Shown piece by piece: positions 1 to 64,000 of a DNA stretch of 64,000 nucleotides. The DNA lies in NCBI GenBank assembly GCA_017656295.1, contig JACDOC010000003.1, positions 62,001 through 126,000 on the forward strand. The letters run 5' to 3'. The translations under genes were made by a program, and so were the position numbers. Below the pieces are notes generated by a model that did not search any database, was not told where the DNA came from, and was given only the letters and a program-made list of their open reading frames with translations. The DNA comes from Bacillus sp. (in: firmicutes). Lineage in GTDB: Bacteria > Bacillota > Bacilli > Bacillales > JACDOC01. Each line of letters opens with the position of its first letter. The first letter of the stretch is position 1.

Positions 1-706
1 TAACCGCCATCGTTTTACGACCTACATTGTTTCCGATATTGACCATCGCTTGGGCTAATTCCTTCGCTTCTTCCAGCGTTTTCATAAAGGCGCCTGCACC
101 AGTTTTAACGTCAAGGACGATCGCGTTCGCTCCCGCCGCAATTTTTTTACTCATAATAGAGCTTGCAATCAACGGAATACTATTAACAGTTGCTGTTACG
201 TCACGTAGAGCATAAAGCTTTTTGTCCGCTGGCGTTAAGTTGCCGCTTTGACCGATGACGGCTAATTTGTTTTCGTTCACAAGACGAATAAAATCGTCAT
301 TTTCGATTTCTACGTGGAATCCTGGTACAGCTTCTAATTTGTCAATCGTTCCACCGGTATGACCTAATCCTCGGCCGCTCATTTTCGCTACTGGAACACC
401 AAGAGATGCCACTAGAGGACCAAGAACAAGTGTTGTTGTATCACCGACGCCTCCTGTGGAATGCTTGTCAACTTTAATTCCTTCAATCGCTGACAAATCA
501 ATTTGGTCACCGGATTCAACCATCGCCATCGTTAAATCGGCACGTTCACGCTCCGTCATGCCTTGGAAAAACACAGCCATCGTAAACGCGCTCATTTGGT
601 AATCAGGAATCGTTCCTTCCGTATATCCTTTAATAATAAATTGGATTTCTTCTGTCGTTAATTCATGGCCATCACGTTTTTTTTCAATTAAATCTACCAT
701 CCGCAT
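1..706 (-). CDS. pdp: Pyrimidine-nucleoside phosphorylase, partial (C-terminus beyond window)
   Basis: Phosphorolysis of uridine, thymidine and deoxyuridine to the free base and (deoxy)ribose 1-phosphate. About 235 N-terminal residues are visible, starting [20 protein letters not shown] and containing the family phosphate/glycine-rich signature [16 protein letters not shown] near residue 85 and [12 protein letters not shown] near residue 110. The start is the ATG at 706, with GGAGTG seven bases upstream. The reading frame stays open to base 1, so the gene is cut by the window edge rather than broken. It is last in the order deoB-punA-pdp and lies 17 bases after punA, so the three are probably one operon for nucleoside salvage. 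Family identity is strong; the exact substrate range is inferred from family. Confidence 0.93.
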
Positions 707-723
707 ATCGTTTCACTCCACCC

Positions 724-1545
724 TTACTTATTGATTGATCGTACAATTTCTTTTACATATGTTAAGAAGTTTTGGCGAACTTTTTCCGTTGTTTCAATGA
801 CTTCATCGTGCGTTAATGGTTGATCTAAAATACCTGCTGCCATATTGGAAATACAAGAGATGCCTAACACTTTCATGCCCATATGGCGAGCAACAATGAC
901 TTCTGGAACGGTGGACATACCAACCGCATCTGCTCCTAATGTACGAAGCATGCGTACTTCCGCGGGTGTTTCATAAATCGGACCGGTATTGGCGACATAG
1001 ACTCCTTCACGTACCGGAATGTTTAACTTTTGAGCAATTTCTTTCGCTAATTGACGATATTCTTTATCGTACGCTTCAGACATATCCGGAAAGCGTGGTC
1101 CAAATTTAGAATCGTTTGGTCCTATTAATGGGTTGCCTCCCATATTATTGATATGATCGGTGATAATCATTAAGTCGCCTGGTTCAAATGATTCGTTAAC
1201 GCCTCCGGCTGCATTTGTGACAATGAGCGTTTGAACCCCAAGCTGTTTCATGACACGAACTGGGAACGTTACTTGTTGAAAGGAGTAACCTTCGTAATAA
1301 TGGAACCGTCCTTGCATGGCGACGACTTTTTTTCCACTTAATTCACCAAAAACAAGCTGACCTTTATGGCCTTCTACCGTAGAAACCGGGAAATTAGGAA
1401 TTTCATTGTAAGGAATCACCACTGGATTTGTAATTTCTTCTGCTAACACGCCAAGTCCAGAGCCAAGGATTAAGCCAATTTCCGGCGCATCGGCATATTT
1501 TTCTTTTAAATATTGGGCCGCATGTTGTACTGCTTCGTAATTCAT
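724..1545 (-). CDS. punA: Purine-nucleoside phosphorylase (PNP, trimeric class)
   Basis: Cleaves purine (deoxy)nucleosides with phosphate to base and (deoxy)ribose 1-phosphate in the cytoplasm. The 273-residue protein has the normal length for the trimeric class. Visible motifs are [13 protein letters not shown] near residue 26 (phosphate loop), the VEGHKGQLV segment near residue 58, and [16 protein letters not shown] near residue 110, which carries the purine-site residues. The ATG at 1545 has AAAGGAGTG upstream. It sits between deoB and pdp; its product ribose 1-phosphate is the substrate of DeoB. The B. subtilis orthologue is called pupG or punA. Confidence 0.95.
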
Positions 1546-1563
1546 GGATGGACACTCCTTTAT

Positions 1564-2748
1564 TTATTTCAACAGTTGTAAGAAACTTTTTCCGTATTTT
1601 GGCATCGTTACGCCAAAGTTTTCAGCAACGGTCGCCCCAACATCAGCGAATGTTTCCCGAAGTGGAAGTTCTTTTCCGCTGTTCATTCTTGTTGAGTAGA
1701 CAAGTAATGGTACATATTCACGCGTATGGTCAGTTCCGTGATGTACTGGGTCATTTCCATGGTCAGCCGTAATAATTAATAAATCATCATCCGTCATTTT
1801 TTCAAACACTTCTGGTAAACGGGCATCAAATTCTTCTAACGCTTTTCCGTACCCAATCGGATCACGACGATGCCCATATAACGCATCAAAATCAACTAAA
1901 TTAATAAAGCTAAGTCCTGTAAAGTCTTTATCAAAAGTAGCAATAAATTTATCCATTCCGTCCATGTTTGATTTCGTGCGGATGGCTTCTGTTACCCCTT
2001 CACCGTCATAAATGTCGGAAATTTTACCGATTGCAATAACGTCGTAGTTCGCATCCTTTAATTCATTCATCACCGTACGATCAAACGGTTTTAACGCATA
2101 GTCATGACGGTTCGCCGTACGGGTAAAGTTTCCTGGCTCCCCGATGAACGGACGAGCAATAACACGTCCGACCATATATTTTTCATCTAAGGTAAGTTCA
2201 CGGGCAATTTCACAAATGCGATAAAGCTCTTCTAGCGGAATTACTTCTTCGTGTGCCGCGATTTGCAACACTGAATCAGCAGATGTGTACACGATCAGAG
2301 CCCCTGTTTCCATATGCTCTTCGCCAAGCTCTTCAATAATCGCCGTACCGCTTGCTGGTTTATTTCCAATCACTTTTCGACCGGTTTTTTCTTCTAATTG
2401 TTGAATTAATTCTTGTGGAAAGCCTTCCGGGAACACTTGGAACGGGGTAGATATATTAAGTCCCATAATTTCCCAATGACCCGTCATCGTATCTTTTCCT
2501 GCGGAAGCTTCTTTCATTTTCGTATAGTACGCCATCGGTGCGTCCGCTTTCGGTACCCCTTTAATTTCGCGAATGTTGGATAAACCTAATTTCGCCATGT
2601 TCGGCATGTTAAGGCCGTTCATTTTTTCCGCAATGTGTCCTAACGTATCTGCTCCTTTATCGTTATACTTCTCAGCGTCTGGTGCTTCACCGATCCCTAC
2701 TGAATCCATAACGATGAGATGAATACGCTTATATGTAAAATCAGCCAT
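1564..2748 (-). CDS. deoB: Phosphopentomutase
   Basis: Interconverts (deoxy)ribose 1-phosphate and 5-phosphate, linking nucleoside phosphorolysis to the pentose phosphate pathway. The 394-residue protein belongs to the alkaline-phosphatase-like metalloenzyme superfamily. The N-terminal metal site is [15 protein letters not shown] near residue 12, the phosphorylated-threonine region is [12 protein letters not shown] near residue 83, and the C-terminal metal site is [12 protein letters not shown] with [12 protein letters not shown] near residues 325-345. The ATG at 2748 follows AAGGAGTG. It is the first gene of the deoB-punA-pdp set, whose promoter must lie in the 240-base gap upstream. The B. 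subtilis name is drm. Confidence 0.96.
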
Positions 2749-2911
2749 GTACCTTCACTCCTTAAGTAAACGTTGTACCTTTATCTACCATATTTCCTAA
2801 AATTCGTTCTAACTTAAAGCGGTTACATCAAGTTACAAGATTATCTTTCCCAAACGTTTAGGAACGAAACAAATCTATCATATGGTCAGAAGTCTGACAA
2901 CATTATTGTAT
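2749..2911. other. Intergenic region upstream of deoB
   Basis: This gap holds the presumed deoB promoter and leader. A short palindromic stretch, CCAAACGTTTAGG (2850-2862), and AAGTAAACGTTGTAC (2763-2777) share the AAACGTT core of catabolite-responsive elements, but neither fits the full cre consensus. Operator function is a weak inference. No ORF here is convincing. Confidence 0.25.
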
Positions 2912-2957
2912 TAAAAAGGGGAACCGGTGACAAGGAAAAAAAGCCGCTTCCCCTTTA
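2912..2957 (-). terminator. Rho-independent terminator after xerD
   Basis: Read on the minus strand, AAAGGGGAAGCGG pairs with CCGGTTCCCC across a loop and is followed by TTTTTTAATA. It begins about 30 bases after the xerD stop codon and separates xerD from deoB. Confidence 0.75.
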
Positions 2958-2988
2958 ATTTCTTTATCATTTTTCCTTTATCTTCCTC

Positions 2989-3882
2989 TTACGCCCGCGG
3001 ATGAAATTGGGAATACACGTCTTTTAATCTCATTTTCGTTACATGGGTATAAATTTGGGTCGTCGAAATATCCGCATGTCCTAACATTTCTTGAACTGCG
3101 CGTAAATCCGCTCCGTTTTCTAACAGGTGGGTAGCAAACGAATGGCGCAACGTGTGCGGGGTTAAATCTTTTTCGATATTCGCTTTCTTGGCTAGTCCTT
3201 TTAATATTTTCCAAAATCCTTGTCGAGTGAGGCGTCTGCCGTGATGATTTAAAAATAAGGCCGAAGTTGTTTCTTTCCGGGAAACGAGCTGAGGGCGTCC
3301 TTTTTGTAAGTACCGTTCGAGTGCTTCTGTCGCCACTCTTCCGATTGGAATGATGCGCTCTTTGTTGCGCTTCCCTATGCAGCGAACAAATCCCATTGTT
3401 AAATGAATATCGTCCATATTCAAACTAATGAGTTCGCTCACTCGTAGACCGGTCGCATAAAGTAGCTCGAGCATCGCTTTGTCGCGAATGCCGATTGGTG
3501 TTTGTACGTCCGGTGCCTCTAACAATGACTCGACTTCTTGAATGTTCAATACTTTCGGTAAGGTTCGTTCCGTTTTTGGTGTTTCAATATGAAACGTAGG
3601 ATCTTGTTCTGTCACTTTTTCGCGTAATAAAAATTGATGGAACGACCGAATAGACGCTACTTGTCGAGCAATCGTTTTCGATGATTTGTTTTGCGTTTTT
3701 AAAAAATCTAAATAATGGACAATATGGAATCTCGTTACATCATTTAAGGATGAAATTTGCTCAACCTTTTGTAAATACTGAATATACCCTTTTAAATCTC
3801 GTTCATACGATACGACCGTGTTTTTCGCTAATCTTTTTTCCACGATTAAAAAATGAATAAAATCTTTTAATTGATCTTCCAC
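2989..3882 (-). CDS. xerD: Site-specific tyrosine recombinase XerD
   Basis: Acts with XerC/CodV at the chromosomal dif site to resolve chromosome dimers. The protein has 297 residues, the usual XerD length. A SAM-like N-terminal core-binding domain (about 1-85) is followed by the catalytic domain. Catalytic residues are seen in TGLRVSEL (Arg), [11 protein letters not shown] (His-x-x-Arg), GHADISTTQ (His) and QIYTHV, whose Tyr278 is the nucleophile. The start is GTG at 3882 with GGGGAG nine bases upstream; no better ATG exists nearby. It lies six bases after the small yqzK gene, so the two are probably co-transcribed. This matches the conserved fur-yqzK-xerD-drm order of bacilli. Confidence 0.95.
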
Positions 3883-3888
3883 GGTATT

Positions 3889-4110
3889 CTACTCCCCATC
3901 CATAAAATACAATAATAATCGTTCATACCAGTTCATATTCTCTTCCAATCGGAACACTTTGACGGCCGCTCCTTCTGGCTCGTCGTAACGGTGCATATTT
4001 TCATATTCTTCATTGATCCACTTAAAACCGAAATAAAACAAGACGGTGCTCCCGGTAAATAAAACAAAGACTTTGAGTGTTTGCCAAACTAGCTTAATAT
4101 AATATTTCAT
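3889..4110 (-). CDS. yqzK: YqzK family small membrane protein (DUF4227)
   Basis: A 73-residue protein with one hydrophobic segment (VFVLFTGSTVLFYFGFKWI, about residues 14-32), followed by an acidic, charged tail. This suggests a single-pass membrane protein with an extracellular or cytosolic tail. Size, segment layout and position between fur and xerD match the DUF4227/YqzK family of Bacillus. No function is known to me. It is tightly linked to xerD (gap of six bases) and probably shares its transcript. Confidence 0.8.
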   Translation of the reverse strand: MKYYIKLVWQTLKVFVLFTGSTVLFYFGFKWINEEYENMHRYDEPEGAAVKVFRLEENMNWYERLLLYFMDGE

Positions 4111-4188
4111 CCCGTTTTCCTCCTATTCCTTCTTATATACAAGCTATGCCAGAAGAAACGGGATTTATACTTTTAATAAGGTGATAAA

Positions 4189-4218
4189 TAAAAAACCTTT
4201 TCTAGTGAGAAAAGGCTT
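4189..4218 (-). terminator. Terminator after fur
   Basis: On the minus strand AGCCTTTTCTC and GAAAAGGT form a hairpin followed by TTTTTTATTT, eight bases beyond the fur stop. It ends fur transcription before yqzK-xerD. Confidence 0.8.
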
Positions 4219-4225
4219 TACAATT

Positions 4226-4684
4226 TCAATCTTGTTCGTCTTCATTTTTTTCTTGACAACGAAAGCAAATCCCATGGAACGTTAGACGATGGTCCTTAAT
4301 TTTAAACTTCCAATCTCGTTCGACAATCGTTTCAACATCCCCCAATAAATCTTCTTGAATTTCGTCTACTGCTCCACATTCGATACAAACAAGATGATGA
4401 TGGAAATGGGCTGCACCTTCTTGACGTAAGTCGTAGCGCGAAACCCCGTCCCCAAAGTTTATTTTGTCCACAATTTTTAATTCCGTAAGCAGTTCGAGTG
4501 TGCGATACACCGTCGCCAATCCAATTTCAGGATACTTTTCTTTAACGAGGAGGTATACATCTTCGGCACTTAAATGATCTTCTTCATGTTCCAACAACAC
4601 TCGAACGGTTGCTTCACGCTGGGGCGTCAATTTATAGCTAGCAGAATGTAATTGTTTTTTAATTCGTTCTAACCGACTTTCCAT
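4226..4684 (-). CDS. fur: Ferric uptake regulator Fur
   Basis: Iron-responsive repressor of siderophore and iron transport genes. The start is set at the ATG at 4684, giving 152 residues (MESRLERIKKQLHSASYKLT), because a purine-rich GAGGGAGGGA site precedes it and the Bacillus Fur family begins here; an upstream ATG at 4747 would add 21 unrelated residues. The winged-helix domain covers about 1-85. The metal-binding part has AAHFHHHLVCIECGAVDE and the second cysteine pair HGICFRCQ, which form the structural zinc site and regulatory metal site. The gene lies just downstream of spoIIM, as in B. subtilis (yqkL). Confidence 0.95.
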   Translation of the reverse strand: MESRLERIKKQLHSASYKLTPQREATVRVLLEHEEDHLSAEDVYLLVKEKYPEIGLATVYRTLELLTELKIVDKINFGDGVSRYDLRQEGAAHFHHHLVCIECGAVDEIQEDLLGDVETIVERDWKFKIKDHRLTFHGICFRCQEKNEDEQD

Positions 4685-4750
4685 AATTCGTCCCTCCCTC
4701 GTCGCTGTCGTATTTATTATATCAAATGCGGGAGGTTTAGCAAACAAGAA

Positions 4751-4769
4751 TTATTCTAAACAAGAATAA
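4751..4769. promoter_or_regulatory. Inverted repeat upstream of fur, possible Fur/PerR-type operator
   Basis: TTATTCT and AGAATAA form a perfect 7-bp inverted repeat with a 5-bp spacer. A second AT-rich near-palindrome, TAATAATTATTTTA (4785-4798), lies beside it, overlapping the spoIIM stop. Fur and PerR operators are AT-rich 7-1-7 repeats, and fur is PerR-controlled in B. subtilis, so autoregulation or PerR control is plausible. The spacer does not fit the 7-1-7 rule, hence low confidence. Confidence 0.3.
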
Positions 4770-4795
4770 ATAATTTTTATTAAGTAATAATTATT

Positions 4796-5440
4796 TTAAT
4801 TCAATGAAGAAATGACCGCTTTCATTAATGCTGGGGAAAGATAGGCTTCAATACTAGAAGCTAAGGTGATTCCAACGAAAGCGATAATTAGGCAAAAAAC
4901 ATACTTCACAAATAGCGGGAAAAAAGAAATAGAATACGACGGTCGTTGGACAATTTTTTTGATCAGTTGAAGGGAAAAACCTACGGCCACCGCAGACATA
5001 AAAATAAACAGCGGGATGATGAATAAGTTTTGCGGAAGAACGGTGGCAAAGGACAACATAAATCCTTTCCAGCCCATTTGATGAACGAGAAAGCCGACTG
5101 AAAATCCCACCACTAATCCTTTTAAAAACAGCAATATCAATATTATTGGTAAGCCAATAATCGAGATGCCTAACATCCACATTAGCCCTAAGTATTTCGC
5201 ATTATGCAAAAAGCTTAAGCGAAACAAGTCTTCACTGGCCGCTACTTTCCCATCCGACACTTGTCCGAAAAATTCGTTTAAATAGTAAAACAAATCCTCT
5301 TTTTGTGAGAACGATAAACTATTGACGACAATTGCTCCGAAGAGGATGCCCATAAAAAAAAGAATCATGACAAATACGTAAATTGCTGCGTGTTCATTCA
5401 TATGTTCAAGCAACGGTTGGTTCCGGAATCGCTTTCGCAT
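4796..5440 (-). CDS. spoIIM: Stage II sporulation protein M
   Basis: Part of the SpoIID-SpoIIM-SpoIIP machine that drives septal peptidoglycan hydrolysis and engulfment during sporulation; SpoIIM is the membrane scaffold. The 214-residue protein has about five hydrophobic segments, starting near residues 18-42 (YVFVMILFFMGILFGAIVV) and ending near 175-200, with a soluble loop near 45-75. Start ATG at 5440 has GGAGG upstream. It is adjacent to fur, the conserved bacillar arrangement. The presence of this gene supports an endospore former. Confidence 0.93.
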   Translation of the reverse strand: MRKRFRNQPLLEHMNEHAAIYVFVMILFFMGILFGAIVVNSLSFSQKEDLFYYLNEFFGQVSDGKVAASEDLFRLSFLHNAKYLGLMWMLGISIIGLPIILILLFLKGLVVGFSVGFLVHQMGWKGFMLSFATVLPQNLFIIPLFIFMSAVAVGFSLQLIKKIVQRPSYSISFFPLFVKYVFCLIIAFVGITLASSIEAYLSPALMKAVISSLN

Positions 5441-5583
5441 TGAAATTCCTCCCTAAGGATACTCTAGTACAACGTATGCTCGTTCCTTAAGGGATATGAT
5501 TTTTTCTTCTACTTCTCCTATTGATAGATTACCAGAATATTGCTATTATTTTATTAATTTTCACCAACAAAGGAGGCGTTTAC

Positions 5584-6168
5584 ATGAATCCCATCATGAT
5601 CCCTTTTCCAGACCGAATCGAATCCGAACGCTTATATATTCGGCCTGCCCTACCTGGGGATGGAGAAGTCGTCCATCAGGCAATCGTCGAATCACGCAAG
5701 GAGTTAAAAGAATGGCTCCCCTTTGCCCAAAAGGAGCAAACGAAAGCCGAAGTCGAAATAAATATCCGAAAAGCTTACAGTGAATTTATTACACGGGAAG
5801 ATATTCGCCTACATATCTTTCGTAAAACCGATGACGAATTTATCGGTTCAACTGGACTTCATCGTATAAATTGGGACGTGCGAAAATTTGAAATCGGATA
5901 TTGGATTCATACGAAGCATACAGGACATGGATATATGACGGAAGCAGTAAAACGGTTAACAGCGTTTGTGTTTGACGAATTAGACGGCAATCGGGTCGAA
6001 ATTCGCTGCGATCCTGAAAACATTCGTTCACGCGCCATTCCGGAACGATTAGGGTTTACGTTAGAAGGCATTTTACGAAACGATTCGCTTTCTGCTGAGG
6101 GGACTTCGTTACGTAGCACGTGCGTTTATTCGGTTTTAAAAGATGAGTGGAACGAACTAAGAAAGTAG
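5584..6168 (+). CDS. GNAT N-acetyltransferase, RimJ/RimL type
   Basis: A 194-residue acetyl-CoA-dependent acetyltransferase of the RimJ/RimL-like family, which acetylates protein N-termini or small molecules. The start is the ATG at 5584 with AAAGGAGGCG upstream, not the in-frame ATG at 5521. The GNAT core is visible: ERLYIRPALPGD (beta-1), FEIGYWIHTKHTGHGYMTEA (beta-4 and acetyl-CoA loop, about residue 100), and ENIRSRAIPERLGFTLEG near residue 145. The substrate is unknown. It is followed nine bases later by a second GNAT gene that is frameshifted. Confidence 0.88.
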   Translation: MNPIMIPFPDRIESERLYIRPALPGDGEVVHQAIVESRKELKEWLPFAQKEQTKAEVEINIRKAYSEFITREDIRLHIFRKTDDEFIGSTGLHRINWDVRKFEIGYWIHTKHTGHGYMTEAVKRLTAFVFDELDGNRVEIRCDPENIRSRAIPERLGFTLEGILRNDSLSAEGTSLRSTCVYSVLKDEWNELRK

Positions 6169-6177
6169 ATTATAAAA

Positions 6178-6652
6178 GTGAAAGTTCGTAAAGCCGCTTT
6201 AACAGACTACGAAAAACTAAAACCGGTACATACGGAAGTTCATAAACTTCATGTACAAGAGAGACCTGATATTTATCAACGAACGGACGAGACGTTAGAT
6301 TATGCGTATTTTCAAGAACTGGTCGAAAGTCATGATGGCTGTATTTTCGTCATTGAAAACGGAAATGAAATTGTCGCGTTTACGTTTTTACGAAAACGTG
6401 TAACGCCAAATCGAACAATTTTATCAAAAAAGGCACTATGTATTTATGGAAGACCTTGGTGTCACAAAAAGCTACCAAGGACAAGGTTTAGGAAAATTAC
6501 TGTTCCAACAAGCCGTTCAATTCGCTAAAGAAGTTGGTGCAGAAAGTTTAGAACTTGGTGTGTGGGAATTCAATCAACATGCGATTAAATTTTACGAAGC
6601 GATGGGAATGACAACCCAAGCGAGAAAAATGGAATACAAACTACGTAACTAG
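6178..6652 (+). pseudogene. GNAT N-acetyltransferase interrupted by a one-base frameshift
   Basis: Two overlapping frames together encode one GNAT protein of about 157 residues. The first part (GTG at 6178, KVRKAALTDYEKLKPVHTEV through NRTILSK) runs out of homology at a run of six A near 6425-6431. The second part resumes as HYVFMEDLGVTKSYQGQGLG, containing the acetyl-CoA loop Q-G-Q-G-L-G. Dropping one A restores L-S-K-R-H-Y-V-F-M-E with no other change. So it is either a very recent pseudogene or a homopolymer sequencing error. The codons look unaffected by decay otherwise. The weak start context suggests translation coupled to the preceding GNAT gene. Confidence 0.8.
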
Positions 6653-6661
6653 ATTAAAATG

Positions 6662-6695
6662 AAAGCTTGAGGAATCGTGTCCTCAAGCTTTTTTA
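6662..6695 (+). terminator. Terminator between the GNAT genes and nudF
   Basis: AAGCTTGAGGA and TCCTCAAGCTT form a long perfect stem with a six-base loop followed by TTTTTA. It lies between convergent genes, and the opposite strand is also T-rich after the stem, so it may act in both directions. Confidence 0.85.
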
Positions 6696-6698
6696 TGT

Positions 6699-7256
6699 CT
6701 ATTCCTTCTTGTTTAACAATTGTTGCAATCGTAAAAACTGCACGGCAAAAACGGTTTTCGCATCGTAGATCCGCCTTCCTTCTATCAGCTGCTCCGCTTC
6801 TTCGAGTGTCACTTCTAACAGTTCCACAAATTCGTCTTCATCTAGTTCTTTTTTTGTATCAAGTTTTCGTAATTTTTTAGCCAAAAAGACGTGAACGATT
6901 TCATCTGCGAACCCTGGTGATGTGTAAAAGGAAATGACATGCTCCATTTTTTCACACGTATACCCGGTCTCTTCCTCTAATTCCCGTATCGCTGTTTTTT
7001 CTGGCTCTTCTCCCGGCTCCAGCTTCCCTGCTGGAATTTCGATAAGTGTCCGCTCTAACGCTTTCCGATATTGCTCGACCATAACAAGTTTGTTGTCGGC
7101 CGTTAACGCGATGACAGCGACTGCCCCCGGGTGTTTAATGAGTTCGCGTGTCGATGTCTTCCCATTTGGTAATTCCACGGTATCGACTTGTAAGGAAATG
7201 ACTCTCCCCTGAAAAATCGGTTCTGTTTTTACTGTTTTTTCTTCAAATTTCTTCAT
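6699..7256 (-). CDS. nudF: ADP-ribose pyrophosphatase (Nudix)
   Basis: Hydrolyses ADP-ribose to AMP and ribose 5-phosphate. The start is chosen at 7256 (MKKFEEKTVKTEPIFQGRVI), giving 185 residues, the length of B. subtilis NudF; the ORF could extend to 7298 but those residues are not family-like. The Nudix box, G-x5-E-x7-REUxEExGU, is present as GKLEPGEEPEKTAIRELEEE followed by TGY, near residues 83-105. It is divergent from the mciZ-yqkF pair as in the B. subtilis yqkG region. Confidence 0.92.
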   Translation of the reverse strand: MKKFEEKTVKTEPIFQGRVISLQVDTVELPNGKTSTRELIKHPGAVAVIALTADNKLVMVEQYRKALERTLIEIPAGKLEPGEEPEKTAIRELEEETGYTCEKMEHVISFYTSPGFADEIVHVFLAKKLRKLDTKKELDEDEFVELLEVTLEEAEQLIEGRRIYDAKTVFAVQFLRLQQLLNKKE

Positions 7257-7327
7257 CCCATTCACTCCCGGTCTTTTACGGTTTAAATTCTCATACATTT
7301 TACCATACTTGGGATGGAGGCGATGAG

Positions 7328-7459
7328 ATGAAAGTATATATTCATAAAAAAGGAATTACGCTCACCGGAAAAGCATGGGAAATTCGGCATCAGTTAAAAC
7401 GGATGAACAAGCGTTATAAGCGCGTGATAGATTTTGTTGAACAAATGTATCCGAAATAG
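7328..7459 (+). CDS. mciZ: MciZ-like inhibitor of FtsZ (43 residues)
   Basis: A very short gene: MKVYIHKKGITLTGKAWEIR, then a basic helix ending DFVEQMYPK. In B. subtilis MciZ, a 40-residue mother-cell peptide, binds FtsZ and blocks filament growth during sporulation. The pattern MKV-x5-G-x3-x-GKAWEIR matches my recollection of that peptide, and the gene is in the same place, between nudF and yqkF. GGAGG lies seven bases before the ATG at 7328. I saw no clear sigma-H promoter upstream. Identity rests on the short motif plus synteny. Confidence 0.8.
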   Translation: MKVYIHKKGITLTGKAWEIRHQLKRMNKRYKRVIDFVEQMYPK

Positions 7460-7534
7460 GCATTTTCCTATTCATTCCTTTCTTTTTCCTTTATCATGGG
7501 GATGAAGAAGCCTTTGTAAAGGAGGAAGAAAGGT

Positions 7535-8458
7535 TTGGAACGACGTCAATTAGGAACATCGGATTTGTATGTATCGAAAATGGGCTTAGGCTGTATGTCT
7601 CTTGGGACCAACCAGGCGCACGCAGAATCCATCATTAAAGCGGCATTAGAAGCAGGCATCAATTATTTTGATACGGCTGATTTGTACGATTTTGGGATGA
7701 ACGAAGAAATTGTCGGGAAATCTTTACAACCTGTACGAGACGAGGTCGTAATCGCCACGAAAGTTGGAAATAGATGGAACGAGCAAAAAGACGGTTGGCG
7801 ATGGGATCCTTCAAAAGCGTATATTAAAGAAGCGGTAAAAGATAGCTTGCGTCGTCTTCGTGTCGACTACATCGATTTGTATCAATTGCACGGCGGGACG
7901 ATTAACGACCCAATTGACGAAACGATTGAAGCGTTTGAAGAATTAAAAGAAGAAGGGCTCATTCGGTATTACGGCATCTCGTCCATCCGACCAAACGTGA
8001 TTCAAACGTATGCCGAGCAATCCAATATCGTTTCTAATATGATGCAATACAGCCTATTGGATCGTCGTCCCGAAGAATGGTTTCCTTTATTACAAGAAAA
8101 AAATATTTCGGTCATTTGTCGAGGACCTTTAGCCAAAGGCCTGTTGACTACGGAAGGCTGGAGTAAAGCATCTGAAAAAGTTCGCCAAGAAGGCTATTTA
8201 GATTACTCCCCAGAAGAATGCCAAGAACTTATTACCCAGTTAGAAGAAAAATTTAACGATTCCCGTACATTAAATGAAGTTGCCTTGCAATTTTGTTTAC
8301 GACACGAGGCGGTAGCAGCTGTCATTCCTGGGGCTAGTTCAGTGGAACAACTAAAAGAAAATATTCGAGCGGCAGAAAGTTCCGCTTTGTCGGATGAAGA
8401 ATACGAGATTCTTCGTGAAATTACGAAAGAACAAAAATATACGGCACATCGGCCATAA
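7535..8458 (+). CDS. yqkF: Aldo/keto reductase, YqkF family
   Basis: NADPH-dependent oxidoreductase of the aldo/keto reductase fold; the natural substrate is unknown. The 307-residue protein begins MERRQLGTSDLYVSKMGLGC from a TTG at 7535 with AAAGGAGGAAG upstream. Catalytic residues follow the family order: Asp-Tyr in YFDTADLYDFG (about residue 50), Lys in VVIATKVG (about 77) and His in LYQLHGGT (about 118). The nucleotide-binding tail includes AVIPGASSVEQL. A hairpin terminator follows at once. Confidence 0.88.
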   Translation: MERRQLGTSDLYVSKMGLGCMSLGTNQAHAESIIKAALEAGINYFDTADLYDFGMNEEIVGKSLQPVRDEVVIATKVGNRWNEQKDGWRWDPSKAYIKEAVKDSLRRLRVDYIDLYQLHGGTINDPIDETIEAFEELKEEGLIRYYGISSIRPNVIQTYAEQSNIVSNMMQYSLLDRRPEEWFPLLQEKNISVICRGPLAKGLLTTEGWSKASEKVRQEGYLDYSPEECQELITQLEEKFNDSRTLNEVALQFCLRHEAVAAVIPGASSVEQLKENIRAAESSALSDEEYEILREITKEQKYTAHRP

Positions 8459-8466
8459 CGAACTTA

Positions 8467-8493
8467 GCCCCTCCTATATATAGGAGGGGTTTA
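8467..8493 (+). terminator. Terminator after yqkF
   Basis: CCCCTCCTA and TAGGAGGGG pair around a short AT loop, followed by TTT. It is nine bases after the yqkF stop. Confidence 0.75.
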
Positions 8494-8585
8494 ACAAATT
8501 TTTAGCATTTTATTATAGTTAGTTAGCGTCAAGGCAGAAAGTAGTCTCAAAATTATTATAACCTGGATGTCTTAACACTATGAAT

Positions 8586-8819
8586 CTACTTAAAATCTTT
8601 CCAATTCAAATTGCTTTCGTTCAGCAATTCTTCAAACGTTTTATTTTTCTCCCGTTGTATCCGTTCTTCACGCTTTCTCCTCTCTTCTTCCACTTTTCGT
8701 TGTTGTTCGGCTTTTTCAAGTTCTTTTTTTGCTTCTTTTAGCTTTTGCAGCATGTCTGTATGTAAATGGTCTTTTAAAGTAGTGTTGGAATCAGTTGATG
8801 TTTGCTTTTTCCCCTTCAT
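8586..8819 (-). CDS. yqkE: YqkE family protein (DUF3886), charged coiled coil
   Basis: A 77-residue, highly charged protein. Residues 25-65 are a continuous K/E/R/Q-rich helix (KLKEAKKELEKAEQQRKVEE) with heptad character, and the C-terminus ends FEELLNESNLNWKDFK. The ATG at 8819 is preceded by AAAGGAG. Size, composition and neighbourhood (next to yqkF) match the Bacillus YqkE/DUF3886 family. Function is not known to me. Confidence 0.75.
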   Translation of the reverse strand: MKGKKQTSTDSNTTLKDHLHTDMLQKLKEAKKELEKAEQQRKVEEERRKREERIQREKNKTFEELLNESNLNWKDFK

Positions 8820-8925
8820 GGTTGAAACTCCTTTTTTCTTTGATTAATTCATTAAGTAGGTATTTTAATTAAATCAGGTTTGGCGTATTTTTTAAAGTCC
8901 AGTGTTTCGAGCAAACGCTCAATCA

Positions 8926-8960
8926 AAAAGCATGTGAACGGACCCATTCACATGCTTTTT
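8926..8960 (-). terminator. Terminator after scoB
   Basis: AGCATGTGAA and TTCACATGCT form a stem around a short loop with A and T tails on either side, so it can act on either strand. It ends the thl-scoA-scoB transcript. Confidence 0.8.
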
Positions 8961-9004
8961 CCAGTTGAACTCTTTTTGAGATATGTTTAAACTCTCTAAT
9001 AACA

Positions 9005-9667
9005 TTAATAAGCGTCGGTTACTAGTTCTTCGGAAATGATTAATTCCGGTTCTGTAGAAGCTACTACATCTTCTACCGTAAAACCTTTCGCGACTTCTTT
9101 TAAGACAAGTCCTTTTTCCGTAACATCTATCACCGCTCGTTCTGTAATGATGCGATTGACAACCCCTTTTCCGGTTAACGGTAACGAACATTGCTTTAAA
9201 ATTTTCGGTTCGCCATTTTTGTTCACATGCTCCATAATGACGATAATTTTCCGGGCACCGTGTACCAAATCCATCGCGCCGCCCATCCCTTTAATCATCT
9301 TTCCAGGAATCATCCAATTGGCTAAGTCGCCGTGCTCAGATACTTCCATGCCTCCAAGAATCGCAACATCGATATGACCGCCGCGAATCATCGCAAACGA
9401 TTCGGCACTATCGAAGTATGCCGCTCCTGGGATGGCCGTCACCGTTTCTTTTCCGGCATTAATTAAATCGGCATCTACTTCTTCTTCCGTTGGGTATGGC
9501 CCGATGCCAAGAAGGCCGTTTTCCGATTGTAAAACGACTTGTTTGTTATCTGAAATAAAGTTTGCTACTAATGTTGGCATCCCGATCCCAAGGTTGACGT
9601 AAAAGCCATTTTCGATTTCTTTTTCCGCTCGTTTCGCAATTTTTTCGCGCACTAGTGCTTTATCCAT
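9005..9667 (-). CDS. scoB: 3-oxoacid (acetoacetate) CoA-transferase subunit B
   Basis: Catalytic subunit of the succinyl-CoA or acyl-CoA:acetoacetate CoA-transferase that activates acetoacetate. The 220-residue protein has the family signature [14 protein letters not shown] near residue 48, where the Glu forms the acyl-CoA thioester intermediate. [15 protein letters not shown] near residue 96 and the conserved [11 protein letters not shown] near 130 also match. ATG at 9667 follows AAGGGGGAG. It lies 14 bases after scoA in a thiolase-scoA-scoB operon. Confidence 0.92.
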
Positions 9668-9680
9668 GTTCGCTCCCCCT

Positions 9681-10370
9681 TTATTTTCTCGTTGTCCGCC
9701 GTTCGATTCGTTTTTCTTGCTTGCCTTGAATCAATTTTTGTACGTAAATGCTTGGCGTATGAATGAAGTTTGGATCGAGTTCGCCCACCTCGACCAGTTC
9801 TTCTACTTCAGCGATTGTTACTTTTCCGGCAGCGGCAATCATCGGGTTAAAGTTACGGGCCGTTTTGTTGTACACTAAGTTCCCCATTTTGTCGCCCTTC
9901 CATGCCCGAACTAAGCTAAAATCAGCGGTTAACGCTTCTTCTAACACGTACTCTTTACCGTTAAACGTACGAATTTCTTTTCCTTCGGCAATTGGTGTTC
10001 CGACTCCAGCTGGTGTATAAAACGCCGGAATGCCTGCTCCACCGGCACGAATTTTTTCCGCTAACGTCCCTTGTGGAATAAGCTCTACTTCAATTTCCCC
10101 TGCTAAGACTTGTCGTTCAAATTCTTTATTTTCTCCAACGTAGGACCCAACCATTTTCTTAATTTGCTTGTTTTGAAGAAGCAAACCAAGTCCCCAATCG
10201 TCAACACCACAGTTATTAGAAATCACTGTTAAGTCTTTCACGCCTTTTTCGACAAGGGCGAGAATTAAATTTTCTGGAATTCCGCACAGTCCGAAGCCAC
10301 CGACCATAATGGTTGCTCCGTCATGAATATCTGCAACTGCTTCTTGAAAGGAAGTGTAAATTTGTTTCAT
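9681..10370 (-). CDS. scoA: 3-oxoacid (acetoacetate) CoA-transferase subunit A
   Basis: Partner of ScoB in a heterodimeric CoA-transferase. The 229-residue protein shows the CoA-transferase family signature [14 protein letters not shown] near residue 22 and the glycine-rich [18 protein letters not shown] near residue 110. ATG at 10370 has AGGAGG seven bases upstream. It sits 12 bases after the thiolase gene and 14 before scoB, so the three are almost surely one transcript. Confidence 0.92.
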
Positions 10371-10381
10371 GTTTCCGCCTC

Positions 10382-11572
10382 CTATTCTGCTAATTCAACT
10401 ATGGTTGCTACCCCTTGTCCTCCACCAATGCACAAGGTAGCTAGTCCTTTTTTCGCCTTTCTTCGTCTCATTTCATGAATTAACGTGACTAAAATTCTGG
10501 CTCCACTAGCTCCGATTGGATGACCTAGGGCAATGGCTCCACCATTAACGTTTAAAATGTCTCGATTTAAACGAAGTTCCCGATCAACCGCTAACGATTG
10601 TGCCGCAAACGCTTCGTTCGCTTCTATGAGTTCAATGTCCTCCGTTGATAGCGATGCTTTTTCAAGGACTTTTTTCACAGCAGACACTGGGCCGATTCCC
10701 ATAATGGATGGATCGACACCTGCTGACGCATTCGCTTTAATGGTCACGAGCGGCTTAATTCCAAGTTCTTCTGCTTTTTTCTTTGACATAACAACAACGG
10801 CAGCTGCTCCATCGTTAATACCAGACGCATTTCCTGCTGTAACACTACCGTCTTTTTTAAACGCTGGTTTCAAAGACGCTAACTTCTCCACCGTTGTTCC
10901 TTTTCGTGGATACTCGTCTTGTTCAAAAACGATTGGATCACCTTTTCGTTGTGGAATGACGACAGGTACGATTTCTTCTTTAAACTTTCCTTCTTCGATT
11001 GCTTTGGCAGCTTTTTCTTGACTCCACGCCGCAAATTCGTCTTGTTCTTCTCTTGTAATTTTGTATTTATCACATAAATTCTCAGCGGTAATCCCCATGT
11101 GATAATCGTTAAAGGCACACCATAAGCCGTCGGAAATCATGCTATCCACGAGCTTTTGGTCACCCATTTTAAACCCGTTACGGGCATTTTTTAATAAATA
11201 AGGGGCCCGGCTCATATTTTCCATTCCACCAGCGACAACGATTTCGGCATCACCAGCGACAATCGCCTGGGTGGCTAAATGAACCGCTTTTAGTCCAGAT
11301 CCACACACTTTGTTTATCGTCATTGAGGAAACGCTTTCAGGTAGACCCGCTAAAATAGCTGCTTGTCGAGCTGGATTTTGCCCAAGACCTGCTTGCAGCA
11401 CATTCCCCATAATGACTTCATCAACTTGCTCCGGCTTGACACCTGCCTTCGCAAGAGCTTCTTGAATGACCGTTGCTCCAAGCTTTGGCGCTTCCACATC
11501 TTTAAGCGCCCCGTTAAAGCTTCCGATCGCAGTACGAACAGCGCTGACAATCACGACCTCTTGTTGTGACAC
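10382..11572 (-). CDS. Acetyl-CoA C-acetyltransferase (thiolase)
   Basis: Condenses or cleaves acetoacetyl-CoA and two acetyl-CoA. The 396-residue protein (GTG start at 11572 with AGGGGG eight bases upstream; the longer ORF to 11605 has no family support) has all three thiolase signatures. The acylated Cys is in [11 protein letters not shown] near residue 90. The [18 protein letters not shown] block near 340 carries the His, and the C-terminal CIGGGQG carries the second Cys. Together with ScoAB downstream, it would convert acetoacetate to acetyl-CoA. The operon is divergent from HMG-CoA lyase. Confidence 0.93.
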
Positions 11573-11724
11573 GACTCCATCCCCCTTGCAAAAAAATAGT
11601 ACCAATGCTTTTTATTCGATATGCATAATTAAAATTCCTTTAATTTTATAAAAAATTCTATTATTCTTGCTTTTTGCAAATTTTTCTTCCTACAATAAAG
11701 TGAGAATCAAAGGGGGAGATGAGA
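11573..11724. promoter_or_regulatory. Divergent promoter region, thiolase operon / HMG-CoA lyase
   Basis: AT-rich spacer of about 150 bases between two divergent leucine/ketone-body units. For the plus-strand lyase gene, TTGCTT (11668-11673) and TACAAT (11692-11697) with an 18-base spacer form a fair sigma-A promoter. No clear promoter for the minus-strand thiolase operon was recognised. Confidence 0.4.
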
Positions 11725-12621
11725 ATGATTTCGTTACCAAAAAAAGTGACCATCATTGAAGTTGGACCACGGGATGGGTTACAAAATGAGGGGCAATTCG
11801 TCCCAACTAATGTGAAGGTAGCGTTTATTCAGGCGCTAAAAAAAGCTGGCTTTACCGAAATGGAATTAACTTCGTTTGTATCTCCAAAATGGGTGCCGCA
11901 AATGAAAGATGCGGCCGAAATCGTTGACCGTTGTCGAGACGACCTTCGAAATATCGTTCTTGCTCCAAATCGCAAGGGGATTGAACGTGTGCTTGAATCG
12001 AATTGTCAAGCCGTAGCAGTGTTTGTAGGTGTAAGTGATACGTTTAATAAGAAAAATATTAATAAATCAACCGCTGAAAGCATGGCCGAGCTTGTGCCGC
12101 TTATTCATGAGTTGAAAGAGCGCGGCTTGTTTGTTCGGGCGTGCATCTCGACTGCCTTTTATTGTCCATATGAAGGAAAAGTGGACCCAGACCGAACCGT
12201 TCAATTGTGTGAACAATTCGTTGAAGCCGGTGTCGATGAACTAAGCGTGGCGGATACAATCGGCATGGCGACACCGCTCGAATCATACGCTCTTTTTTCT
12301 AAAATGAAAGATTCGTTTCCTTCTGTGTTGCTAACCGCTCACTTCCATGATACGCGTGAAATGGCCTTAGCCAATATTTTCGCTGCCCTTCAAGCCGGTG
12401 TCGACCGCTTCGATTCTTCGGTTGGCGGATTAGGAGGATGTCCGTTTGCAAAAGGCGCTACTGGAAACGTCGCTACGGAAGATGTCGTGTATATGCTGGA
12501 GCGTATGGGCATCGAAACGAACATTGATTTACAGCAACTGATAGAAGCGTTACGAATCGTTGAACCGTATCTTTCCCGGGAATTGACAAGCGGGTATTAT
12601 CGACTGCATAAGCAAGAATAA
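11725..12621 (+). CDS. Hydroxymethylglutaryl-CoA lyase
   Basis: Cleaves HMG-CoA to acetyl-CoA and acetoacetate, the last step of leucine breakdown. The start is the ATG at 11725, six bases after AGGGGGAG; the ATG at 11719 touches the ribosome site. The 298-residue TIM-barrel protein has the metal/catalytic N-terminus EVGPRDGLQNEG, the C-terminal HFHDTREMALANI metal site near residue 210, and the family signature GGLGGCPFAKGATGNVATED near residue 235, which carries the catalytic Cys. Its product acetoacetate is the substrate of the divergent ScoAB-thiolase operon. The B. subtilis counterpart is yngG, in a different place. Confidence 0.93.
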   Translation: MISLPKKVTIIEVGPRDGLQNEGQFVPTNVKVAFIQALKKAGFTEMELTSFVSPKWVPQMKDAAEIVDRCRDDLRNIVLAPNRKGIERVLESNCQAVAVFVGVSDTFNKKNINKSTAESMAELVPLIHELKERGLFVRACISTAFYCPYEGKVDPDRTVQLCEQFVEAGVDELSVADTIGMATPLESYALFSKMKDSFPSVLLTAHFHDTREMALANIFAALQAGVDRFDSSVGGLGGCPFAKGATGNVATEDVVYMLERMGIETNIDLQQLIEALRIVEPYLSRELTSGYYRLHKQE

Positions 12622-12673
12622 TTTTTCATTGGCTGTTCATCCTAATGAGGAATACGTATCAGGAGGGATGAGC

Positions 12674-12805
12674 ATGAGCCAAAAACGAGAGAAAGGATTT
12701 TCCCAAAAAGGAAAACCGACGGCCGATACTACAAAACAAACCATGGCAGCAGAAGATTTAGAAACAGCCATTCATCCTCGAAAGAGACAAAATAGCACTC
12801 AATAA
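12674..12805 (+). CDS. Small hydrophilic protein (43 residues), unknown
   Basis: A 43-codon ORF, MSQKREKGFSQKGKPTADTT and on to AIHPRKRQNSTQ. AGGAGGG lies seven bases before the ATG at 12674, a strong ribosome site, and a hairpin terminator follows 14 bases after the stop. These two signals make it a likely real gene. It is lysine- and glutamine-rich, without cysteine or hydrophobic segments, so probably a soluble or disordered peptide; small spore proteins have such compositions but I see no known motif. Confidence 0.6.
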   Translation: MSQKREKGFSQKGKPTADTTKQTMAAEDLETAIHPRKRQNSTQ

Positions 12806-12819
12806 GGATGGATGGTTCG

Positions 12820-12858
12820 AACACTATCGGCCTGCAGTCGGTAGTGTTTTCTTTTTAT
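12820..12858 (+). terminator. Terminator after the 43-residue gene
   Basis: AACACTATCGG and CGGTAGTGTT pair, with a TTTTCTTTTT tail. Confidence 0.75.
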
Positions 12859-12881
12859 CTTAACTATATTAGGTGATGAAC

Positions 12882-13805
12882 ATGAAAAAATGGGTGCCAA
12901 TTGTCGGTGGTTCTGCTTTAGCGGTTACTTCTCTTATTACGTATTTTTCCCATCAAATGATGTACATAAAGAAAAAAGAAGAAAAACTCATTCTCAATCG
13001 TGATCAACAGCGAAAATTATGCTCGCTTACTGATTTTGACGCGTTACCGAAAGAGGAGGTATGGGTCAATTCGCCTTTCGGCTACCGAATAAAAGCGGTA
13101 TTTGTCGAACCACACGAAACGAAATGGTACGTCGTGTTTTGCCATGGGGTAACGGAATGTAAATGGAGCTCGATTAAATATATGAATTTATTTTTACAAC
13201 GCGGATTTAACGCGGTCATTTATGATCATCGCCGCCACGGGGAATCAGGTGGTAAAACAACGAGCTACGGTCATTACGAAAAATACGATTTACAAGCGGT
13301 GATTCATACGTTGCTTCGTAAAAGAGGCCCTGACGTCCGGTTCGGCATTCACGGGGAGTCGATGGGGGCGGTCACTATGCTTCTTTACGCCGGAATGTTT
13401 GAAGATTGCGCTCAATTTTACATTGCCGATTGCCCTTTTTCCGATTTTGAAGAACAGCTTCTTTATCGGATGAAAAAGGAATATAAAGTATCGTCTCGGT
13501 TGCTACTTTCATTAACGGACAGGCTTCTCCGCCTGCGAGATGGATATTCGGTGAAAGACGTTTCCCCACGTCGCATCGTCGATCGCATATCGGCTCCGGT
13601 GTTGTTTATTCATAGTGAAAAAGATGACTACATTCTTCCTTCGATGACGAAAGAACTGTACGAACGAAAAAAAGGCCCGAAGCAACTGTTTTTAGCAACC
13701 GATGGAGTTCACGCTGAAGCGCTGTTTAAAAATCGGGAAGCGTATGAACAGGCGATTGATCAATTTTTACATACGTATGTCTTTAGTACTTCGGTTGAAA
13801 GTTGA
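12882..13805 (+). CDS. yqkD: Alpha/beta hydrolase, YqkD family
   Basis: A 307-residue hydrolase with an N-terminal hydrophobic segment (WVPIVGGSALAVTSLITYF, residues 4-22) that probably anchors it in the membrane. ATG at 12882 is preferred over the in-frame GTG at 12873 because AGGTGA lies just before it. The oxyanion region is FCHGVTECKWSS near residue 88. The nucleophile elbow is G-I-H-G-E-S-M-G near residue 155 (Ser), with the acid in HSEKDDYILP near 245 and His in GVHAEA near 280. The physiological substrate is not known. It is next to yqkE/yqkF homologues in B. subtilis; here the sco/HMG-CoA lyase genes are inserted between them. Confidence 0.85.
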   Translation: MKKWVPIVGGSALAVTSLITYFSHQMMYIKKKEEKLILNRDQQRKLCSLTDFDALPKEEVWVNSPFGYRIKAVFVEPHETKWYVVFCHGVTECKWSSIKYMNLFLQRGFNAVIYDHRRHGESGGKTTSYGHYEKYDLQAVIHTLLRKRGPDVRFGIHGESMGAVTMLLYAGMFEDCAQFYIADCPFSDFEEQLLYRMKKEYKVSSRLLLSLTDRLLRLRDGYSVKDVSPRRIVDRISAPVLFIHSEKDDYILPSMTKELYERKKGPKQLFLATDGVHAEALFKNREAYEQAIDQFLHTYVFSTSVES

Positions 13806-14159
13806 TGTTTCAAGTCATCCGGTGAGACGTATTCTTACTGTTTTTTTGTTCGGTCTTTTTAGAGCAAGCAGATTTTTTGCTCTTAAGTACGTAGGATTTC
13901 TCTTAACATGTAATTTTTTCTCTTAACCACAGCAAATTTGCTCTTAACTTGTGAGTTTTTGCTCGCTACCACGGCAAATTTGCTCTTAGATGCTGTCCTT
14001 ATTAGTACTTTTCCTTTTATATTTTTACAGATTAAACCTTTCCGTTATGTTCTTTATGGAAAATTACCTCCGCGAACGAAACCTCAGCTTGCATTTTTTG
14101 TCGTTTCCTTTTACCATCAGAAAAGTAGGGGTTTTTTAAGTGTGAAAGGGTGGTTTTTC
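13806..14159. repeat. Intergenic region with ~20-bp periodic repeat (CTCTTAA units)
   Basis: Six degenerate units sit at almost exact 20-21 bp steps: CTCTTAA-like cores begin near 13880, 13900, 13920, 13941, 13961 (CTCGCTA) and 13982 (CTCTTAG). The units are separated by variable ten-base stretches ending AATTTTTT or AAATTTG. The two versions with ACCACAGCAAATTTG and ACCACGGCAAATTTG are nearly identical. The rest of the gap has no supported gene; ORFs here are low-complexity products of the repeat. Function unknown. Confidence 0.7.
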
Positions 14160-14375
14160 ATGACGAAAGTCCAAATTAAAGTGAACGATAACGGTTCGTT
14201 CCGCGTTACGGGAGATGTTGAATTAATTGACGCAGAAGGAAACAAATTCGAAACGAAGCAAGTATTTTCTTTATGCCGTTGTGGACTTTCATCTAAAATG
14301 CCATTTTGCGATGGATCCCACAAAGGAAAATTTGAATCCGTTGTTCGCGCTCCTAAGCCAGAACAGGAAGCGTAA
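14160..14375 (+). CDS. CDGSH iron-sulfur domain protein
   Basis: A 71-residue protein that should bind a [2Fe-2S] cluster with 3-Cys-1-His ligation. The motif C-x-C-x2-S-x3-P-x-C-D-G-S-H is fully present as CRCGLSSKMPFCDGSHKGKF near residues 40-60. The ATG at 14160 has GAAAGGGTGG upstream; the ORF that begins at 13938 runs through the repeat region and is not credible. It resembles single-domain bacterial CDGSH proteins of unknown redox role. Confidence 0.88.
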   Translation: MTKVQIKVNDNGSFRVTGDVELIDAEGNKFETKQVFSLCRCGLSSKMPFCDGSHKGKFESVVRAPKPEQEA

Positions 14376-14410
14376 AGAAGAGCTGTCGCCTATTCCGACA
14401 GCTCTTCTTC
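14376..14410. terminator. Bidirectional terminator between CDGSH gene and yolD-like gene
   Basis: AAGAGCTGTCG and CGACAGCTCTT form a perfect 11-bp stem between the two convergent genes. The hairpin overlaps the 3' end of the yolD-like gene. Confidence 0.7.
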
Positions 14411-14737
14411 ATGAAACCGGATATCGACAATGTTAGCTAGCGGAACAACCCATCGTTCGGAGAAGTTGTCTTCTACATGTAGCGTCTGTTTCAGGGTATC
14501 TACTCGAACAATCGTCCCGATGAGCGGGCGATACTGGTGGTCGTCATAATGTGTAATGACGACTCGTTTTCCTGAGTGTAACGCTTCTTCTGTAATTTCG
14601 TTCATCTTTTCCAATGCTTGTTCGTCGACCGTAATTGGTTGTTCATAGCTATCTTCCTTCGCCCAGTTGCGCAGCATTTTTACATGCTCCGGAAGCATCA
14701 TCGACGTCCACTTAATTCGTCCACGATCTCGAATCAT
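14390..14737 (-). CDS. YolD-like protein
   Basis: A 115-residue protein of the YolD family, small partners encoded next to UvrX-type Y-family polymerases. The start is the ATG at 14737 (MIRDRGRIKWTSMMLPEHVK), just after a strong GAAGGAGGGG site; the longer ORF to 14812 would overlap the upstream gene and adds non-family residues. The family hallmark R-D-R-G-x-I-K-W-x-S-M-M-L-P-E-H is intact. Its exact role beside the polymerase is not established. It is 55 bases downstream of the polymerase gene and should be in the same SOS operon. Confidence 0.88.
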   Translation of the reverse strand: MIRDRGRIKWTSMMLPEHVKMLRNWAKEDSYEQPITVDEQALEKMNEITEEALHSGKRVVITHYDDHQYRPLIGTIVRVDTLKQTLHVEDNFSERWVVPLANIVDIRFHEEELSE

Positions 14738-14792
14738 TGGCCCCCCTCCTTCGTTTTCTTTAGGCATGGCAATCGGATGTTCCACATACCCT

Positions 14793-16055
14793 CTATGCTT
14801 TATGACCGCCAACTAATTTAGCCCGCAGACGAGCCGTTCCTGCGCTTGTATACGAAACGGAACGTAACAGCGCAGCGGAACCGTACCGACTACGAATAGC
14901 GTCCATCGTATACCCTAGCTCTCGTTTTTTCCACAAATTCGGTTCAAATAGGCGCAGCTGGAGCATATCATCGTCTACGACATTGGAAAGCGCCACCGAT
15001 ATTTGCCGAACCGTCTTGTTTCGATAATGTTCTTCAAATAGCTGTAAGCACGTTCGGTACAAATCCATCGTCACGTTTGTTGGCTCACTCATCGTTTTGG
15101 AGCGGTAAAAGCCGCCTCCTAATTCGTCTTGACTGTACCCGATGCCTAAACTCACCGTTCGTCCCGCCTTCCGATGCGTCCGCGCACGCCGTGCCACTTC
15201 TTCACACATTTCGAGAATGACGTGCTTAATTTCCTCTTTGTCTTTATAATCACGTAATAAAATTTGACTTTTTCCAAAGCTAATTTGCCCTTCCATAATC
15301 GGTGCTCCGATTTCAGACAAATCGACGCCCCACGCATGATAGTACAGCTGATTGCCCATGATTCCGAACTTCGCTTCCAGCTTGTGCAAGTCGTACTTAG
15401 CCAGTTGGCCAACAGTAAAAATCCCCATTCGATTGAGCGTTCGCTCCAAACGCTTGCCGATTCCCCACATTTCACTTAACGGCTGAACCGGCCATAGCTT
15501 TCTCGGCACATCTTCGTACGTCCATTCAGCAATCCCGGTTTTTTTCGCTTCTAAATCTAAACACAATTTAGACATCAGCATGTTCGGACCGATACCAATG
15601 GCGCAAGGAAGTTGAAATTCTCGCTCCATTTCGTCGCGAATTTTTTCCGCAATCGTCCAGGCACTTCCCCACAGCTGACTCGTACCGTCCACTTTAATAA
15701 AACTTTCATCTACGCTGTACGTATGAATCGCTTCTTTCGGAACGTACCGATGAAACAGCTTCGTCAGTTCGGTCGAAATTCGTAAATACGTCGCCATTTT
15801 CGGTTCAACAATTTTAATACGCGGGTCATTTGGAATTTCAAATAGGCGGGAACCTGTTTTCACACCAAATTCTTTTTTTAACCGCGGAGACGCCGCCAGC
15901 ACCACGCTTCCTTTCCGATCGATGTCCCCAACCACTGCTAAGTAACACGTTTGTGGATCCAGCCCGAGCATAACAGCCGAACAACTAGCGTAAAAACTTT
16001 TCATGTCGATGCACAAAATTTGCTGTTTTGGTAAACAACTATAATCGACAGTCAT
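14793..16055 (-). CDS. Y-family DNA polymerase, UvrX/YqjW type (SOS)
   Basis: Error-prone translesion DNA polymerase. The 420-residue protein has the Y-family catalytic motifs IDMKSFYASC near residue 17 (first Asp), TYSVDESFIKVDG near residue 113 (Asp-Glu) and the helix-hairpin-helix region MWGIGKRLERTLNRMG near residue 190; the little-finger domain follows. Start ATG at 16055 is preceded by GAGGTGGGAG. Coupling to a YolD-like gene and two LexA-like sites upstream fit the B. subtilis yqjW-yqjX or uvrX-yolD pairs, which occur on the chromosome and in prophages. The yqjW name follows synteny, since yqjX, yqjQ and yqjP neighbours are alike. Confidence 0.9.
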   Translation of the reverse strand: MTVDYSCLPKQQILCIDMKSFYASCSAVMLGLDPQTCYLAVVGDIDRKGSVVLAASPRLKKEFGVKTGSRLFEIPNDPRIKIVEPKMATYLRISTELTKLFHRYVPKEAIHTYSVDESFIKVDGTSQLWGSAWTIAEKIRDEMEREFQLPCAIGIGPNMLMSKLCLDLEAKKTGIAEWTYEDVPRKLWPVQPLSEMWGIGKRLERTLNRMGIFTVGQLAKYDLHKLEAKFGIMGNQLYYHAWGVDLSEIGAPIMEGQISFGKSQILLRDYKDKEEIKHVILEMCEEVARRARTHRKAGRTVSLGIGYSQDELGGGFYRSKTMSEPTNVTMDLYRTCLQLFEEHYRNKTVRQISVALSNVVDDDMLQLRLFEPNLWKKRELGYTMDAIRSRYGSAALLRSVSYTSAGTARLRAKLVGGHKA

Positions 16056-16079
16056 GCTCCCACCTCTTTACGTAAAATA

Positions 16080-16128
16080 CGAACACTTGTTCTTATTCTA
16101 TTCATAATAGTATGCGAATATACGTTCG
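16080..16128. promoter_or_regulatory. Two LexA (SOS) boxes upstream of the polymerase gene
   Basis: CGAATATACGTTCG at 16115-16128 is a perfect palindrome close to the Bacillus LexA consensus CGAAC-N4-GTTCG. A second copy, CGAACACTTGTTCT at 16080-16093, matches all but one or two positions. They lie 25-75 bases upstream of the polymerase ATG, the usual place for LexA repression. Confidence 0.75.
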
Positions 16129-16389
16129 ATTGCAACTGGTACTTTTTTCTTATCTGTATAGTTGTTTTGGCGCATAAGGCCTGATGTTAGCTCCTAAGAA
16201 AACTGATTGGGTACATAGCGGCTTATAGAACGCAGCATTTGGCATTTGGTACATAAAAAATCTAATTTAGTACATAGCAATAAATAGGATATATTTATCG
16301 GCGATCTAAACTTCCTTATGAGCTGCCAGGACTCAAAATTTTACTTTTCGACGAAGAAAACTGATATAATCAAACAAGGAGATGATCGT
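16129..16389. repeat. Intergenic region with three GTACATA repeats
   Basis: GTACATA occurs at 16211, 16249 and 16270, twice in the form GTACATAGC, spaced 38 and 21 bases. The stretch is otherwise AT-rich, without an ORF that has family support. No function is assigned. Confidence 0.5.
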
Positions 16390-16584
16390 ATGGAGCAAAA
16401 GTTAATTGAAAAAATGATTCGCAATTGCTTTATGCAATATGAATACGGCCGCGGGGATGTACTGCTTAGCGATGAGGATTTAATAGCGCTATGTCAACGG
16501 GTCATTGAAGAAAAACAACATTGCCCGGAAGCGGATGTACACGAGGTTGTGCAAGATGTCGTGTATGAATTTTTAACAACGTAA
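16390..16584 (+). CDS. yqzH: YqzH family protein
   Basis: A 64-residue acidic protein, MEQKLIEKMIRNCFMQYEYG through HEVVQDVVYEFLTT. The ATG at 16390 has AAGGAG eight bases upstream; the ORF extends to 16318, but only because no stop intervenes. Size and place beside yqjW/yqjX match B. subtilis YqzH. Predicted to be all helical and cytoplasmic. Function unknown. A good terminator follows. Confidence 0.72.
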   Translation: MEQKLIEKMIRNCFMQYEYGRGDVLLSDEDLIALCQRVIEEKQHCPEADVHEVVQDVVYEFLTT

Positions 16585-16588
16585 TACA

Positions 16589-16623
16589 AAAAACGCTAGG
16601 GATGGGATCACCTAGCGTTTTTG
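16589..16623 (+). terminator. Terminator after yqzH
   Basis: AACGCTAGG and CCTAGCGTT form a stem with loop GATGGGATCA-like sequence and a TTTT tail. Confidence 0.85.
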
Positions 16624-16925
16624 TATAAGAACTACAAAAAATTTTTTTAAAAAAACGGATTCTATTAGCAATATTTCTAAAATGAGACGTCCAATAACAA
16701 CCCCATTGATAGGTATTGTACCCGTTTACTCGATTTAAAAATTGTTGCATCGGCAAGTCCTTATTTCACTTGAAAACCGTATTATGCCCTTAGATGGCGT
16801 TTTTGCACCGAGAAATGTCAATATGCACTCATTTGCGAACTACTGAACAATCAACCTCATTAATGTGTTAACAAAAGTGCCCCCTACCACAGAGAACACC
16901 TTTGTTACAAATACCTAGCTACTTT
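16624..16925. other. Intergenic region, nothing recognised
   Basis: About 300 bases between the yqzH terminator and the convergent yqjQ gene. No ORF, RNA gene or repeat can be supported from inspection. Confidence 0.5.
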
Positions 16926-17720
16926 TTATTTTTGAAAAAACGCCCTTTTCCCCATTCGCTCGACAAGTGACGGGAACAATTGATACAGCTTACTACCGAC
17001 ATTCATCCATCTTGGCATGTTGATCTCACGGCGGTTCGTTCCTAAACAAGCAATGACCGCTTCGGCTACTTGTTCGGGGCGAAGCATCCATCGTTTTACG
17101 TTTTTGACATACGTTCCGGACTCGTCGGCGATGGCAAAAAAGTCGGTATCAATCGGACCAGGGTTGACCGCTGTGACGAACACACCAAAAGCTTGAAGCT
17201 CGAGTCGGAGGCTATTGGTAAATCCTAACACCGCATGCTTCGTCGCTGCATAAACGCTCGATTTAGGGGTGGCGATTTTTCCGGCTTGGGAAGCAATATT
17301 GATAATGTGCCCACATTGATTCGCTTTCATATGGGGGATGACTTGTCGAGTGCAGGCGATGAGTCCTAACACGTTGACATCAAACATCCGGTGGACATCT
17401 TCCATCTTCATATCGACGATTTCTTGAAACAAACCGAAGCCAGCATTATTAATTAAGACATCAATCTTCGGAAACATGGTTAAAAGTTTCGTGAACACTT
17501 CTTCTACTTGGCGACTATCCGTCACATCCAACGCCATGACCGTCACGCTTCCTTGTTCTTGTTCGATTTGGTTTGCAATTTCCCGTAGTTTTTCTTCTCG
17601 GCGGGCCAGTAAAATCACATGGGCTCCGCACCCAGCGGCTAACAGCGCCATTTCTTTTCCAATCCCACTTGATGCACCGGTAATCACAACTCGTTTTCCT
17701 TTTAGCCAAGGATTTAGCAT
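16926..17720 (-). CDS. yqjQ: Short-chain dehydrogenase/reductase, YqjQ
   Basis: A 264-residue classical SDR. The NAD(P)-binding motif is ITGASSGIGKEMAL near residue 14, the NNAG motif is LINNAGFG near 90, and the catalytic triad is S-Q-A-G-K region Ser with YAATKHAV (Tyr-x3-Lys) near 157. A basic residue after the glycine motif (LARREEKL) suggests NADP preference. Substrate unknown. ATG at 17720 follows AAAGGAGGGA and is 12 bases after the yqjP gene, so the two are co-transcribed. Confidence 0.88.
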   Translation of the reverse strand: MLNPWLKGKRVVITGASSGIGKEMALLAAGCGAHVILLARREEKLREIANQIEQEQGSVTVMALDVTDSRQVEEVFTKLLTMFPKIDVLINNAGFGLFQEIVDMKMEDVHRMFDVNVLGLIACTRQVIPHMKANQCGHIINIASQAGKIATPKSSVYAATKHAVLGFTNSLRLELQAFGVFVTAVNPGPIDTDFFAIADESGTYVKNVKRWMLRPEQVAEAVIACLGTNRREINMPRWMNVGSKLYQLFPSLVERMGKRAFFQK

Positions 17721-17732
17721 ACCGTCCCTCCT

Positions 17733-18695
17733 TTACCGTACAACCTCATATACGAATACTCCATCATCGTTTCGGTGTGCTTGAATCTCTCCGTTATGTA
17801 CTAAATAGTCTAATTGCCCTACTGTTTCCGATATGGTTAAGGTCAGCTGTTTTTCATAAACGGCCGGGAACAGTTGTTGACACACGTCAAAAGCAGTCAT
17901 TGGTCGTTCTAACAGGAGTTTTTTTACTTGCATCGCACGCTCATGCTGACGTTCGAGCCGTCGTTTGATAAGCGCATGTACTTGGGTGACGTTCGGTCCA
18001 TGTCCTGAATAGACGACATCGATTGGATACTGTAACAGCTTTTGCAACGATTCGTTGTACTGGAGTTGCGGTTTCGGACGTGGTAGCCCTGATACCTCAG
18101 GCGGCTCTAATAACGGATTAGACGAAATGGTGGCTAATACATGATCCCCTCCGATCAACCATCGTTTTTCCTCATGAAAAAGTCCGATTTGGCTCTGGGC
18201 GTGTCCTGGCGTCTCTAACACCGTCCAACCAGGTAAAAATGGCACTGATTCGCCTTCTTTGACGATCGACGTTAACGGGCGTTGACACGAATAGTCCAAG
18301 GTCCGTTTCATTTTTTCAAAATGCGACAACCACTTGTTCGGAATGCCACACTCAACAAATAATTGGCGATAAAATTGAGCGTATTCTTCCATAAACGCAT
18401 CCGTCCGATATAGCCAGCGACGATTATACGAATGTCCGATGATTTCCAAGTCCTCATGAAACCAATCTAACAAACCGACATGGTCAGGATGATGATGGGT
18501 AACGACGACTTGCTCAATATCATCCGGTGTATACCCGAACATTGCTAATTGAGTCGTTAACGCTTCCCACGCTTCTTTCGTTTTCGGTCCGACATCGACC
18601 AGTGTCAATTTCTCCCCCTTCAGTAAAAAAACGTTCACATCTCCTACCGGAAAGGGGGTCGGCAGCGAGATTTTCAAAATTGCCTTTTCCTGCAT
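17733..18695 (-). CDS. yqjP: Metallo-beta-lactamase-fold hydrolase, YqjP
   Basis: A 320-residue hydrolase of the metallo-beta-lactamase superfamily. Metal ligands are in VVTHHHPDHVGLLDW near residue 65 (HxHxDH), in ETPGHAQSQIGLF near 162 and in VYSGHGPNVT near 228. The C-terminal 60 residues form a winged-helix-like extension, common in the glyoxalase-II/LACTB2-like branch. Substrate unknown. ATG at 18695 has GGTGGGAG upstream. It is the first gene of the yqjP-yqjQ unit and is divergent from the proI T-box. Confidence 0.87.
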   Translation of the reverse strand: MQEKAILKISLPTPFPVGDVNVFLLKGEKLTLVDVGPKTKEAWEALTTQLAMFGYTPDDIEQVVVTHHHPDHVGLLDWFHEDLEIIGHSYNRRWLYRTDAFMEEYAQFYRQLFVECGIPNKWLSHFEKMKRTLDYSCQRPLTSIVKEGESVPFLPGWTVLETPGHAQSQIGLFHEEKRWLIGGDHVLATISSNPLLEPPEVSGLPRPKPQLQYNESLQKLLQYPIDVVYSGHGPNVTQVHALIKRRLERQHERAMQVKKLLLERPMTAFDVCQQLFPAVYEKQLTLTISETVGQLDYLVHNGEIQAHRNDDGVFVYEVVR

Positions 18696-18844
18696 TGTTC
18701 TCCCACCTAAGAATATTATTTTTATATAAAATTAACATCGTGAATTCACACCATATTAAAATTAGTGTACTTCACTTTCGGCCCACTGTCATTATTTTCA
18801 CATAATACAAACAAAAAAACTTTACAAAATCAGATTTTTTCCTC

Positions 18845-18874
18845 TTGACAACTCCCTTGTCCATTCGGCATAAT
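18845..18874 (+). promoter_or_regulatory. Sigma-A promoter of the proI leader
   Basis: TTGACA at 18845-18850 and CATAAT at 18869-18874, spaced 18 bases. Transcription would start near 18881, just before the T-box leader. Confidence 0.75.
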
Positions 18875-18880
18875 CACAAT

Positions 18881-19140
18881 TAAACTTTTAAACTTTGATA
18901 CGGAAAAACGAGCGATGAGTAAGACCAGTAAATGGAAGATGGCGCAAGAGAGTGAAACCCAGCGGCTGGAAGGTTTCATCGTCCTCTGTTCCATTGAACC
19001 TATCTTACGAGCTGTTAGGAAAACCTAAACGCGGAAAACCAGCGTTATCGGTTTCGAGTGCACAAAAGCTGTTCTTTTGTGAACTAAGGTGGTACCACGG
19101 AAGTTCCCCTTTCGTCCTTAAAGGATGAAAGGGTTTTTTA
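18881..19140 (+). promoter_or_regulatory. T-box riboswitch (proline) upstream of proI
   Basis: A tRNA-sensing leader with the parts of a T-box in order. The Stem I start has the ATGAGTAAGA GA-motif near 18914, and the specifier loop has GAA-CCT-A with the proline codon CCT at 18999-19001. The T-box sequence is AAGGTGGTACCACG at 19086-19099. The terminator hairpin CCCTTTCGTCC with GGATGAAAGGG plus a T-run is at 19107-19139. The T-box UGGU would pair with an A discriminator base, as expected for tRNA-Pro. So uncharged tRNA-Pro should switch on proI. Confidence 0.92.
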
Positions 19141-19177
19141 TTTCGTAAAAACTACAGGAAAAAAGGGGTGTGAACAT

Positions 19178-19999
19178 ATGAAACGAATCGCTTTTATCGG
19201 CGCTGGCTCGATGGCGGAAGCGATGATTGCCGGTATGGTAAAAACAGGACTAGTAGAAAGTAAGAACATCATTGTCACCAATAAACACGATGAACAAAAA
19301 TTACAGCGACTGGCACACACATACGGTGTTCGCATCACATATAATCGGGAGGAACTTTTTAAAGATACAGACATCATCGTGTTAGCCATGAAACCGAAAG
19401 ACATTAAATCCGCTATAAGCGACATTCGTGATTATCTGAAAAAACATCACTTGCTCGTCTCCGTCTTGGCTGGAGTATCGTTACAAACGCTTGAAGAAGG
19501 CGTGGGCAAACAAATCCCAATTGTACGCGCGATGCCAAATACCTCAGCGACGATTCAAAAGTCCGCGACCGCTATTTCGTTTAACCGTTGGGTGAGTGAA
19601 AAACAAAAACAAATCGCCCGTGAATTATTTGCCGCGATTGGCCTTGTAACCGAAGTGGCCGAAGAACAACTCGATGCTGTAACCGGCTTATCCGGCAGTG
19701 GCCCAGCCTACATTTATTACATTGTTGAGGCGATGGAAGAGTCGGCTGAACAAATTGGCTTAGAAAAAGACAAAGCCAAACAACTTATTGTCCAAACGTT
19801 AATTGGCGCAGCTGAAATGTTATCGATGAGTGAAAAACAACCATCTGAACTTCGAGAAGCGGTAACGAGTCCAGGTGGAACGACAGAAGCCGGCATCCGC
19901 ATGCTAGACCAACGTAAAGTAAAAGAAGCATTAATTGATTGTATTCAAGCTGCGACGAAACAATCAAAAACACTCGGTGAACGTCTTCGGGTCCTATAA
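19178..19999 (+). CDS. proI: Pyrroline-5-carboxylate reductase
   Basis: Last step of proline synthesis, reducing pyrroline-5-carboxylate with NAD(P)H. The 273-residue protein has the N-terminal Rossmann motif FIGAGSMAEAMIAGM and the family signature AVTGLSGSGPAYIYYIVEAM near residue 165, followed by SPGGTTEAGI near 230. ATG at 19178 lies 13 bases after AAAGGGG. It is the only gene under the T-box leader. It lies between yqjP and namA, as yqjO does in B. subtilis. Confidence 0.95.
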   Translation: MKRIAFIGAGSMAEAMIAGMVKTGLVESKNIIVTNKHDEQKLQRLAHTYGVRITYNREELFKDTDIIVLAMKPKDIKSAISDIRDYLKKHHLLVSVLAGVSLQTLEEGVGKQIPIVRAMPNTSATIQKSATAISFNRWVSEKQKQIARELFAAIGLVTEVAEEQLDAVTGLSGSGPAYIYYIVEAMEESAEQIGLEKDKAKQLIVQTLIGAAEMLSMSEKQPSELREAVTSPGGTTEAGIRMLDQRKVKEALIDCIQAATKQSKTLGERLRVL

Positions 20000-20103
20000 A
20001 TCACGAGCAACTCCTCCAAAAAGCATATTATTACCACTGAAACGGAACGATTGCTATACTGAATATGTATGTAATTTCCAATCAATGGAACGGAGGGATG
20101 AAC

Positions 20104-21117
20104 ATGACATTATTATTTTCACCATACACGCTTCGAGACGTGACGTTGAAGAATCGAATTGTCATGTCGCCAATGTGTATGTACTCAGCCACAGAAGGCG
20201 GAAAAGCGACGAATTGGCATCGCGTGCATTATGTATCACGAGCCATTGGGCAAGTAGGCTTAATTATGTTTGAAGCAACAGCTGTTACCCCAGAAGGTCG
20301 CATATCACCACAAGATTTAGGTATTTGGAGTGACGAACATATCGAAGGTCTCGCCTCAATCGTTAAAGAAATCCAAATGTACGGGGCCAAAACGGCGATC
20401 CAATTAGCCCATGCTGGACGGAAAGGTCGTGCTTCGAATACCATTTACGCCCCGTCGCCAATCCCGTTTACAGATAATGAGAAAGTACCAACAGAAATGA
20501 CAAAAGAAGATATTCAAGAAACCATTAACGCCTTTCAACAAGGGGCACTCCGGGCAAAACAAGCGGGATTCGATATCATTGAACTTCACGGTGCTCACGG
20601 CTATTTAATCAACGAATTTCTTTCTCCATTAACGAACAAGCGTCAAGATGAATACGGTGGGTCACCGGAAAATCGATTCCGCTTTTTAAAAGAAGCGATT
20701 CTTGCTGTTCAAGAAGTTTGGGAAGGTCCTCTGTTTGTTCGGGTGTCTGCACACGACTATCAAGATGGGGGGCTTATGCCAAACGATTACGTCGTGTTTG
20801 CTAAGTGGATGAAAAAACTTGGGGTGGATGTAGTTGATGTCAGCTCCGGTGGTGTCGTCCCAGCATCGATTCATGCATATCCGAACTACCAAGTTCCGTT
20901 TGCTGAACAAATTAAGAAAGAAGCCGGTATCGCTACAGGGGCAGTGGGAATGATTACGACTGGCCGCCAAGCGGAAGAGATTTTACAAAACGAACAAGCC
21001 GACCTCATCTTTATTGGAAGAGAATTGCTGCGAGACCCATACTGGCCGCTACGTGCTGCCAATGATCTCGGCATTCAACTAGAAGCACCAAATCCATATA
21101 AAAGAGGATGGAAATGA
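20104..21117 (+). CDS. namA: NADPH dehydrogenase NamA (Old Yellow Enzyme, YqjM class)
   Basis: FMN-dependent ene-reductase that reduces the C=C bond of unsaturated carbonyls, nitroesters and nitroaromatics, linked to oxidative stress. The 337-residue protein starts at ATG 20104, seven bases after CGGAGGG; the longer ORF from 20065 is rejected. YqjM-class features: [12 protein letters not shown] with the redox-modulating Cys near residue 25, [10 protein letters not shown] near 100, the His pair in [18 protein letters not shown] near 164-167, and [10 protein letters not shown] near 307. The C-terminus ends RGWK, with the RGW tail typical of YqjM. Confidence 0.94.
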
Positions 21118-21123
21118 ACCTCA

Positions 21124-21145
21124 CCCACCTACAAGTTGAGGTGGG
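21124..21145 (+). repeat. Hairpin resembling an IS200/IS605-type right end
   Basis: CCCACCT and AGGTGGG form a 7-bp stem directly after the namA stop, followed by AGACTTCTCGG rather than a T-run. IS200/IS605 transposons and TnpB reRNAs often end with a GAGGTGGG-AGACTTCTC-like hairpin, so this may be a solo remnant. No transposase or TnpB ORF is nearby. It may also attenuate namA transcription. Confidence 0.35.
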
Positions 21146-21164
21146 AGACTTCTCGGTTAACATG

Positions 21165-21713
21165 TTAAATTCGGTCATCCCAAATGCGGCGAAGCGTATG
21201 ACCCTCATCATGAACAGTAATTTCATACACATCCGGGTTCGTTAACCGCATGAGGGTATCGTAACCATGCTGTTGATCAAAATAATGTAACAATAGTGTC
21301 GTTAAATTCCCATGACTTACTAAAACGATATGTTCATCATCCGAAGCAAGCACTTCTTGTATCATTGATTCGGCCCTAGCTAACGCCATCCGATTCGACT
21401 CCCCTTCTGGAAAAGCGAGATCGAAGTCATTAAACGTGTCCTGTAATTTTTCTCTCCAATTTTCTATATCCGGCTTCCCTAATTTTCGCTCAGCCAACCG
21501 GTCATCTTCATGAATCGGCAATCCCCGCACCTCGGCTATCGGCCGAATCGTTGCTTTCGTTCGGACATATGGACTTGAATAAATTTTATCAATCGGACGA
21601 TCGTGAAAAAATTCGACAAGTGCTTTTGCTTGTTGTTGACCTAACGTTGTTAATGGTGCTTCAAACGGTTGTCCTTCTGCTTTCGCATGTCTTACAAGAT
21701 AGATCGTTTTCAT
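21165..21713 (-). CDS. Histidine phosphatase family protein (phosphoglycerate mutase-like)
   Basis: A 182-residue enzyme of the histidine phosphatase superfamily. The phospho-accepting RH(G/A) motif is YLVRHAKAEG at residues 5-14, where the usual Gly after His is Ala, and the second catalytic His is in LVSHGNLTTLLL near 133. This small-size branch contains broad-specificity phosphatases, for example CobC/PhoE-like; substrate unknown. ATG at 21713 follows GGGAGGA. It is downstream of rnz in the same direction with a 27-base gap, so co-transcription is likely. Confidence 0.85.
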   Translation of the reverse strand: MKTIYLVRHAKAEGQPFEAPLTTLGQQQAKALVEFFHDRPIDKIYSSPYVRTKATIRPIAEVRGLPIHEDDRLAERKLGKPDIENWREKLQDTFNDFDLAFPEGESNRMALARAESMIQEVLASDDEHIVLVSHGNLTTLLLHYFDQQHGYDTLMRLTNPDVYEITVHDEGHTLRRIWDDRI

Positions 21714-21740
21714 GATGTTCCTCCCACTTTGTCTTCTTTC

Positions 21741-22655
21741 TTATACTGGAAATTCGCTAAAATCCTTGGCAATGGCCGTATTCGGAAAAATGGCCATCGC
21801 CTCACTTGCTAATTTCGACCAGTCCTCTTTTCCGTAACGTGAACTGATATGGGTTAACACGAGCCGGGACACTCGAGCTTCTTTGGCAAGTGACGCTGCT
21901 TGAGTTGTCGTGGAATGAAAGTATTCAAACGCCATTTCCTCACCGTCTTTTGCAAACGTTGCTTCGTGAACAAGCAAATCAGCGTTTTCGGCGAGTATGC
22001 GGGCGTTCTCACAAGGCCTTGTATCCCCTAATATAGTAACAACTTTCCCTTTTTGCTTCGGGCCTAAGTAATCTTTTCCACAAATCACCCGTCCATCGTC
22101 TAATTGCACCGTTTCCCCATTTTTTAACCGTTTATAAATCGGTCCTGGAGGAATTCCTTCCGCTTGCAACTTATCGGCTTGAAGTTCACCGGGGCGATCT
22201 TTTTCTACAATCCGAAATCCGTAGGATAAAATCGCATGATCTAGCCGGCGGGCTTCCACAACAAATTGTTCGTCTTCAAAAATCGTTCCTTCGTCAATCT
22301 CTACAATGTGAAGTGGATATTTCAAATGCGTTTCACTTACTGCCAAGCTCGTCTCAATGAACGATTGAATCCCTTTAGGTCCATAAACGGTTAACGGATC
22401 AGTTCCCCCTTGAAACGAGCGGCTTCCTAACAATCCCGGAAGGCCAAAAATATGGTCGCCATGAAGATGGGTAATAAAAATTTTTTCGATTCGACGCGGT
22501 TTAATCGTCGTGTGTAGGATTTGATGTTGAGTCGCTTCCCCGCAATCAAAGAGCCAAATTGCGCCCCGTTCTTCAAGGAGCTTCAAGGCTATAGAAGACA
22601 CGTTGCGCAATTTCGCCGGGACACCTGCTCCCGTACCAAGAAAAAACACTTTCAA
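21741..22655 (-). CDS. rnz: Ribonuclease Z
   Basis: Endonuclease that trims the 3' end of tRNA precursors lacking an encoded CCA. The 304-residue metallo-beta-lactamase-fold protein has [11 protein letters not shown] at the N-terminus and zinc ligands in [14 protein letters not shown] near residue 63. Others lie in ILGDTRPC near 210 and LTHISSRYG near 267, with the exosite arm between (residues 150-185). The start is TTG at 22655 with AGGAGGG upstream; no ATG is near. This is the yqjK position of B. subtilis, though here an ABC transporter separates it from zwf. Confidence 0.94.
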
Positions 22656-22702
22656 GAAAAACCCTCCTGCTTATACGTACTGTCAACATCATACCATAAA
22701 CC

Positions 22703-24967
22703 TTACCGTTCTTGTCCCTTTAATACTTCTTGTAAGGAAACTTTTTTCAGCTTCCGTCGACTTAAAGTTAACGATGCATAATAGGAAACGAAAATAACCA
22801 GCAACCCAACGAGCACGAAGAAGTAATCCACTCCAACTGGTAACGCATAATTCGTTTCATCGGCGATGGAACGAATTAACGTATCGACGCTATATAGGGA
22901 AATAGGTACACCGATGAAGTAACTGATGACGACAACAGGTGTGTAAATATTGAGAATCAGTGACGCAATCGACTGATGACGATAACCGATTATTTTCATG
23001 AGGGAAATGGTTGTCGTATTTTCTTCAATAATTAAATTTGTAATTAACGAGACGATAATTCCACCAATAATAAAGGCAAGCAGTGACATAATAAGCAGCG
23101 AATAGCGCATCGGCTCCATTAAAGATGTAAAGGATTGAATAATATCTTCTTTCGACTCAATCATATAAACGCCTTTGGAGTCTGGTAACGGCTGTTTCGT
23201 CCATAACCCTACATATGAACCTTCGGGATATTGTAGCCACTCATTGACCATTTGACGATCATAGTAAATAAACGTACCGGCATAAATTTCCGCTATTCCT
23301 TGAATTGTAATCGTTAACGACTGCTGACTCGATTCACTCCATACGTTTAATTCGTCCCCTTCTCGAAGATTAAGGGCATACGCAAGCGTTTTCGTGATAA
23401 TGGCTCCCTCTTTTAAATCCGGAAGCAAATCTTCTCCTTCTTTATTTTTTAAACGAAGTAGTTCCGTTGATGAATCAATACCATACACTTGAACGGTGCG
23501 TTCATCGTTGAGGTTATTCCCATTGATCGCACGAATTTTTCCTTCCCCAAACGAGAACTCATCACCTTGTGGCTCTTCCGCTTGTTGAAGTTTTTGAAAA
23601 TAGTAGGCATAATCGTAAGTTAAACTTTCTTTATATGTTTTGTTTAGTAACGTATCCATCGAATTCATCGAAATAATGCCGAACATTAATAACATCGTTG
23701 AAAAAATGATTCCAAAACTTAATAACAGCGCACGTCCGATATTTCGCGTGAGCATCCGTAATCGAAAGCGTGTCGAAAATTTTTTCAATCGGAACGGAAA
23801 AGTAAAACGTCGATAGCCTTTCACATGAAACATAGGTGGCCTTAACAAATCAATTGGCGATTTTTGAAGCTGTTTAGCCACGATACCAGCACTTGTCAAG
23901 CACAGAAAAGCAACTGGTAATAGAAAGGCGATACCGAGTGCTTCTCCATATACATAAAAATTTCCAAGCAACGGAATATTAAAAAATTGTCTATACACTT
24001 CCGTAATCGGAACGGAAAGCAACCAACCGCTAACGATGCCGAGTATACTTCCAATCAAACTGACGATGAGTGGATATAACAGAAACGAACGGATGAGTTC
24101 TCCCTTCCGATAGCCGATGGAAAGAAGGGTTCCTAATTGACTCCGTTGTAGCTCCAAGCGCCGTTTTAATAGAATCATAACCATGAAAACGACGATTGTG
24201 CCGATAAAAAGCGGGAAGACAGTCGTTGTTGTTTTTACTCCTTCGATTTCTGTTTCTATATAAGAAATCCGCGGGTTTTCGTCACTATTGACCCATAAAA
24301 TGATGGGAGTATAAGAAGATAGCGTATCTTTGAACTCGTCTAGTGGTTCGTTCTGACTCCAATAGCCTGAGTAAAAGGTCACCTCTTCACCCGGCAGGCG
24401 TTCAAATCCTTGATCGTTTACAAGGGCAATACCAAATGACGCCGGATCTTGAAACAAGTCATTTAAGTTTTTTAACATATAGACATAATCCGGTAAATAG
24501 ATCGTCCCGGATATCGTCCATTCCTGATTACCCAATGTAAGCGTATCCCCAACATTTAGCTCATTCATCGTAGCATACGATTGGGCAAGTGCGATTTCAT
24601 TTTCTTCTGTTGGTAACTCTCCTTCTTCCACATACGGCACATTCACGTTCTCAGAAATCGTAAAAATACGAAGGGACTTTCCTTTATCGATGGAAAGATC
24701 TTTTTGTTTTCGTTCTTCCAATACGACATCATATTGTTGTTCCAACTGATCCATTTGCTCATCTGACAGTGGAATGCCGGTAATCACATGAAAATCTTCT
24801 TGCACATAATCGTTCATAAACTGCTCATTGCTTTGCTCTAACGTATGAATGGCTGTGTATAACATCACATAAAGCAACACGGCTAATGAAAGAAGAACAA
24901 TCGCCCCACTATATTGAAATTTACTTTTTTTCATCTCGCGAAGAACGCTTTTAGACAGCTTTTTCAT
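22703..24967 (-). CDS. ABC transporter permease, FtsX/MacB type
   Basis: A 754-residue permease with FtsX-like domains: an N-terminal membrane segment (residues 18-40), a large extracytoplasmic domain (about 45-240), three membrane segments near 250-370, a second central segment and extracytoplasmic domain, and three C-terminal segments (about 625-745). This is the layout of MacB/YtrF or bacitracin-type exporters that act on lipids or peptides. The ATG at 24967 overlaps the ATPase stop by four bases (ATGA), giving translational coupling; the ORF from 25051 is not the true start. Substrate unknown. No two-component genes are adjacent. Confidence 0.88.
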   Translation of the reverse strand: MKKLSKSVLREMKKSKFQYSGAIVLLSLAVLLYVMLYTAIHTLEQSNEQFMNDYVQEDFHVITGIPLSDEQMDQLEQQYDVVLEERKQKDLSIDKGKSLRIFTISENVNVPYVEEGELPTEENEIALAQSYATMNELNVGDTLTLGNQEWTISGTIYLPDYVYMLKNLNDLFQDPASFGIALVNDQGFERLPGEEVTFYSGYWSQNEPLDEFKDTLSSYTPIILWVNSDENPRISYIETEIEGVKTTTTVFPLFIGTIVVFMVMILLKRRLELQRSQLGTLLSIGYRKGELIRSFLLYPLIVSLIGSILGIVSGWLLSVPITEVYRQFFNIPLLGNFYVYGEALGIAFLLPVAFLCLTSAGIVAKQLQKSPIDLLRPPMFHVKGYRRFTFPFRLKKFSTRFRLRMLTRNIGRALLLSFGIIFSTMLLMFGIISMNSMDTLLNKTYKESLTYDYAYYFQKLQQAEEPQGDEFSFGEGKIRAINGNNLNDERTVQVYGIDSSTELLRLKNKEGEDLLPDLKEGAIITKTLAYALNLREGDELNVWSESSQQSLTITIQGIAEIYAGTFIYYDRQMVNEWLQYPEGSYVGLWTKQPLPDSKGVYMIESKEDIIQSFTSLMEPMRYSLLIMSLLAFIIGGIIVSLITNLIIEENTTTISLMKIIGYRHQSIASLILNIYTPVVVISYFIGVPISLYSVDTLIRSIADETNYALPVGVDYFFVLVGLLVIFVSYYASLTLSRRKLKKVSLQEVLKGQER

Positions 24968-25665
24968 ATCCAGTCCACCTTCTCCGCCGAAATTGGATGT
25001 ACGTTTTCGATACATTCCACCAATTCCCCACTTTTCATTTTGACGACCCAATTGGCCATCGCACTAATTCCAGGGTTATGGGTAATGATTAAAATCGTGG
25101 TGCCATATTGCTTGTGAACATCTTGTAATAAACGTAAAATCTTTTTCCCGGTTTCTTCATCTAATGCACCGGTTGGTTCATCACACAGTAACAACCGTGG
25201 ATTTTTCACAAGCGCTCGTGCAATCGCGATCCGTTGTTGTTCCCCTCCACTTAATTGTTGCGGGAACTTATCTTTTTTATCATACATACCGACACCTTTT
25301 AACACTTCATTAATCGAAAGCGGTGCTTTGCTAATTTCCGCTCCTACTTCCACATTTTCGTATACCGTTAATGTCGGAATAAGATTGTATGATTGAAAAA
25401 TAAAGCCAACATGTTTCCGACGATATTCCGTTAATTGTTGATCGGTTAATTCGTGAACTGGTTCATGAAAAACGTGAACTTCTCCTTCTGTTGGCCGGTC
25501 AATTCCACCAATGACGTTTAACAACGTCGACTTTCCAGACCCTGAAGGTCCTAAAATAACCGAAATCGTTCCTTCTGGTATGTGAACAGATACATTTTTT
25601 AACGCCTGAACATCTACATCCCCACTTTTGTATACTTTTTGGACGTTTTTTAATGAAATGCCCAT
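24964..25665 (-). CDS. ABC transporter ATP-binding protein (MacB/LolD-like)
   Basis: A 233-residue ATPase of the exporter subfamily with the mechanotransmission-type permease. Walker [17 protein letters not shown] near residue 40, Q-loop [14 protein letters not shown] near 90, signature [20 protein letters not shown] near 138, Walker [17 protein letters not shown] near 160 and H-loop TILIITHNP near 194 are all present. ATG at 25665 follows GGGGGAA. Upstream is a 270-base AT-rich gap before the divergent zwf gene. Confidence 0.92.
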
Positions 25666-25934
25666 TTTCCATTCCCCCTTACCCTTCCATCTTACACTAT
25701 GAAAAAGAGAACTACAATATTTTATGAAATATATTAATAAATTTATTTCATAATTTTCATTTTATAATATTATTATTTTTCAAATTATTCCCATCCACTC
25801 TAATTAATGACGTTAGACGTTCATTCTATTTGCGCTTTCCATCATTAACCGATAAAATGAAATACGTTATATATCTTCATTTGTTACCTAGCCAAGTTTG
25901 ACTTCTAAAGATAAATAAAGCGAGGTTTCTTAAC

Positions 25935-27434
25935 GTGAAAATGGAAAAGCCAACATCACTCATCATCATCTTTGGAGCAACTGGTGACTTAGCGAAACGT
26001 AAATTGTTCCCATCCCTTTTCCACTTATATCGGAAAGGAAAAATCGGGAACAAATTTGCGGTCATTGGCGTTGCCAGACGTCCATGGTCTCAGGAACAGT
26101 TTCAACAACATGTTCAAGATTCTGTTCTTACCTCATTAGGTCAGGCAGAAGATATTGAGTCATTTGTTCAACATTTTTATTATCAATCCATTGACGTGAC
26201 CGATTCGAGCTCATACGTTCAACTTAATGAGCTAGCCAATAAGTTAGATGTCCAATACGATTTAAACGGAAACCGTATTTTCTACTTGGCGATGGCACCT
26301 GAATTTTTCGGTACGATTACCGAGCATTTAAAAGCGGATGGGTTAACTGCTACGAATGGCTTTAAACGTCTCGTTATTGAAAAGCCGTTCGGTCATGACT
26401 TAGAGTCCGCTAAACAATTAAATAATCAAATACGAGAAGTATTCTCCGAGGACGAAATTTATCGAATTGACCATTATTTAGGAAAAGAAATGGTGCAAAA
26501 CATCGAAGTGATTCGCTTCGCCAACGCTCTGTTTGAACCTCTTTGGAACAACCGGTTTATCTCGAACATTCAAATTACCTCTTCCGAAGTGTTAGGTGTC
26601 GAAGAACGAGGACGTTATTATGACAAAAGCGGGGCGCTTCGCGATATGGTACAAAACCATATGTTACAAATGGTCGCCCTACTCGCAATGGAACCACCCA
26701 TTCGCTTAACAACAGACGAAATTCGAAGCGAAAAAGTGAAAGTTCTCCGCGCGCTTCGCCCAATTAAAGGGGAGGACGTTCATCGATACTTTGTGCGTGG
26801 CCAATACGGACCAGGTGCGATTCGGAATGAAATGGTTCCAGGGTATCGCCAGGAAGCAAACGTCGACCCAGAGTCCAATACGGAAACATTTGTTGCTGGA
26901 AAACTCATGATCGATAACTTCCGTTGGGCAGGTGTTCCATTCTACATACGAACAGGTAAACGAATGTCCGCGAAATCAACGAAGATTGTCATTCAATTTA
27001 AAGATATTCCGATGAACTTGTACTATAAAATGGACCAGCCGCTGTCGCCAAACTTACTGGTGATTCACATTCAACCAGAAGAAGGCATTACCCTTCATTT
27101 AAATGCGAAAAAAGCGGGTCAAAACATGGAAACAACGCCAGTTAAACTTGATTTTGCAAACAACAGTATTGACGGAATGAACACCCCAGAAGCGTATGAA
27201 AAACTTCTCTATGACTGTATGCGCGGAGATGCCACGAACTTCACGCATTGGGATGAAGTGGCCCTGTCATGGAGCTTTGTAGACGAAATTTCTAAAGTTT
27301 GGGAATCTACACGCGAAGAGAAATTCCCGAATTATGCAGCTGGCACCATGGGACCAAAAGCAGCCGACGAATTATTAGCCAAAGATGGCTTTCATTGGTG
27401 GCCGGTGTCTGATTTTGAAGTTCAGTCCAAATAA
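25935..27434 (+). CDS. zwf: Glucose-6-phosphate 1-dehydrogenase
   Basis: First step of the oxidative pentose phosphate pathway, making NADPH. The 499-residue protein has the nucleotide-binding FGATGDLAKRKLFPSLF near residue 14, the active site RIDHYLGKEMVQN near residue 182 (with the catalytic His), and the EKPFGHDLESAK segment near 150. Start GTG at 25935 follows GAGG; an ATG six bases later is possible. The gene is followed 13 bases later by a cyclase-family gene, probably co-transcribed. gndA, the third enzyme of the pathway, is close but convergent. Confidence 0.96.
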   Translation: MKMEKPTSLIIIFGATGDLAKRKLFPSLFHLYRKGKIGNKFAVIGVARRPWSQEQFQQHVQDSVLTSLGQAEDIESFVQHFYYQSIDVTDSSSYVQLNELANKLDVQYDLNGNRIFYLAMAPEFFGTITEHLKADGLTATNGFKRLVIEKPFGHDLESAKQLNNQIREVFSEDEIYRIDHYLGKEMVQNIEVIRFANALFEPLWNNRFISNIQITSSEVLGVEERGRYYDKSGALRDMVQNHMLQMVALLAMEPPIRLTTDEIRSEKVKVLRALRPIKGEDVHRYFVRGQYGPGAIRNEMVPGYRQEANVDPESNTETFVAGKLMIDNFRWAGVPFYIRTGKRMSAKSTKIVIQFKDIPMNLYYKMDQPLSPNLLVIHIQPEEGITLHLNAKKAGQNMETTPVKLDFANNSIDGMNTPEAYEKLLYDCMRGDATNFTHWDEVALSWSFVDEISKVWESTREEKFPNYAAGTMGPKAADELLAKDGFHWWPVSDFEVQSK

Positions 27435-27447
27435 GGAGGAGATACGC

Positions 27448-28068
27448 GTGAAGATTTACGACGTAACGGCTCCTATTATTGAAGGTATGCCTGTTTACAA
27501 AAATAAAGAAGAAAAGCAGCCAAAAATTACAACGGTGACGAATGCGCACGTCACTGAATCTCGTATTAGCCTAGATGTGCATACAGGAACGCATGTCGAT
27601 GCACCATTGCATATGATGAACGATGGCGAAACGATCGAAACGATCGGTATCGAAAAACTCGTTCGACCGTGTAAAGTATTCGACCTCACCCATGTAGAAG
27701 AGAAGATTACAAAAAAAGACATTGAATCCCTTCCAATTGAAAATGGTGATTTCGTCCTTTTTAAAACGAAGAATTCATTTGACGAACAATTTAATTTTGA
27801 GTTTATTTATGTGGCTGAAGATGCAGCAGCCTATTTAGCGGAAAAAGAAATCGCTGGCGTAGGCATTGATGCACTAGGAATTGAACGTGCCCAACCGGGG
27901 CATCCGACCCATCAAACGTTAATGAAAAACGGCGTGATTATTATTGAAGGCTTACGGTTAAAAGACGTTGAAGCAAACACGTACTTTATGGTCGCTGCTC
28001 CGCTAAAACTCGTCGGAACAGATGCGGCACCTGCTCGTATTTTACTGTTAGACGAACTCAATGGGTAA
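27448..28068 (+). CDS. Cyclase family protein (kynurenine formamidase-like)
   Basis: A 206-residue hydrolase of the cyclase family (PF04199). The start is the GTG at 27448 with AAGGAGGA upstream (KIYDVTAPIIEGMPVYKN). The metal-binding motif H-x-G-T-H-x-D-x-P-x-H is present as DVHTGTHVDAPLHM near residue 45. The GIDALGIERAQPGHPTHQ block near 145 is also typical. KynB-like enzymes hydrolyse N-formylkynurenine, but no tryptophan genes are near, so the substrate is unknown. Confidence 0.85.
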   Translation: MKIYDVTAPIIEGMPVYKNKEEKQPKITTVTNAHVTESRISLDVHTGTHVDAPLHMMNDGETIETIGIEKLVRPCKVFDLTHVEEKITKKDIESLPIENGDFVLFKTKNSFDEQFNFEFIYVAEDAAAYLAEKEIAGVGIDALGIERAQPGHPTHQTLMKNGVIIIEGLRLKDVEANTYFMVAAPLKLVGTDAAPARILLLDELNG

Positions 28069-28071
28069 TAC

Positions 28072-28101
28072 AAAAGCGCTTGGATAGTCCAAGCGCTTTT
28101 G
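28072..28101 (+). terminator. Terminator after the cyclase-family gene
   Basis: AAAAGCGCTTGGA and TCCAAGCGCTTTT form a perfect stem around TAG; it ends the zwf transcript. Confidence 0.85.
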
Positions 28102-28173
28102 CTGTCATTTACTCTCTTTTTGAAACCACCCGTGAAACGATGACTCCATCCCCATTCTCTCTTTATAAACAGA

Positions 28174-28217
28174 AAAAATCCCCTGACCGTCAAAAAGACC
28201 ATCAGGGGATTTTTTTA
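28174..28217 (-). terminator. Terminator after gndA
   Basis: TCCCCTGA and TCAGGGGA pair across a 24-base loop, with A- and T-runs at either side, so it may be bidirectional. It lies just past the gndA stop. Confidence 0.8.
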
Positions 28218-28223
28218 AACTTC

Positions 28224-29636
28224 TTACTTGGATATCCATTCGGTATGGAAAATACCTTCTTTATCTACTCGTTCATACGTATGCGCACCGAAGTAATCGC
28301 GTTGTGCTTGAATGAGGTTCGCGGGTAATGTTTCCATGCGATAGCTGTCATAGTAGGATAGAGCAGCTGAAAAACATGGAACTGGAATACCGAATTGCAC
28401 CGCCACGGAAATGATTTCACGTAACGCAGATTGATAAGACTCAACGATTTCTTTGAAGTATGGATCGAGTAATAAGTTTGGAAGCTGTGGATCACGATCG
28501 TAAGCATCTTTAATTTTTTGTAAGAATTGCGCACGAATGATACAACCACCACGGAAAATCATCGCAATATCTCCGTATTTTAGATCCCAGCCGTACTCAT
28601 CAGAAGCTGCTTTCATTTGGGCAAAACCTTGGGCATATGAACAAATTTTACTCATGTAAAGGGCTTTACGAACCGATTCAATAAATGCTTCACGGTCACC
28701 AGTAAACGGTTTTGTTTCTGGTCCTTTTAATAGTTTGGATGCATGAACGCGCTCGTCTTTTAACGCAGAAATGAAACGAGCGAAAACGGATTCCGTAATA
28801 ATTGGAAGTGGAACGCCTAAATCAAGTGCGCTTTGGCTTGTCCATTTTCCTGTTCCTTTTTGTCCCGCTTTATCTAAAATGACATCAACAAGTGGTTTTC
28901 CGGTTTCTTCATCTATTTTCGTGAAAATATCCGCTGTAATTTCAATTAAGTAGCTATCTAGCTCTCCTTTATTCCATTCCGCAAACACTTGATGAAGCTC
29001 TTGGGCGCTTAAACCGAGTACATGTTTTAGTAAAAAGTAAGATTCCGCGATTAGCTGCATGTCTCCGTACTCAATACCGTTATGAACCATTTTTACATAA
29101 TGTCCTGCTCCGTCAGGACCGATGTATGTTGTGCACGGCTCACCATCAACTTTTGCGGCAATTGCTTCAAAAATCGGACGAACAAGCTCATGTGCTTCCT
29201 TTTGGCCACCTGGCATGATAGATGGCCCTTTTAATGCTCCTTCTTCACCGCCGGAAACGCCTGTGCCGATAAAATGAATACCTAACTCCGCTAACTCTTT
29301 GTTGCGGCGTTGCGTGTCTTTGAAATACGTATTTCCACCGTCAATTAAAATGTCACCTTTCTCTAAGTACGGCTTTAATTGTTCAATCGTTGCATCCGTC
29401 GCCGCTCCAGCTTTTACCATCAATAAGATTTTACGCGGTTTTTCAAGCGAGTTAACAAATTCTTCAATGCTGTATGTACCCACAACATTTTTTCCTGCTG
29501 CTTCTTTTAAAAACTCATCTGTCTTTTCGAGCGAACGGTTGTATACCGCTACGGAGTAACCTCTGCTTTCAATATTTAATGCAAGGTTTTTCCCCATGAC
29601 GGCTAAACCGATTACACCGATTTGTTGTTTTGCCAT
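28224..29636 (-). CDS. gndA: 6-phosphogluconate dehydrogenase, decarboxylating (NADP)
   Basis: Oxidises 6-phosphogluconate to ribulose 5-phosphate, CO2 and NADPH. The 470-residue protein has the dinucleotide motif [18 protein letters not shown] at the N-terminus, the catalytic region [20 protein letters not shown] near residue 174 (Lys and the substrate-binding His/Asn) and the [10 protein letters not shown] segment near 258. The C-terminal tail ends [18 protein letters not shown] at 29636. In B. subtilis the orthologue is yqjI. Confidence 0.96.
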
Positions 29637-30008
29637 TGTGAAACGTTCCTTTCTGTCCTTTTATATTTTCTTTATCATGAAAGAACATACCATGCCCATT
29701 TTACAATATCAAGTATTATGCTGGATTTTACGTAAGTTGAAAGCGCGTTCATTTTTTTCTTACTTGCTGAAAAAACGTTACCTTCTAGCAATAATGCTAC
29801 AAGGAGTACTGGAACTAGGAACGATTTTTATTCCGCACCAAAAACATTGTAGAAAAATTCCCTATCAATAAATCATCGTTCTTTTGTTTTTTACGTTCCC
29901 TTTATTTTTTAAAATTATGATGATTTTATAAGATTTTTTGATTTCATTATAATCCTTCTTTATCTACAGTTTAGGATCGTTAAAAGGGGAAGAGATAAGC
30001 TGGAATTA
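29637..30008. other. Intergenic region upstream of gndA, no supported gene
   Basis: This AT-rich gap holds the gndA promoter region. A plus-strand ORF of about 65 codons from 29677 (ending at 29871) has no ribosome site and no recognisable family. It is basic and leucine-rich, so I do not call it a gene. It marks the border of the AT-rich block that follows. Confidence 0.4.
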
Positions 30009-30575
30009 CTAGTCGGATTGGCAGCCGTATAATTTGATCAATTTATCTTTTGACATAAATAAATATTTTGGTGGTCTCCTAAAACTGTCTAAACGGTATA
30101 TAGAAATAAGATACATAGGAACAATTGTCATTTGTTTGTACCATTTATAAAAAGGATTAATGATGGAAAACGTTTCAAATCCTAATCGCTCACTACCTTT
30201 ATTTAAAACCGTGATTCCGATAATCCCCTTAATATTGGCAAATTGTTCATGACGTTGTAAATATATTGCAAGGTTCGGCAACCCTCTTTTTACTTGTTCA
30301 TAGATAAGTCTCCCCTTTTTAATTTCACTATTCAAACGAGTGAGTTCGTTAACTAAACGAATGTTATACAAATGAATTTTTATAAGGAGATCATTTTTGG
30401 TGATATGTGTACCATCAGAGAGCATGATGTCTCTTCCTTTATACTTCGTCAGCCGAACCCGAAAAATATCTCGATTTTTTGATTTGTCCTGAACGTATTC
30501 AAGCCGTGAACAAAAATAATAAATCGGATCTAATACACTCCAAATGGCAAGAAAACATTGTTTCATCTTTACCAT
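30009..30575 (-). CDS. YkoP-like protein, unknown function
   Basis: A 188-residue protein with no catalytic motif I recognise. It begins MKQCFLAIWSVLDPIYYFCS after a short lead, has DGTHITKNDLLIKIHLYNIR near residue 55 and FANIKGIIGITVLNKGSERL near 120, and ends in a basic stretch. The pattern agrees with the Bacillus YkoP family as I recall it, which occurs beside glycosyltransferase-like genes. It is divergent from the glycosyltransferase at 30732. The coding region is richer in AT than its neighbours in the window. The start could also be the ATG at 30566. Confidence 0.6.
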   Translation of the reverse strand: MVKMKQCFLAIWSVLDPIYYFCSRLEYVQDKSKNRDIFRVRLTKYKGRDIMLSDGTHITKNDLLIKIHLYNIRLVNELTRLNSEIKKGRLIYEQVKRGLPNLAIYLQRHEQFANIKGIIGITVLNKGSERLGFETFSIINPFYKWYKQMTIVPMYLISIYRLDSFRRPPKYLFMSKDKLIKLYGCQSD

Positions 30576-30731
30576 TACAACACCCTTCTCCTTTTCTTCC
30601 TTTCATTATATTAAAGTGTTTAGCACTCAAGGTCGTTTTATTAATAGAAAAAAAAGGATTTGGCTTATCGAATAACTATCCAAAAATGACAAACACTTTT
30701 TAATAACTATATCTATTTTAGGTGAGTATTT
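30576..30731. promoter_or_regulatory. Divergent intergenic region of the YkoP/glycosyltransferase pair
   Basis: A 156-base, very AT-rich spacer between two divergent genes that must hold both promoters. No high-confidence -35/-10 pair was identified. Confidence 0.35.
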
Positions 30732-31838
30732 ATGAAAAGGGTTCTTTTTCTTCCATTACTACAATTTCCATCCGGTCATCATCAAACGGCAGATGCCTTA
30801 AAAGAGGGATTACTTCTACTTGATCCTCATATACAATGCGAAAAAATTGAATTATTATCATCAAGATTCGGAAAGATGGAATCTTTTATTTCACAATTTT
30901 ATCTACAATGGATTGATCGATTTCCAAAAACTTACAGCTTATTGTACCGTCAATCGCTGTTTAGCGAATTGAGTAAAACGAAAACGTTTCCACATTATGA
31001 GGTTCTATTTCTTAATCATTTAAAAAAGTTGATTTCTGAAACAAACCCGAATGTAATTATATGTACTCATGCGCTACCTTCCTATTTACTAAGCAGATTG
31101 AAAGCAGTCGGTGAATTAAAGATACCAGTCATTAATGTATATACAGACTACTTTATTCATCAGCTTTGGGGGACTGAGGAAATTGACTATCATTTTGTTA
31201 GCCATCCGTATATGAAGGAATTTTTACAGAAAAAAGGGGTTCATAAAAGCCGCATTTTTGTAACTGGAATTCCCATTCACCCGAAAATAACGAAAAACAC
31301 AAATAATCATCGATACACAAAAAAAACGTACTGTGGCTTAATCTCCGGGGGAAGCTTAGGGGTCGGGGCTTTAGCAAAACTACTCGAAAAAATCCCTATA
31401 GATGACCAAATAAATTATTACGTACTATGTGGTAAAAATAGATGTATATATGAACAATTGATCCATATGAATCATCCAAAAATTACACCTTTTCCTTACA
31501 TCTCTTCTCGTGAAGAGATGAATAAATTATATAATCAAGTTGATTTCATTATTACAAAACCAGGCGGAGTAACCGTTAGTGAATGCTTATTTAAAAAGCT
31601 CCCTATTTTTGTTTACCATGCTCTACCCGGTCAGGAAGAAATTAATCTTCAGCAATTAAAAGAATTAGGAATTGTTTTTGATTTTCAAGAGTGGTATCAG
31701 ATGGAGAACATTTCAGAACAGCTAATCCACATCCTACATTCAGAGCATTTATCCAATTATTTTTCAAAACTTGATGAGTATCACAGAAACTTATCTCCAG
31801 TTGAACCAGCAAAATTTATTTATCATTTAGTCAAGTAA
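30732..31838 (+). CDS. Glycosyltransferase, MGDG-synthase/UgtP-like (GT28)
   Basis: A 368-residue glycosyltransferase of the GT-B fold, GT28 family. The N-terminal half is MGDG-synthase-like (LLQFPSGHHQTADALKEGLL at 8-27). The C-terminal half has the nucleotide-sugar site: LISGGSLGVGALAKLLEK near 203, and ITKPGGVTVSECLFKKLPIF near 275, which resembles the UgtP and MurG UDP-sugar loop. Relatives transfer glucose or galactose to diacylglycerol. Membrane or lipid substrate is therefore likely, but the exact one is unknown. ATG at 30732 follows AGGTGA. Same AT-rich block as YkoP-like. Confidence 0.82.
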   Translation: MKRVLFLPLLQFPSGHHQTADALKEGLLLLDPHIQCEKIELLSSRFGKMESFISQFYLQWIDRFPKTYSLLYRQSLFSELSKTKTFPHYEVLFLNHLKKLISETNPNVIICTHALPSYLLSRLKAVGELKIPVINVYTDYFIHQLWGTEEIDYHFVSHPYMKEFLQKKGVHKSRIFVTGIPIHPKITKNTNNHRYTKKTYCGLISGGSLGVGALAKLLEKIPIDDQINYYVLCGKNRCIYEQLIHMNHPKITPFPYISSREEMNKLYNQVDFIITKPGGVTVSECLFKKLPIFVYHALPGQEEINLQQLKELGIVFDFQEWYQMENISEQLIHILHSEHLSNYFSKLDEYHRNLSPVEPAKFIYHLVK

Positions 31839-32144
31839 GACAAAAACACAATAAACATTTGTTTAGCACTTCATGTTCCAATGTACCTTATGTAATATGA
31901 GGACCCGTGCAATTTTAGCATTTGTCTTGATTTGTAAAAAGGGGAGAGGCTAACAGGTACAGCAGTATCTCGCCCTTTTTTCATATGTAGCGATTTGATC
32001 CTACTTTTTTAGTTATATAACTGATTTAACAAGAAAATCAATTCTCCTGCCATCTTACTTAAAGTCATCATTAATAAAAATATTTTTGAAATTGCATACA
32101 AATATATGACAATAACGCAAATGAACTTAGAGGAGAGAAGCAGC
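31839..32144. other. Intergenic region with terminator
   Basis: The gap between the glycosyltransferase and the EEP gene. A hairpin terminator lies at 31936-31981. The remaining sequence is AT-rich with no further supported feature. Confidence 0.5.
31936..31981 (+). terminator. Terminator after the glycosyltransferase
   Basis: AAAAAGGGGAGA pairs with TCTCGCCCTTTTT with one bulged G and a loop of about 18 bases; the right arm itself is T-rich. Confidence 0.65.
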
Positions 32145-32873
32145 TTGGAAATTAAGGTTATGACTTTTAATATTCATCATGGCAAAGGTATGGATCTTAA
32201 AGTAGATCTAAATAGAATCGCTGAAGTGATTGAAAAAAGTAATGCCCATATTATTGGTCTTAACGAGGTGGATAAACATTTTTCCAAGCGGAGTTATTTT
32301 GAGGACCAAATTAGCTGGCTTGCCAAACAATTAAACATGAACTATGCTTTTAGCCCTTCCCTTTCCTTAAAACCTAAAACTATGTCAAAAGTGCGACAAT
32401 ATGGAAATGCCTTGTTGTCCCGATATCCTATTGTTGCAAAAAGCAGCTATTTGTTTGATTTGATATCTGGAGTCATTGAAGGAAGATCTTTGCTTGAAGC
32501 AACGATTCAAATTAACAATCAGCTGGTTTTGGTTAATGTTACTCACCTAAGTATTAACCCCTATCTTCACAAAAAGCAGACGGATTTTATTTTAAATAGG
32601 CTCAGCAACTATTCTTATCCTTTTATTATCATGGGGGACTGGAATATGATGCCTGGATCAAGAGGATGGAGAAAAATGACGCGTGAAACTCAAGATGCTT
32701 GGTATATAGCCGGTATAGGAGCAGGACATACTTATCCTTCCCTTCATCCAAGAGTTAGGTTAGACTACATATTTGTTAGCCACCATTTTCAAGTCATTAA
32801 AGCAGAAATCTTCACTAAAACACCAAATGCTTCCGACCATTTACCATTAAAAGCAACACTGAATTACCACTGA
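32145..32873 (+). CDS. Endonuclease/exonuclease/phosphatase (EEP) family protein
   Basis: A 242-residue EEP-fold phosphoesterase. The start is probably the TTG at 32145, right after GAGGAGAGAAG; the ORF opens at 32106 but without a ribosome site. Catalytic motifs are complete: TFNIHHGKG near the N-terminus, the metal-binding Glu in IIGLNEVDKHF, GDWNMMPGS near residue 165, and the catalytic SDHLPLKA at the C-terminus. The family includes sphingomyelinases, phosphoinositide phosphatases and DNases; short members with this layout are often metal-dependent phosphatases. It has no signal peptide. Part of the AT-rich four-gene block. Confidence 0.82.
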   Translation: MEIKVMTFNIHHGKGMDLKVDLNRIAEVIEKSNAHIIGLNEVDKHFSKRSYFEDQISWLAKQLNMNYAFSPSLSLKPKTMSKVRQYGNALLSRYPIVAKSSYLFDLISGVIEGRSLLEATIQINNQLVLVNVTHLSINPYLHKKQTDFILNRLSNYSYPFIIMGDWNMMPGSRGWRKMTRETQDAWYIAGIGAGHTYPSLHPRVRLDYIFVSHHFQVIKAEIFTKTPNASDHLPLKATLNYH

Positions 32874-32900
32874 AAAGAAACATATTTCCATTTTAAAAAT

Positions 32901-32929
32901 AACACCTTGTAATCGAGGTGTTATTTTTT
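32901..32929 (+). terminator. Terminator between EEP and phosphodiesterase genes
   Basis: AACACCT and AGGTGTT form a stem with loop TGTAATCG, followed by ATTTTTT. It lies between convergent genes. Confidence 0.8.
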
Positions 32930-32964
32930 GGATATTCGTGATTATATTTGTATTGTCATCAACC

Positions 32965-34446
32965 TCAATCAAGAAGTGTTAAAATCCAATCTTTTAAGTC
33001 AATAATGCGTAAATGTCTTGGGGACAAGTTAGTACCAGTTACAATCATCGATACTAGTGAGTCTTGTTTATGAAGTCCACCATGGCTTGCTCCTCCCACA
33101 TGAGTCGGGGAACCTTCACCGATAAATTCAAATCCTGGTTTGGCACTTACAACAAGATAATTTCCTTCATGAGAAGTGAGCGAGCTGTACAATCGGGCCA
33201 GTGCATCCGGATATTCATCATAAATAATCTTATTGTTCTTAACGGTAAGATTCAAAATTCCTAAATCTCCTTCTATATCCCACGATTGTTCATACTCATC
33301 AACCAATGTTCCATTTGGTTTAAAAATGAATTTTCCCTGTTGAACTCCAGATATAACGTGAACAGATTCTTTTTCCTTCCAAGCAATGACATCAACTCTT
33401 TCGTCCATTTGTAACGTTTTCGCGAGATCCGATAGTGGCGCATGTTCAGGATTTAATGTATAAATAAAGGCCATTCGTTCATTAACACCGAGAACAACTT
33501 CGTCCCTATCTTTAACCCCATCTTTTAATGTCATTATTTGATAAGAACGAAGGGATTGTCTTAAATCAATTAAGGCTTTGTTCCGATCAGAATCAATTGG
33601 CGCTTGACCGTTATCACCAATGATAATCCAATAATTATCTTTTAAAGCTTCCTCCCAAGAATCATAACAATCCAATACGTTTTGCAGCTGTTTGTCTACT
33701 TTGTGAATTCCCTTTATATCCATAGGACCATTTTTATGGATAATTTTATCCATATCTGGAAAATAAACAATGGTAAAAGAAGGTAGAGAATCCGTTTTAA
33801 TAAGGTATTTTAACTCTTGGGCAGAAAAGCGATCATTAAACCCACATTTTTGCCAAAAGTATCCATATCTTTTCAAAGGACTGAGCTTAGAAAAGGAGCC
33901 ATATGTAAACAGTTGGCTTCCTTTTGTCTTCAACTCATGATTCAAAGATGTAAAAATTGTTAGTAACCTTGGCAATTTTAAATTATGCTCTGTATTACCA
34001 CGATAAATGAGAGCATTAATCGAAGCGGTTATTTTTCCTCTACTAGACAATTCTTCATGGATTGTTTTAATTTCTTTGTTTAAATGCTGATTGTTTATAT
34101 TATATAAAATGTCCTTCATTGATTGGGTGATGCCAAGCTTGATAAGTTCCCTTATATGACTTCCGTAATTAATTAGCCGCTTTTCTTTATCATGAAACCA
34201 TACTAACCCAGGAATCTTATGAATATTCGCATTCGTACCCGTTAGCAGTGAACTGTCTACAGTTACAGACATCGTCGGAAAAGGGCTCACGATATTTGGA
34301 AATACCCTTCCATTATCCATAAAAAATTTAAATGCAGGAGCTGACCCCTCTTTTACTGCCTTTTCTAGAGGCGGATACATTAAAGTATCAATAATCAGCA
34401 TAATAACGCGTTTCTTGTTTGCAGATGTTGACACGATTTGATCCAT
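32965..34446 (-). CDS. Alkaline-phosphatase-superfamily protein (type I phosphodiesterase-like)
   Basis: A 493-residue metal-dependent phosphoesterase. The N-terminal metal and nucleophile site is MLIIDTLMYPPLEKA plus FPTMSVTVDSSLLTGTNANI near residues 16 and 58, where the Thr or Ser after P is the likely nucleophile. YFPDMDKIIHKNG near 228 holds further metal ligands. The usual D-H-G at the second metal site reads IIGDNGQAP near 275, so a His is replaced by Asn. A late SPTHVGGASHGGLHKQDSLV near 460 gives the last His. The family hydrolyses nucleotide or phospholipid diesters; substrate unknown. It is divergent from CheW-like and belongs to the AT-rich block. Confidence 0.78.
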   Translation of the reverse strand: MDQIVSTSANKKRVIMLIIDTLMYPPLEKAVKEGSAPAFKFFMDNGRVFPNIVSPFPTMSVTVDSSLLTGTNANIHKIPGLVWFHDKEKRLINYGSHIRELIKLGITQSMKDILYNINNQHLNKEIKTIHEELSSRGKITASINALIYRGNTEHNLKLPRLLTIFTSLNHELKTKGSQLFTYGSFSKLSPLKRYGYFWQKCGFNDRFSAQELKYLIKTDSLPSFTIVYFPDMDKIIHKNGPMDIKGIHKVDKQLQNVLDCYDSWEEALKDNYWIIIGDNGQAPIDSDRNKALIDLRQSLRSYQIMTLKDGVKDRDEVVLGVNERMAFIYTLNPEHAPLSDLAKTLQMDERVDVIAWKEKESVHVISGVQQGKFIFKPNGTLVDEYEQSWDIEGDLGILNLTVKNNKIIYDEYPDALARLYSSLTSHEGNYLVVSAKPGFEFIGEGSPTHVGGASHGGLHKQDSLVSMIVTGTNLSPRHLRIIDLKDWILTLLD

Positions 34447-34630
34447 CCTTTACCCAGTGTTGTTTGTGTATCATAAAGCATTCTCATCATACTATCTTAA
34501 CCAATATTCGGGTAAAGAAAACAAACAATATGGCAATTAATAATATCCGCCAGGAACAAGGCAGGTTTCTTATTGTATTTTGTATATTCTTTTTAAAAAC
34601 TTCATATGGTCCTACATTAGATTCATAAAG

Positions 34631-34653
34631 AAAACCACCTTATTGGTGGCTTA
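34631..34653 (-). terminator. Terminator at the end of the cheW-like gene
   Basis: On the minus strand AGCCACCA and TGGTGGTT pair and are followed by TTCTTT; the stem includes the stop codon of the gene. Confidence 0.6.
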
Positions 34654-35104
34654 AAATATGTTCTTTAATCTCGTTTACTCCGTCTAAGCTTTCGAATAGC
34701 TTGCTTGGGTCAATCAAGGTAATAAGGCGTTCAGGTAGGCTTGCCACGCCGATAAAATACGGTGTTTGACGGTATGCAAGCAGATTGATTTGTTTAATCG
34801 CATCTTTAGGAATATCGATGATCTCTTTGGCGTCATCAACGATTAAAGCAACAGATAAATCCTCGGTAGTCACAACAATCATTCTCGTTTTTTCTGTTTC
34901 TGTATATGAACAGCCATATAAAATTTTCATTGTATCTAAAACAGGAACTAACTCCCCGCGAATACGCACAACTCCAAGCATGTAACCTGGCATTTGCGGT
35001 ATCAATGTCGGTGAACTCATTTTTTCTATAGAAATTACATTTTCGACTGGTACCGCATATTGTTCATTCTTCACTTGGAACACAACTGCTTTATTGATTT
35101 CCAT
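34640..35104 (-). CDS. CheW-like chemotaxis domain protein
   Basis: A 154-residue single CheW domain. It runs from MEINKAVVFQVKNEQYAVPV (beta-strand start), through MLGVVRIRGELVPVLD near residue 44 (conserved RG-P-VLD segment), to VASLPERLITLIDPSKLFES near 120. The family couples receptors to the CheA kinase. Length is that of stand-alone CheW, and no receiver domain as in CheV is present. No CheA, receptor or flagellar gene is near; it sits 118 bases beyond the yqjE gene. ATG at 35104 follows AGGGGGAG. Function as a second CheW is inferred. Confidence 0.85.
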   Translation of the reverse strand: MEINKAVVFQVKNEQYAVPVENVISIEKMSSPTLIPQMPGYMLGVVRIRGELVPVLDTMKILYGCSYTETEKTRMIVVTTEDLSVALIVDDAKEIIDIPKDAIKQINLLAYRQTPYFIGVASLPERLITLIDPSKLFESLDGVNEIKEHILSHQ

Positions 35105-35222
35105 TCACCGCTCCCCCTAAAATACTATTTCTATATTCCTTATGATACTATAAATTGGCTATTTAAACCATTTTGTAATAGCAAAGAGCATCCAACGATT
35201 GGATGCCCTTCATATTTTACCC

Positions 35223-36341
35223 TTATTTCGCTACTTCTTCAACGATTGCTACAACCATTTCCGTTACTTTTACTAATTCTTCAATTGGCATTCGTTCGTT
35301 TGTTGTGTGAATTTCTTCATATCCAACCGCCAAGTTAACTGTTGGAATACCAAATCCCGCAATGACATTCGCATCGCTGCCGCCGCCGCTGTGAAGAAGC
35401 TCACACGAACGACCAATTTTTTCTGCAGCTTTTCGAGCTACTTCGACAACGTGGTCACCTTCGTCAAACTTAAAGCCAGGGTACATGACTTCCACGTCCA
35501 CTTCTGCTTTACCGCCCATTTCCTCAGCAGCTTTTTCAAACGCTTCTTTCATTTTCGCCACTTGTGCTTCCATTTTTTCTGGCACTAAGGAGCGTGCTTC
35601 TGCTAAAATATCGACACGGTCACAAACAATATTTGTTTGTGTACCTCCTTCAAAGCGGCCGATGTTCGCAGTTGTTTCCTCATCAATACGGCCAAGCGGC
35701 ATTTGGGCAATTGCTTTAGCAGCAATTGTAATTGCAGAAACTCCTCGTTCTGGTGCAACTCCCGCATGAGCTGTTTTCCCAAGAATGACTGCTTTAATTT
35801 TTGCTTGCGTTGGTGCAGCCACTACAATATTACCGACTTTTCCGTCGCTATCAAGTGCGTAACCAAACTTCGCTTTAATGAGTGACGAATCTAATGCTTT
35901 TGCTCCCACAAGACCAGACTCTTCGCCAACTGTGATAATAAATTGAATCGTTCCATGAGCGATGTTTTGTTCTTTTAATACACGGATTGCCTCAAGCATT
36001 GCCGCCAAACCCGCTTTATCATCAGCCCCCAAAATCGTTGTTCCATCTGTTATAACATATCCGTCTTTAATCGACGGCTTCACACCTTTTCCAGGTACAA
36101 CTGTATCCATATGGGATGTAAAGTAAATCGGGGCAACTCCTTCTTTTGTACCCTCGAGCGTACAAATTAAGTTTCCTGCGCCATGACCGGTTTTCGCTGT
36201 CGTATCATCTTCAATAACATGTAAACCAAGCGCCTCAAATTTTTGTTTTAATACTTTGGCAATATCGCCTTCGTGTTTCGTTTCGGAATCGATTTGTACA
36301 AGTTCTAAAAATTCGTTTATTAACCGTTCTTGATTCACCAT
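35223..36341 (-). CDS. yqjE: Tripeptidase T-like M20 peptidase, YqjE
   Basis: A 372-residue zinc peptidase of the M20/PepT-like family. Start at ATG 36341, seven bases after GGAGGT; the longer ORF to 36356 is rejected. Zinc ligands follow the family layout: YFTSHMDTVVPG (His, Asp) near residue 79, GADDKAGLAAML (Asp) near 112, VGEESGLVGA (catalytic Glu pair) near 145, and the last ligand near the C-terminus (VGYEEIHTTNERM). It trims peptides in the cytoplasm. It lies in the conserved order yqjC-yqjD-yqjE, though not overlapping with yqjD. Confidence 0.9.
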   Translation of the reverse strand: MVNQERLINEFLELVQIDSETKHEGDIAKVLKQKFEALGLHVIEDDTTAKTGHGAGNLICTLEGTKEGVAPIYFTSHMDTVVPGKGVKPSIKDGYVITDGTTILGADDKAGLAAMLEAIRVLKEQNIAHGTIQFIITVGEESGLVGAKALDSSLIKAKFGYALDSDGKVGNIVVAAPTQAKIKAVILGKTAHAGVAPERGVSAITIAAKAIAQMPLGRIDEETTANIGRFEGGTQTNIVCDRVDILAEARSLVPEKMEAQVAKMKEAFEKAAEEMGGKAEVDVEVMYPGFKFDEGDHVVEVARKAAEKIGRSCELLHSGGGSDANVIAGFGIPTVNLAVGYEEIHTTNERMPIEELVKVTEMVVAIVEEVAK

Positions 36342-36409
36342 ACTATGAACCTCCAAATTATGTATTCACGATTCCAGTATATCGTGAATTGAAGGTTCAT
36401 ACAAATACC

Positions 36410-37960
36410 TTACAACGGTATATTTCCATGTTTTTTTGTGGGACGTGATTCTTGTTTGTTACGCATCATCTCTAACGCTTGAATGAGTTTTATGCGCGTA
36501 TCCCTTGGGTCAATTACATCGTCCACCATTCCCCGAGAAGCAGCTACATATGGGTTAGCAAACTTTTCTTTATATTCTTCGATTTTTTGTTGTCTTAAAG
36601 CTTCTGGATCATCTGCTTTTTGAATTTCTTTCGCAAAAATAATATTCGCCGCTCCTTGTGGTCCCATCACGGCAATTTCAGCATTCGGCCAAGCAAATAC
36701 AAGGTCCGCTCCAATCGATTTACTATTAAGAGCCACATACGCTCCCCCGTATGCTTTTCGTAAAATCACGGTGATTTTTGGAACAGTAGCTTCGGAATAC
36801 GCATATAAAATTTTTGCCCCGTGACGAATGATTCCCCCGTGCTCTTGTTTAACGCCAGGGAAAAATCCGGTCACATCTTCAAATGTAATGATCGGAATAT
36901 TGAACGAATCGCAGAATCGAATAAAACGGGCCGCTTTATCCGATGAATCGATATCGAGACCACCTGCCATAAATTTTGGTTGATTGCACACAAGACCGAC
37001 TGGCTCGCCTTTGATCCGCGCAAAACCAACGACAATATTTTTGGCAAACTCGCGATGAATTTCAAAAAACGATTTTTCATCAACCACTTGCTCAATGACG
37101 TTTCGGACATCGTACGGACGAACAGCATCAAACGGAACAACGTCCGGTAAATCAGGGCGGTAATCATCGCTCTCCTCGTAGTCGTAAAGAGGTGGTTTTT
37201 CCTGATTGTTTTGAGGTAAATAACTTAATAGTGTCCGAACCATTTGTAAGACTTCTTCTTCTGATTCGGCTCGGAAATGGGCGTTTCCGCTAATGGTGTT
37301 ATGAACTTTCGAGCCCCCTAAGTCCTCTGGGGTAATCTTTTCTCCAGTTACCGTCTCAATGACTTTTGGTCCAGTAATAAACATTTGACTCGTTTTATCT
37401 ACCATAAAAACGAAATCGGTAATAGCTGGTGAATACACAGCACCACCCGCACAAGGTCCCATAATAACCGAAATCTGAGGAATGACTCCCGAATAGATCG
37501 AGTTACGATAAAAAATATGCCCATACCCGTCCAATGAGACAACTCCTTCTTGAATGCGCGCCCCACCGGAGTCGTTCAACCCAATAAAAGGCGCCCCGTT
37601 TTTCGCTGCTAAATCCATTACATGAGCAATTTTTTTCGCATGCATTTCCCCTAACGCCCCACCGAAGACGGTAAAATCTTGAGAAAACAAATAGACTGGA
37701 CGACCGTTTACTTTTCCGTAACCAGTGACGACCCCATCCCCAGGTCCTTTCAGTTTGTCTAATCCAAAATCGGAACAGCGGTGTTCAATAAACGGATTTA
37801 ATTCGACAAATGACCCTGGATCTAGTAGTAATTCAATCCGTTCTCTTGCGGTCAATTTTCCTTTTTCATGCTGTTTCGCTATTTTTTCATCTCCACCACC
37901 AAGCTCGACTTCGCGGCGGCGATCGTACAGTTCGTTTATTTTATCGTAAATATCCGTCAT
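36410..37960 (-). CDS. yqjD: Acyl-CoA carboxylase beta subunit (carboxyltransferase), YqjD
   Basis: A 516-residue carboxyltransferase of the propionyl-CoA carboxylase beta/methylmalonyl-CoA decarboxylase alpha family. The start is the ATG at 37960 (MTDIYDKINELYDRRREVEL), which overlaps the mce stop by one base (TAATG). The N-terminal half binds acyl-CoA (GLNDSGGARIQEGVVSLDGY near 120, GPCAGGAVYSPA near 163). The C-terminal half binds biotin (GFFPGVKQEHGGIIRHGAK near 375 and AYGGAYVALNSK near 410). No biotin carboxylase or biotin carrier gene is in the window, so it may use subunits encoded elsewhere or be a decarboxylase component. Confidence 0.9.
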   Translation of the reverse strand: MTDIYDKINELYDRRREVELGGGDEKIAKQHEKGKLTARERIELLLDPGSFVELNPFIEHRCSDFGLDKLKGPGDGVVTGYGKVNGRPVYLFSQDFTVFGGALGEMHAKKIAHVMDLAAKNGAPFIGLNDSGGARIQEGVVSLDGYGHIFYRNSIYSGVIPQISVIMGPCAGGAVYSPAITDFVFMVDKTSQMFITGPKVIETVTGEKITPEDLGGSKVHNTISGNAHFRAESEEEVLQMVRTLLSYLPQNNQEKPPLYDYEESDDYRPDLPDVVPFDAVRPYDVRNVIEQVVDEKSFFEIHREFAKNIVVGFARIKGEPVGLVCNQPKFMAGGLDIDSSDKAARFIRFCDSFNIPIITFEDVTGFFPGVKQEHGGIIRHGAKILYAYSEATVPKITVILRKAYGGAYVALNSKSIGADLVFAWPNAEIAVMGPQGAANIIFAKEIQKADDPEALRQQKIEEYKEKFANPYVAASRGMVDDVIDPRDTRIKLIQALEMMRNKQESRPTKKHGNIPL

Positions 37961-38379
37961 TATTCCGTCTCCCCTTTGTTGAGTTTCTCGCAAAGTTCAT
38001 ATAAAACGCCATTCGTTGATTTCGGATGGATAAAGGCAACATCCGCTCCTTGGGCACCTTTTTTCGGAGCGTCATGAATCATCCGAACGCCTTTTGTTTT
38101 CAATTCATTAATTCGTTCTTGAATGGATGAAACCCCAAATGCGATATGATGAATCCCTTCCCCCCGCTTTTGCAGAAAGGTGTAAATCGCACTTTGCTCA
38201 TGTAGCGGCTCTAACAATTCGAGCTTGACATTTCCCCCGTCAATAAAGGCGACTTTTACCCCTTCCGATTCGACTTCTTCTATTCTGAGAAGCCGAAGCT
38301 GTAACACATCGGTATATAACGGTAATGCCTCTTCAATCGAAGAAACGGCAATGCCGATATGATCGACTTTTTTGATCAT
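37960..38379 (-). CDS. mce: Methylmalonyl-CoA epimerase
   Basis: Interconverts the (R) and (S) forms of methylmalonyl-CoA, between the carboxylase and the mutase. The 139-residue vicinal-oxygen-chelate fold protein begins MIKKVDHIGIAVSSIEEALP, with the metal-binding His in DHIGIAV, the middle His in GIHHIAFGVSSI near residue 80 and the Glu near VLYELCEK at the end. The stop overlaps the yqjD start. ATG at 38379 follows AAGGGGGAC. In this window the mutase genes are 4 kb away, making a full pathway set. The B. subtilis orthologue is yqjC. Confidence 0.92.
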   Translation of the reverse strand: MIKKVDHIGIAVSSIEEALPLYTDVLQLRLLRIEEVESEGVKVAFIDGGNVKLELLEPLHEQSAIYTFLQKRGEGIHHIAFGVSSIQERINELKTKGVRMIHDAPKKGAQGADVAFIHPKSTNGVLYELCEKLNKGETE

Positions 38380-38564
38380 CCGAAGTCCCCCTTTGTTGTC
38401 GATAACCTTATTTTTTCATAAAAAATATACTATTTAAAAATATTCGATAATTATGTCGAAATTCCTTCTTAAATACGCTTTCAATTCACTCCATGAACAA
38501 TGCTTGTCAAACCTTGAGCCCCTAAGTAAAATAAAAGGGAGGATTCATGTCAGGAGAGATGAGT
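38380..38564. other. Intergenic region between mce and prli42
   Basis: An AT-rich divergent gap holding promoters for mce-yqjD (minus) and prli42 (plus). No clear box was recognised. Confidence 0.35.
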
Positions 38565-38660
38565 ATGTCCAATAAAAAGATTCAAAAAGTGATTGTCTAT
38601 CTCATGCTTTTTGCGATGATTGCGTCAACAGTACTTATGGGACTAACGATGTTCTTTTAA
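38565..38660 (+). CDS. prli42: Prli42-like stressosome-associated miniprotein (31 residues)
   Basis: A 31-residue membrane miniprotein, MSNKKIQKVIVYLMLFAMIA then STVLMGLTMFF. A basic N-terminal tail is followed by a single membrane segment, the layout of Prli42, which anchors the stressosome protein RsbR to the membrane in Listeria. AGGAG lies eight bases before the ATG, and a strong terminator follows 3 bases after the stop. It is too short for standard ORF limits. Identification rests on length, charge pattern and the NKK...LM.....S.VLMG pattern; the family is conserved in Bacillus. Confidence 0.78.
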   Translation: MSNKKIQKVIVYLMLFAMIASTVLMGLTMFF

Positions 38661-38663
38661 TAC

Positions 38664-38709
38664 AAAAAGACCACTAGAGGATACTTTTTCCTTTAGTGGT
38701 CTTTTTTTT
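38664..38709. terminator. Bidirectional terminator between prli42 and the L,D-transpeptidase gene
   Basis: AAAGACCACTA and TTAGTGGTCTTT form a long stem with a TTTTTTTT tail; it serves the plus-strand prli42 and overlaps the end of the convergent gene. Confidence 0.9.
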
Positions 38710-39223
38710 ATGGAATCGATGGTAATGCCCCATATTGTATACCTAGTTCGGAGATGGTTTTATCTGAATTTACGATGAGAATTTTCGTCCCGAGGGGGAT
38801 TTTGTCATACAAATACTCGACATGCTCGTTCAACAGGCGAATACATCCTTGTGATACATATTTTCCAATGGATGTTGGATCTTTTGTTCCGTGGATACCG
38901 TAAATTCTCCCGTCCGTACCATGTGCGTCAAATCCGATCCACCGTGTTCCTAATGGATTATCCGGGTGTCCTCCAGGAATATTTTTCTTTCGATAATATG
39001 GATTTTTCGCTTTTACGATAACGGTAAACAGGCCTTCCGGAGTCATTTCTTTCTCTTTTCCTGTCGCAACTTTTGTAATCCACTGAATCGCTCCCTCATC
39101 GATATACGCCAGCTCATTCGTTCGTTTATTGACTATAATGAAGGGATCTCCCGGTAACGGATTTTTCCCTAATGGCCAAATCGGTGAAGATAGGAACAAG
39201 CAAAAAGCAATAAGCCACTTCAC
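38708..39223 (-). CDS. L,D-transpeptidase (YkuD domain), secreted
   Basis: A 171-residue cell-wall cross-linking enzyme. GTG start at 39223 follows AAAGGAGGG. The first 20 residues (KWLIAFCLFLSSPIWPL) look like a signal peptide. The YkuD active site is present as YGIHGTKDPTSIGKYVSQGC followed by IRL, with the catalytic His near residue 120 and Cys near 137; the usual S-H/K-G-C is S-Q-G-C here. There is no LysM domain, so wall binding must come from the catalytic domain or none. Probably active on spore or cell peptidoglycan. Confidence 0.87.
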   Translation of the reverse strand: MKWLIAFCLFLSSPIWPLGKNPLPGDPFIIVNKRTNELAYIDEGAIQWITKVATGKEKEMTPEGLFTVIVKAKNPYYRKKNIPGGHPDNPLGTRWIGFDAHGTDGRIYGIHGTKDPTSIGKYVSQGCIRLLNEHVEYLYDKIPLGTKILIVNSDKTISELGIQYGALPSIP

Positions 39224-39243
39224 GAGGTGCCCTCCTTTTTTGC

Positions 39244-40218
39244 TTATTGTTTCCTCCGTTTTCTTCGTTTATCCGGAATCCCTTGAAAAGAACTTTTTAT
39301 AAGCAAGTACTGTTCCATTTCTTTTACAAACTGGACTAAGGCGGCTCGCGTTTCAAACTCTTCCCTTGTTTTAGGGAGGTCCATTTGTTCAAATTGGGCT
39401 TTCATTTTATATAGCTTTTGTAAGTAAATAAGAGCGGTATTTCCGGGATGGATATTTTGGCTTAATTCTTCAATAAAATCAGCAATCATCTTTCCCTGCT
39501 CAACTGTTGCTCGAATCGATGTAATAAGCGGAAGTACGCGTTCGATGATTTCAAATTGCTTTTCCCGCATATGAAAGTATTTGTAATACAAATTTTCTTT
39601 TCGTAGCACGTGATTTTCCACGTCACGGAATGCAAGAGATTTGGCTTTCGCCAGTAATTCACTCGTCTCTGTAATTTCTTCTCCGTCCCAATCGCTTTCA
39701 TTTGTCCGTAAGTAGGTGACGATTTCTTGGAAAATCTTCTGGAAGTTCCGTTCGATTTTTTCTTGATAATCGATTAAATCTTTTTCAACACTTGGCATAT
39801 ACATATTGACGATTAACGCCACGCCAATCCCAATGATGATAAGTCCAAGCTCATTAAGAATCAGATCTCTCGATACATCCCCATAATCGTATATATGTAA
39901 TATTATGACGCTACTTGTCACAATCCCTTCCTTCGCTTTCAGCATAACAACTGTCGGGATGAAAAAGAGCAACATAATTCCAATGGCTATGGGATGATAG
40001 CTAATCCCTTCGAAAAATAAAAATGAAAAGCCCATTCCGACTAGGCACGCTACCAATCGTGTCCATGCCGCAAAAAGCGATTTTTTCTTAGTTATTTGAA
40101 TACACAAAATCGTAATAATCCCAGCAGACACGTAGTTTACTAAGCCGAATTGCTGTGCTAGCCAAATGGAAATAGCCGTCCCAATGGATGTTTTTAACGT
40201 TCGATATCCAATTTTCAT
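39244..40218 (-). CDS. yqjA: Aromatic acid exporter family membrane protein, YqjA (DUF939)
   Basis: A 324-residue membrane protein. The start is chosen at the ATG at 40218 (MKIGYRTLKTSIGTAISIWL); the ORF to 40356 adds an unlikely 46-residue prefix. The N-terminal 150 residues contain about six hydrophobic segments with the DUF939 signature LKTSIGTAISIWLAQQFG. A cytoplasmic helical C-terminal domain follows (about 160-320), rich in charged coiled-coil stretches. Related to the FUSC/AaeB fold of aromatic acid efflux proteins; the substrate is not known. The stop is 20 bases before the L,D-transpeptidase start, suggesting a shared transcript. Confidence 0.85.
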   Translation of the reverse strand: MKIGYRTLKTSIGTAISIWLAQQFGLVNYVSAGIITILCIQITKKKSLFAAWTRLVACLVGMGFSFLFFEGISYHPIAIGIMLLFFIPTVVMLKAKEGIVTSSVIILHIYDYGDVSRDLILNELGLIIIGIGVALIVNMYMPSVEKDLIDYQEKIERNFQKIFQEIVTYLRTNESDWDGEEITETSELLAKAKSLAFRDVENHVLRKENLYYKYFHMREKQFEIIERVLPLITSIRATVEQGKMIADFIEELSQNIHPGNTALIYLQKLYKMKAQFEQMDLPKTREEFETRAALVQFVKEMEQYLLIKSSFQGIPDKRRKRRKQ

Positions 40219-40276
40219 CTTTATCTTGCCCCTAAAAAAAGGTAAACAAGGAGAACCCTCATTTACCTTTTCAAAA

Positions 40277-40714
40277 TTATACTTCGTCACAATATTTGTC
40301 AAACGCTTCTTGTAATTTACGAACAACAGACATCGGATCATGCCCTTCGATTTCATGACGTTCTACCATCGTGCAAATTTTTCCGTCTTTTAATAAAGCG
40401 AAAGATGGAGAAGATGGCGGATATCCTTCAAAATAGCTGCGTGCTTTTGCTGTCGCCTCTCTGTCTTGACCAGCAAACACGGTCACTAAATGATCTGGGC
40501 GCTTGTCGTAATGAATGGCATGAGCTGCTGCTGGACGTGCAATTCCACCAGCACATCCGCATACAGAGTTAATCATGACAAGCGTCGTTCCTTTTTTTGC
40601 AAACGCTTCTTCTACTTCTTCAGGTGTACGCAATTCTTTATAGCCACTCGCAACCATTTCTTCACGAGCTTGACGAACAATATCATTCATAAAAAGATTA
40701 AAATCCATGTTCAT
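40277..40714 (-). CDS. brxB: Bacilliredoxin BrxB (YqiW)
   Basis: Removes bacillithiol from S-bacillithiolated proteins after oxidative stress. The 145-residue thioredoxin-fold protein carries the C-x-C motif as [15 protein letters not shown], Cys52 and Cys54. It is nearly identical in pattern to B. subtilis YqiW ([20 protein letters not shown] and [20 protein letters not shown]). ATG at 40714 follows GAGGTG. The B. subtilis place is just after the bkd operon; here meaB, mutB and mutA lie between. Confidence 0.95.
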
Positions 40715-40982
40715 TTATTTACACCTCACATCGTCATCATTTCATTTTTCATTGTAGCAAGAAGTGGTGTGTTTTATCAATTTTAAAGGGACCGTGGTTA
40801 TTGAAAAAATTATGGAGTGATTGTCCATTTACACCTTATTTTTTTCCGAATCCAAGAGGAAGTGTTCAATCTATCAATTACCAAAATTATCAGTCAATGC
40901 ATAACCTCTACTTGCCAATCGACAAGTTTTATTGACTCATCACAATATGGGTGCAGTCGTCATCTATTTATTCTTTTCGATA
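40715..40982. other. Intergenic region between meaB and brxB
   Basis: This stretch contains the brxB promoter region and no supported gene. Short plus-strand ORFs here lack ribosome sites. Confidence 0.4.
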
Positions 40983-41014
40983 AAAAACACCGCCTTTAAA
41001 GCGGTGTTCATTTT
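40983..41014 (-). terminator. Terminator after meaB
   Basis: On the minus strand AACACCGC and GCGGTGTT pair across a short loop and are followed by TTTTTAT. It ends the mutA-mutB-meaB transcript. Confidence 0.85.
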
Positions 41015-42113
41015 ACGAATCCGTAAAAGCGGAAAATAATCGATCGACTACGGAAGTGACTGTATCGGTTCCTTCCTTTACCGATTGCTCGGCGTCTGGA
41101 AGGAGTTCTTGGATGCGAGGGTGTTGGAAAAACGTCGTGTGCAGCCGATCATGAATCATCGTGTACATCCATTCAATGGCTTGTTCTTTGCGACGTTCAA
41201 AAAAGACATTCGATTCTTTCGTTGATTCCACAAATCGTTGAATGACTTTCCATACATCTTCAATTCCATCCCCGGTTAACGCCGAACATGTATACGCTCT
41301 TGTTTCCCAGCCTTTTGTTGCTGGTTGTAAAAAGTGTAACAACTGATTGTATTCTTCTTTTGTTTTTTTCGCTAACGGAAGGTTTGATCCGTCGGCTTTG
41401 TTAACTAGAATAGCATCGGCAATTTCCATTATACCCTTTTTCATTCCTTGCAGTTCATCACCCGCACCAGTTAACACAAGAAGGAGGAAAAAGTCGACCA
41501 TACTGCGAACGATGATTTCACTTTGGCCGACGCCGACTGTTTCAATTAAAATGACATCAAAACCGGCCGCTTCACATAATAGCATCGTTTCTCTCGTTTT
41601 ACGATGTACGCCTCCTAACGTTCCGCCAGAAGGAGACGGGCGGATAAACGCATTCGGGTGACGGCTTAGTTGCTCCATTCTAGTCTTGTCTCCGAGAATG
41701 CTTCCGCCAGATACCGAGGAGCTTGGATCGACCGCTAAGACAGCCACCTTATATCCTTTCTCACACAAATAGAGTCCGAACGCTTCGATAAACGTACTTT
41801 TTCCCGCACCAGGCACACCAGAAATCCCGATGCGAATCGAAGAGCCAGTATGAGGTAACACCCGCTGCAACAATTGTTGGGCAACCTCATAGTGTTTAGC
41901 GGCTTGACTTTCGATTAAGGTGATGGCTCGTGCTAACGTCGCTCGGTCTTGACGTAACACCCCTTCCGTTAATTGTTCCACCGACATGACTGGACGAGAT
42001 GGCTTCCGCTTCTGTTTAAATTCACCAGTTGAATGTCCTTTTCCAGATAAAATCGAGCTTGTTGTATGCTCGGTTTCGTTTTCCATCCATTCCGGCTTAC
42101 GACCTTCTCCCAT
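41013..42113 (-). CDS. meaB: Methylmalonyl-CoA mutase-associated GTPase MeaB
   Basis: A 366-residue G3E-family GTPase that protects and loads adenosylcobalamin on methylmalonyl-CoA mutase. The GTP site is [15 protein letters not shown] near residue 99 (Walker A), [20 protein letters not shown] near 127, [14 protein letters not shown] near 185 and VNKADGSN near 239. The first ~50 residues are a charged, less conserved extension. It starts two bases after the mutB stop, so it is translationally linked to the mutase genes. Confidence 0.93.
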
Positions 42114-42114
42114 G

Positions 42115-44310
42115 TTATACGTTCACTTCCTCATACCCAAGACGGTCATACACCGCTTCGAGTATTTTTTTGGCGGCCACCGGTAGAACGGTTCCTGGTC
42201 CAAAAATTGCACTAGCTCCGTGTTCGTACAAGAAGTCATAATCTTGCGGTGGAATAACACCACCGACGATGACGACAATATCGTCTCTGCCACGCTTTTT
42301 CAATTCTTCAATAAGCTCCGGAACTAATGTTTTATGTCCAGCAGCTAACGAGCTAACTCCGACGACATGAACGTCGTTTTCGATTGCTTGCTGCGCCGTT
42401 TCCGCTGGAGTTTGAAAGAGCGGTCCAATATCGACATCAAAGCCCATGTCCGCATAGGCTGTAGCCACGACTTTTGCTCCACGGTCATGACCGTCTTGTC
42501 CCATTTTGGCAATTAATATACGCGGTCGTCTTCCTTCTAACTCTAAAAATTCGTTTGTCATTTTTTGCACCTTTTTAATTTCCTCTTCATCGGAGTAGTT
42601 GGAGCTGTAAACCCCACTAATGGAACGAATAATCGCTTTATGACGTCCGGACACTTTTTCAATCGCATCGGAAATTTCCCCGAGGGTTGCCCGAACACGC
42701 GCGGCCTCTACTGCTAACGCTAATAAATTTCCTTCACCGGAAGCCGCGACATTCGTAATTTTTTCTAATGCGGAACGAACCTCCTCTTCATTCCGATGTT
42801 TCTTTAAATACTCAAGTCGTTCAATTTGTTTTCTTCTCACTTCGGTATTGTCAATGGCTAAAATGTCAATCGGGTCTTCTTTTTCTAACCGATAACGATT
42901 TACACCAATAATCGTTTCTTTTCCAGAATCAATTAATGCTTGGCGTCTGGCGGCCGCTTCTTCAATACGCATTTTTGGAAGTCCGGTGTCAATCGCTTTC
43001 GCCATTCCACCGAGTTCCTCAATTTCTTCGATATGCTTCCAAGCTCGTTCCATTAATTCGTTTGTCAACGCTTCAACATAGTACGAACCCGCCCATGGAT
43101 CAATCACTTGAGTAATCTTGGTTTCATCTTGTAAATATAATTGCGTATTACGTGCAATTCGTGCGGAGAAATCAGTCGGTAAGGCAATTGCTTCATCAAG
43201 CGCATTGGTATGAAGGGATTGGGTATGCCCGAGCGCTGCTGCCATCGCTTCGATACATGTTCGCACGACGTTGTTGAACGGATCTTGTTCGGTCAAGCTC
43301 CAGCCAGATGTTTGGGAGTGTGTTCTGAGCGCTAACGACTTCGGATTTTTCGGGTTAAATGATTTCATCATTTTCGCCCAAATCACACGGGCTGCCCGCA
43401 TTTTGGCTACTTCCATAAAATAATTCATTCCTATCGCCCAGAAGAACGACAGGCGTGGCGCAAACGAATCGATATCGATCCCTGCTTTTATTCCGGTGCG
43501 AACGTATTCTAGTCCATCAGCCAGCGTATAGGCTAGTTCAAGATCTGCTGGGGCTCCAGCTTCTTGCATATGGTAACCGGAAATACTTATGCTATTAAAC
43601 TTCGGCATATGTTTAGACGTGTATTCAAATATATCCGCAATAATGCGCATCGACATCTCTGGCGGATAAATGTACGTATTGCGCACCATATATTCTTTTA
43701 AAATATCGTTTTGAATCGTTCCTGATAATTTCTCTTGAGGAACTCCTTGCTCCTCGGCGGTAACGATATAAAATGCCATAACCGGGAGAACGGCTCCGTT
43801 CATCGTCATCGAAACGGACATTTGGTCTAGAGGGATACCATCAAATAAAATTTTCATATCTAAAATTGAATCAATGGCAACTCCCGCTTTCCCGACGTCC
43901 CCTACGACCCGAGGGTGATCGGAATCATAACCGCGGTGTGTAGCTAAGTCAAAAGCAACTGATAACCCTTTTTGTCCCATCGCTAAGTTACGACGATAAA
44001 ATGCATTACTTTCTTCCGCTGTTGAAAAGCCAGCGTATTGACGGACCGTCCACGGACGATTAACATACATGGACGGATATGGACCACGAAGATATGGAGG
44101 AATGCCAGGCATGTAATCGAGAAAGTCGAGTCCCTCGATGTCTTTTTTCGTATATAACGGTTTAATGGCTATATGTTCATTCGTTTCAAATAGAAGATCA
44201 TCTATCGATTGTTTCAATTTTTCTTCAATAGCTTGTTTCCATTGCTGCTCATTTACTTTTTCACTCACTAGATTTAACGAAATGTTAGAAAAATCGACCT
44301 GTTTACTCAT
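42115..44310 (-). CDS. mutB: Methylmalonyl-CoA mutase large (catalytic) subunit
   Basis: Isomerises methylmalonyl-CoA and succinyl-CoA with adenosylcobalamin. The 731-residue protein starts at ATG 44310 ([12 protein letters not shown]), overlapping the mutA stop by eight bases. The TIM barrel (about 40-560) includes [20 protein letters not shown] near residue 80 and [19 protein letters not shown] near 360. The C-terminal cobalamin domain has [20 protein letters not shown] near residue 608, with D-x-H-x-x-G giving the axial His. The later [20 protein letters not shown] and the [20 protein letters not shown] segment also match. So it should be active. Confidence 0.95.
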
Positions 44311-46333
44311 CGATGGCCACCCCCATATCGTACATAAACTGAACCAATGTCTCATAAACATTCGATTTCATATGAATAAAACCGTCAATACCGGATAGGA
44401 TGAATGCTTGTTCTATATCCGGAGCTTGTTTACCAGCAACGTATAATCGGATAGAAGGATGCTCTTTTTTGAGCTTCACTGCTAAGTTTGGAACCCAATC
44501 TTTATACATTTCATCCGTTCCACAAATGATAAAATGTGTCCCTTCAGATACGAGTTCTTCCAATGTTTCGTCGCTGACTTCACGACCAATGTTACTTTTT
44601 ACTTCAAAGCCGCCTGTTTCAAAAAAACCAGTAATAAAATCCACACGCGGTTTATACTGTGGAATTGTACCAATATTTAATAAAACCACTTTTGGGCGGC
44701 TACCCGTTTTTTCGAGATGTTGTAGGGACGCTGCCCGTAATTGTTCAAAAGGTTCGGCTAACCGCCAGCGGTTTAATGGTTGAATGATAAGGGTTTCACT
44801 GTGCAAAGCTTTCCTAATATCTTGTGCACTCGCTTTTCGTTCGACCATAGTGAAAGCCGGCTTAACGAATCGTTTCGATGCAAATTCATTTTTTAATTGT
44901 TTAACGATGTCTTTATTAAGTACCTCTGTCGTTCTTTCTTTCTGCAACTTTTCTTTTTTCATCACCGGCTCAGCTAAGTTTGCATAGAAATTCGTACCGA
45001 CGATTTTTTCGTTCCGCATTTTTACTTGCTCTAAACGTTTATCAGCTACTTTTTTCACTTCAGTCTGCACGAATCCGTCTTGAAGCGCTTGAACCATGCC
45101 ACCTTTTATTTCGATTTGCTGGAATAATTTCCACGCTTCCTCGGCTATTTGATGTGTTAACGTCTCTACAAAATAGGAGCCACCTGCTGGATCAATCACT
45201 TTTCCTAAATGCGATTCCTCGAGAAGAATGAGTTGAGTGTTCCGTGCAATCCGGCGGGAAAACTCGTCAGCTGGTCGAATCGGTTCATCAAAAGGTGATA
45301 CGTGCAAGCTATTGGCACTACCAACGACTGCAGCAAAGGCTTCTGTAGTCGAACGAAGCATATTGACGTAAGGATCATGCACTGTCTTTGTAAAATAAGA
45401 AGTCCGAGCATGGATAACTAATTTTTGTGACTCCTTGTTCCCATTAAATGCTTGAATAATATTTGACCACACAAGTCGAGCCGCACGCAGTTTCGCAATT
45501 TCCATAAAAAAATGAGACCCAATTGCAAAGGAAAAACTCATGTTTGGCGCAACCTCATCGATGGTTAACCCACGAGCCATCAGTTCGCGAATATATTCAA
45601 CGGCTGTTGCAAACGCAAATGCTAATTCTTGGACCACGTTCGCCCCGGCATGATGGTACGGTTCACCATGAATCATAATGGTTTTTATATAAGGCAAATG
45701 TTCGTGTGACCATCTTGTAATGTCGGCCATAACATCATATAACGTAGATAATGAGAAATTCGTTTGACCGCTCTCAATTAAACTACCTAAAGGATCCATC
45801 CCGATTGTGCCACGTAACTTTGAAAAAGAGAGTTGATGCTTTTCGACAAATGCTTTGAACAAAGATACAAACGGGAGTGAACAGTCACCGGCATCAATAC
45901 GAATCGAGTAATCTGTTAGCGGAATCCCGGCAAACATTGTTTCTAGGTCTTCCACTGTATTCACCCAAAACGGAAGCTTATCCAACACAAGATGAATTTC
46001 CGTTTGTCCTTTAGATAAATCGTGTTTAACGATTTCATTCCATTGTTCAGCACTTTCTGCAAAAATTTCCTGGCTTATTGCCCACGGTTCCTTAACATAG
46101 CCGTTGACGCTTGTCCCACGAACATAATGAGAAAATCCAGGATACTGTTCTATATGCTCAAGTGAACTTAAATCTTCACGCGTATAAATCGGCTTTAATT
46201 GAATACCTTCATATGTTTTAGAAAATAATTTTTCATACGGTTTTCCCTTTAATGATTTCTCCACCGTTTCTTTCCACGTTTCATAATCCGGCGGTGGAAA
46301 CGCTTGCTGTTTCATCGTTTCTAAATTGGCCAT
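44303..46333 (-). CDS. mutA: Methylmalonyl-CoA mutase small subunit
   Basis: The non-catalytic partner of MutB. The 676-residue protein has the same two-domain layout, beginning with a barrel domain ([20 protein letters not shown] near residue 84). The cobalamin motif is degenerate: the position of D-x-H-x-x-G reads [20 protein letters not shown] near residue 560, lacking the His ligand, which is usual for the small chain of heterodimeric mutases. ATG at 46333 has AAGGGAGGG upstream. First gene of mutA-mutB-meaB. Confidence 0.93.
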
Positions 46334-46571
46334 TTTTCAGTCCCTCCCTTTGATCGTATAAAAAGCAACAAGTACCCCTTTTCAGAAACTGCTTACTTTT
46401 TGAAGTTTTATGAATTTTCTATTATCATTATTTTAGTATATATAAAGAATTCAAGCAACGACCTACCTTTTCAAAGTTAGTAACGATCATCAGAGAGGGA
46501 AAAAATCATTCAATTTTTAGTAATTTATGTTAACACAAATTTTAATTATTCCTTGTCTATGGAGGAGTTAA
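46334..46571. promoter_or_regulatory. Divergent promoter region, mutA / lipoprotein gene
   Basis: A 238-base AT-rich spacer that must drive mutA-mutB-meaB leftward and the small lipoprotein gene rightward. No certain operator was recognised. Confidence 0.35.
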
Positions 46572-46991
46572 ATGAAGAAATGGTTAATAATTTTAGTCGG
46601 TTTATTACTTTTATCTAGTTGCGAATCTCAGATTAGCCTTTCTGAAATAAAATTCAAACATCTTCCAATGAATGTTTATACCTATTTTGATCAAGTTCGC
46701 CAGTATAATGGAAACTATCTTTATTTTTACGATAAGGACACACTCTATGTTTTCTTTAATCGATATACGGTAATTCAAGGAGAAGAACTGGAATATGTAA
46801 CAGACGTGCAAGTAGAAGTGGATGGGGAAACCCTATCCATCTATGTTAATCAACAAAAAACGGACGACTATAACCAAAAAACTTTCAATCCCCATGTACT
46901 CTATCAATTAAAAGTTAATGCTCCTGTTCATACGATCAAACTTTTTAACAACGGAAAAGAAAGTCACTTCGATGGGGTTTCAGGTAATTAA
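46572..46991 (+). CDS. Small lipoprotein of unknown function
   Basis: A 139-residue protein with a lipoprotein signal peptide: KKWLIILVGLLLLSSC, lipobox L-S-S-C with Cys17. The mature part is predicted beta-rich (YNGNYLYFYDKDTLYVFFNR and TDVQVEVDGETLSIYVNQQK) and hydrophilic, without a recognisable domain. ATG at 46572 follows TGGAGGAG. It stands alone between the mutase and bkd operons, divergent from mutA. Composition is more AT-rich than its neighbours. No function is proposed. Confidence 0.72.
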   Translation: MKKWLIILVGLLLLSSCESQISLSEIKFKHLPMNVYTYFDQVRQYNGNYLYFYDKDTLYVFFNRYTVIQGEELEYVTDVQVEVDGETLSIYVNQQKTDDYNQKTFNPHVLYQLKVNAPVHTIKLFNNGKESHFDGVSGN

Positions 46992-47068
46992 GTAATTTAC
47001 ATACGGTAGGCTTAGGCATCACTCTTTCTGAAATACTGTTTTGTTGTGTTTGATTTCCCAGGAATAAT

Positions 47069-47110
47069 AAAACCATCCCCACGCTAAAATGCGTAGGGAT
47101 GGTTTTATTT
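47069..47110 (-). terminator. Terminator of the bkd operon
   Basis: On the minus strand AAAACCATCCCTACGC and GCGTGGGGATGGTTTT form a strong stem with a TATTATT tail, just past the bkdB stop. Confidence 0.9.
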
Positions 47111-47111
47111 A

Positions 47112-48422
47112 TTAATAAACAGAAGTATTTTCTTTAGAGATGTTTTCAAGGATTTCTTTGACGCGTTGTAAGAAGCGACCGCAAATTAAGCCGTCAAGGA
47201 CGCGATGGTCAAGAGACATACATAGGTTCACCATGTCACGAACAGCAATCATACCGTTTGGCATTACAACTGGACGTTTAACAATTGCTTCTACTTGTAA
47301 AATTGCCGCTTGTGGGTAGTTGATGATACCCATCGATTGAACAGAGCCGAATGAACCTGTGTTGTTCACCGTGAATGTTCCGCCTTGCATGTCTTCAGAT
47401 TTTAATGTGCCTGTACGAACTTTATGAGCAAGTTCAGCGATTTCTTTCGCAATGCCTTTGATGGATTTTTCATCGGCATTTTTAATGACTGGTACGTATA
47501 AAGCATCTTCTGTCGCAACCGCAATTGAAATATTAATGTCTTTCTTTTGAATAATTTTATCTCCTGCCCACATGGAGTTGATTTGTGGGAATTCTTTTAA
47601 CGCTTGGGCGACCGCTTTAACGAAGAATGCGAAGTATGTTAAGTTAAAGCCTTCACGCTTCTTGAATTCTGTTTTGATGGAGTCACGATACTCTACTAAG
47701 TTGGTTACGTCGACCTCCATCATCGTCCAAGCATGCGGAGCTTCATGCTTACTACGAAGCATATTTGTAGCAATCGCTTTACGAACGCCGGACACTGGAA
47801 TTTCCACATCTCCAGGAGCGACTGGGATGTTTGGTGCCGGGCTTACTGGCTTCGCTAGTGCCGCTTGTGCCGGTTGAGTTGGTTGAACTTCAGCCTTAGG
47901 CGCTTCTTGGACTGGTTGAGCCGCTTCAGCAGGTTTATTTGCTGCTTTTGGAATGTTACCAGACTCAATAATTGCTAAAATGTCTTTACGGGTAATTCGT
48001 CCGCCTTTACCTGTACCTTGCACTTGAGAAAGATCAATGCCATGCTCTTGAGACAATTTAAGAACAGCTGGTGAATAACGCGCTTTATTTGGCGTATCCG
48101 CTTTTGCCGCTTGGGTAGCTGTTTCTTCTTGTTTTTCTTCTTTCTTCTCTTCAGATGGAGCCGCTTCTGCTGAACCTCCACCTTCTACTTCAATCGTACA
48201 GATGACTTCACCTACTGCAAGCGTGTCTCCTTCGTTTGCCACTAATTCTTTAATGACACCTGTAAATGAAGAAGGAACTTCTGCGTTTACTTTATCGGTC
48301 ATTACTTCAGCGATTGGATCGTATTTATTTACCGCATCTCCAGGAGAGACTAGCCATTTTGTAATCGTACCTTCTGTTACACTCTCACCAAGTTGCGGCA
48401 TGGTCATTTTTTCTATAGCCAC
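47112..48422 (-). CDS. bkdB: Branched-chain 2-oxoacid dehydrogenase E2 (dihydrolipoyl acyltransferase)
   Basis: Core of the branched-chain 2-oxoacid dehydrogenase complex, transferring the acyl group from the E1-bound thiamine to CoA. The 436-residue protein starts with GTG at 48422 after AAGGAGG. One lipoyl domain holds the modified lysine in EVMTDKVNAEVPS (Lys43). An A/P/Q/E-rich linker and an E3/E1-binding domain (ARYSPAVLKLSQEHGIDLSQ near residue 113) follow. The catalytic domain carries the C-terminal LDHRVLDG motif. Last gene of the bkd operon. Confidence 0.95.
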   Translation of the reverse strand: MAIEKMTMPQLGESVTEGTITKWLVSPGDAVNKYDPIAEVMTDKVNAEVPSSFTGVIKELVANEGDTLAVGEVICTIEVEGGGSAEAAPSEEKKEEKQEETATQAAKADTPNKARYSPAVLKLSQEHGIDLSQVQGTGKGGRITRKDILAIIESGNIPKAANKPAEAAQPVQEAPKAEVQPTQPAQAALAKPVSPAPNIPVAPGDVEIPVSGVRKAIATNMLRSKHEAPHAWTMMEVDVTNLVEYRDSIKTEFKKREGFNLTYFAFFVKAVAQALKEFPQINSMWAGDKIIQKKDINISIAVATEDALYVPVIKNADEKSIKGIAKEIAELAHKVRTGTLKSEDMQGGTFTVNNTGSFGSVQSMGIINYPQAAILQVEAIVKRPVVMPNGMIAVRDMVNLCMSLDHRVLDGLICGRFLQRVKEILENISKENTSVY

Positions 48423-48460
48423 AAGAGAAAACCTCCTTATTTGTTGTCGATATCAGACGA

Positions 48461-49444
48461 TTAAAATTCAGCTAGCTCGCGCATTGCCTTTTCAATCTTA
48501 TCAGGGTTTACCATGAAGAATTTCTCCATTGTTGGAGCGTATGGCATCGCTGGTACATCTGGACCGGCAAGACGCATAATTGGTGCATCAAGATCAAATA
48601 AGCAATGTTCAGCAATAATCGCTGCTACTTCACTCATGACGCTTCCCTCTTTGTTGTCTTCTGTAACTAGAAGCACTTTACCTGTTTTAGAAGCTGCTTC
48701 CATTATTGCTTCTTTATCAAGCGGATAGACCGTACGTAAGTCTAAAATGTGTGCTTCAATGCCATCTTGAGCAAGACGTTCTGCTGCTTGTAACGCAAAG
48801 TGTACGCATAATCCGTACGTAATGACTGTAATGTCGCTACCTTCACGTTTTACGTCTGCTTTTCCAATTGGTAATACATAATCGTCTTCAGGTACTTCCC
48901 CTTTAATTAAGCGGTACGCACGTTTGTGTTCGAAGAAGAGAACAGGATCGTCGTCACGAATCGCCGCTTTTAATAAACCTTTCACATCATAAGGTGTTGA
49001 AGGCATAACGATTTTTAATCCAGGTTGGTTCGCAAATATCGCTTCCACTGACTGAGAGTGATAAAGCGCTCCGTGTACACCACCACCATATGGTGCACGA
49101 ATAACGATTGGACAGTTCCAGTCGTTGTTAGAACGGTAACGGATACGAGCCGCTTCCGAAATAATTTGGTTTACAGCTGGCATGATAAAGTCAGCGAATT
49201 GCATTTCAGCGATTGGGCGCATTCCGTACATCGCTGCACCGATCCCTACACCTGCAATTGCTGACTCAGCAAGAGGTGTATCGATCACACGTTCTTCACC
49301 AAATTGTTCATATAATCCTTGAGTAGCTTTAAATACCCCACCTTTTTTTCCTACGTCTTCCCCAAGGACAAATACGCGTGGGTCACGTTCCATCTCTTCA
49401 CGAATAGCCATTGTTACAGCATCAATATAAGAAATTACCGGCAT
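48461..49444 (-). CDS. bkdAB: Branched-chain 2-oxoacid dehydrogenase E1 beta
   Basis: The beta chain of the thiamine-dependent E1, 327 residues. Typical features are VFVLGEDVGKKGGVFKATQG near the N-terminus, GVGIGAAMYGMRPIAEMQFA near residue 66 and IVIRAPYGGGVHGALYHSQS near 110. ATG at 49444 has GGGGGAAGG upstream. It is followed 38 bases later by bkdB and preceded by bkdAA with a 13-base gap. Confidence 0.95.
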   Translation of the reverse strand: MPVISYIDAVTMAIREEMERDPRVFVLGEDVGKKGGVFKATQGLYEQFGEERVIDTPLAESAIAGVGIGAAMYGMRPIAEMQFADFIMPAVNQIISEAARIRYRSNNDWNCPIVIRAPYGGGVHGALYHSQSVEAIFANQPGLKIVMPSTPYDVKGLLKAAIRDDDPVLFFEHKRAYRLIKGEVPEDDYVLPIGKADVKREGSDITVITYGLCVHFALQAAERLAQDGIEAHILDLRTVYPLDKEAIMEAASKTGKVLLVTEDNKEGSVMSEVAAIIAEHCLFDLDAPIMRLAGPDVPAMPYAPTMEKFFMVNPDKIEKAMRELAEF

Positions 49445-49457
49445 AATTCCTTCCCCC

Positions 49458-50453
49458 TTACTTCTCAGCGTATACGTACTTTAATGCATGTTCTGGTTCA
49501 GCATACGGTGCATTTTCAGCGTAATCCGTTGCTTCATTTACTTTCTTCATAACACGGTCGTTAATTTCTTTTTCTAAGGCGTCATCCATTACACCTACTT
49601 CTTTTAAGTAAGCAGCAAATGTAATAATTGGATCTTTTGCTCTTGCTTCTTTTACCTCTTCTTGGTCACGATAGCTACGATCATCATCGTCAGAAGAGTG
49701 CGGAGTTAAACGATAAGAAATAGTTTCAATTAATGTAGGACCTTCACCGCGACGTGCACGATCTGCTGCTTCTTTTACGACTTTGTACACTTCTAACGGA
49801 TCGTTACCATCTACTGTATATCCTGGCATACCATATGCAACTGCACGGTCAGATACTTTTTCACATGCTAATTGCTTTTCAATTGGAACAGAGATCGCAT
49901 ATTTGTTGTTTTCACACATAAAAATAACTGGTAATTTATGAACTCCAGCAAAGTTCGCTCCTTCATGGAAGTCTCCTTGGTTTGAAGAACCTTCACCAAA
50001 AGTTACGAATGTAACTAAATCTTTTCCTTCCATTTTACCTGCTAATGCGATACCTACCGCATGAGGCACTTGCGTTGTAACTGGAGAAGATCCTGTGACG
50101 ATACGATTTTTCTTTTGACCGAAGTGACCTGGCATTTGACGTCCGCCAGAGTTTGGATCTTCTGCTTTCGCAAAGGCAGATAACATTAAATCTGTTGGTG
50201 TCATTCCAAATGTTAAAACAACACCCATGTCACGGTAGTACGGTAAAACATAATCTTTTTCACGATCAAGGGCAAACGCTGCACCAACTTGAGCCGCTTC
50301 TTGTCCTTGACAAGAAATAACGAAAGGAATTTTACCAGAGCGGTTTAATAACCACATACGCTCGTCTAAACGACGGGCAAGAAGCATCGTTTCATACATT
50401 TCTAATACGGTTTCATCGCTTAAACCTAAAGCTTTATGACGATTTTCAGCCAT
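49458..50453 (-). CDS. bkdAA: Branched-chain 2-oxoacid dehydrogenase E1 alpha
   Basis: The alpha chain of E1, 331 residues, binding thiamine diphosphate through FGEGSSNQGDFHEGANFAGV near residue 153 (GDG-like variant) and CENNKYAISVPIE near 180. The phosphorylation-loop region YRLTPHSSDDDDRSYRD near 253 is characteristic. It binds the keto acids derived from Val, Leu and Ile. ATG at 50453 follows AGGAGG. Confidence 0.95.
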   Translation of the reverse strand: MAENRHKALGLSDETVLEMYETMLLARRLDERMWLLNRSGKIPFVISCQGQEAAQVGAAFALDREKDYVLPYYRDMGVVLTFGMTPTDLMLSAFAKAEDPNSGGRQMPGHFGQKKNRIVTGSSPVTTQVPHAVGIALAGKMEGKDLVTFVTFGEGSSNQGDFHEGANFAGVHKLPVIFMCENNKYAISVPIEKQLACEKVSDRAVAYGMPGYTVDGNDPLEVYKVVKEAADRARRGEGPTLIETISYRLTPHSSDDDDRSYRDQEEVKEARAKDPIITFAAYLKEVGVMDDALEKEINDRVMKKVNEATDYAENAPYAEPEHALKYVYAEK

Positions 50454-50509
50454 CTTTTAAACCTCCTAATATTTGATTATGTAAGGAGGGAAACGTCCCT
50501 CCTAAAACA

Positions 50510-51934
50510 TTATGAATGAATGGCCTTTCCATCAACAGCAAGTGCTGCTTCACCAATAGCCTCGCTTAGCGTTGGGTGTGGGTGAATGGTATGGGCAACT
50601 TCCCACGGAGTCGCGTCAAGTACGCGCGCTAATCCAGCTTCAGAAATCATGTCAGTGACGTGTGGACCAATCATATGAACACCTAATATGTCATCTGTGT
50701 CTTTATCAGCCACAATTTTTACAAAACCGTCTGATTCTCCGAAGACTAACGCTTTACCAATCGCACGGAACGAGAATTTCCCTACTTTGACATTATGTCC
50801 TTTTTCTTTCGATTCTTGTTCCGTTAAACCAACGCTAGCAATTTCAGGGTTGGAATAAATACATTTTGAGACAAGGGTGTAGTCCATTGGATCAGGATTT
50901 TCGCCAGCGATATGCTCAACGGCAATAATTCCTTCATGGCTTGCCACGTGAGCAAGCTGAAGACCGCCGATGACGTCGCCAATCGCATAAATGTGCGATT
51001 CTTTTGTTTGGAAAAATTCGTTTACCTTAATAAAGCCTTTTTCTACAACAATGTCTGTGTTTTCAAGGCCAATTCCTTCAACGTTCGCTTGTCTGCCGAC
51101 AGAAACGAGTAATTTTTCCGCAGTGAACTGTTTTTGTTCCCCTTTTACTTCAGCGCTAATTTGAACTTGGCCGTCACCTTTCACTAACGTTTCAGGTAAT
51201 ACTTTTGCATTTGTCACAATCGTGACACCCTTTTTCTTCATGAGACGTTGCATTTCTTTGGAAATTTCGTGGTCCTCCGTTGGAACTATACGGTCTGCAT
51301 ACTCAACCACAGTCACTTCGACCCCAAAGTCTGACAGCATGGATGCCCACTCAATCCCGATAACGCCACCACCAACAATGATGATGGAAGATGGCAATGT
51401 TTCGAGTTCTAATGCTTCGTCCGAAGATAGAACGTATTCGCCATCGATATTAAGGCCTGGTAATGTTCGTGGACGGGAACCAGTTGCGATAATAACGTTT
51501 TTCGGCACAAGCATTTCATTTTCTTCTCCGTTGTTCATTTCAACAGAAATCGTACCCGGCATTGGTGAGAAGATAGATGGTCCTAAAATACGACCCGTTC
51601 CTTCGTATACGTCAATTTTTCCTTTTTTCATTAACGATTGCACACCGGCATGAAGCTGGCTAATGATTTTGTTTTTGCGCTCTTGTACTTTTGCAAAGTC
51701 AAGTTTTACATCAGAAGCTACAACACCGAATTCATCACCACGTTTTGTTGTTGCATAGACTTCGGCACTACGTAAAAGCGCTTTACTTGGGATACATCCT
51801 TTATGTAAGCACGTACCACCAAGTTTTCCTTTTTCGACAACTGCTGTCTTTAATCCTAATTGTGCCGCACGAATGGCAGCCACATAACCACCTGTTCCGC
51901 CACCTAGGATGACTAAATCGTATTCATGTGCCAA
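50510..51934 (-). CDS. lpdV: Dihydrolipoamide dehydrogenase E3 of the branched-chain complex
   Basis: Reoxidises the lipoyl arm of BkdB and reduces NAD+. The 474-residue flavoprotein starts with TTG at 51934 after GAGGAGG. The FAD motif is LVILGGGTGGYVAAIRAAQL, the redox disulfide is GGTCLHKGCIPSKALL (Cys42-Cys47), the NAD motif is IIVGGGVIGIEWASMLSDFG near residue 182, and the catalytic His-Glu is HTIHPHPTLSEA near 446. Placed between buk and bkdAA. Confidence 0.94.
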   Translation of the reverse strand: MAHEYDLVILGGGTGGYVAAIRAAQLGLKTAVVEKGKLGGTCLHKGCIPSKALLRSAEVYATTKRGDEFGVVASDVKLDFAKVQERKNKIISQLHAGVQSLMKKGKIDVYEGTGRILGPSIFSPMPGTISVEMNNGEENEMLVPKNVIIATGSRPRTLPGLNIDGEYVLSSDEALELETLPSSIIIVGGGVIGIEWASMLSDFGVEVTVVEYADRIVPTEDHEISKEMQRLMKKKGVTIVTNAKVLPETLVKGDGQVQISAEVKGEQKQFTAEKLLVSVGRQANVEGIGLENTDIVVEKGFIKVNEFFQTKESHIYAIGDVIGGLQLAHVASHEGIIAVEHIAGENPDPMDYTLVSKCIYSNPEIASVGLTEQESKEKGHNVKVGKFSFRAIGKALVFGESDGFVKIVADKDTDDILGVHMIGPHVTDMISEAGLARVLDATPWEVAHTIHPHPTLSEAIGEAALAVDGKAIHS

Positions 51935-51955
51935 TTAAGTTTCCTCCTCTTTTTG

Positions 51956-53062
51956 TTAAACTATCGCTTCGTTACGAACGTTGCCTGGATAATCTTTTAC
52001 TTTTTCTTCACCTCGAAGAACACGCAATGCACCTTCTGCAAGGGCTTGTAATTCGTTTTCTCCTGGTTGAACGATGACATCAGCAATCCAACTAATTCGA
52101 TCGCTAATGGATTTAACGAATTCTTTTCCGTATGCGAGTCCACCAGTTAAGATGATAGCATCTACTTTTCCTTCGAGCACCGCACTTGCGGCACCAATTT
52201 CTTTGGCAATTTGATACGCCATGGCATCATATACTAGTTTTGCCTTTTCGTCACCTTCTTCAATCATTTTTTCTACTTTGACGGCATCATTTGTACCTAG
52301 GTAACCGACAAGACCACCTTGTCCAACAAGCATTTTCATTACTTCATCACGGTAATAGTTGCCGGAGAAGCATAAGTCAACAAGGTCACCTGCAGGAACC
52401 GTTCCTGCACGCTCTGGACTGAACGGGCCATCGCCATGAAGACCGTTGTTTACGTCAACGACACGACCTTGTTTATGTGCGCCTACCGTAATACCACCGC
52501 CCATATGCGTAACAATTAAATTAACTTCTTCATATTTTTTACCTAATTGTTTCGCCACCCGACGAGCCACTGCTTTTTGGTTTAACGCATGGAAAATACT
52601 GCGACGTTCAATTAGCGCAAAACCAGAAATACGAGCAATTGGCTCTAGTTCATCGACAACGACCGGGTCGACAATAAATGATGGAATGTTTAAGCCAGAA
52701 GCAATTTCATAAGCAATGATTCCACCAAGGTTAGATGCATGTTGGCCTGCATATCCTTCTCGAAGGTCTTTCAGCATCGCTTCATTAACAGCATACGTAC
52801 CACCTTCGATTGGGCGTAAAAGACCACCGCGACCACAAACAGCACTTAGCTTATTAATGTTAATACCTTCTTCGTCTAACGTTTCTAAAATGGTATTTTT
52901 ACGAAATTCATATTGATCGATGATGTTTTGAAACGAATTGATAACGTCCGTATCATGACGAATCGTTTTTTCTAAAATGGCCATATCATTTTCAAATACG
53001 CCAATTTTCGTCGACGTAGAACCTGGATTGATGACAAGAATTCGATAGGATTGTTCTTGCAC
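51956..53062 (-). CDS. buk: Butyrate kinase (branched-chain acyl kinase)
   Basis: Converts (iso)butyryl phosphate and ADP to the acid and ATP. GTG start at 53062, seven bases after GGAGGT, gives 368 residues; the longer ORF to 53119 is rejected. Acetokinase-family features are [20 protein letters not shown] at the N-terminus, [20 protein letters not shown] near 190 and [16 protein letters not shown] near 300. With Ptb it allows ATP gain from branched-chain acyl-CoAs. Confidence 0.93.
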
Positions 53063-53143
53063 AGTTGTTACCTCCAATATTTTTGTGAAAAGGGAGAACG
53101 CCTCGCCAAAACAGGCCAAGCGTTCAACTAATAATGGGATGAA

Positions 53144-54241
53144 TTATCGACGACGGCTTAAAATGTGTTTTCCGTTTTGAAGGAATTGGCTGCGAGATTT
53201 GCGCATTCTTTCAATACGCTCTTCTGCCATACGGTCAGCAGCAAGGTAAGTTGGAATACCGTCACGTTTAGCAATTTCGATTACTTTTTCGATGTTGTTA
53301 TAAATTTGTTCAACTTTCTTCATTGCACGTTCACGGTTATATCCGTAAAGCTCGTCTGCTACGTTAATTACACCACCTGCGTTAATAACATAGTCAGGAG
53401 CGTACACAATACCCATTTCATGGATAATATCCCCATGACGCGTTTCTTTTAATTGGTTGTTCGCTGCACCAGCGATTACTTTTGCTTTTAATTGTGGAAT
53501 CGTTTCATCGTTAATAACAGCACCAAGAGCACATGGCGCGAAAATATCACACTCTTGGCTATAAATATCAGCTGGATCTACCGCTTTTGCACCAAACTCT
53601 TCTACGGCACGTTGAACGGCTTCTTTATTGATGTCAGTAACAATTAATTTTGCACCTTCCTCGTGTAAATGACGGCAAAGGTTGTACGCAACGTTACCAA
53701 CACCTTGTACTGCGATTGTTAACCCTTCAAGAGAGTCTGTGCCAAACGCTTCTTTCGCCGCTGCTTTCATACCGCGGTATACACCGTAAGCTGTAACTGG
53801 AGATGGGTTACCAGAAGAACCAAATGCTGGAGAAATACCAGTTACATAGTCCGTTTCTTCATGGATAATATCCATGTCAGCAACTGTTGTTCCTACGTCT
53901 TCTGCAGTGATGTAGCGACCGTTTAATCCTTGGATGAAGCGTCCAAACGCACGGAACATTTCTTCGTTTTTATCTTTACGAGGGTCTCCAATGATTACTG
54001 TTTTACCGCCACCAAGGTTTAGACCAGCAGCAGCGTTTTTGTATGTCATACCACGAGCAAGACGAAGCGCATCTTCAATCGCTGCTTCTTCAGATTCGTA
54101 TGTCCACATACGAGTACCACCTAAAGCTGGTCCTAACGTTGTATCGTGAATCGCGATAATTGCTTTTAATCCAGATTGTTCATCTTGACAAAAGACTAAT
54201 TGTTCGTAATCGTATTTTTCCATATACTCAAAAATTTTCAT
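53144..54241 (-). CDS. bcd: Leucine (branched-chain amino acid) dehydrogenase
   Basis: NAD-dependent deamination of Leu, Ile and Val to 2-oxoacids. The 365-residue protein belongs to the Glu/Leu/Phe/Val dehydrogenase family. [10 protein letters not shown] near residue 40 and [20 protein letters not shown] near residues 69-88 hold the catalytic and binding lysines (K-N and GGGK). [20 protein letters not shown] near 175 is the NAD motif. ATG at 54241 follows GGGAGG. Second gene of the bkd operon after ptb. Confidence 0.95.
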
Positions 54242-54271
54242 ATGAAGGTCCTCCCTTATTTCTTTTCGATA

Positions 54272-55177
54272 TTATTTTGAAGCTGAACAAATTGCCAGCG
54301 CTAATGAATACAATTTACTTTCAGCACTGTCTGCACGTGAAGTTAACACGATTGGCGCTTTTGCTCCAGCGATGACAGCACCAACTTTTGCTTTGGCAAA
54401 GTAAATTAATGATTTGTATAACGCATTTCCTGTTTCAATGTTCGGAACAAGTAAAATATCAGCATGTCCTGCTACATCGCTTTTAATTCCTTTATGTTCA
54501 GCTGCTTCCACCGATACAGCATTATCAAGGGCTAATGGTCCATCGATGATGCAGTTTGGAATTTGTCCGCGTTTGTTCATTTGAGTCAAAGCTGCTGCAT
54601 CCAACGTAGCCTGCATGGCAGGGTTGACAACTTCAACAGCCGCAATCGGAGCAACTTTTGGTGTATCAATTCCAATCGCCCGTGCGATGTTTACAGCATT
54701 GTTTGCGATTTGAGCCTTTTGCTCTAAGTCTGGGGCAATATTCATCGCCGCATCCGTTACAATGGTGAAACGATCGTAACCTGGTACTTCAAAAACAGCG
54801 ACATGTGATAAAACATTCCCTGTTCTTAAGCCCCATTCTTTATTTAGTACCGCTTTTAAAATAACAGCGGTTGGTACGTGACCTTTCATTAACGCATTTG
54901 CTTCATTATTACGAACAGCTTTTACGGCTAATTCAGCTGCTTCTGCACTCGAATTCGCATGAACAATCTTGATTGCTTCATTGTCCATTAAAATCGGTGC
55001 ATGTTCTTGAAGTAGTTGTTTCGTCTTTTCTTCATTTCCAAAGAGAAGAAAACGACCAAGATTTTTTTCAACAGCGAGCGATACTGCTTCAATGACTTCT
55101 GCATCTTCTGCAGCTGCCACCGCTACTGTCGTGCGTTCAAGTTGGGTTGCTTTTTCGAGTAATGCTTCCAGTTTCAT
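54272..55177 (-). CDS. ptb: Phosphate butyryltransferase
   Basis: Converts butyryl- and branched acyl-CoA with phosphate to acyl phosphate. The 301-residue protein has the phosphotransacetylase fold, with ALMKGHVPTAVILKAVLNKE near residue 98, FTIVTDAAMNIAPDLEQK near 138 and the C-terminal GNALYKSLIYFAKAKVGAVI near 255. ATG at 55177 follows GAGG. First gene of the bkd operon, immediately downstream of a sigma-54 promoter at 55231-55246. Confidence 0.94.
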   Translation of the reverse strand: MKLEALLEKATQLERTTVAVAAAEDAEVIEAVSLAVEKNLGRFLLFGNEEKTKQLLQEHAPILMDNEAIKIVHANSSAEAAELAVKAVRNNEANALMKGHVPTAVILKAVLNKEWGLRTGNVLSHVAVFEVPGYDRFTIVTDAAMNIAPDLEQKAQIANNAVNIARAIGIDTPKVAPIAAVEVVNPAMQATLDAAALTQMNKRGQIPNCIIDGPLALDNAVSVEAAEHKGIKSDVAGHADILLVPNIETGNALYKSLIYFAKAKVGAVIAGAKAPIVLTSRADSAESKLYSLALAICSASK

Positions 55178-55230
55178 GTATGCTGCCTCAACCCTTTCTT
55201 CATTTGAATTCCAACACCATTTATTTAATA

Positions 55231-55246
55231 TGCAAAAAGCGTGCCA
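55231..55246 (-). promoter_or_regulatory. Sigma-54 (-24/-12) promoter of the bkd operon
   Basis: On the minus strand the sequence is TGGCACGCTTTTTGCA, an exact match to the consensus TGGCACG-N4-TTGCA. It lies about 54 bases upstream of the ptb ATG. The adjacent bkdR gene encodes a sigma-54 activator, as in the SigL/BkdR-controlled operon of B. subtilis. Confidence 0.93.
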
Positions 55247-55291
55247 ACTTTCATTTTATGAAAACGCTTCATTTTTTAACTTTTTCTATCG

Positions 55292-55305
55292 TGCAATTTT
55301 TTGCA
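55292..55305. promoter_or_regulatory. Inverted repeat, possible BkdR binding site
   Basis: TGCAA-TTTT-TTGCA forms a perfect 5-bp inverted repeat with a 4-base centre, 46 bases upstream of the -24 element. A similar ATTGCATG-like sequence follows (55318-55325, overlapping the bkdR end). Such repeats are candidate upstream activator sites; function is inferred. Confidence 0.4.
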
Positions 55306-55315
55306 TGTATGAAAT

Positions 55316-57385
55316 TCATTGCATGTCATTCATTGCAATGCCAAACTTTTCAAGCTTGTAATACAGATTTCGGACTGAAATTCCCAATTGTTTGGCAGTA
55401 GCTGTTTTATTACCTTTATTTTGTTCCAAAACTTGTTGAATAATCTTTTTTTCGTATTCTTGCAATAAATCGTTTAAATTTTTACTTTCGTCACTTGTCA
55501 TTGGTGTCGATTCGAAGGGCTCTTGGTCACGTTTCGGTACAAGCACCGGTAAATGCTTTGGTTCAATCCATGTTTCATGGTAATTCATAAATATAATGGC
55601 CCTTCCTAAAATATTTTCTAATTCACGAACGTTTCCTGGCCAATCGTACGCCATTAAAATTTCCATTGCTGCCTGACTAACTCCTTCGACATTGCGGCCA
55701 TAGTCTTGGTTGATTTTTTGAATCAGCCTCTCACACAATAACGGAATATCTTCTTTCCGTTTACGTAATGGCGGAATTTGAATTGGCATCCTATTTAAGC
55801 GGTAATATAAATCTTCTCGAAACGTACCGTTAGCAATCCCTTTTTCAAGATTTACGTTAGTAGCAGCGATAATACGTACGTTGATCGGAATTGGCTTTGT
55901 TCCACCGACTCGCACAATTTCGTTTTCTTGGAGCACACGCAACAGTTTTGCTTGTGTATTGGAGCTTAATTCTCCAATTTCGTCTAAAAAAATGCTGCCA
56001 TTGTTAGCCTCTTCAAAAAGCCCACGTTTCCCTCCACGTTTTGCACCAGAAAAGGCACCTTCTTCATAACCAAACAATTCGCTTTCAAGAAGAGTTTCGG
56101 AGATAGCTGCACAGTTGACGCGAACGAATTTATTATATTTCCGATCACTGGCATTATGAATAGCATGAGCAAACAGTTCTTTTCCCGTTCCAGATTCTCC
56201 TCTTAATAAAACCGTCGCCGGCGTTTTTGCCCCAAGTTTCGCTTGTTCGATCGCTAGCTTCATTTCTTCTGCTTCGCCGATAATATCATCAAATGAGTAT
56301 TTCGCTTCTAAGTTACGAATAATGCGTTTCGCTCGGTCTAACTCCTTTGTTAACGCTTGAATTTCAGACATGTCATGAATAACACCGACGCTTCCTTTTA
56401 GTTTTCCATTCACAATAATCGGAGCGACGTTGACGACTACTTCTTTTTTCTTTGGTCCAACCCGCATTTTCACCCCACGTACAGGACGTCTCGTTTGGAG
56501 AACTTTCATATGCATACTTTCCCCTTCGGAAATATCTGCAGTAGCTGGTTTACCGATGACTTGTTCTTGAGTTAATCCTGTAATTCTTGTGTAGGCTGGG
56601 TTAATTAATATTCCTCGCCCATGTTCATCGACAACGGAAATGGCATCGTCACTAGAATGAATAATCGCCTCAAGCATTGTTTGAATTTCTTTTAAGTTTG
56701 TTAGCTCTTCAGCTAAATTTACCACCTCGGTAATATCTTTAAAAACGGAAAACGCACCTATTAATTCATCATTTTCTCCGACAATCGGGATGCGCGTCGT
56801 AATAATTTTCACTCCATTATCAAGTACGAGCTCTTGGTTCATTTCTTTCCGTCTTGTTTCTAACACTCGCGGAAGACCGCTAGTTGGAATAATATCTAAA
56901 ATATATCTCCCAATCGCTTCTTCTTGCCGCACACCTATTATCCGTTCAGCGCTTTTATTAAATAAAAGGATTTTTCCGTCGCGATTAATTCCGACCATGC
57001 CGTCGCTGGTCGAATTAAAAATTAAATCTTGACGATACGACTGGGCTTTTAATTCGGAAATCAATTCTTTTTTCTCTTCCATCAATTGCGCTATTAAATA
57101 AGCCACACTTCCAGGAATTAATACCGTATCTTTATGCCGAGCGTCACGGATTTCTTTAAATACTTGTTCGTCCCCCGTTACTTCAACTACAATGTCAATA
57201 TCTTTTGTTAAAAATGGACGCCAATCTGTTCCCGTTGGCACCCCTTCTTTTTTTGCCAGTTGAATCCCTTCTGCTTCAGGATTAATATCAACGATGGCTG
57301 CAATTTCCATGACAGCGGTTTCTTTTAAAATTTTATAAATCGCACGACCACCTTTTCCTCCACCAACAACGAGTACTTTTTGCAA
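55316..57385 (-). CDS. bkdR: Sigma-54-dependent activator BkdR
   Basis: Transcription activator of the bkd operon. TTG start at 57385, with AGGAGGAG seven bases upstream, gives 689 residues, near B. subtilis BkdR; the ORF to 57427 is not the real start. Layout: an N-terminal Rossmann-like segment ([19 protein letters not shown], residues 2-20); two PAS domains (about 130-225 and 245-340); the AAA+ domain with Walker [17 protein letters not shown] near 385; the sigma-54 contact loop [14 protein letters not shown] (GAFSGA form of GAFTGA) near 437; and a Fis-type helix-turn-helix at the C-terminus ([20 protein letters not shown]). The N-terminal part may sense a ligand such as branched-chain metabolites. 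Confidence 0.92.
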
Positions 57386-57516
57386 AATCTTTCTCCTCCT
57401 ACCCAAGAGCATTGCAACTTTTTTCATATTAATATTTAAACAAAAATCGAGTTGCTTGACAATTTGAAAAGTTACGATATGATGGCTATGTAGACAATGT
57501 GAAGGAGAATCAACAT

Positions 57517-57753
57517 ATGGTGCGGTTACTAGCGTTACTTATATTATTGATTCCAGGAATTATGGCTGCCTATGGAATCAAATGGATGCGTGATACCGTT
57601 TTTGGCATCATGTCTTCGCCATTTCCGTTTTTATGGTTACAATTTCTAGCTGGTCTCGTATTTTTTATCGTCGGGCTCGGCTTTATCGGCGGATTTATTT
57701 TGCATCGTGACCGCAAACGCGGAAAAGTACAACAACGCTTTCAAAAAAAATAA
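57517..57753 (+). CDS. yqzF: DUF2627 family membrane protein, YqzF
   Basis: A 78-residue protein with two membrane segments, [20 protein letters not shown] (about residues 4-23) and [20 protein letters not shown] (about 42-61), ending in a basic, cytoplasmic [12 protein letters not shown] tail. ATG at 57517 follows AAGGAGA; the ORF starts at 57499 but those residues are not family-like. It matches Bacillus YqzF in length and place next to bkdR. Function unknown. Confidence 0.8.
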
Positions 57754-57787
57754 AGCATCCATCCTACTGCGGATGGATGTTCTTTGT
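57752..57787. terminator. Terminator between yqzF and the convergent GDPD gene
   Basis: GCATCCATCC and GGATGGATG form a stem around TACTGC, followed by TTCTTTG. It overlaps the 3' end of the GDPD gene. Confidence 0.7.
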
Positions 57788-58498
57788 TTGCCAATCGTTA
57801 TATACTTTTTTTGCTTTGACAGGATCGTCTGTAAAAATAGCAGAACAACCAACGCGATAGAGACGAATCATTTCCTTTTCATCGTTCACCGTATAAGGTC
57901 TAACTTCAATCCCGTTTTTTAAAGCGGTGATAACGATTTCGTCAGGACATACTTTTACATTCGGATGCATACTTGTTGCATGAATGGACGATGCGTACAC
58001 CCAAGGCATGTATAACCCTTCTGAATAAAGCGGTGCAATCTGGATTTGCGGACATAGGCGATATACATAAACAATGGCGTAATGATTAAAAGAGGAGATA
58101 ATAACTCGATCGAACAAATCGTATTGTTGTACGAGCTCTACAACCTTTTCTTCTAATTCTCCTCCCGTATTCGAATGATTTTTCAGTTCAATAATACATA
58201 CTAGCGAATTGGTTTTTATCCAGGTAAAAACTTCTTTTAATGTAGGGATGGTAGCGTTTCGATTCGTTTTGGCATGAAATGATTGAAGTTGTTCGACGGT
58301 CAACTCATTGACGCGTCCTTTCCCATTCATCGTTCGATCGATGGTAAAATCATGGATGACAACGACTTCACCGTCTTTCGATAGCTGTACATCGAGCTCA
58401 ATTCCGTCTGCGCCCACCTTCTCAGCCGCTTGAAAAGCTACCATTGTATTTTCCGGATATTTGGCACTATATCCACGATGAGCAAAAATTTTGGTCAC
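57764..58498 (-). CDS. Glycerophosphodiester phosphodiesterase, YqiK type
   Basis: A 244-residue GDPD with the catalytic core FAHRGYSAKYPENTMVAF at the N-terminus (His), GADGIELDVQLSKDGEVVVI near residue 31 (Glu, Asp metal ligands) and HDFTIDRTMNG. It hydrolyses glycerophosphodiesters to glycerol 3-phosphate and an alcohol. There is no signal peptide, so it acts in the cytoplasm. The start is set at GTG 58498 because AAGGAT lies nine bases before; the in-frame GTG at 58507 has no spacing. It follows the FapA-family gene, gap about 13 bases, so they may be co-transcribed. The B. subtilis name would be yqiK. Confidence 0.85.
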   Translation of the reverse strand: MTKIFAHRGYSAKYPENTMVAFQAAEKVGADGIELDVQLSKDGEVVVIHDFTIDRTMNGKGRVNELTVEQLQSFHAKTNRNATIPTLKEVFTWIKTNSLVCIIELKNHSNTGGELEEKVVELVQQYDLFDRVIISSFNHYAIVYVYRLCPQIQIAPLYSEGLYMPWVYASSIHATSMHPNVKVCPDEIVITALKNGIEVRPYTVNDEKEMIRLYRVGCSAIFTDDPVKAKKVYNDWQTKNIHPQ

Positions 58499-58511
58499 AA
58501 ATGTCACATCC

Positions 58512-60092
58512 TTATTCCAACAATAGTTTTCCTTCCGCTACATAATATGTACCTTTGACAACGGAATTGAGTTGCTTATAGGTCGATTTTAATTTTAAAA
58601 CGGTTTGCGGAAATGCTTGTCGACCGATTACGACTTGTCCTTCTCCTTTTATTTTCAAAAGCTCTTCAAACTTTTTACGTTGATTATTTAATTCATATAG
58701 TTTAGCAATCATTTTTTCTAATTCATCTTTTTGTACTTCAAATAATTTGCGCTGCTGGTCCGTCATTTGTGGTAACGAAGAACTTCTCGTTTCAATCATT
58801 TTTCTTTTTTGTTCTACTTTTTCCATGACTTCTTTGTACATCATTAAGATGTGTTTATAATCTATCTTCAGTTTTGATTTGTCAAAACCATGAACGATAA
58901 TTTCGGTCTTTATTTCAGATTTGTTTCCAATTGTTCCTGATGTAACCATATATTTCGCTTCAGCTTTTCCCCCGATGATTTGCCCTCGGCGTTCATCTAC
59001 ATGAATACGTTCAGCTTGTAACTGACACCCAATAGCTGACGAGCCGATATATATACTGTTTGCGGCCACAAGCTTACATTCATGAGCGTGTTTGACAAAA
59101 ATGTTGGTTCCCGCTTCTACGGTTGTTGCCTCGTTACCGAAAATGCCTCCTTTTATAAACACGTCTCCGCGTAGGGAAGAAATTTTTCCACAATTACTAA
59201 CTCCTATTGGACTTAATATGGAGATGTCCTTTTCCGCCACCACACAATAGCCTGGTTGAATGGTTCCTTGAATCGTAATACTTCCATTAAACTCAATGTT
59301 CCCAGTTTCTACACCAACGTCGCCTTTAATATATAGATGGGAGCCGACCGTAATTTTTCCATCACGATATTCGACGATGCCATCGATTTTGGCTTTTATG
59401 ACGGAAATTTCATTTTCTTTGTATTCAAAAATAGAGTTCACATCATAGCGAAGCGGGACATCACGTCCTGCTGGCGCTGGAACAACTTGCCCACGGATGG
59501 TCATTCCTGGTCTCCCTTCTGTCGGAGGTGTTTTTTCCCCTAACCAATCCCCTTTTTTTACTTCCTTGAAAAAGTTCAGGTCAAAAAAATCTGCCCGTCC
59601 GTCTTCTTTAATACTTGGCTTTCGATCAGGGACTTCAATCAGCCGGATTTTAGCATCCTCTCCCTTTTGAGGAGGTGTGCCTTTAGCGATAATTATCCAT
59701 TCATTCGGTTTTAGCTGGTCTTTAATTACATCATGAAGAATTCCGTGATTTATCTGTTCTTCTTCCAACGTTTGATAAACTTTATCAACAAATCGAGATC
59801 GTTCTTCTTCAAAATCATCGTCCGAACAATAAATGATCACTGAAGCTTCCATTTCATCTTTTGAGACGAAGAGTTCGACTTCATTTTTTAATTGACCGAT
59901 ATGTATATCATTTGTTAAACCTTCTTCGAGCGCTTTTTTTAAAGGTAGAAAATGAGTAATGTGAATCCGGGGATGCTGTTTTATAATTTCATTCATCTCT
60001 TTGATTGGAAACCCTTTCTTTTCAACCCGGATAAATAGCTCATTCTGTTGATTGGCCCATATGTAAAAGTAATCATTTTGAACGAGATTCAT
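58512..60092 (-). CDS. FapA family protein (DUF342)
   Basis: A 526-residue protein of the FapA/DUF342 family. The start is the ATG at 60092 (MNLVQNDYFYIWANQQNELF) after GGGAGAAAGGGG; the ORF to 60137 is not supported. Residues 1-170 are a divergent N-terminal region. The middle (about 195-410) is a series of short beta-helix-like turns (GEKTPPTEGRPGMTIRGQVV near 195, VGVETGNIEFNGSITIQGTI near 275). The end is a coiled coil (about 425-510). Family members assist flagellar assembly or polar targeting, but no flagellar gene is near. Function here is open. Confidence 0.78.
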   Translation of the reverse strand: MNLVQNDYFYIWANQQNELFIRVEKKGFPIKEMNEIIKQHPRIHITHFLPLKKALEEGLTNDIHIGQLKNEVELFVSKDEMEASVIIYCSDDDFEEERSRFVDKVYQTLEEEQINHGILHDVIKDQLKPNEWIIIAKGTPPQKGEDAKIRLIEVPDRKPSIKEDGRADFFDLNFFKEVKKGDWLGEKTPPTEGRPGMTIRGQVVPAPAGRDVPLRYDVNSIFEYKENEISVIKAKIDGIVEYRDGKITVGSHLYIKGDVGVETGNIEFNGSITIQGTIQPGYCVVAEKDISILSPIGVSNCGKISSLRGDVFIKGGIFGNEATTVEAGTNIFVKHAHECKLVAANSIYIGSSAIGCQLQAERIHVDERRGQIIGGKAEAKYMVTSGTIGNKSEIKTEIIVHGFDKSKLKIDYKHILMMYKEVMEKVEQKRKMIETRSSSLPQMTDQQRKLFEVQKDELEKMIAKLYELNNQRKKFEELLKIKGEGQVVIGRQAFPQTVLKLKSTYKQLNSVVKGTYYVAEGKLLLE

Positions 60093-60484
60093 ACCCCTTT
60101 CTCCCTTCTGCGGCCCCTTTAAGGACACAAATCGCACCCTCCCTAAAAATTATATAGGTTTTTTCATAGTGAAAACAAGACAAATAAGTTATTGTATCAA
60201 AACATGTAAATTATATGCAATTCAGCTTCTCGTGCCACACAACGCAAGTTGTCAACATAATATTTCCTCTTCCTTGATGTATTTCACCTTCATCATCCAA
60301 ATATTCCATCCTTATTCATTGATTAGAGCAGTATTTTATATAGGCTTTTTTCCATATAGGACAGGCATACATTTTATCATTAATGGACTAGCATCCATTA
60401 CGTTTGTCCACAGGACGAATAAACTGATAGTGAATCGGACATGCATGGTCAATCAACTAAGTAAGAAGAAAGGAAGGAATATAA
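60093..60484. other. Intergenic region before the ArsB-like gene, no supported gene
   Basis: Nearly 400 AT-rich bases between divergent genes. An ORF of 132 codons from 60169 overlaps the ArsB-like gene in another frame, has no ribosome site and no recognisable domain, and is judged spurious. The promoters of FapA-family and ArsB-like genes must lie here. Confidence 0.45.
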
Positions 60485-61840
60485 ATGGATGTCCAAATAC
60501 CTTTGGTATTCTTCGTCTTCCTTATGACGATGGGCGTTATTTTTTGGAGACCTGCGGGGATGAATGAGGCATGGCCTGCTTCCATTGGTGCAGGGGTCAT
60601 TTTAATAATGGGTATTGTCTCAAAGGAAGACATCATCGATATTATCAATAAAATTGGTGGTGCTTCGTTAACAATCATGGCCACCATTGTAATGGCTGTT
60701 ATCTTAGAAAGTTTCGGCTTTTTCCATTGGGCAGCCACTCGACTCATTCGTTTAGCGAACGGGTCTGGCTATCGATTATATTGGTACATTCAACTGCTCT
60801 GTTTTTTAATGACCCTTTTATTTAATAATGATGGAAGTATTCTAATTACGACTCCGTTACTTATTTTACTACTAAGAAATCTCGGGTTAAAACCTTATGT
60901 ACAAATTCCTTATTTATTAAGCGGAGCATTGATTGCTACAGCTTCTAGTGCTCCAATTGGCGTCAGCAATATCGTCAATTTAATCGGTTTGGAAATCGTT
61001 CAAATGTCTCTTTATATGCAAACAGCAATGATGTTTGTACCGGCTACCCTAGGATTGTTATTTATGTCATGGTTCATGTTTCTTGTCATAAAGAAAAAAC
61101 TACCAAAAACTTTACCAACCAGTATTTATGATATCGAGGAGACATTTTTTACGAAACATTTTCACCCGTTGAAAGGAACAATATCTGTTACAACGAAGCA
61201 AAAACGAATAAGATTGATGATGAAAATATTAATGTTTGTCTTTTTCCTTCGTTGTCTCCTTTTTGTAGCATCCTTTTTTGGAATTCCAATAGAAATTATC
61301 GCTATTCTAGGATCAGTTGTTTTACTAGGGTGGAGATGGTATTATTTACGGACCACACCAGTAGATATATTGAAAAAAACCCCATGGCATATTTTAATCT
61401 TTGCTTTTTCGATGTATGTGATAATTTATGGTTTGCATAACATCGGCTTAACCGCCTGGCTTGTAACAATTTTTGAACCGGTGGTACATGAAGGATTATT
61501 TTTTGCAAGCGTTATGATGGGAGGGCTCATTTCTATCCTATCTAATGTTTTTAACAATCATCCGGCGTTAATGATAGGAACATTTACGTTAACCGAATTA
61601 GGGCTTGACCCAATTACAATTCAAACCATCTATTTAGCTACTATAATTGGGAGCGATATGGGTTCTTTATTATTACCGATTGGTACACTTGCCTCGCTTA
61701 TATGGATGCACATATTAAGGCAGCATAAAATTAAAGTCACTTGGGGCGATTATTTAAGCGTGTCACTCATAGTGATTCCCATCTCAACAATGGTAACATT
61801 GTGTCTTCTCTATTATTGGGTTCATCTCGTCTTTGTTTAA
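60485..61840 (+). CDS. ArsB/NhaD-type ion transporter (arsenite efflux family)
   Basis: A 451-residue membrane protein with about eleven hydrophobic segments spread along its length. The IT-superfamily signatures are FNNDGSILITTPLLILLLRN near residue 118 and SNVFNNHPALMIGTFTLTEL near 355, containing the paired N-N motifs of ArsB/citrate-type transporters. The C-terminal half has LATIIGSDMGSLLLPIGTLA near 393. Arsenite extrusion is one possibility; related clades move other anions. No arsR or arsC is adjacent, so the specific substrate is uncertain. ATG at 60485 follows AAGGAAGG. Confidence 0.82.
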   Translation: MDVQIPLVFFVFLMTMGVIFWRPAGMNEAWPASIGAGVILIMGIVSKEDIIDIINKIGGASLTIMATIVMAVILESFGFFHWAATRLIRLANGSGYRLYWYIQLLCFLMTLLFNNDGSILITTPLLILLLRNLGLKPYVQIPYLLSGALIATASSAPIGVSNIVNLIGLEIVQMSLYMQTAMMFVPATLGLLFMSWFMFLVIKKKLPKTLPTSIYDIEETFFTKHFHPLKGTISVTTKQKRIRLMMKILMFVFFLRCLLFVASFFGIPIEIIAILGSVVLLGWRWYYLRTTPVDILKKTPWHILIFAFSMYVIIYGLHNIGLTAWLVTIFEPVVHEGLFFASVMMGGLISILSNVFNNHPALMIGTFTLTELGLDPITIQTIYLATIIGSDMGSLLLPIGTLASLIWMHILRQHKIKVTWGDYLSVSLIVIPISTMVTLCLLYYWVHLVFV

Positions 61841-61871
61841 CGTAGAAGTCGGTTTATTGAAGTATAGTATC

Positions 61872-61901
61872 AGACGTCTTTTTTAAGACGTCTTTGTTTA
61901 C
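61872..61901 (+). terminator. Terminator after the ArsB-like gene
   Basis: AGACGTCTT and AAGACGTCT pair around TTTT, followed by TTGTTTA. Confidence 0.8.
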
Positions 61902-62019
61902 ATAAAAACCCTTTACCATTCTCTTGGTATAAATTGAACAGGAATGCAGCGGTTTTTCATTGTCCATGATGGGTTCTATAAGGATACAATCCTGAAATAA
62001 TCATTTTCCATAATCATAC

Positions 62020-62076
62020 AAAACGCCCCCTTACTCACCGTTTGTATGAACGGTAAATAAAGAGGCGTTAATTTTC
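62020..62076 (-). terminator. Terminator after spo0A
   Basis: AAAACGCC and GGCGTTAATTTT pair around an inner hairpin CCGTT...AACGG. The element lies about 70 bases past the spo0A stop and is usable in both directions. Confidence 0.65.
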
Positions 62077-62146
62077 GGTAACTGATTGTGATATCTTTCG
62101 GATATTTATCGGGAAGTACCGTATCCCCCCACCGTCACTTACCCTC

Positions 62147-62935
62147 TCAACTCGCCCGATGCTCCAAGCGTAATTTATCAGCGACCATCGCGATGAATTC
62201 AGAGTTCGTTGGTTTAGCTTTCGACATGCTGACGGTGTAGCCAAATAAGGAAGAAATCGATTCGATGTTGCCGCGGCTCCAGGCAACTTCAATGGCATGA
62301 CGAATAGCCCGTTCGACACGGCTGGCAGTTGTATTGTATTTTTTCGCGATATCTGGATACAACACTTTCGTAATAGAACCTAATAGCTCAATGTCGTTAT
62401 ACACCATGGAAATCGCTTCACGTAAGTATAAATATCCTTTAATATGTGCCGGTACACCAATTTCGTGAATAATACTTGTAATACTTGCATCCAAATTTTT
62501 TGGTTTTTCTTCCGAAGAGGATCTAACAGTTGATGGGGTTGATTTTTTTAATACGTTACTCGATTTGTTGCTAACTTGACGAATATGGTTCGCTAAGCTT
62601 TCCATATCAAATGGTTTTAAAATAAAGTAAGATGCCCCCAATTCAACCGCTTTCTTTGTCACATCTTCTTGGCCGAACGCGGTAAGCATAATGACATAAG
62701 GCATTGGCGTATCCAGTTCACGTATTTTTTCTAAGACGGCTAGACCATCTAAATGTGGCATAATAATATCCAAAACTAAGACGTCTGGATTCGTTTGTTC
62801 TAACAAATTCAGGCAATCTTGACCATTGTAGGCGGTCCCTATCACTTCCATATCTTTTTGGGAAGACAAATATTCTTCCAATAGTGCAACAAGTTCCCGA
62901 TTATCATCAACCACGCACACTTTTAATTTCTTCAC
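62147..62935 (-). CDS. spo0A: Stage 0 sporulation protein A, master response regulator
   Basis: The phosphorelay-activated regulator that commits the cell to sporulation. The 262-residue protein starts with GTG at 62935 after GAGGAGG, as in B. subtilis. The receiver domain (1-120) has the acidic pocket VVDDN (Asp10-Asp11) and the phosphorylation site [12 protein letters not shown] (Asp56), with Lys near residue 108 in ILKPFD. After a linker (about 125-145), the DNA-binding effector domain has the conserved [20 protein letters not shown]-like block near 148 and the recognition helix [20 protein letters not shown] near 205. Its promoter region carries sigma-H and 0A sites. Confidence 0.97.
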
Positions 62936-62998
62936 TGGATTTCCTCCTCAAATTCAATCGTTCTTTATTATCTATGATATGAGTTCTTTTCTAAGAAA

Positions 62999-63027
62999 AA
63001 ATTCGACAAATGTTCATAAATTCCTTT
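62999..63027 (-). promoter_or_regulatory. Sigma-H promoter (Ps) of spo0A with overlapping 0A box
   Basis: On the minus strand AAAGGAATT (63027-63019) and GTCGAATTT (63007-62999), separated by 11 bases, fit the sigma-H consensus RNAGGAWWW-N11/12-RNNGAATWW in every position. TGTCGAA at 63008-63002 is a perfect 0A box overlapping the -10 region, so phosphorylated Spo0A should bind here. Confidence 0.82.
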
Positions 63028-63077
63028 TATGAATCCTAATTTCATTCATCATTATTTTTCTTGCTTTTTCATCACAA

Positions 63078-63113
63078 TTCGACGTCAAGCCTTTTTATTT
63101 TGTTAATGTCGAA
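63078..63113. promoter_or_regulatory. Further 0A-like boxes upstream of spo0A
   Basis: TGTCGAA on the plus strand at 63107-63113 is a perfect 0A core, and CGTCGAA on the minus strand at 63078-63084 differs by one base. With the site on the promoter they make three candidates in the 240-base gap, in keeping with autoregulation. Confidence 0.6.
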
Positions 63114-63146
63114 AAATCTTTACATCTATTGTAACAAAGAACGATG

Positions 63147-63178
63147 AAAAGAGAAACAGGCGAACCTCTCGCCTGTTA
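63147..63178 (-). terminator. Terminator after spoIVB
   Basis: AACAGGCGA and CGCCTGTT pair around a short loop, with a TTTCTCTTTT tail on the minus strand. The stem starts within the spoIVB stop region. Confidence 0.7.
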
Positions 63179-64000
63179 TCCTGCTTGATCTACTTTTTCG
63201 TAAATATCGATTCCTGCTTCATTTAACATCCATTCAATATGAACTCCATAACCAGATGTTGGATCATTGACAAATACATGGGTAACTGCCCCAATTAACT
63301 TTCCATCTTGAATGATCGGACTACCACTCATTCCCTGAACAATACCACCCGTTTTTTCTAATAATTTCGGATCGGTAATTTTAATGACCATTCCTTTAAC
63401 GGCAGGGAATTTTTGTGGAATTGTGCTGACAATTTCGATTTCGTACTCTTCTACTTCATCCCCATCGACAACCGTTAAAATTTTCGCTTTTCCTTTTTTA
63501 ACTTCATGCGATAATGCGATCGGAATTGGTTTGTCTAATATTCCGTTTTTTAACGTGGTTTCTAAGGTCCCAAAAATTCCGAACGGACTATTGCGTTGGA
63601 TATTCCCAATAATTTCTCTGTCCGTAGAAAATTTCGCTAACTTTTCACCAGGGTTTCCGTTGATTCCTTTTTCAATGGACGTGACCGTTGATCGTACAAT
63701 TTGACCATCTTTTACGATAATCGGTTTTTTTGTATCCATATCTGAAATGACATGTCCTAAAGCACCATATTTTTTCGTTTTCGGATCATAAAACGTCATC
63801 GTCCCGATACCTGCTGCTGAATCTCGTATATACAACCCTAATTTATACGTTTCGTCTTTTTGATCTTTCACCGGGGAGACTTCGGTTGAAATTTTCTTTT
63901 GATTCCGTTGAATTCCTATTTGTAATACTTTCCCACTGGTGCCAGCGTCTTGAACGAATGAAGCGACTTCCGACATGTTTTCGATTTTCTTTCCATTAAT
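63176..64000 (-). CDS. spoIVB: Stage IV sporulation protein B (S55 serine peptidase), partial
   Basis: Forespore protease that cleaves SpoIVFA to trigger activation of pro-sigma-K. The visible 274 residues are the C-terminal two thirds; the N-terminus lies beyond the window end. The frame is open to 64000 and reads [15 protein letters not shown], part of the PDZ domain. The catalytic His is in [13 protein letters not shown], and the Ser in [16 protein letters not shown] near the C-terminus; Asp is probably in ITDPKLL. The gene directly precedes spo0A, the conserved order of endospore formers. Confidence 0.94.

Follow-up and report, generated by a model that had tools for sequence, protein, structure and literature searches.

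An AT-rich four-gene block of an Anoxybacillus-like bacterium as a possible version of a reshuffled Bacillaceae membrane glycolipid module

The genes of the block described here recur in relatives as two tight pairs, i.e., a YkoP-domain protein with a YkoN-type glycosyltransferase (GT) and a phosphodiesterase (PDE) with an EEP-fold hydrolase, which are often merged and accompanied by a YkoQ-like phosphoesterase gene that is lacking at the block here. We hold with about even confidence that the block is a variant of a conserved, often reshuffled Bacillaceae module for the synthesis and turnover of a glycosylated membrane lipid. The block adjoins gndA and yqjE in an Anoxybacillus-like spore-forming host, and its features in the window (the whole stretch of 64,000 nucleotides that was analysed) are as follows.

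30009..30575, minus strand: YkoP-domain protein, 188 aa, without a transmembrane segment (PF22790, E 5e-61, whole domain covered)
30576..30731, unstranded: intergenic region from which YkoP and GT diverge, probably with both promoters; strongly conserved in four Anoxybacillus-type loci
30732..31838, plus strand: MGDG-synthase-type (GT28-like) glycosyltransferase of the YkoN type, 368 aa (PF06925, E 6e-32)
32106..32873, plus strand: EEP-fold hydrolase, 255 aa, with neither signal peptide nor transmembrane segment (PF03372, E 2e-21)
32965..34446, minus strand: NPP/ENPP-like phosphodiesterase of the alkaline phosphatase superfamily, probably cytosolic, 493 aa (PF01663, E 4e-16)

Each of the four open reading frames was found where the original prediction had placed it, and each of the family names is backed by the Pfam model listed. 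No clear hydrophobic segment was found in any of the four proteins, and no remnant of a YkoQ-like gene was found between gndA and YkoP, where the edges align to those of relatives.

Recurrent clustering in relatives

Neighbours within 7 kb were counted at 80 PDE loci, which span many genera. YkoP was present at 37 of these loci, EEP at 36, the YkoN-type GT at 29, and the YkoQ-like phosphoesterase at 28, and all four families of the block occur together at 19. Co-occurrence in several genera, which had been named beforehand as support for a module, is thus strong. The 34 loci with three or more of the genes display 22 distinct gene orders and orientations, and therefore the clustering is not simple inherited synteny; in the nearest Anoxybacillus relatives (L051-L053), the block occupies the same chromosomal place. 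The YkoQ-like gene of this genome is located near Ku and LigD and is 60% identical to the copy of L053, which adjoins YkoP; in B. velezensis, YkoP itself adjoins LigD-Ku.

Co-occurrence was also assessed by Fisher tests over the whole genomes of 61 relatives picked by kinship. YkoP and GT are strongly associated (p = 1.3e-6) and are adjacent in 14 of the 20 genomes with YkoP, PDE and EEP are associated to a similar degree (p = 1.9e-6), and PDE and YkoP less so (p = 0.03). Across the 61 genomes, no co-occurrence beyond chance was found between PDE and the YkoN-type GT (p = 0.34), which are linked by local clustering only, or between GT and EEP (p = 0.35). This strong linkage within the pairs and weak linkage between them, together with the occurrence of PDE and EEP without YkoP or GT, favours a reading in which the block combines a YkoP-GT pair for a spore or envelope glycolipid with an unrelated PDE-EEP pair for cytosolic phosphodiester salvage, the two having become neighbours through a common regulator or insertion-tolerant regions. 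However, the pairs meet repeatedly and in varied orders, as the 19 loci with all four families attest, and PDE repeatedly lies beside a second, non-YkoN MGDG-type GT (8 of the 80 loci) and beside DAG kinase or PlsC genes, pointing to a connection of PDE with lipids in its own right. We regard two unrelated pairs as possible but rather improbable. Of the common role originally proposed, a recurrent module stands, but its form is that of two tight pairs and a fifth, YkoQ-like gene, not one fixed operon.

Lipid genes also recur in the neighbourhoods. DAG kinase-type genes are present at 12 of the 80 PDE loci, whereas a background of 4 per 3.1 Mb would give about 1.5, and PlsC, VTT, and PAP2 are present at 6, 7, and 3 loci, respectively. 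Beyond the Bacillaceae, YkoP frequently forms a fusion with a PF01522 polysaccharide deacetylase that carries a TFDDGPD motif; the gene for an LtaA-like MFS flippase (E about 1e-58) adjoins this fusion in several other Bacillota, an MGDG-type GT adjoins it at some loci, and the gene row in Thermomicrobium is deacetylase-GT-GT-YkoP. A search of one literature collection for the YkoP family or domain together with polysaccharide deacetylase returned no paper. A profile built from the YkoP fusions detected no deacetylase in the block or in the 80 Bacillaceae-type PDE neighbourhoods, no flippase is found among the genes of the block, and both are missing from the window. The lipid enzymes, deacetylase fusions, and flippases in these contexts agree with the membrane-lipid or phospho-sugar remodelling suggested in the original prediction, and from them we infer a lipid role.

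Properties of the four proteins

The GT matches PF06925 (N-terminal MGDG_synth) at 111.5 bits over positions 1-169 of 169, and its SGH, KPGG (GT28-type), and PGQE motifs are invariant or nearly so. Its closest solved relative is the processive diacylglycerol beta-glucosyltransferase 9wde (E 4e-30). Judged from these motifs, the catalytic residues are intact, and by family the protein would belong with the glycolipid-type GTs that pathways of the HexSDF and GpgSDF type require. The GT shares its Pfam family and motifs with the diglucosyl-diacylglycerol synthase UgtP/YpfP; however, its score of 142.4 bits is far under the UgtP equivalog cut-off of 500, and a separate MGDG-type gene is present in this genome (G000:C23).

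The EEP hydrolase also matches the PGAP2IP C-terminal EEP-like model (E 2.5e-11). Asn22, Glu54, His147, Asp178, Asn180, Asp220, Asp244, and His245 are invariant among 23 homologs, so that the metal and catalytic residues are intact; L051 and L052, both close relatives, have a degraded EEP. The model of the PDE (pLDDT 93) takes the NPP fold of the alkaline phosphatase superfamily, and the best solved folds are ENPP5, ENPP6, and a bacterial NPP (Z-scores of about 28-30; for ENPP5, Z-score = 30.4, 342 residues, RMSD = 2.9). The match extends over the whole chain; however, the identity is about 12-17%, the PDE chain is longer, and the enzyme is probably cytosolic. By sequence motif, the nucleophile Thr58 and five metal ligands (Asp20, Asp233, His237, Asp278, and His455) are conserved among 80 aligned sequences, whereas the sixth NPP ligand, a His next to Asp278, is replaced by Asn in 51 and by Ser in 28 of the 80. 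The NPP/ENPP set of a Thr nucleophile and six Asp/His ligands is thus incomplete, with five of the six ligands. Both hydrolase families have promiscuous folds, with which sugar, nucleotide, or phosphonate substrates are also compatible.

YkoP matches PF22790 over its full length (205.5 bits, cut-off 27, positions 1-183 of 183). Searches of the PDB with the single sequence and with a profile gave no meaningful match, and the matches in a low-threshold Pfam search of 42 YkoP proteins were chance-like. The AlphaFold model (pLDDT 88) is weakly GNAT-like: GNATs make up essentially all of the top 50 structural matches, with best Z-scores of 8.2 (toxin 7byy) and 7.2 (acyltransferase 4mfz) and a Foldseek E of just 0.05. 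Inspection by eye of the alignment and secondary structure revealed no acyl-CoA pyrophosphate loop (Q/RxxGxG/A) after β-4; the strand at residues 63-69 is followed by HLYNIRL, in which His68, His70 (or Tyr), and Asn71 are conserved, without a glycine-rich loop. It is quite doubtful, in our estimate, that YkoP has a cryptic GNAT fold and works as an N-acyltransferase on a membrane glycolipid. On that reading, the GT would add GlcNAc, a deacetylase (either fused to YkoP or a partner of it) would uncover the amine, and YkoP would re-acylate it, with the NPP, EEP, and YkoQ hydrolases clearing phosphodiester by-products. Such an activity would make the module a membrane-lipid counterpart of the GT-deacetylase-acyltransferase logic of NodC-NodB-NodA or teicoplanin, and spore formers would possess an unrecorded acyl-glycolipid.

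Regulation and base composition

In B. subtilis, ykoN is reported to be under sigma-G control, was picked as a sporulation-delay hit, and is reported among the genes needed for timely sporulation (PMC4703394), and ykoP is reported to be under the control of Fur, ResD, NsrR, and Kre, with an uncertain Fur site (PMC6212828). The best-match scores for the sigma-G promoter consensus upstream of the GT, YkoP, and YkoQ-like genes are no higher than those of shuffled sequence, and those upstream of PDE are in slight excess, which may be due to chance. All 61 comparison genomes carry spoIVA, and by that marker the sample has no non-spore-former contrast. The title of Matsuura 2007 ties B. subtilis YkoN to "a new phospholipid". 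The regulators reported for ykoP, together with a glycolipid-type GT and several phosphodiesterases, PlsC, PAP2, and DAG kinase in relatives, would also suit a phosphate- or iron-stress salvage cluster, in which phosphohydrolases free phosphate and the GT swaps phospholipids for glycolipids as in phosphate-starved bacteria; this is unlikely, as the four proteins look cytosolic, unlike secreted starvation phosphatases, and ykoN is reported to be sigma-G dependent.

The GC content is 32-37% over about 29.5-34.5 kb and about 41-43% on both flanks, which confirms the elevated AT content that had drawn attention to the block. Compared with 340 genes from 403 kb sampled of the same genome, the four genes lie at the 3rd, 5th, 18th, and 12th percentiles of GC, whereas their GC3 (34th, 11th, 54th, and 18th) and codon likelihood (60th, 40th, 15th, and 46th) are ordinary. 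The proposed contrast therefore holds for GC, whereas in codon usage and GC3 the genes are typical of the genome and do not stand apart. Since, in addition, the flanks exceed the genome mean of 38.4% and AT-rich runs of four genes are also found in two further stretches of the sample, the AT-rich block is no evidence of transfer; the AT-richness is local and arises mostly from amino acid composition and intergenic DNA. A recently acquired foreign island of unrelated genes without a common role, which the low GC relative to both flanks and the differing gene order in almost every genus might suggest, is very improbable and is contradicted by the normal codon usage, the shared position in L051-L053, and the clustering of the same families across many genera of differing GC.

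Proposed role and comparison with known systems

Our best reading is that a cytosolic module attaches sugar to a lipid of the membrane, perhaps that of the spore, and processes phosphodiester intermediates. The YkoN-type GT would move a hexose or N-acetylhexosamine from a UDP-sugar onto a lipid on the cytosolic side of the membrane, as its family suggests. YkoP, which is associated with the GT, would then partner it on the same glycolipid, where fused YkoP may aid the deacetylase in converting GlcNAc-lipid to GlcN-lipid and Bacillaceae YkoP may act as a separate accessory protein. Finally, the PDE and EEP (and the YkoQ-like phosphoesterase in relatives) would cleave phosphodiesters of the same pathway, the candidate substrates being a phospholipid acceptor, glycerophospho-sugar head groups, or UDP-sugar products. 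In spore formers, the developing spore membrane would be a natural site, given the reports that ykoN, the GT homolog in B. subtilis, is under sigma-G control and needed for timely sporulation.

One of the closest counterparts is the ykoN-ykoP-ykoQ region of B. subtilis, located near ykoU/ykoV (LigD-Ku). The MGDG-type GT, YkoP, and metallophosphoesterase families are found both in that region and in this genome; however, the block adds the EEP and the NPP-like PDE, has no ykoQ-like gene at its place, and lies beside gndA and yqjE, where B. subtilis would, according to the original prediction, have yqjG/yqjH. B. subtilis serves as the model for spore formers, and its YkoN and YkoP essentially lack an assigned role to date.

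In Clostridioides difficile, HexSDF combines an MGDG-type GT, a polysaccharide deacetylase, and a flippase to produce an aminohexosyl glycolipid (PMC10128005). This set resembles the loci of YkoP-deacetylase fusions outside Bacillaceae, which have an LtaA-like flippase or a GT; on the other hand, HexF is MprF-like, whereas the flippase beside the fusions is an LtaA-like MFS protein, and the block lacks a deacetylase and flippase but has YkoP, EEP, and PDE. Glucosaminyl-phosphatidylglycerol (GlcN-PG) has been known from Bacillus megaterium since the 1960s. Its pathway in Pseudomonas aeruginosa, GpgSDF (PMC12713373), likewise places a sugar on a membrane lipid, which is then deacetylated and flipped, although GpgS (GT4) and GpgD (COG3233) are of families other than those of the block. 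Before the Pseudomonas work, no biosynthetic genes for glucosaminyl phospholipids had been assigned in any bacterium (PMC12713373); the GT-YkoP-hydrolase module and the YkoP-deacetylase fusion beside glycolipid-type flippases would provide a concrete gene set both for the role of YkoN and YkoP and for glucosaminyl phospholipid synthesis.

Layout and composition of the block

The four open reading frames and their families are as originally predicted, each protein exceeding the curated cut-off of its Pfam family:

30009..30575, minus strand, YkoP (PF22790)
30732..31838, plus strand, YkoN-type glycosyltransferase, GT (MGDG_synth, PF06925)
32106..32873, plus strand, EEP-fold hydrolase, EEP (Exo_endo_phos, PF03372)
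32965..34446, minus strand, NPP/ENPP-like phosphodiesterase, PDE (Phosphodiest, PF01663)

The YkoP and GT genes diverge from a conserved spacer of 156 bp; GT and EEP are co-directional and are faced by PDE. Half of a CIRCE-like site, TTAGCACTC, occurs in the spacer (30576-30731) within a generally conserved stretch; this is probably due to chance. The closest PDE relatives are from Anoxybacillus (87-90% identity), which places the window in that neighbourhood, and the position of the block is shared by three Anoxybacillus relatives (loci L051-L053), with yqjE and CheW adjoining. A gene for a YkoQ-like metallophosphoesterase directly follows YkoP in L051 and L053; it is absent from 29637-30008 of the window, where the edges still align, and L052 likewise has no such gene.

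In this genome, a YkoQ-like gene is located elsewhere (G000:C7:4678-10373, L139), with Ku approximately 2 kb and LigD approximately 3 kb away. YkoP is directly beside LigD-Ku in B. velezensis, and ykoQ of B. subtilis is near ykoUV; these surroundings are a possible forespore neighbourhood. NZ_CP083716.1, a record of 807 kb deposited as a plasmid of B. velezensis, carries ykoP, ligD, ku, and sigI (165187-181723, L188); these chromosomal-looking genes suggest that the record could be a chromosome that was split or misfiled.

The AT richness of the block was also confirmed, as its GC content of 32-37% is below that of the flanks (~41-43%) and falls in the 3rd to 18th percentile of 340 genes sampled over 403 kb of this genome. 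Equally AT-rich four-gene runs occur in two more sampled stretches. Relative to the 340 genes, the block is unremarkable in GC3 and synonymous codon use, and its flanks exceed the genome mean of 38.4%; composition thus gives no argument for a transferred island.

Predicted properties of the proteins

Because no convincing hydrophobic segment was found in any of the four proteins, they are probably cytosolic. The GT keeps the family motifs, and its closest solved relative is a diacylglycerol glucosyltransferase; it is distinct from the UgtP-like gene of this genome, which is separate. The catalytic residues of EEP are kept, and the protein has a further match to the PGAP2IP C-terminal EEP-like model. 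The predicted model of PDE (pLDDT 93) has the NPP fold, its nearest structural matches being ENPP5, ENPP6, bacterial NPP, and ENPP7, among which are several enzymes with lipid-type phosphodiester substrates. Conservation extends to the nucleophile and five metal ligands of PDE; at the position of the sixth ligand, which is His in NPPs, 79 of the 80 aligned sequences have Asn or Ser. A second, isolated PDE of this genome (G000:C5:105994-107427, L138) is 48% identical and has a normal GC content of 41.5%; some relatives have three copies, and one carries a PDE pseudogene split into two frames with stops (G011:C1:1040743-1042163). The YkoP model (pLDDT 88) appears weakly GNAT-like (Foldseek E 0.05, Z up to 8.2) without the CoA loop, and its weak matches include an acyltransferase whose solved structure contains decanoyl-CoA and teicoplanin; this likeness is only a lead.

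According to PMC4703394, B. subtilis ykoN is listed as sigma-G transcribed and was picked from the genes that delay sporulation when disrupted; of the eight mutants picked, seven were confirmed. B. subtilis ykoP has been tied, with uncertainty, to Fur, ResD, NsrR, and Kre (PMC6212828).

Co-occurrence of the families

A profile scan of a species-genome collection yielded 393 PDE relatives, the best 80 of which were retrieved with flanking sequence of up to 7 kb on each side. These 80 loci contain YkoP (37), EEP (36), the YkoN-type GT (29), and the YkoQ-like protein (28), and all four window families occur together in 19. The 34 loci with at least three of the five families have 22 different orders and orientations, and keeping company without keeping order is more indicative of functional linkage than of common descent of one segment. 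Since this sample was picked by PDE similarity, a second test was made in 61 whole genomes selected solely by kinship, in which PDE, YkoP, GT, and EEP are present in 19, 20, 25, and 12, respectively. With p values that ignore relatedness, YkoP co-occurs with GT (p 1.3e-6; adjacent in 14 of the 20 YkoP genomes) and PDE with EEP (p 1.9e-6), whereas the between-pair links are weak (PDE-YkoP, p 0.03; PDE-GT, p 0.34). The module therefore consists of two tight pairs, often merged, plus the YkoQ-like gene. The weak links would also fit two independent pairs that share space, but the 19 complete loci and the many gene orders make this main alternative the less likely reading. Only fragments of EEP remain in two close relatives from Anoxybacillus (L051:8559-8801 and L052:8645-8797) with PDE, GT, and YkoP intact, i.e., EEP can drop out of the module.

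The extra genes around PDE in the best 80 loci point to lipids: a YegS-type DAG kinase is present in 12 (at four copies per 3.1 Mb, ~1.5 would be expected), another MGDG-type GT that is not of the YkoN type in 8, a VTT-domain protein in 7, PlsC in 6, and PAP2 in 3. Also recurrent are a zinc alcohol dehydrogenase (14 loci) and, with it, a class II aldolase-domain protein (12 loci). The DAG kinase, PlsC, dehydrogenase, and aldolase-domain protein recur as a set beside PDE/EEP (L060, L062, L066, L087, L092, L095, L097, L107, L113, L116, and L127), which is possibly a second version of the pathway.

YkoP-deacetylase fusions and known aminoglycolipid pathways

The strongest new clue is the fusion of YkoP to a deacetylase outside Bacillaceae. 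YkoP was found in 44 of 299 genomes from across the phylum, with approximately half of the matches in open frames of 400-530 aa, and all five long frames examined have an N-terminal polysaccharide deacetylase (PF01522) fused to YkoP. The fusions carry the TFDDGPD motif, and one examined has an N-terminal hydrophobic segment. Among 20 YkoP loci fetched with flanks and picked mostly for long frames, the fusion is present in 16 and the two genes are adjacent in 2 more; the fusion is directly adjoined by an LtaA-type (glycolipid flippase) MFS protein in 8 (full-length match, E ~1e-58 in two tested, below the equivalog cut-off) and by an MGDG-type GT in 3. The consecutive genes deacetylase-GT-GT-YkoP occur on a Thermomicrobium plasmid. 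No paper tying YkoP to a deacetylase was found in the literature searched. The fusion and the co-occurrence support the original prediction of a shared role in membrane-lipid or phospho-sugar remodelling, and there is about an even chance that the block is a glycolipid-making module with phosphodiester turnover.

HexSDF of C. difficile consists of a GT annotated to the same MGDG family, a deacetylase, and a flippase (PMC10128005), and GpgSDF of P. aeruginosa likewise has a GT, a deacetylase, and a flippase (PMC12713373). Of these parts, the deacetylase and often a flippase or GT recur at the YkoP-fusion loci outside Bacillaceae, whereas the deacetylase and flippase are missing from the window, which is therefore not a HexSDF member. 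The block may work alongside the same chemistry as HexSDF.
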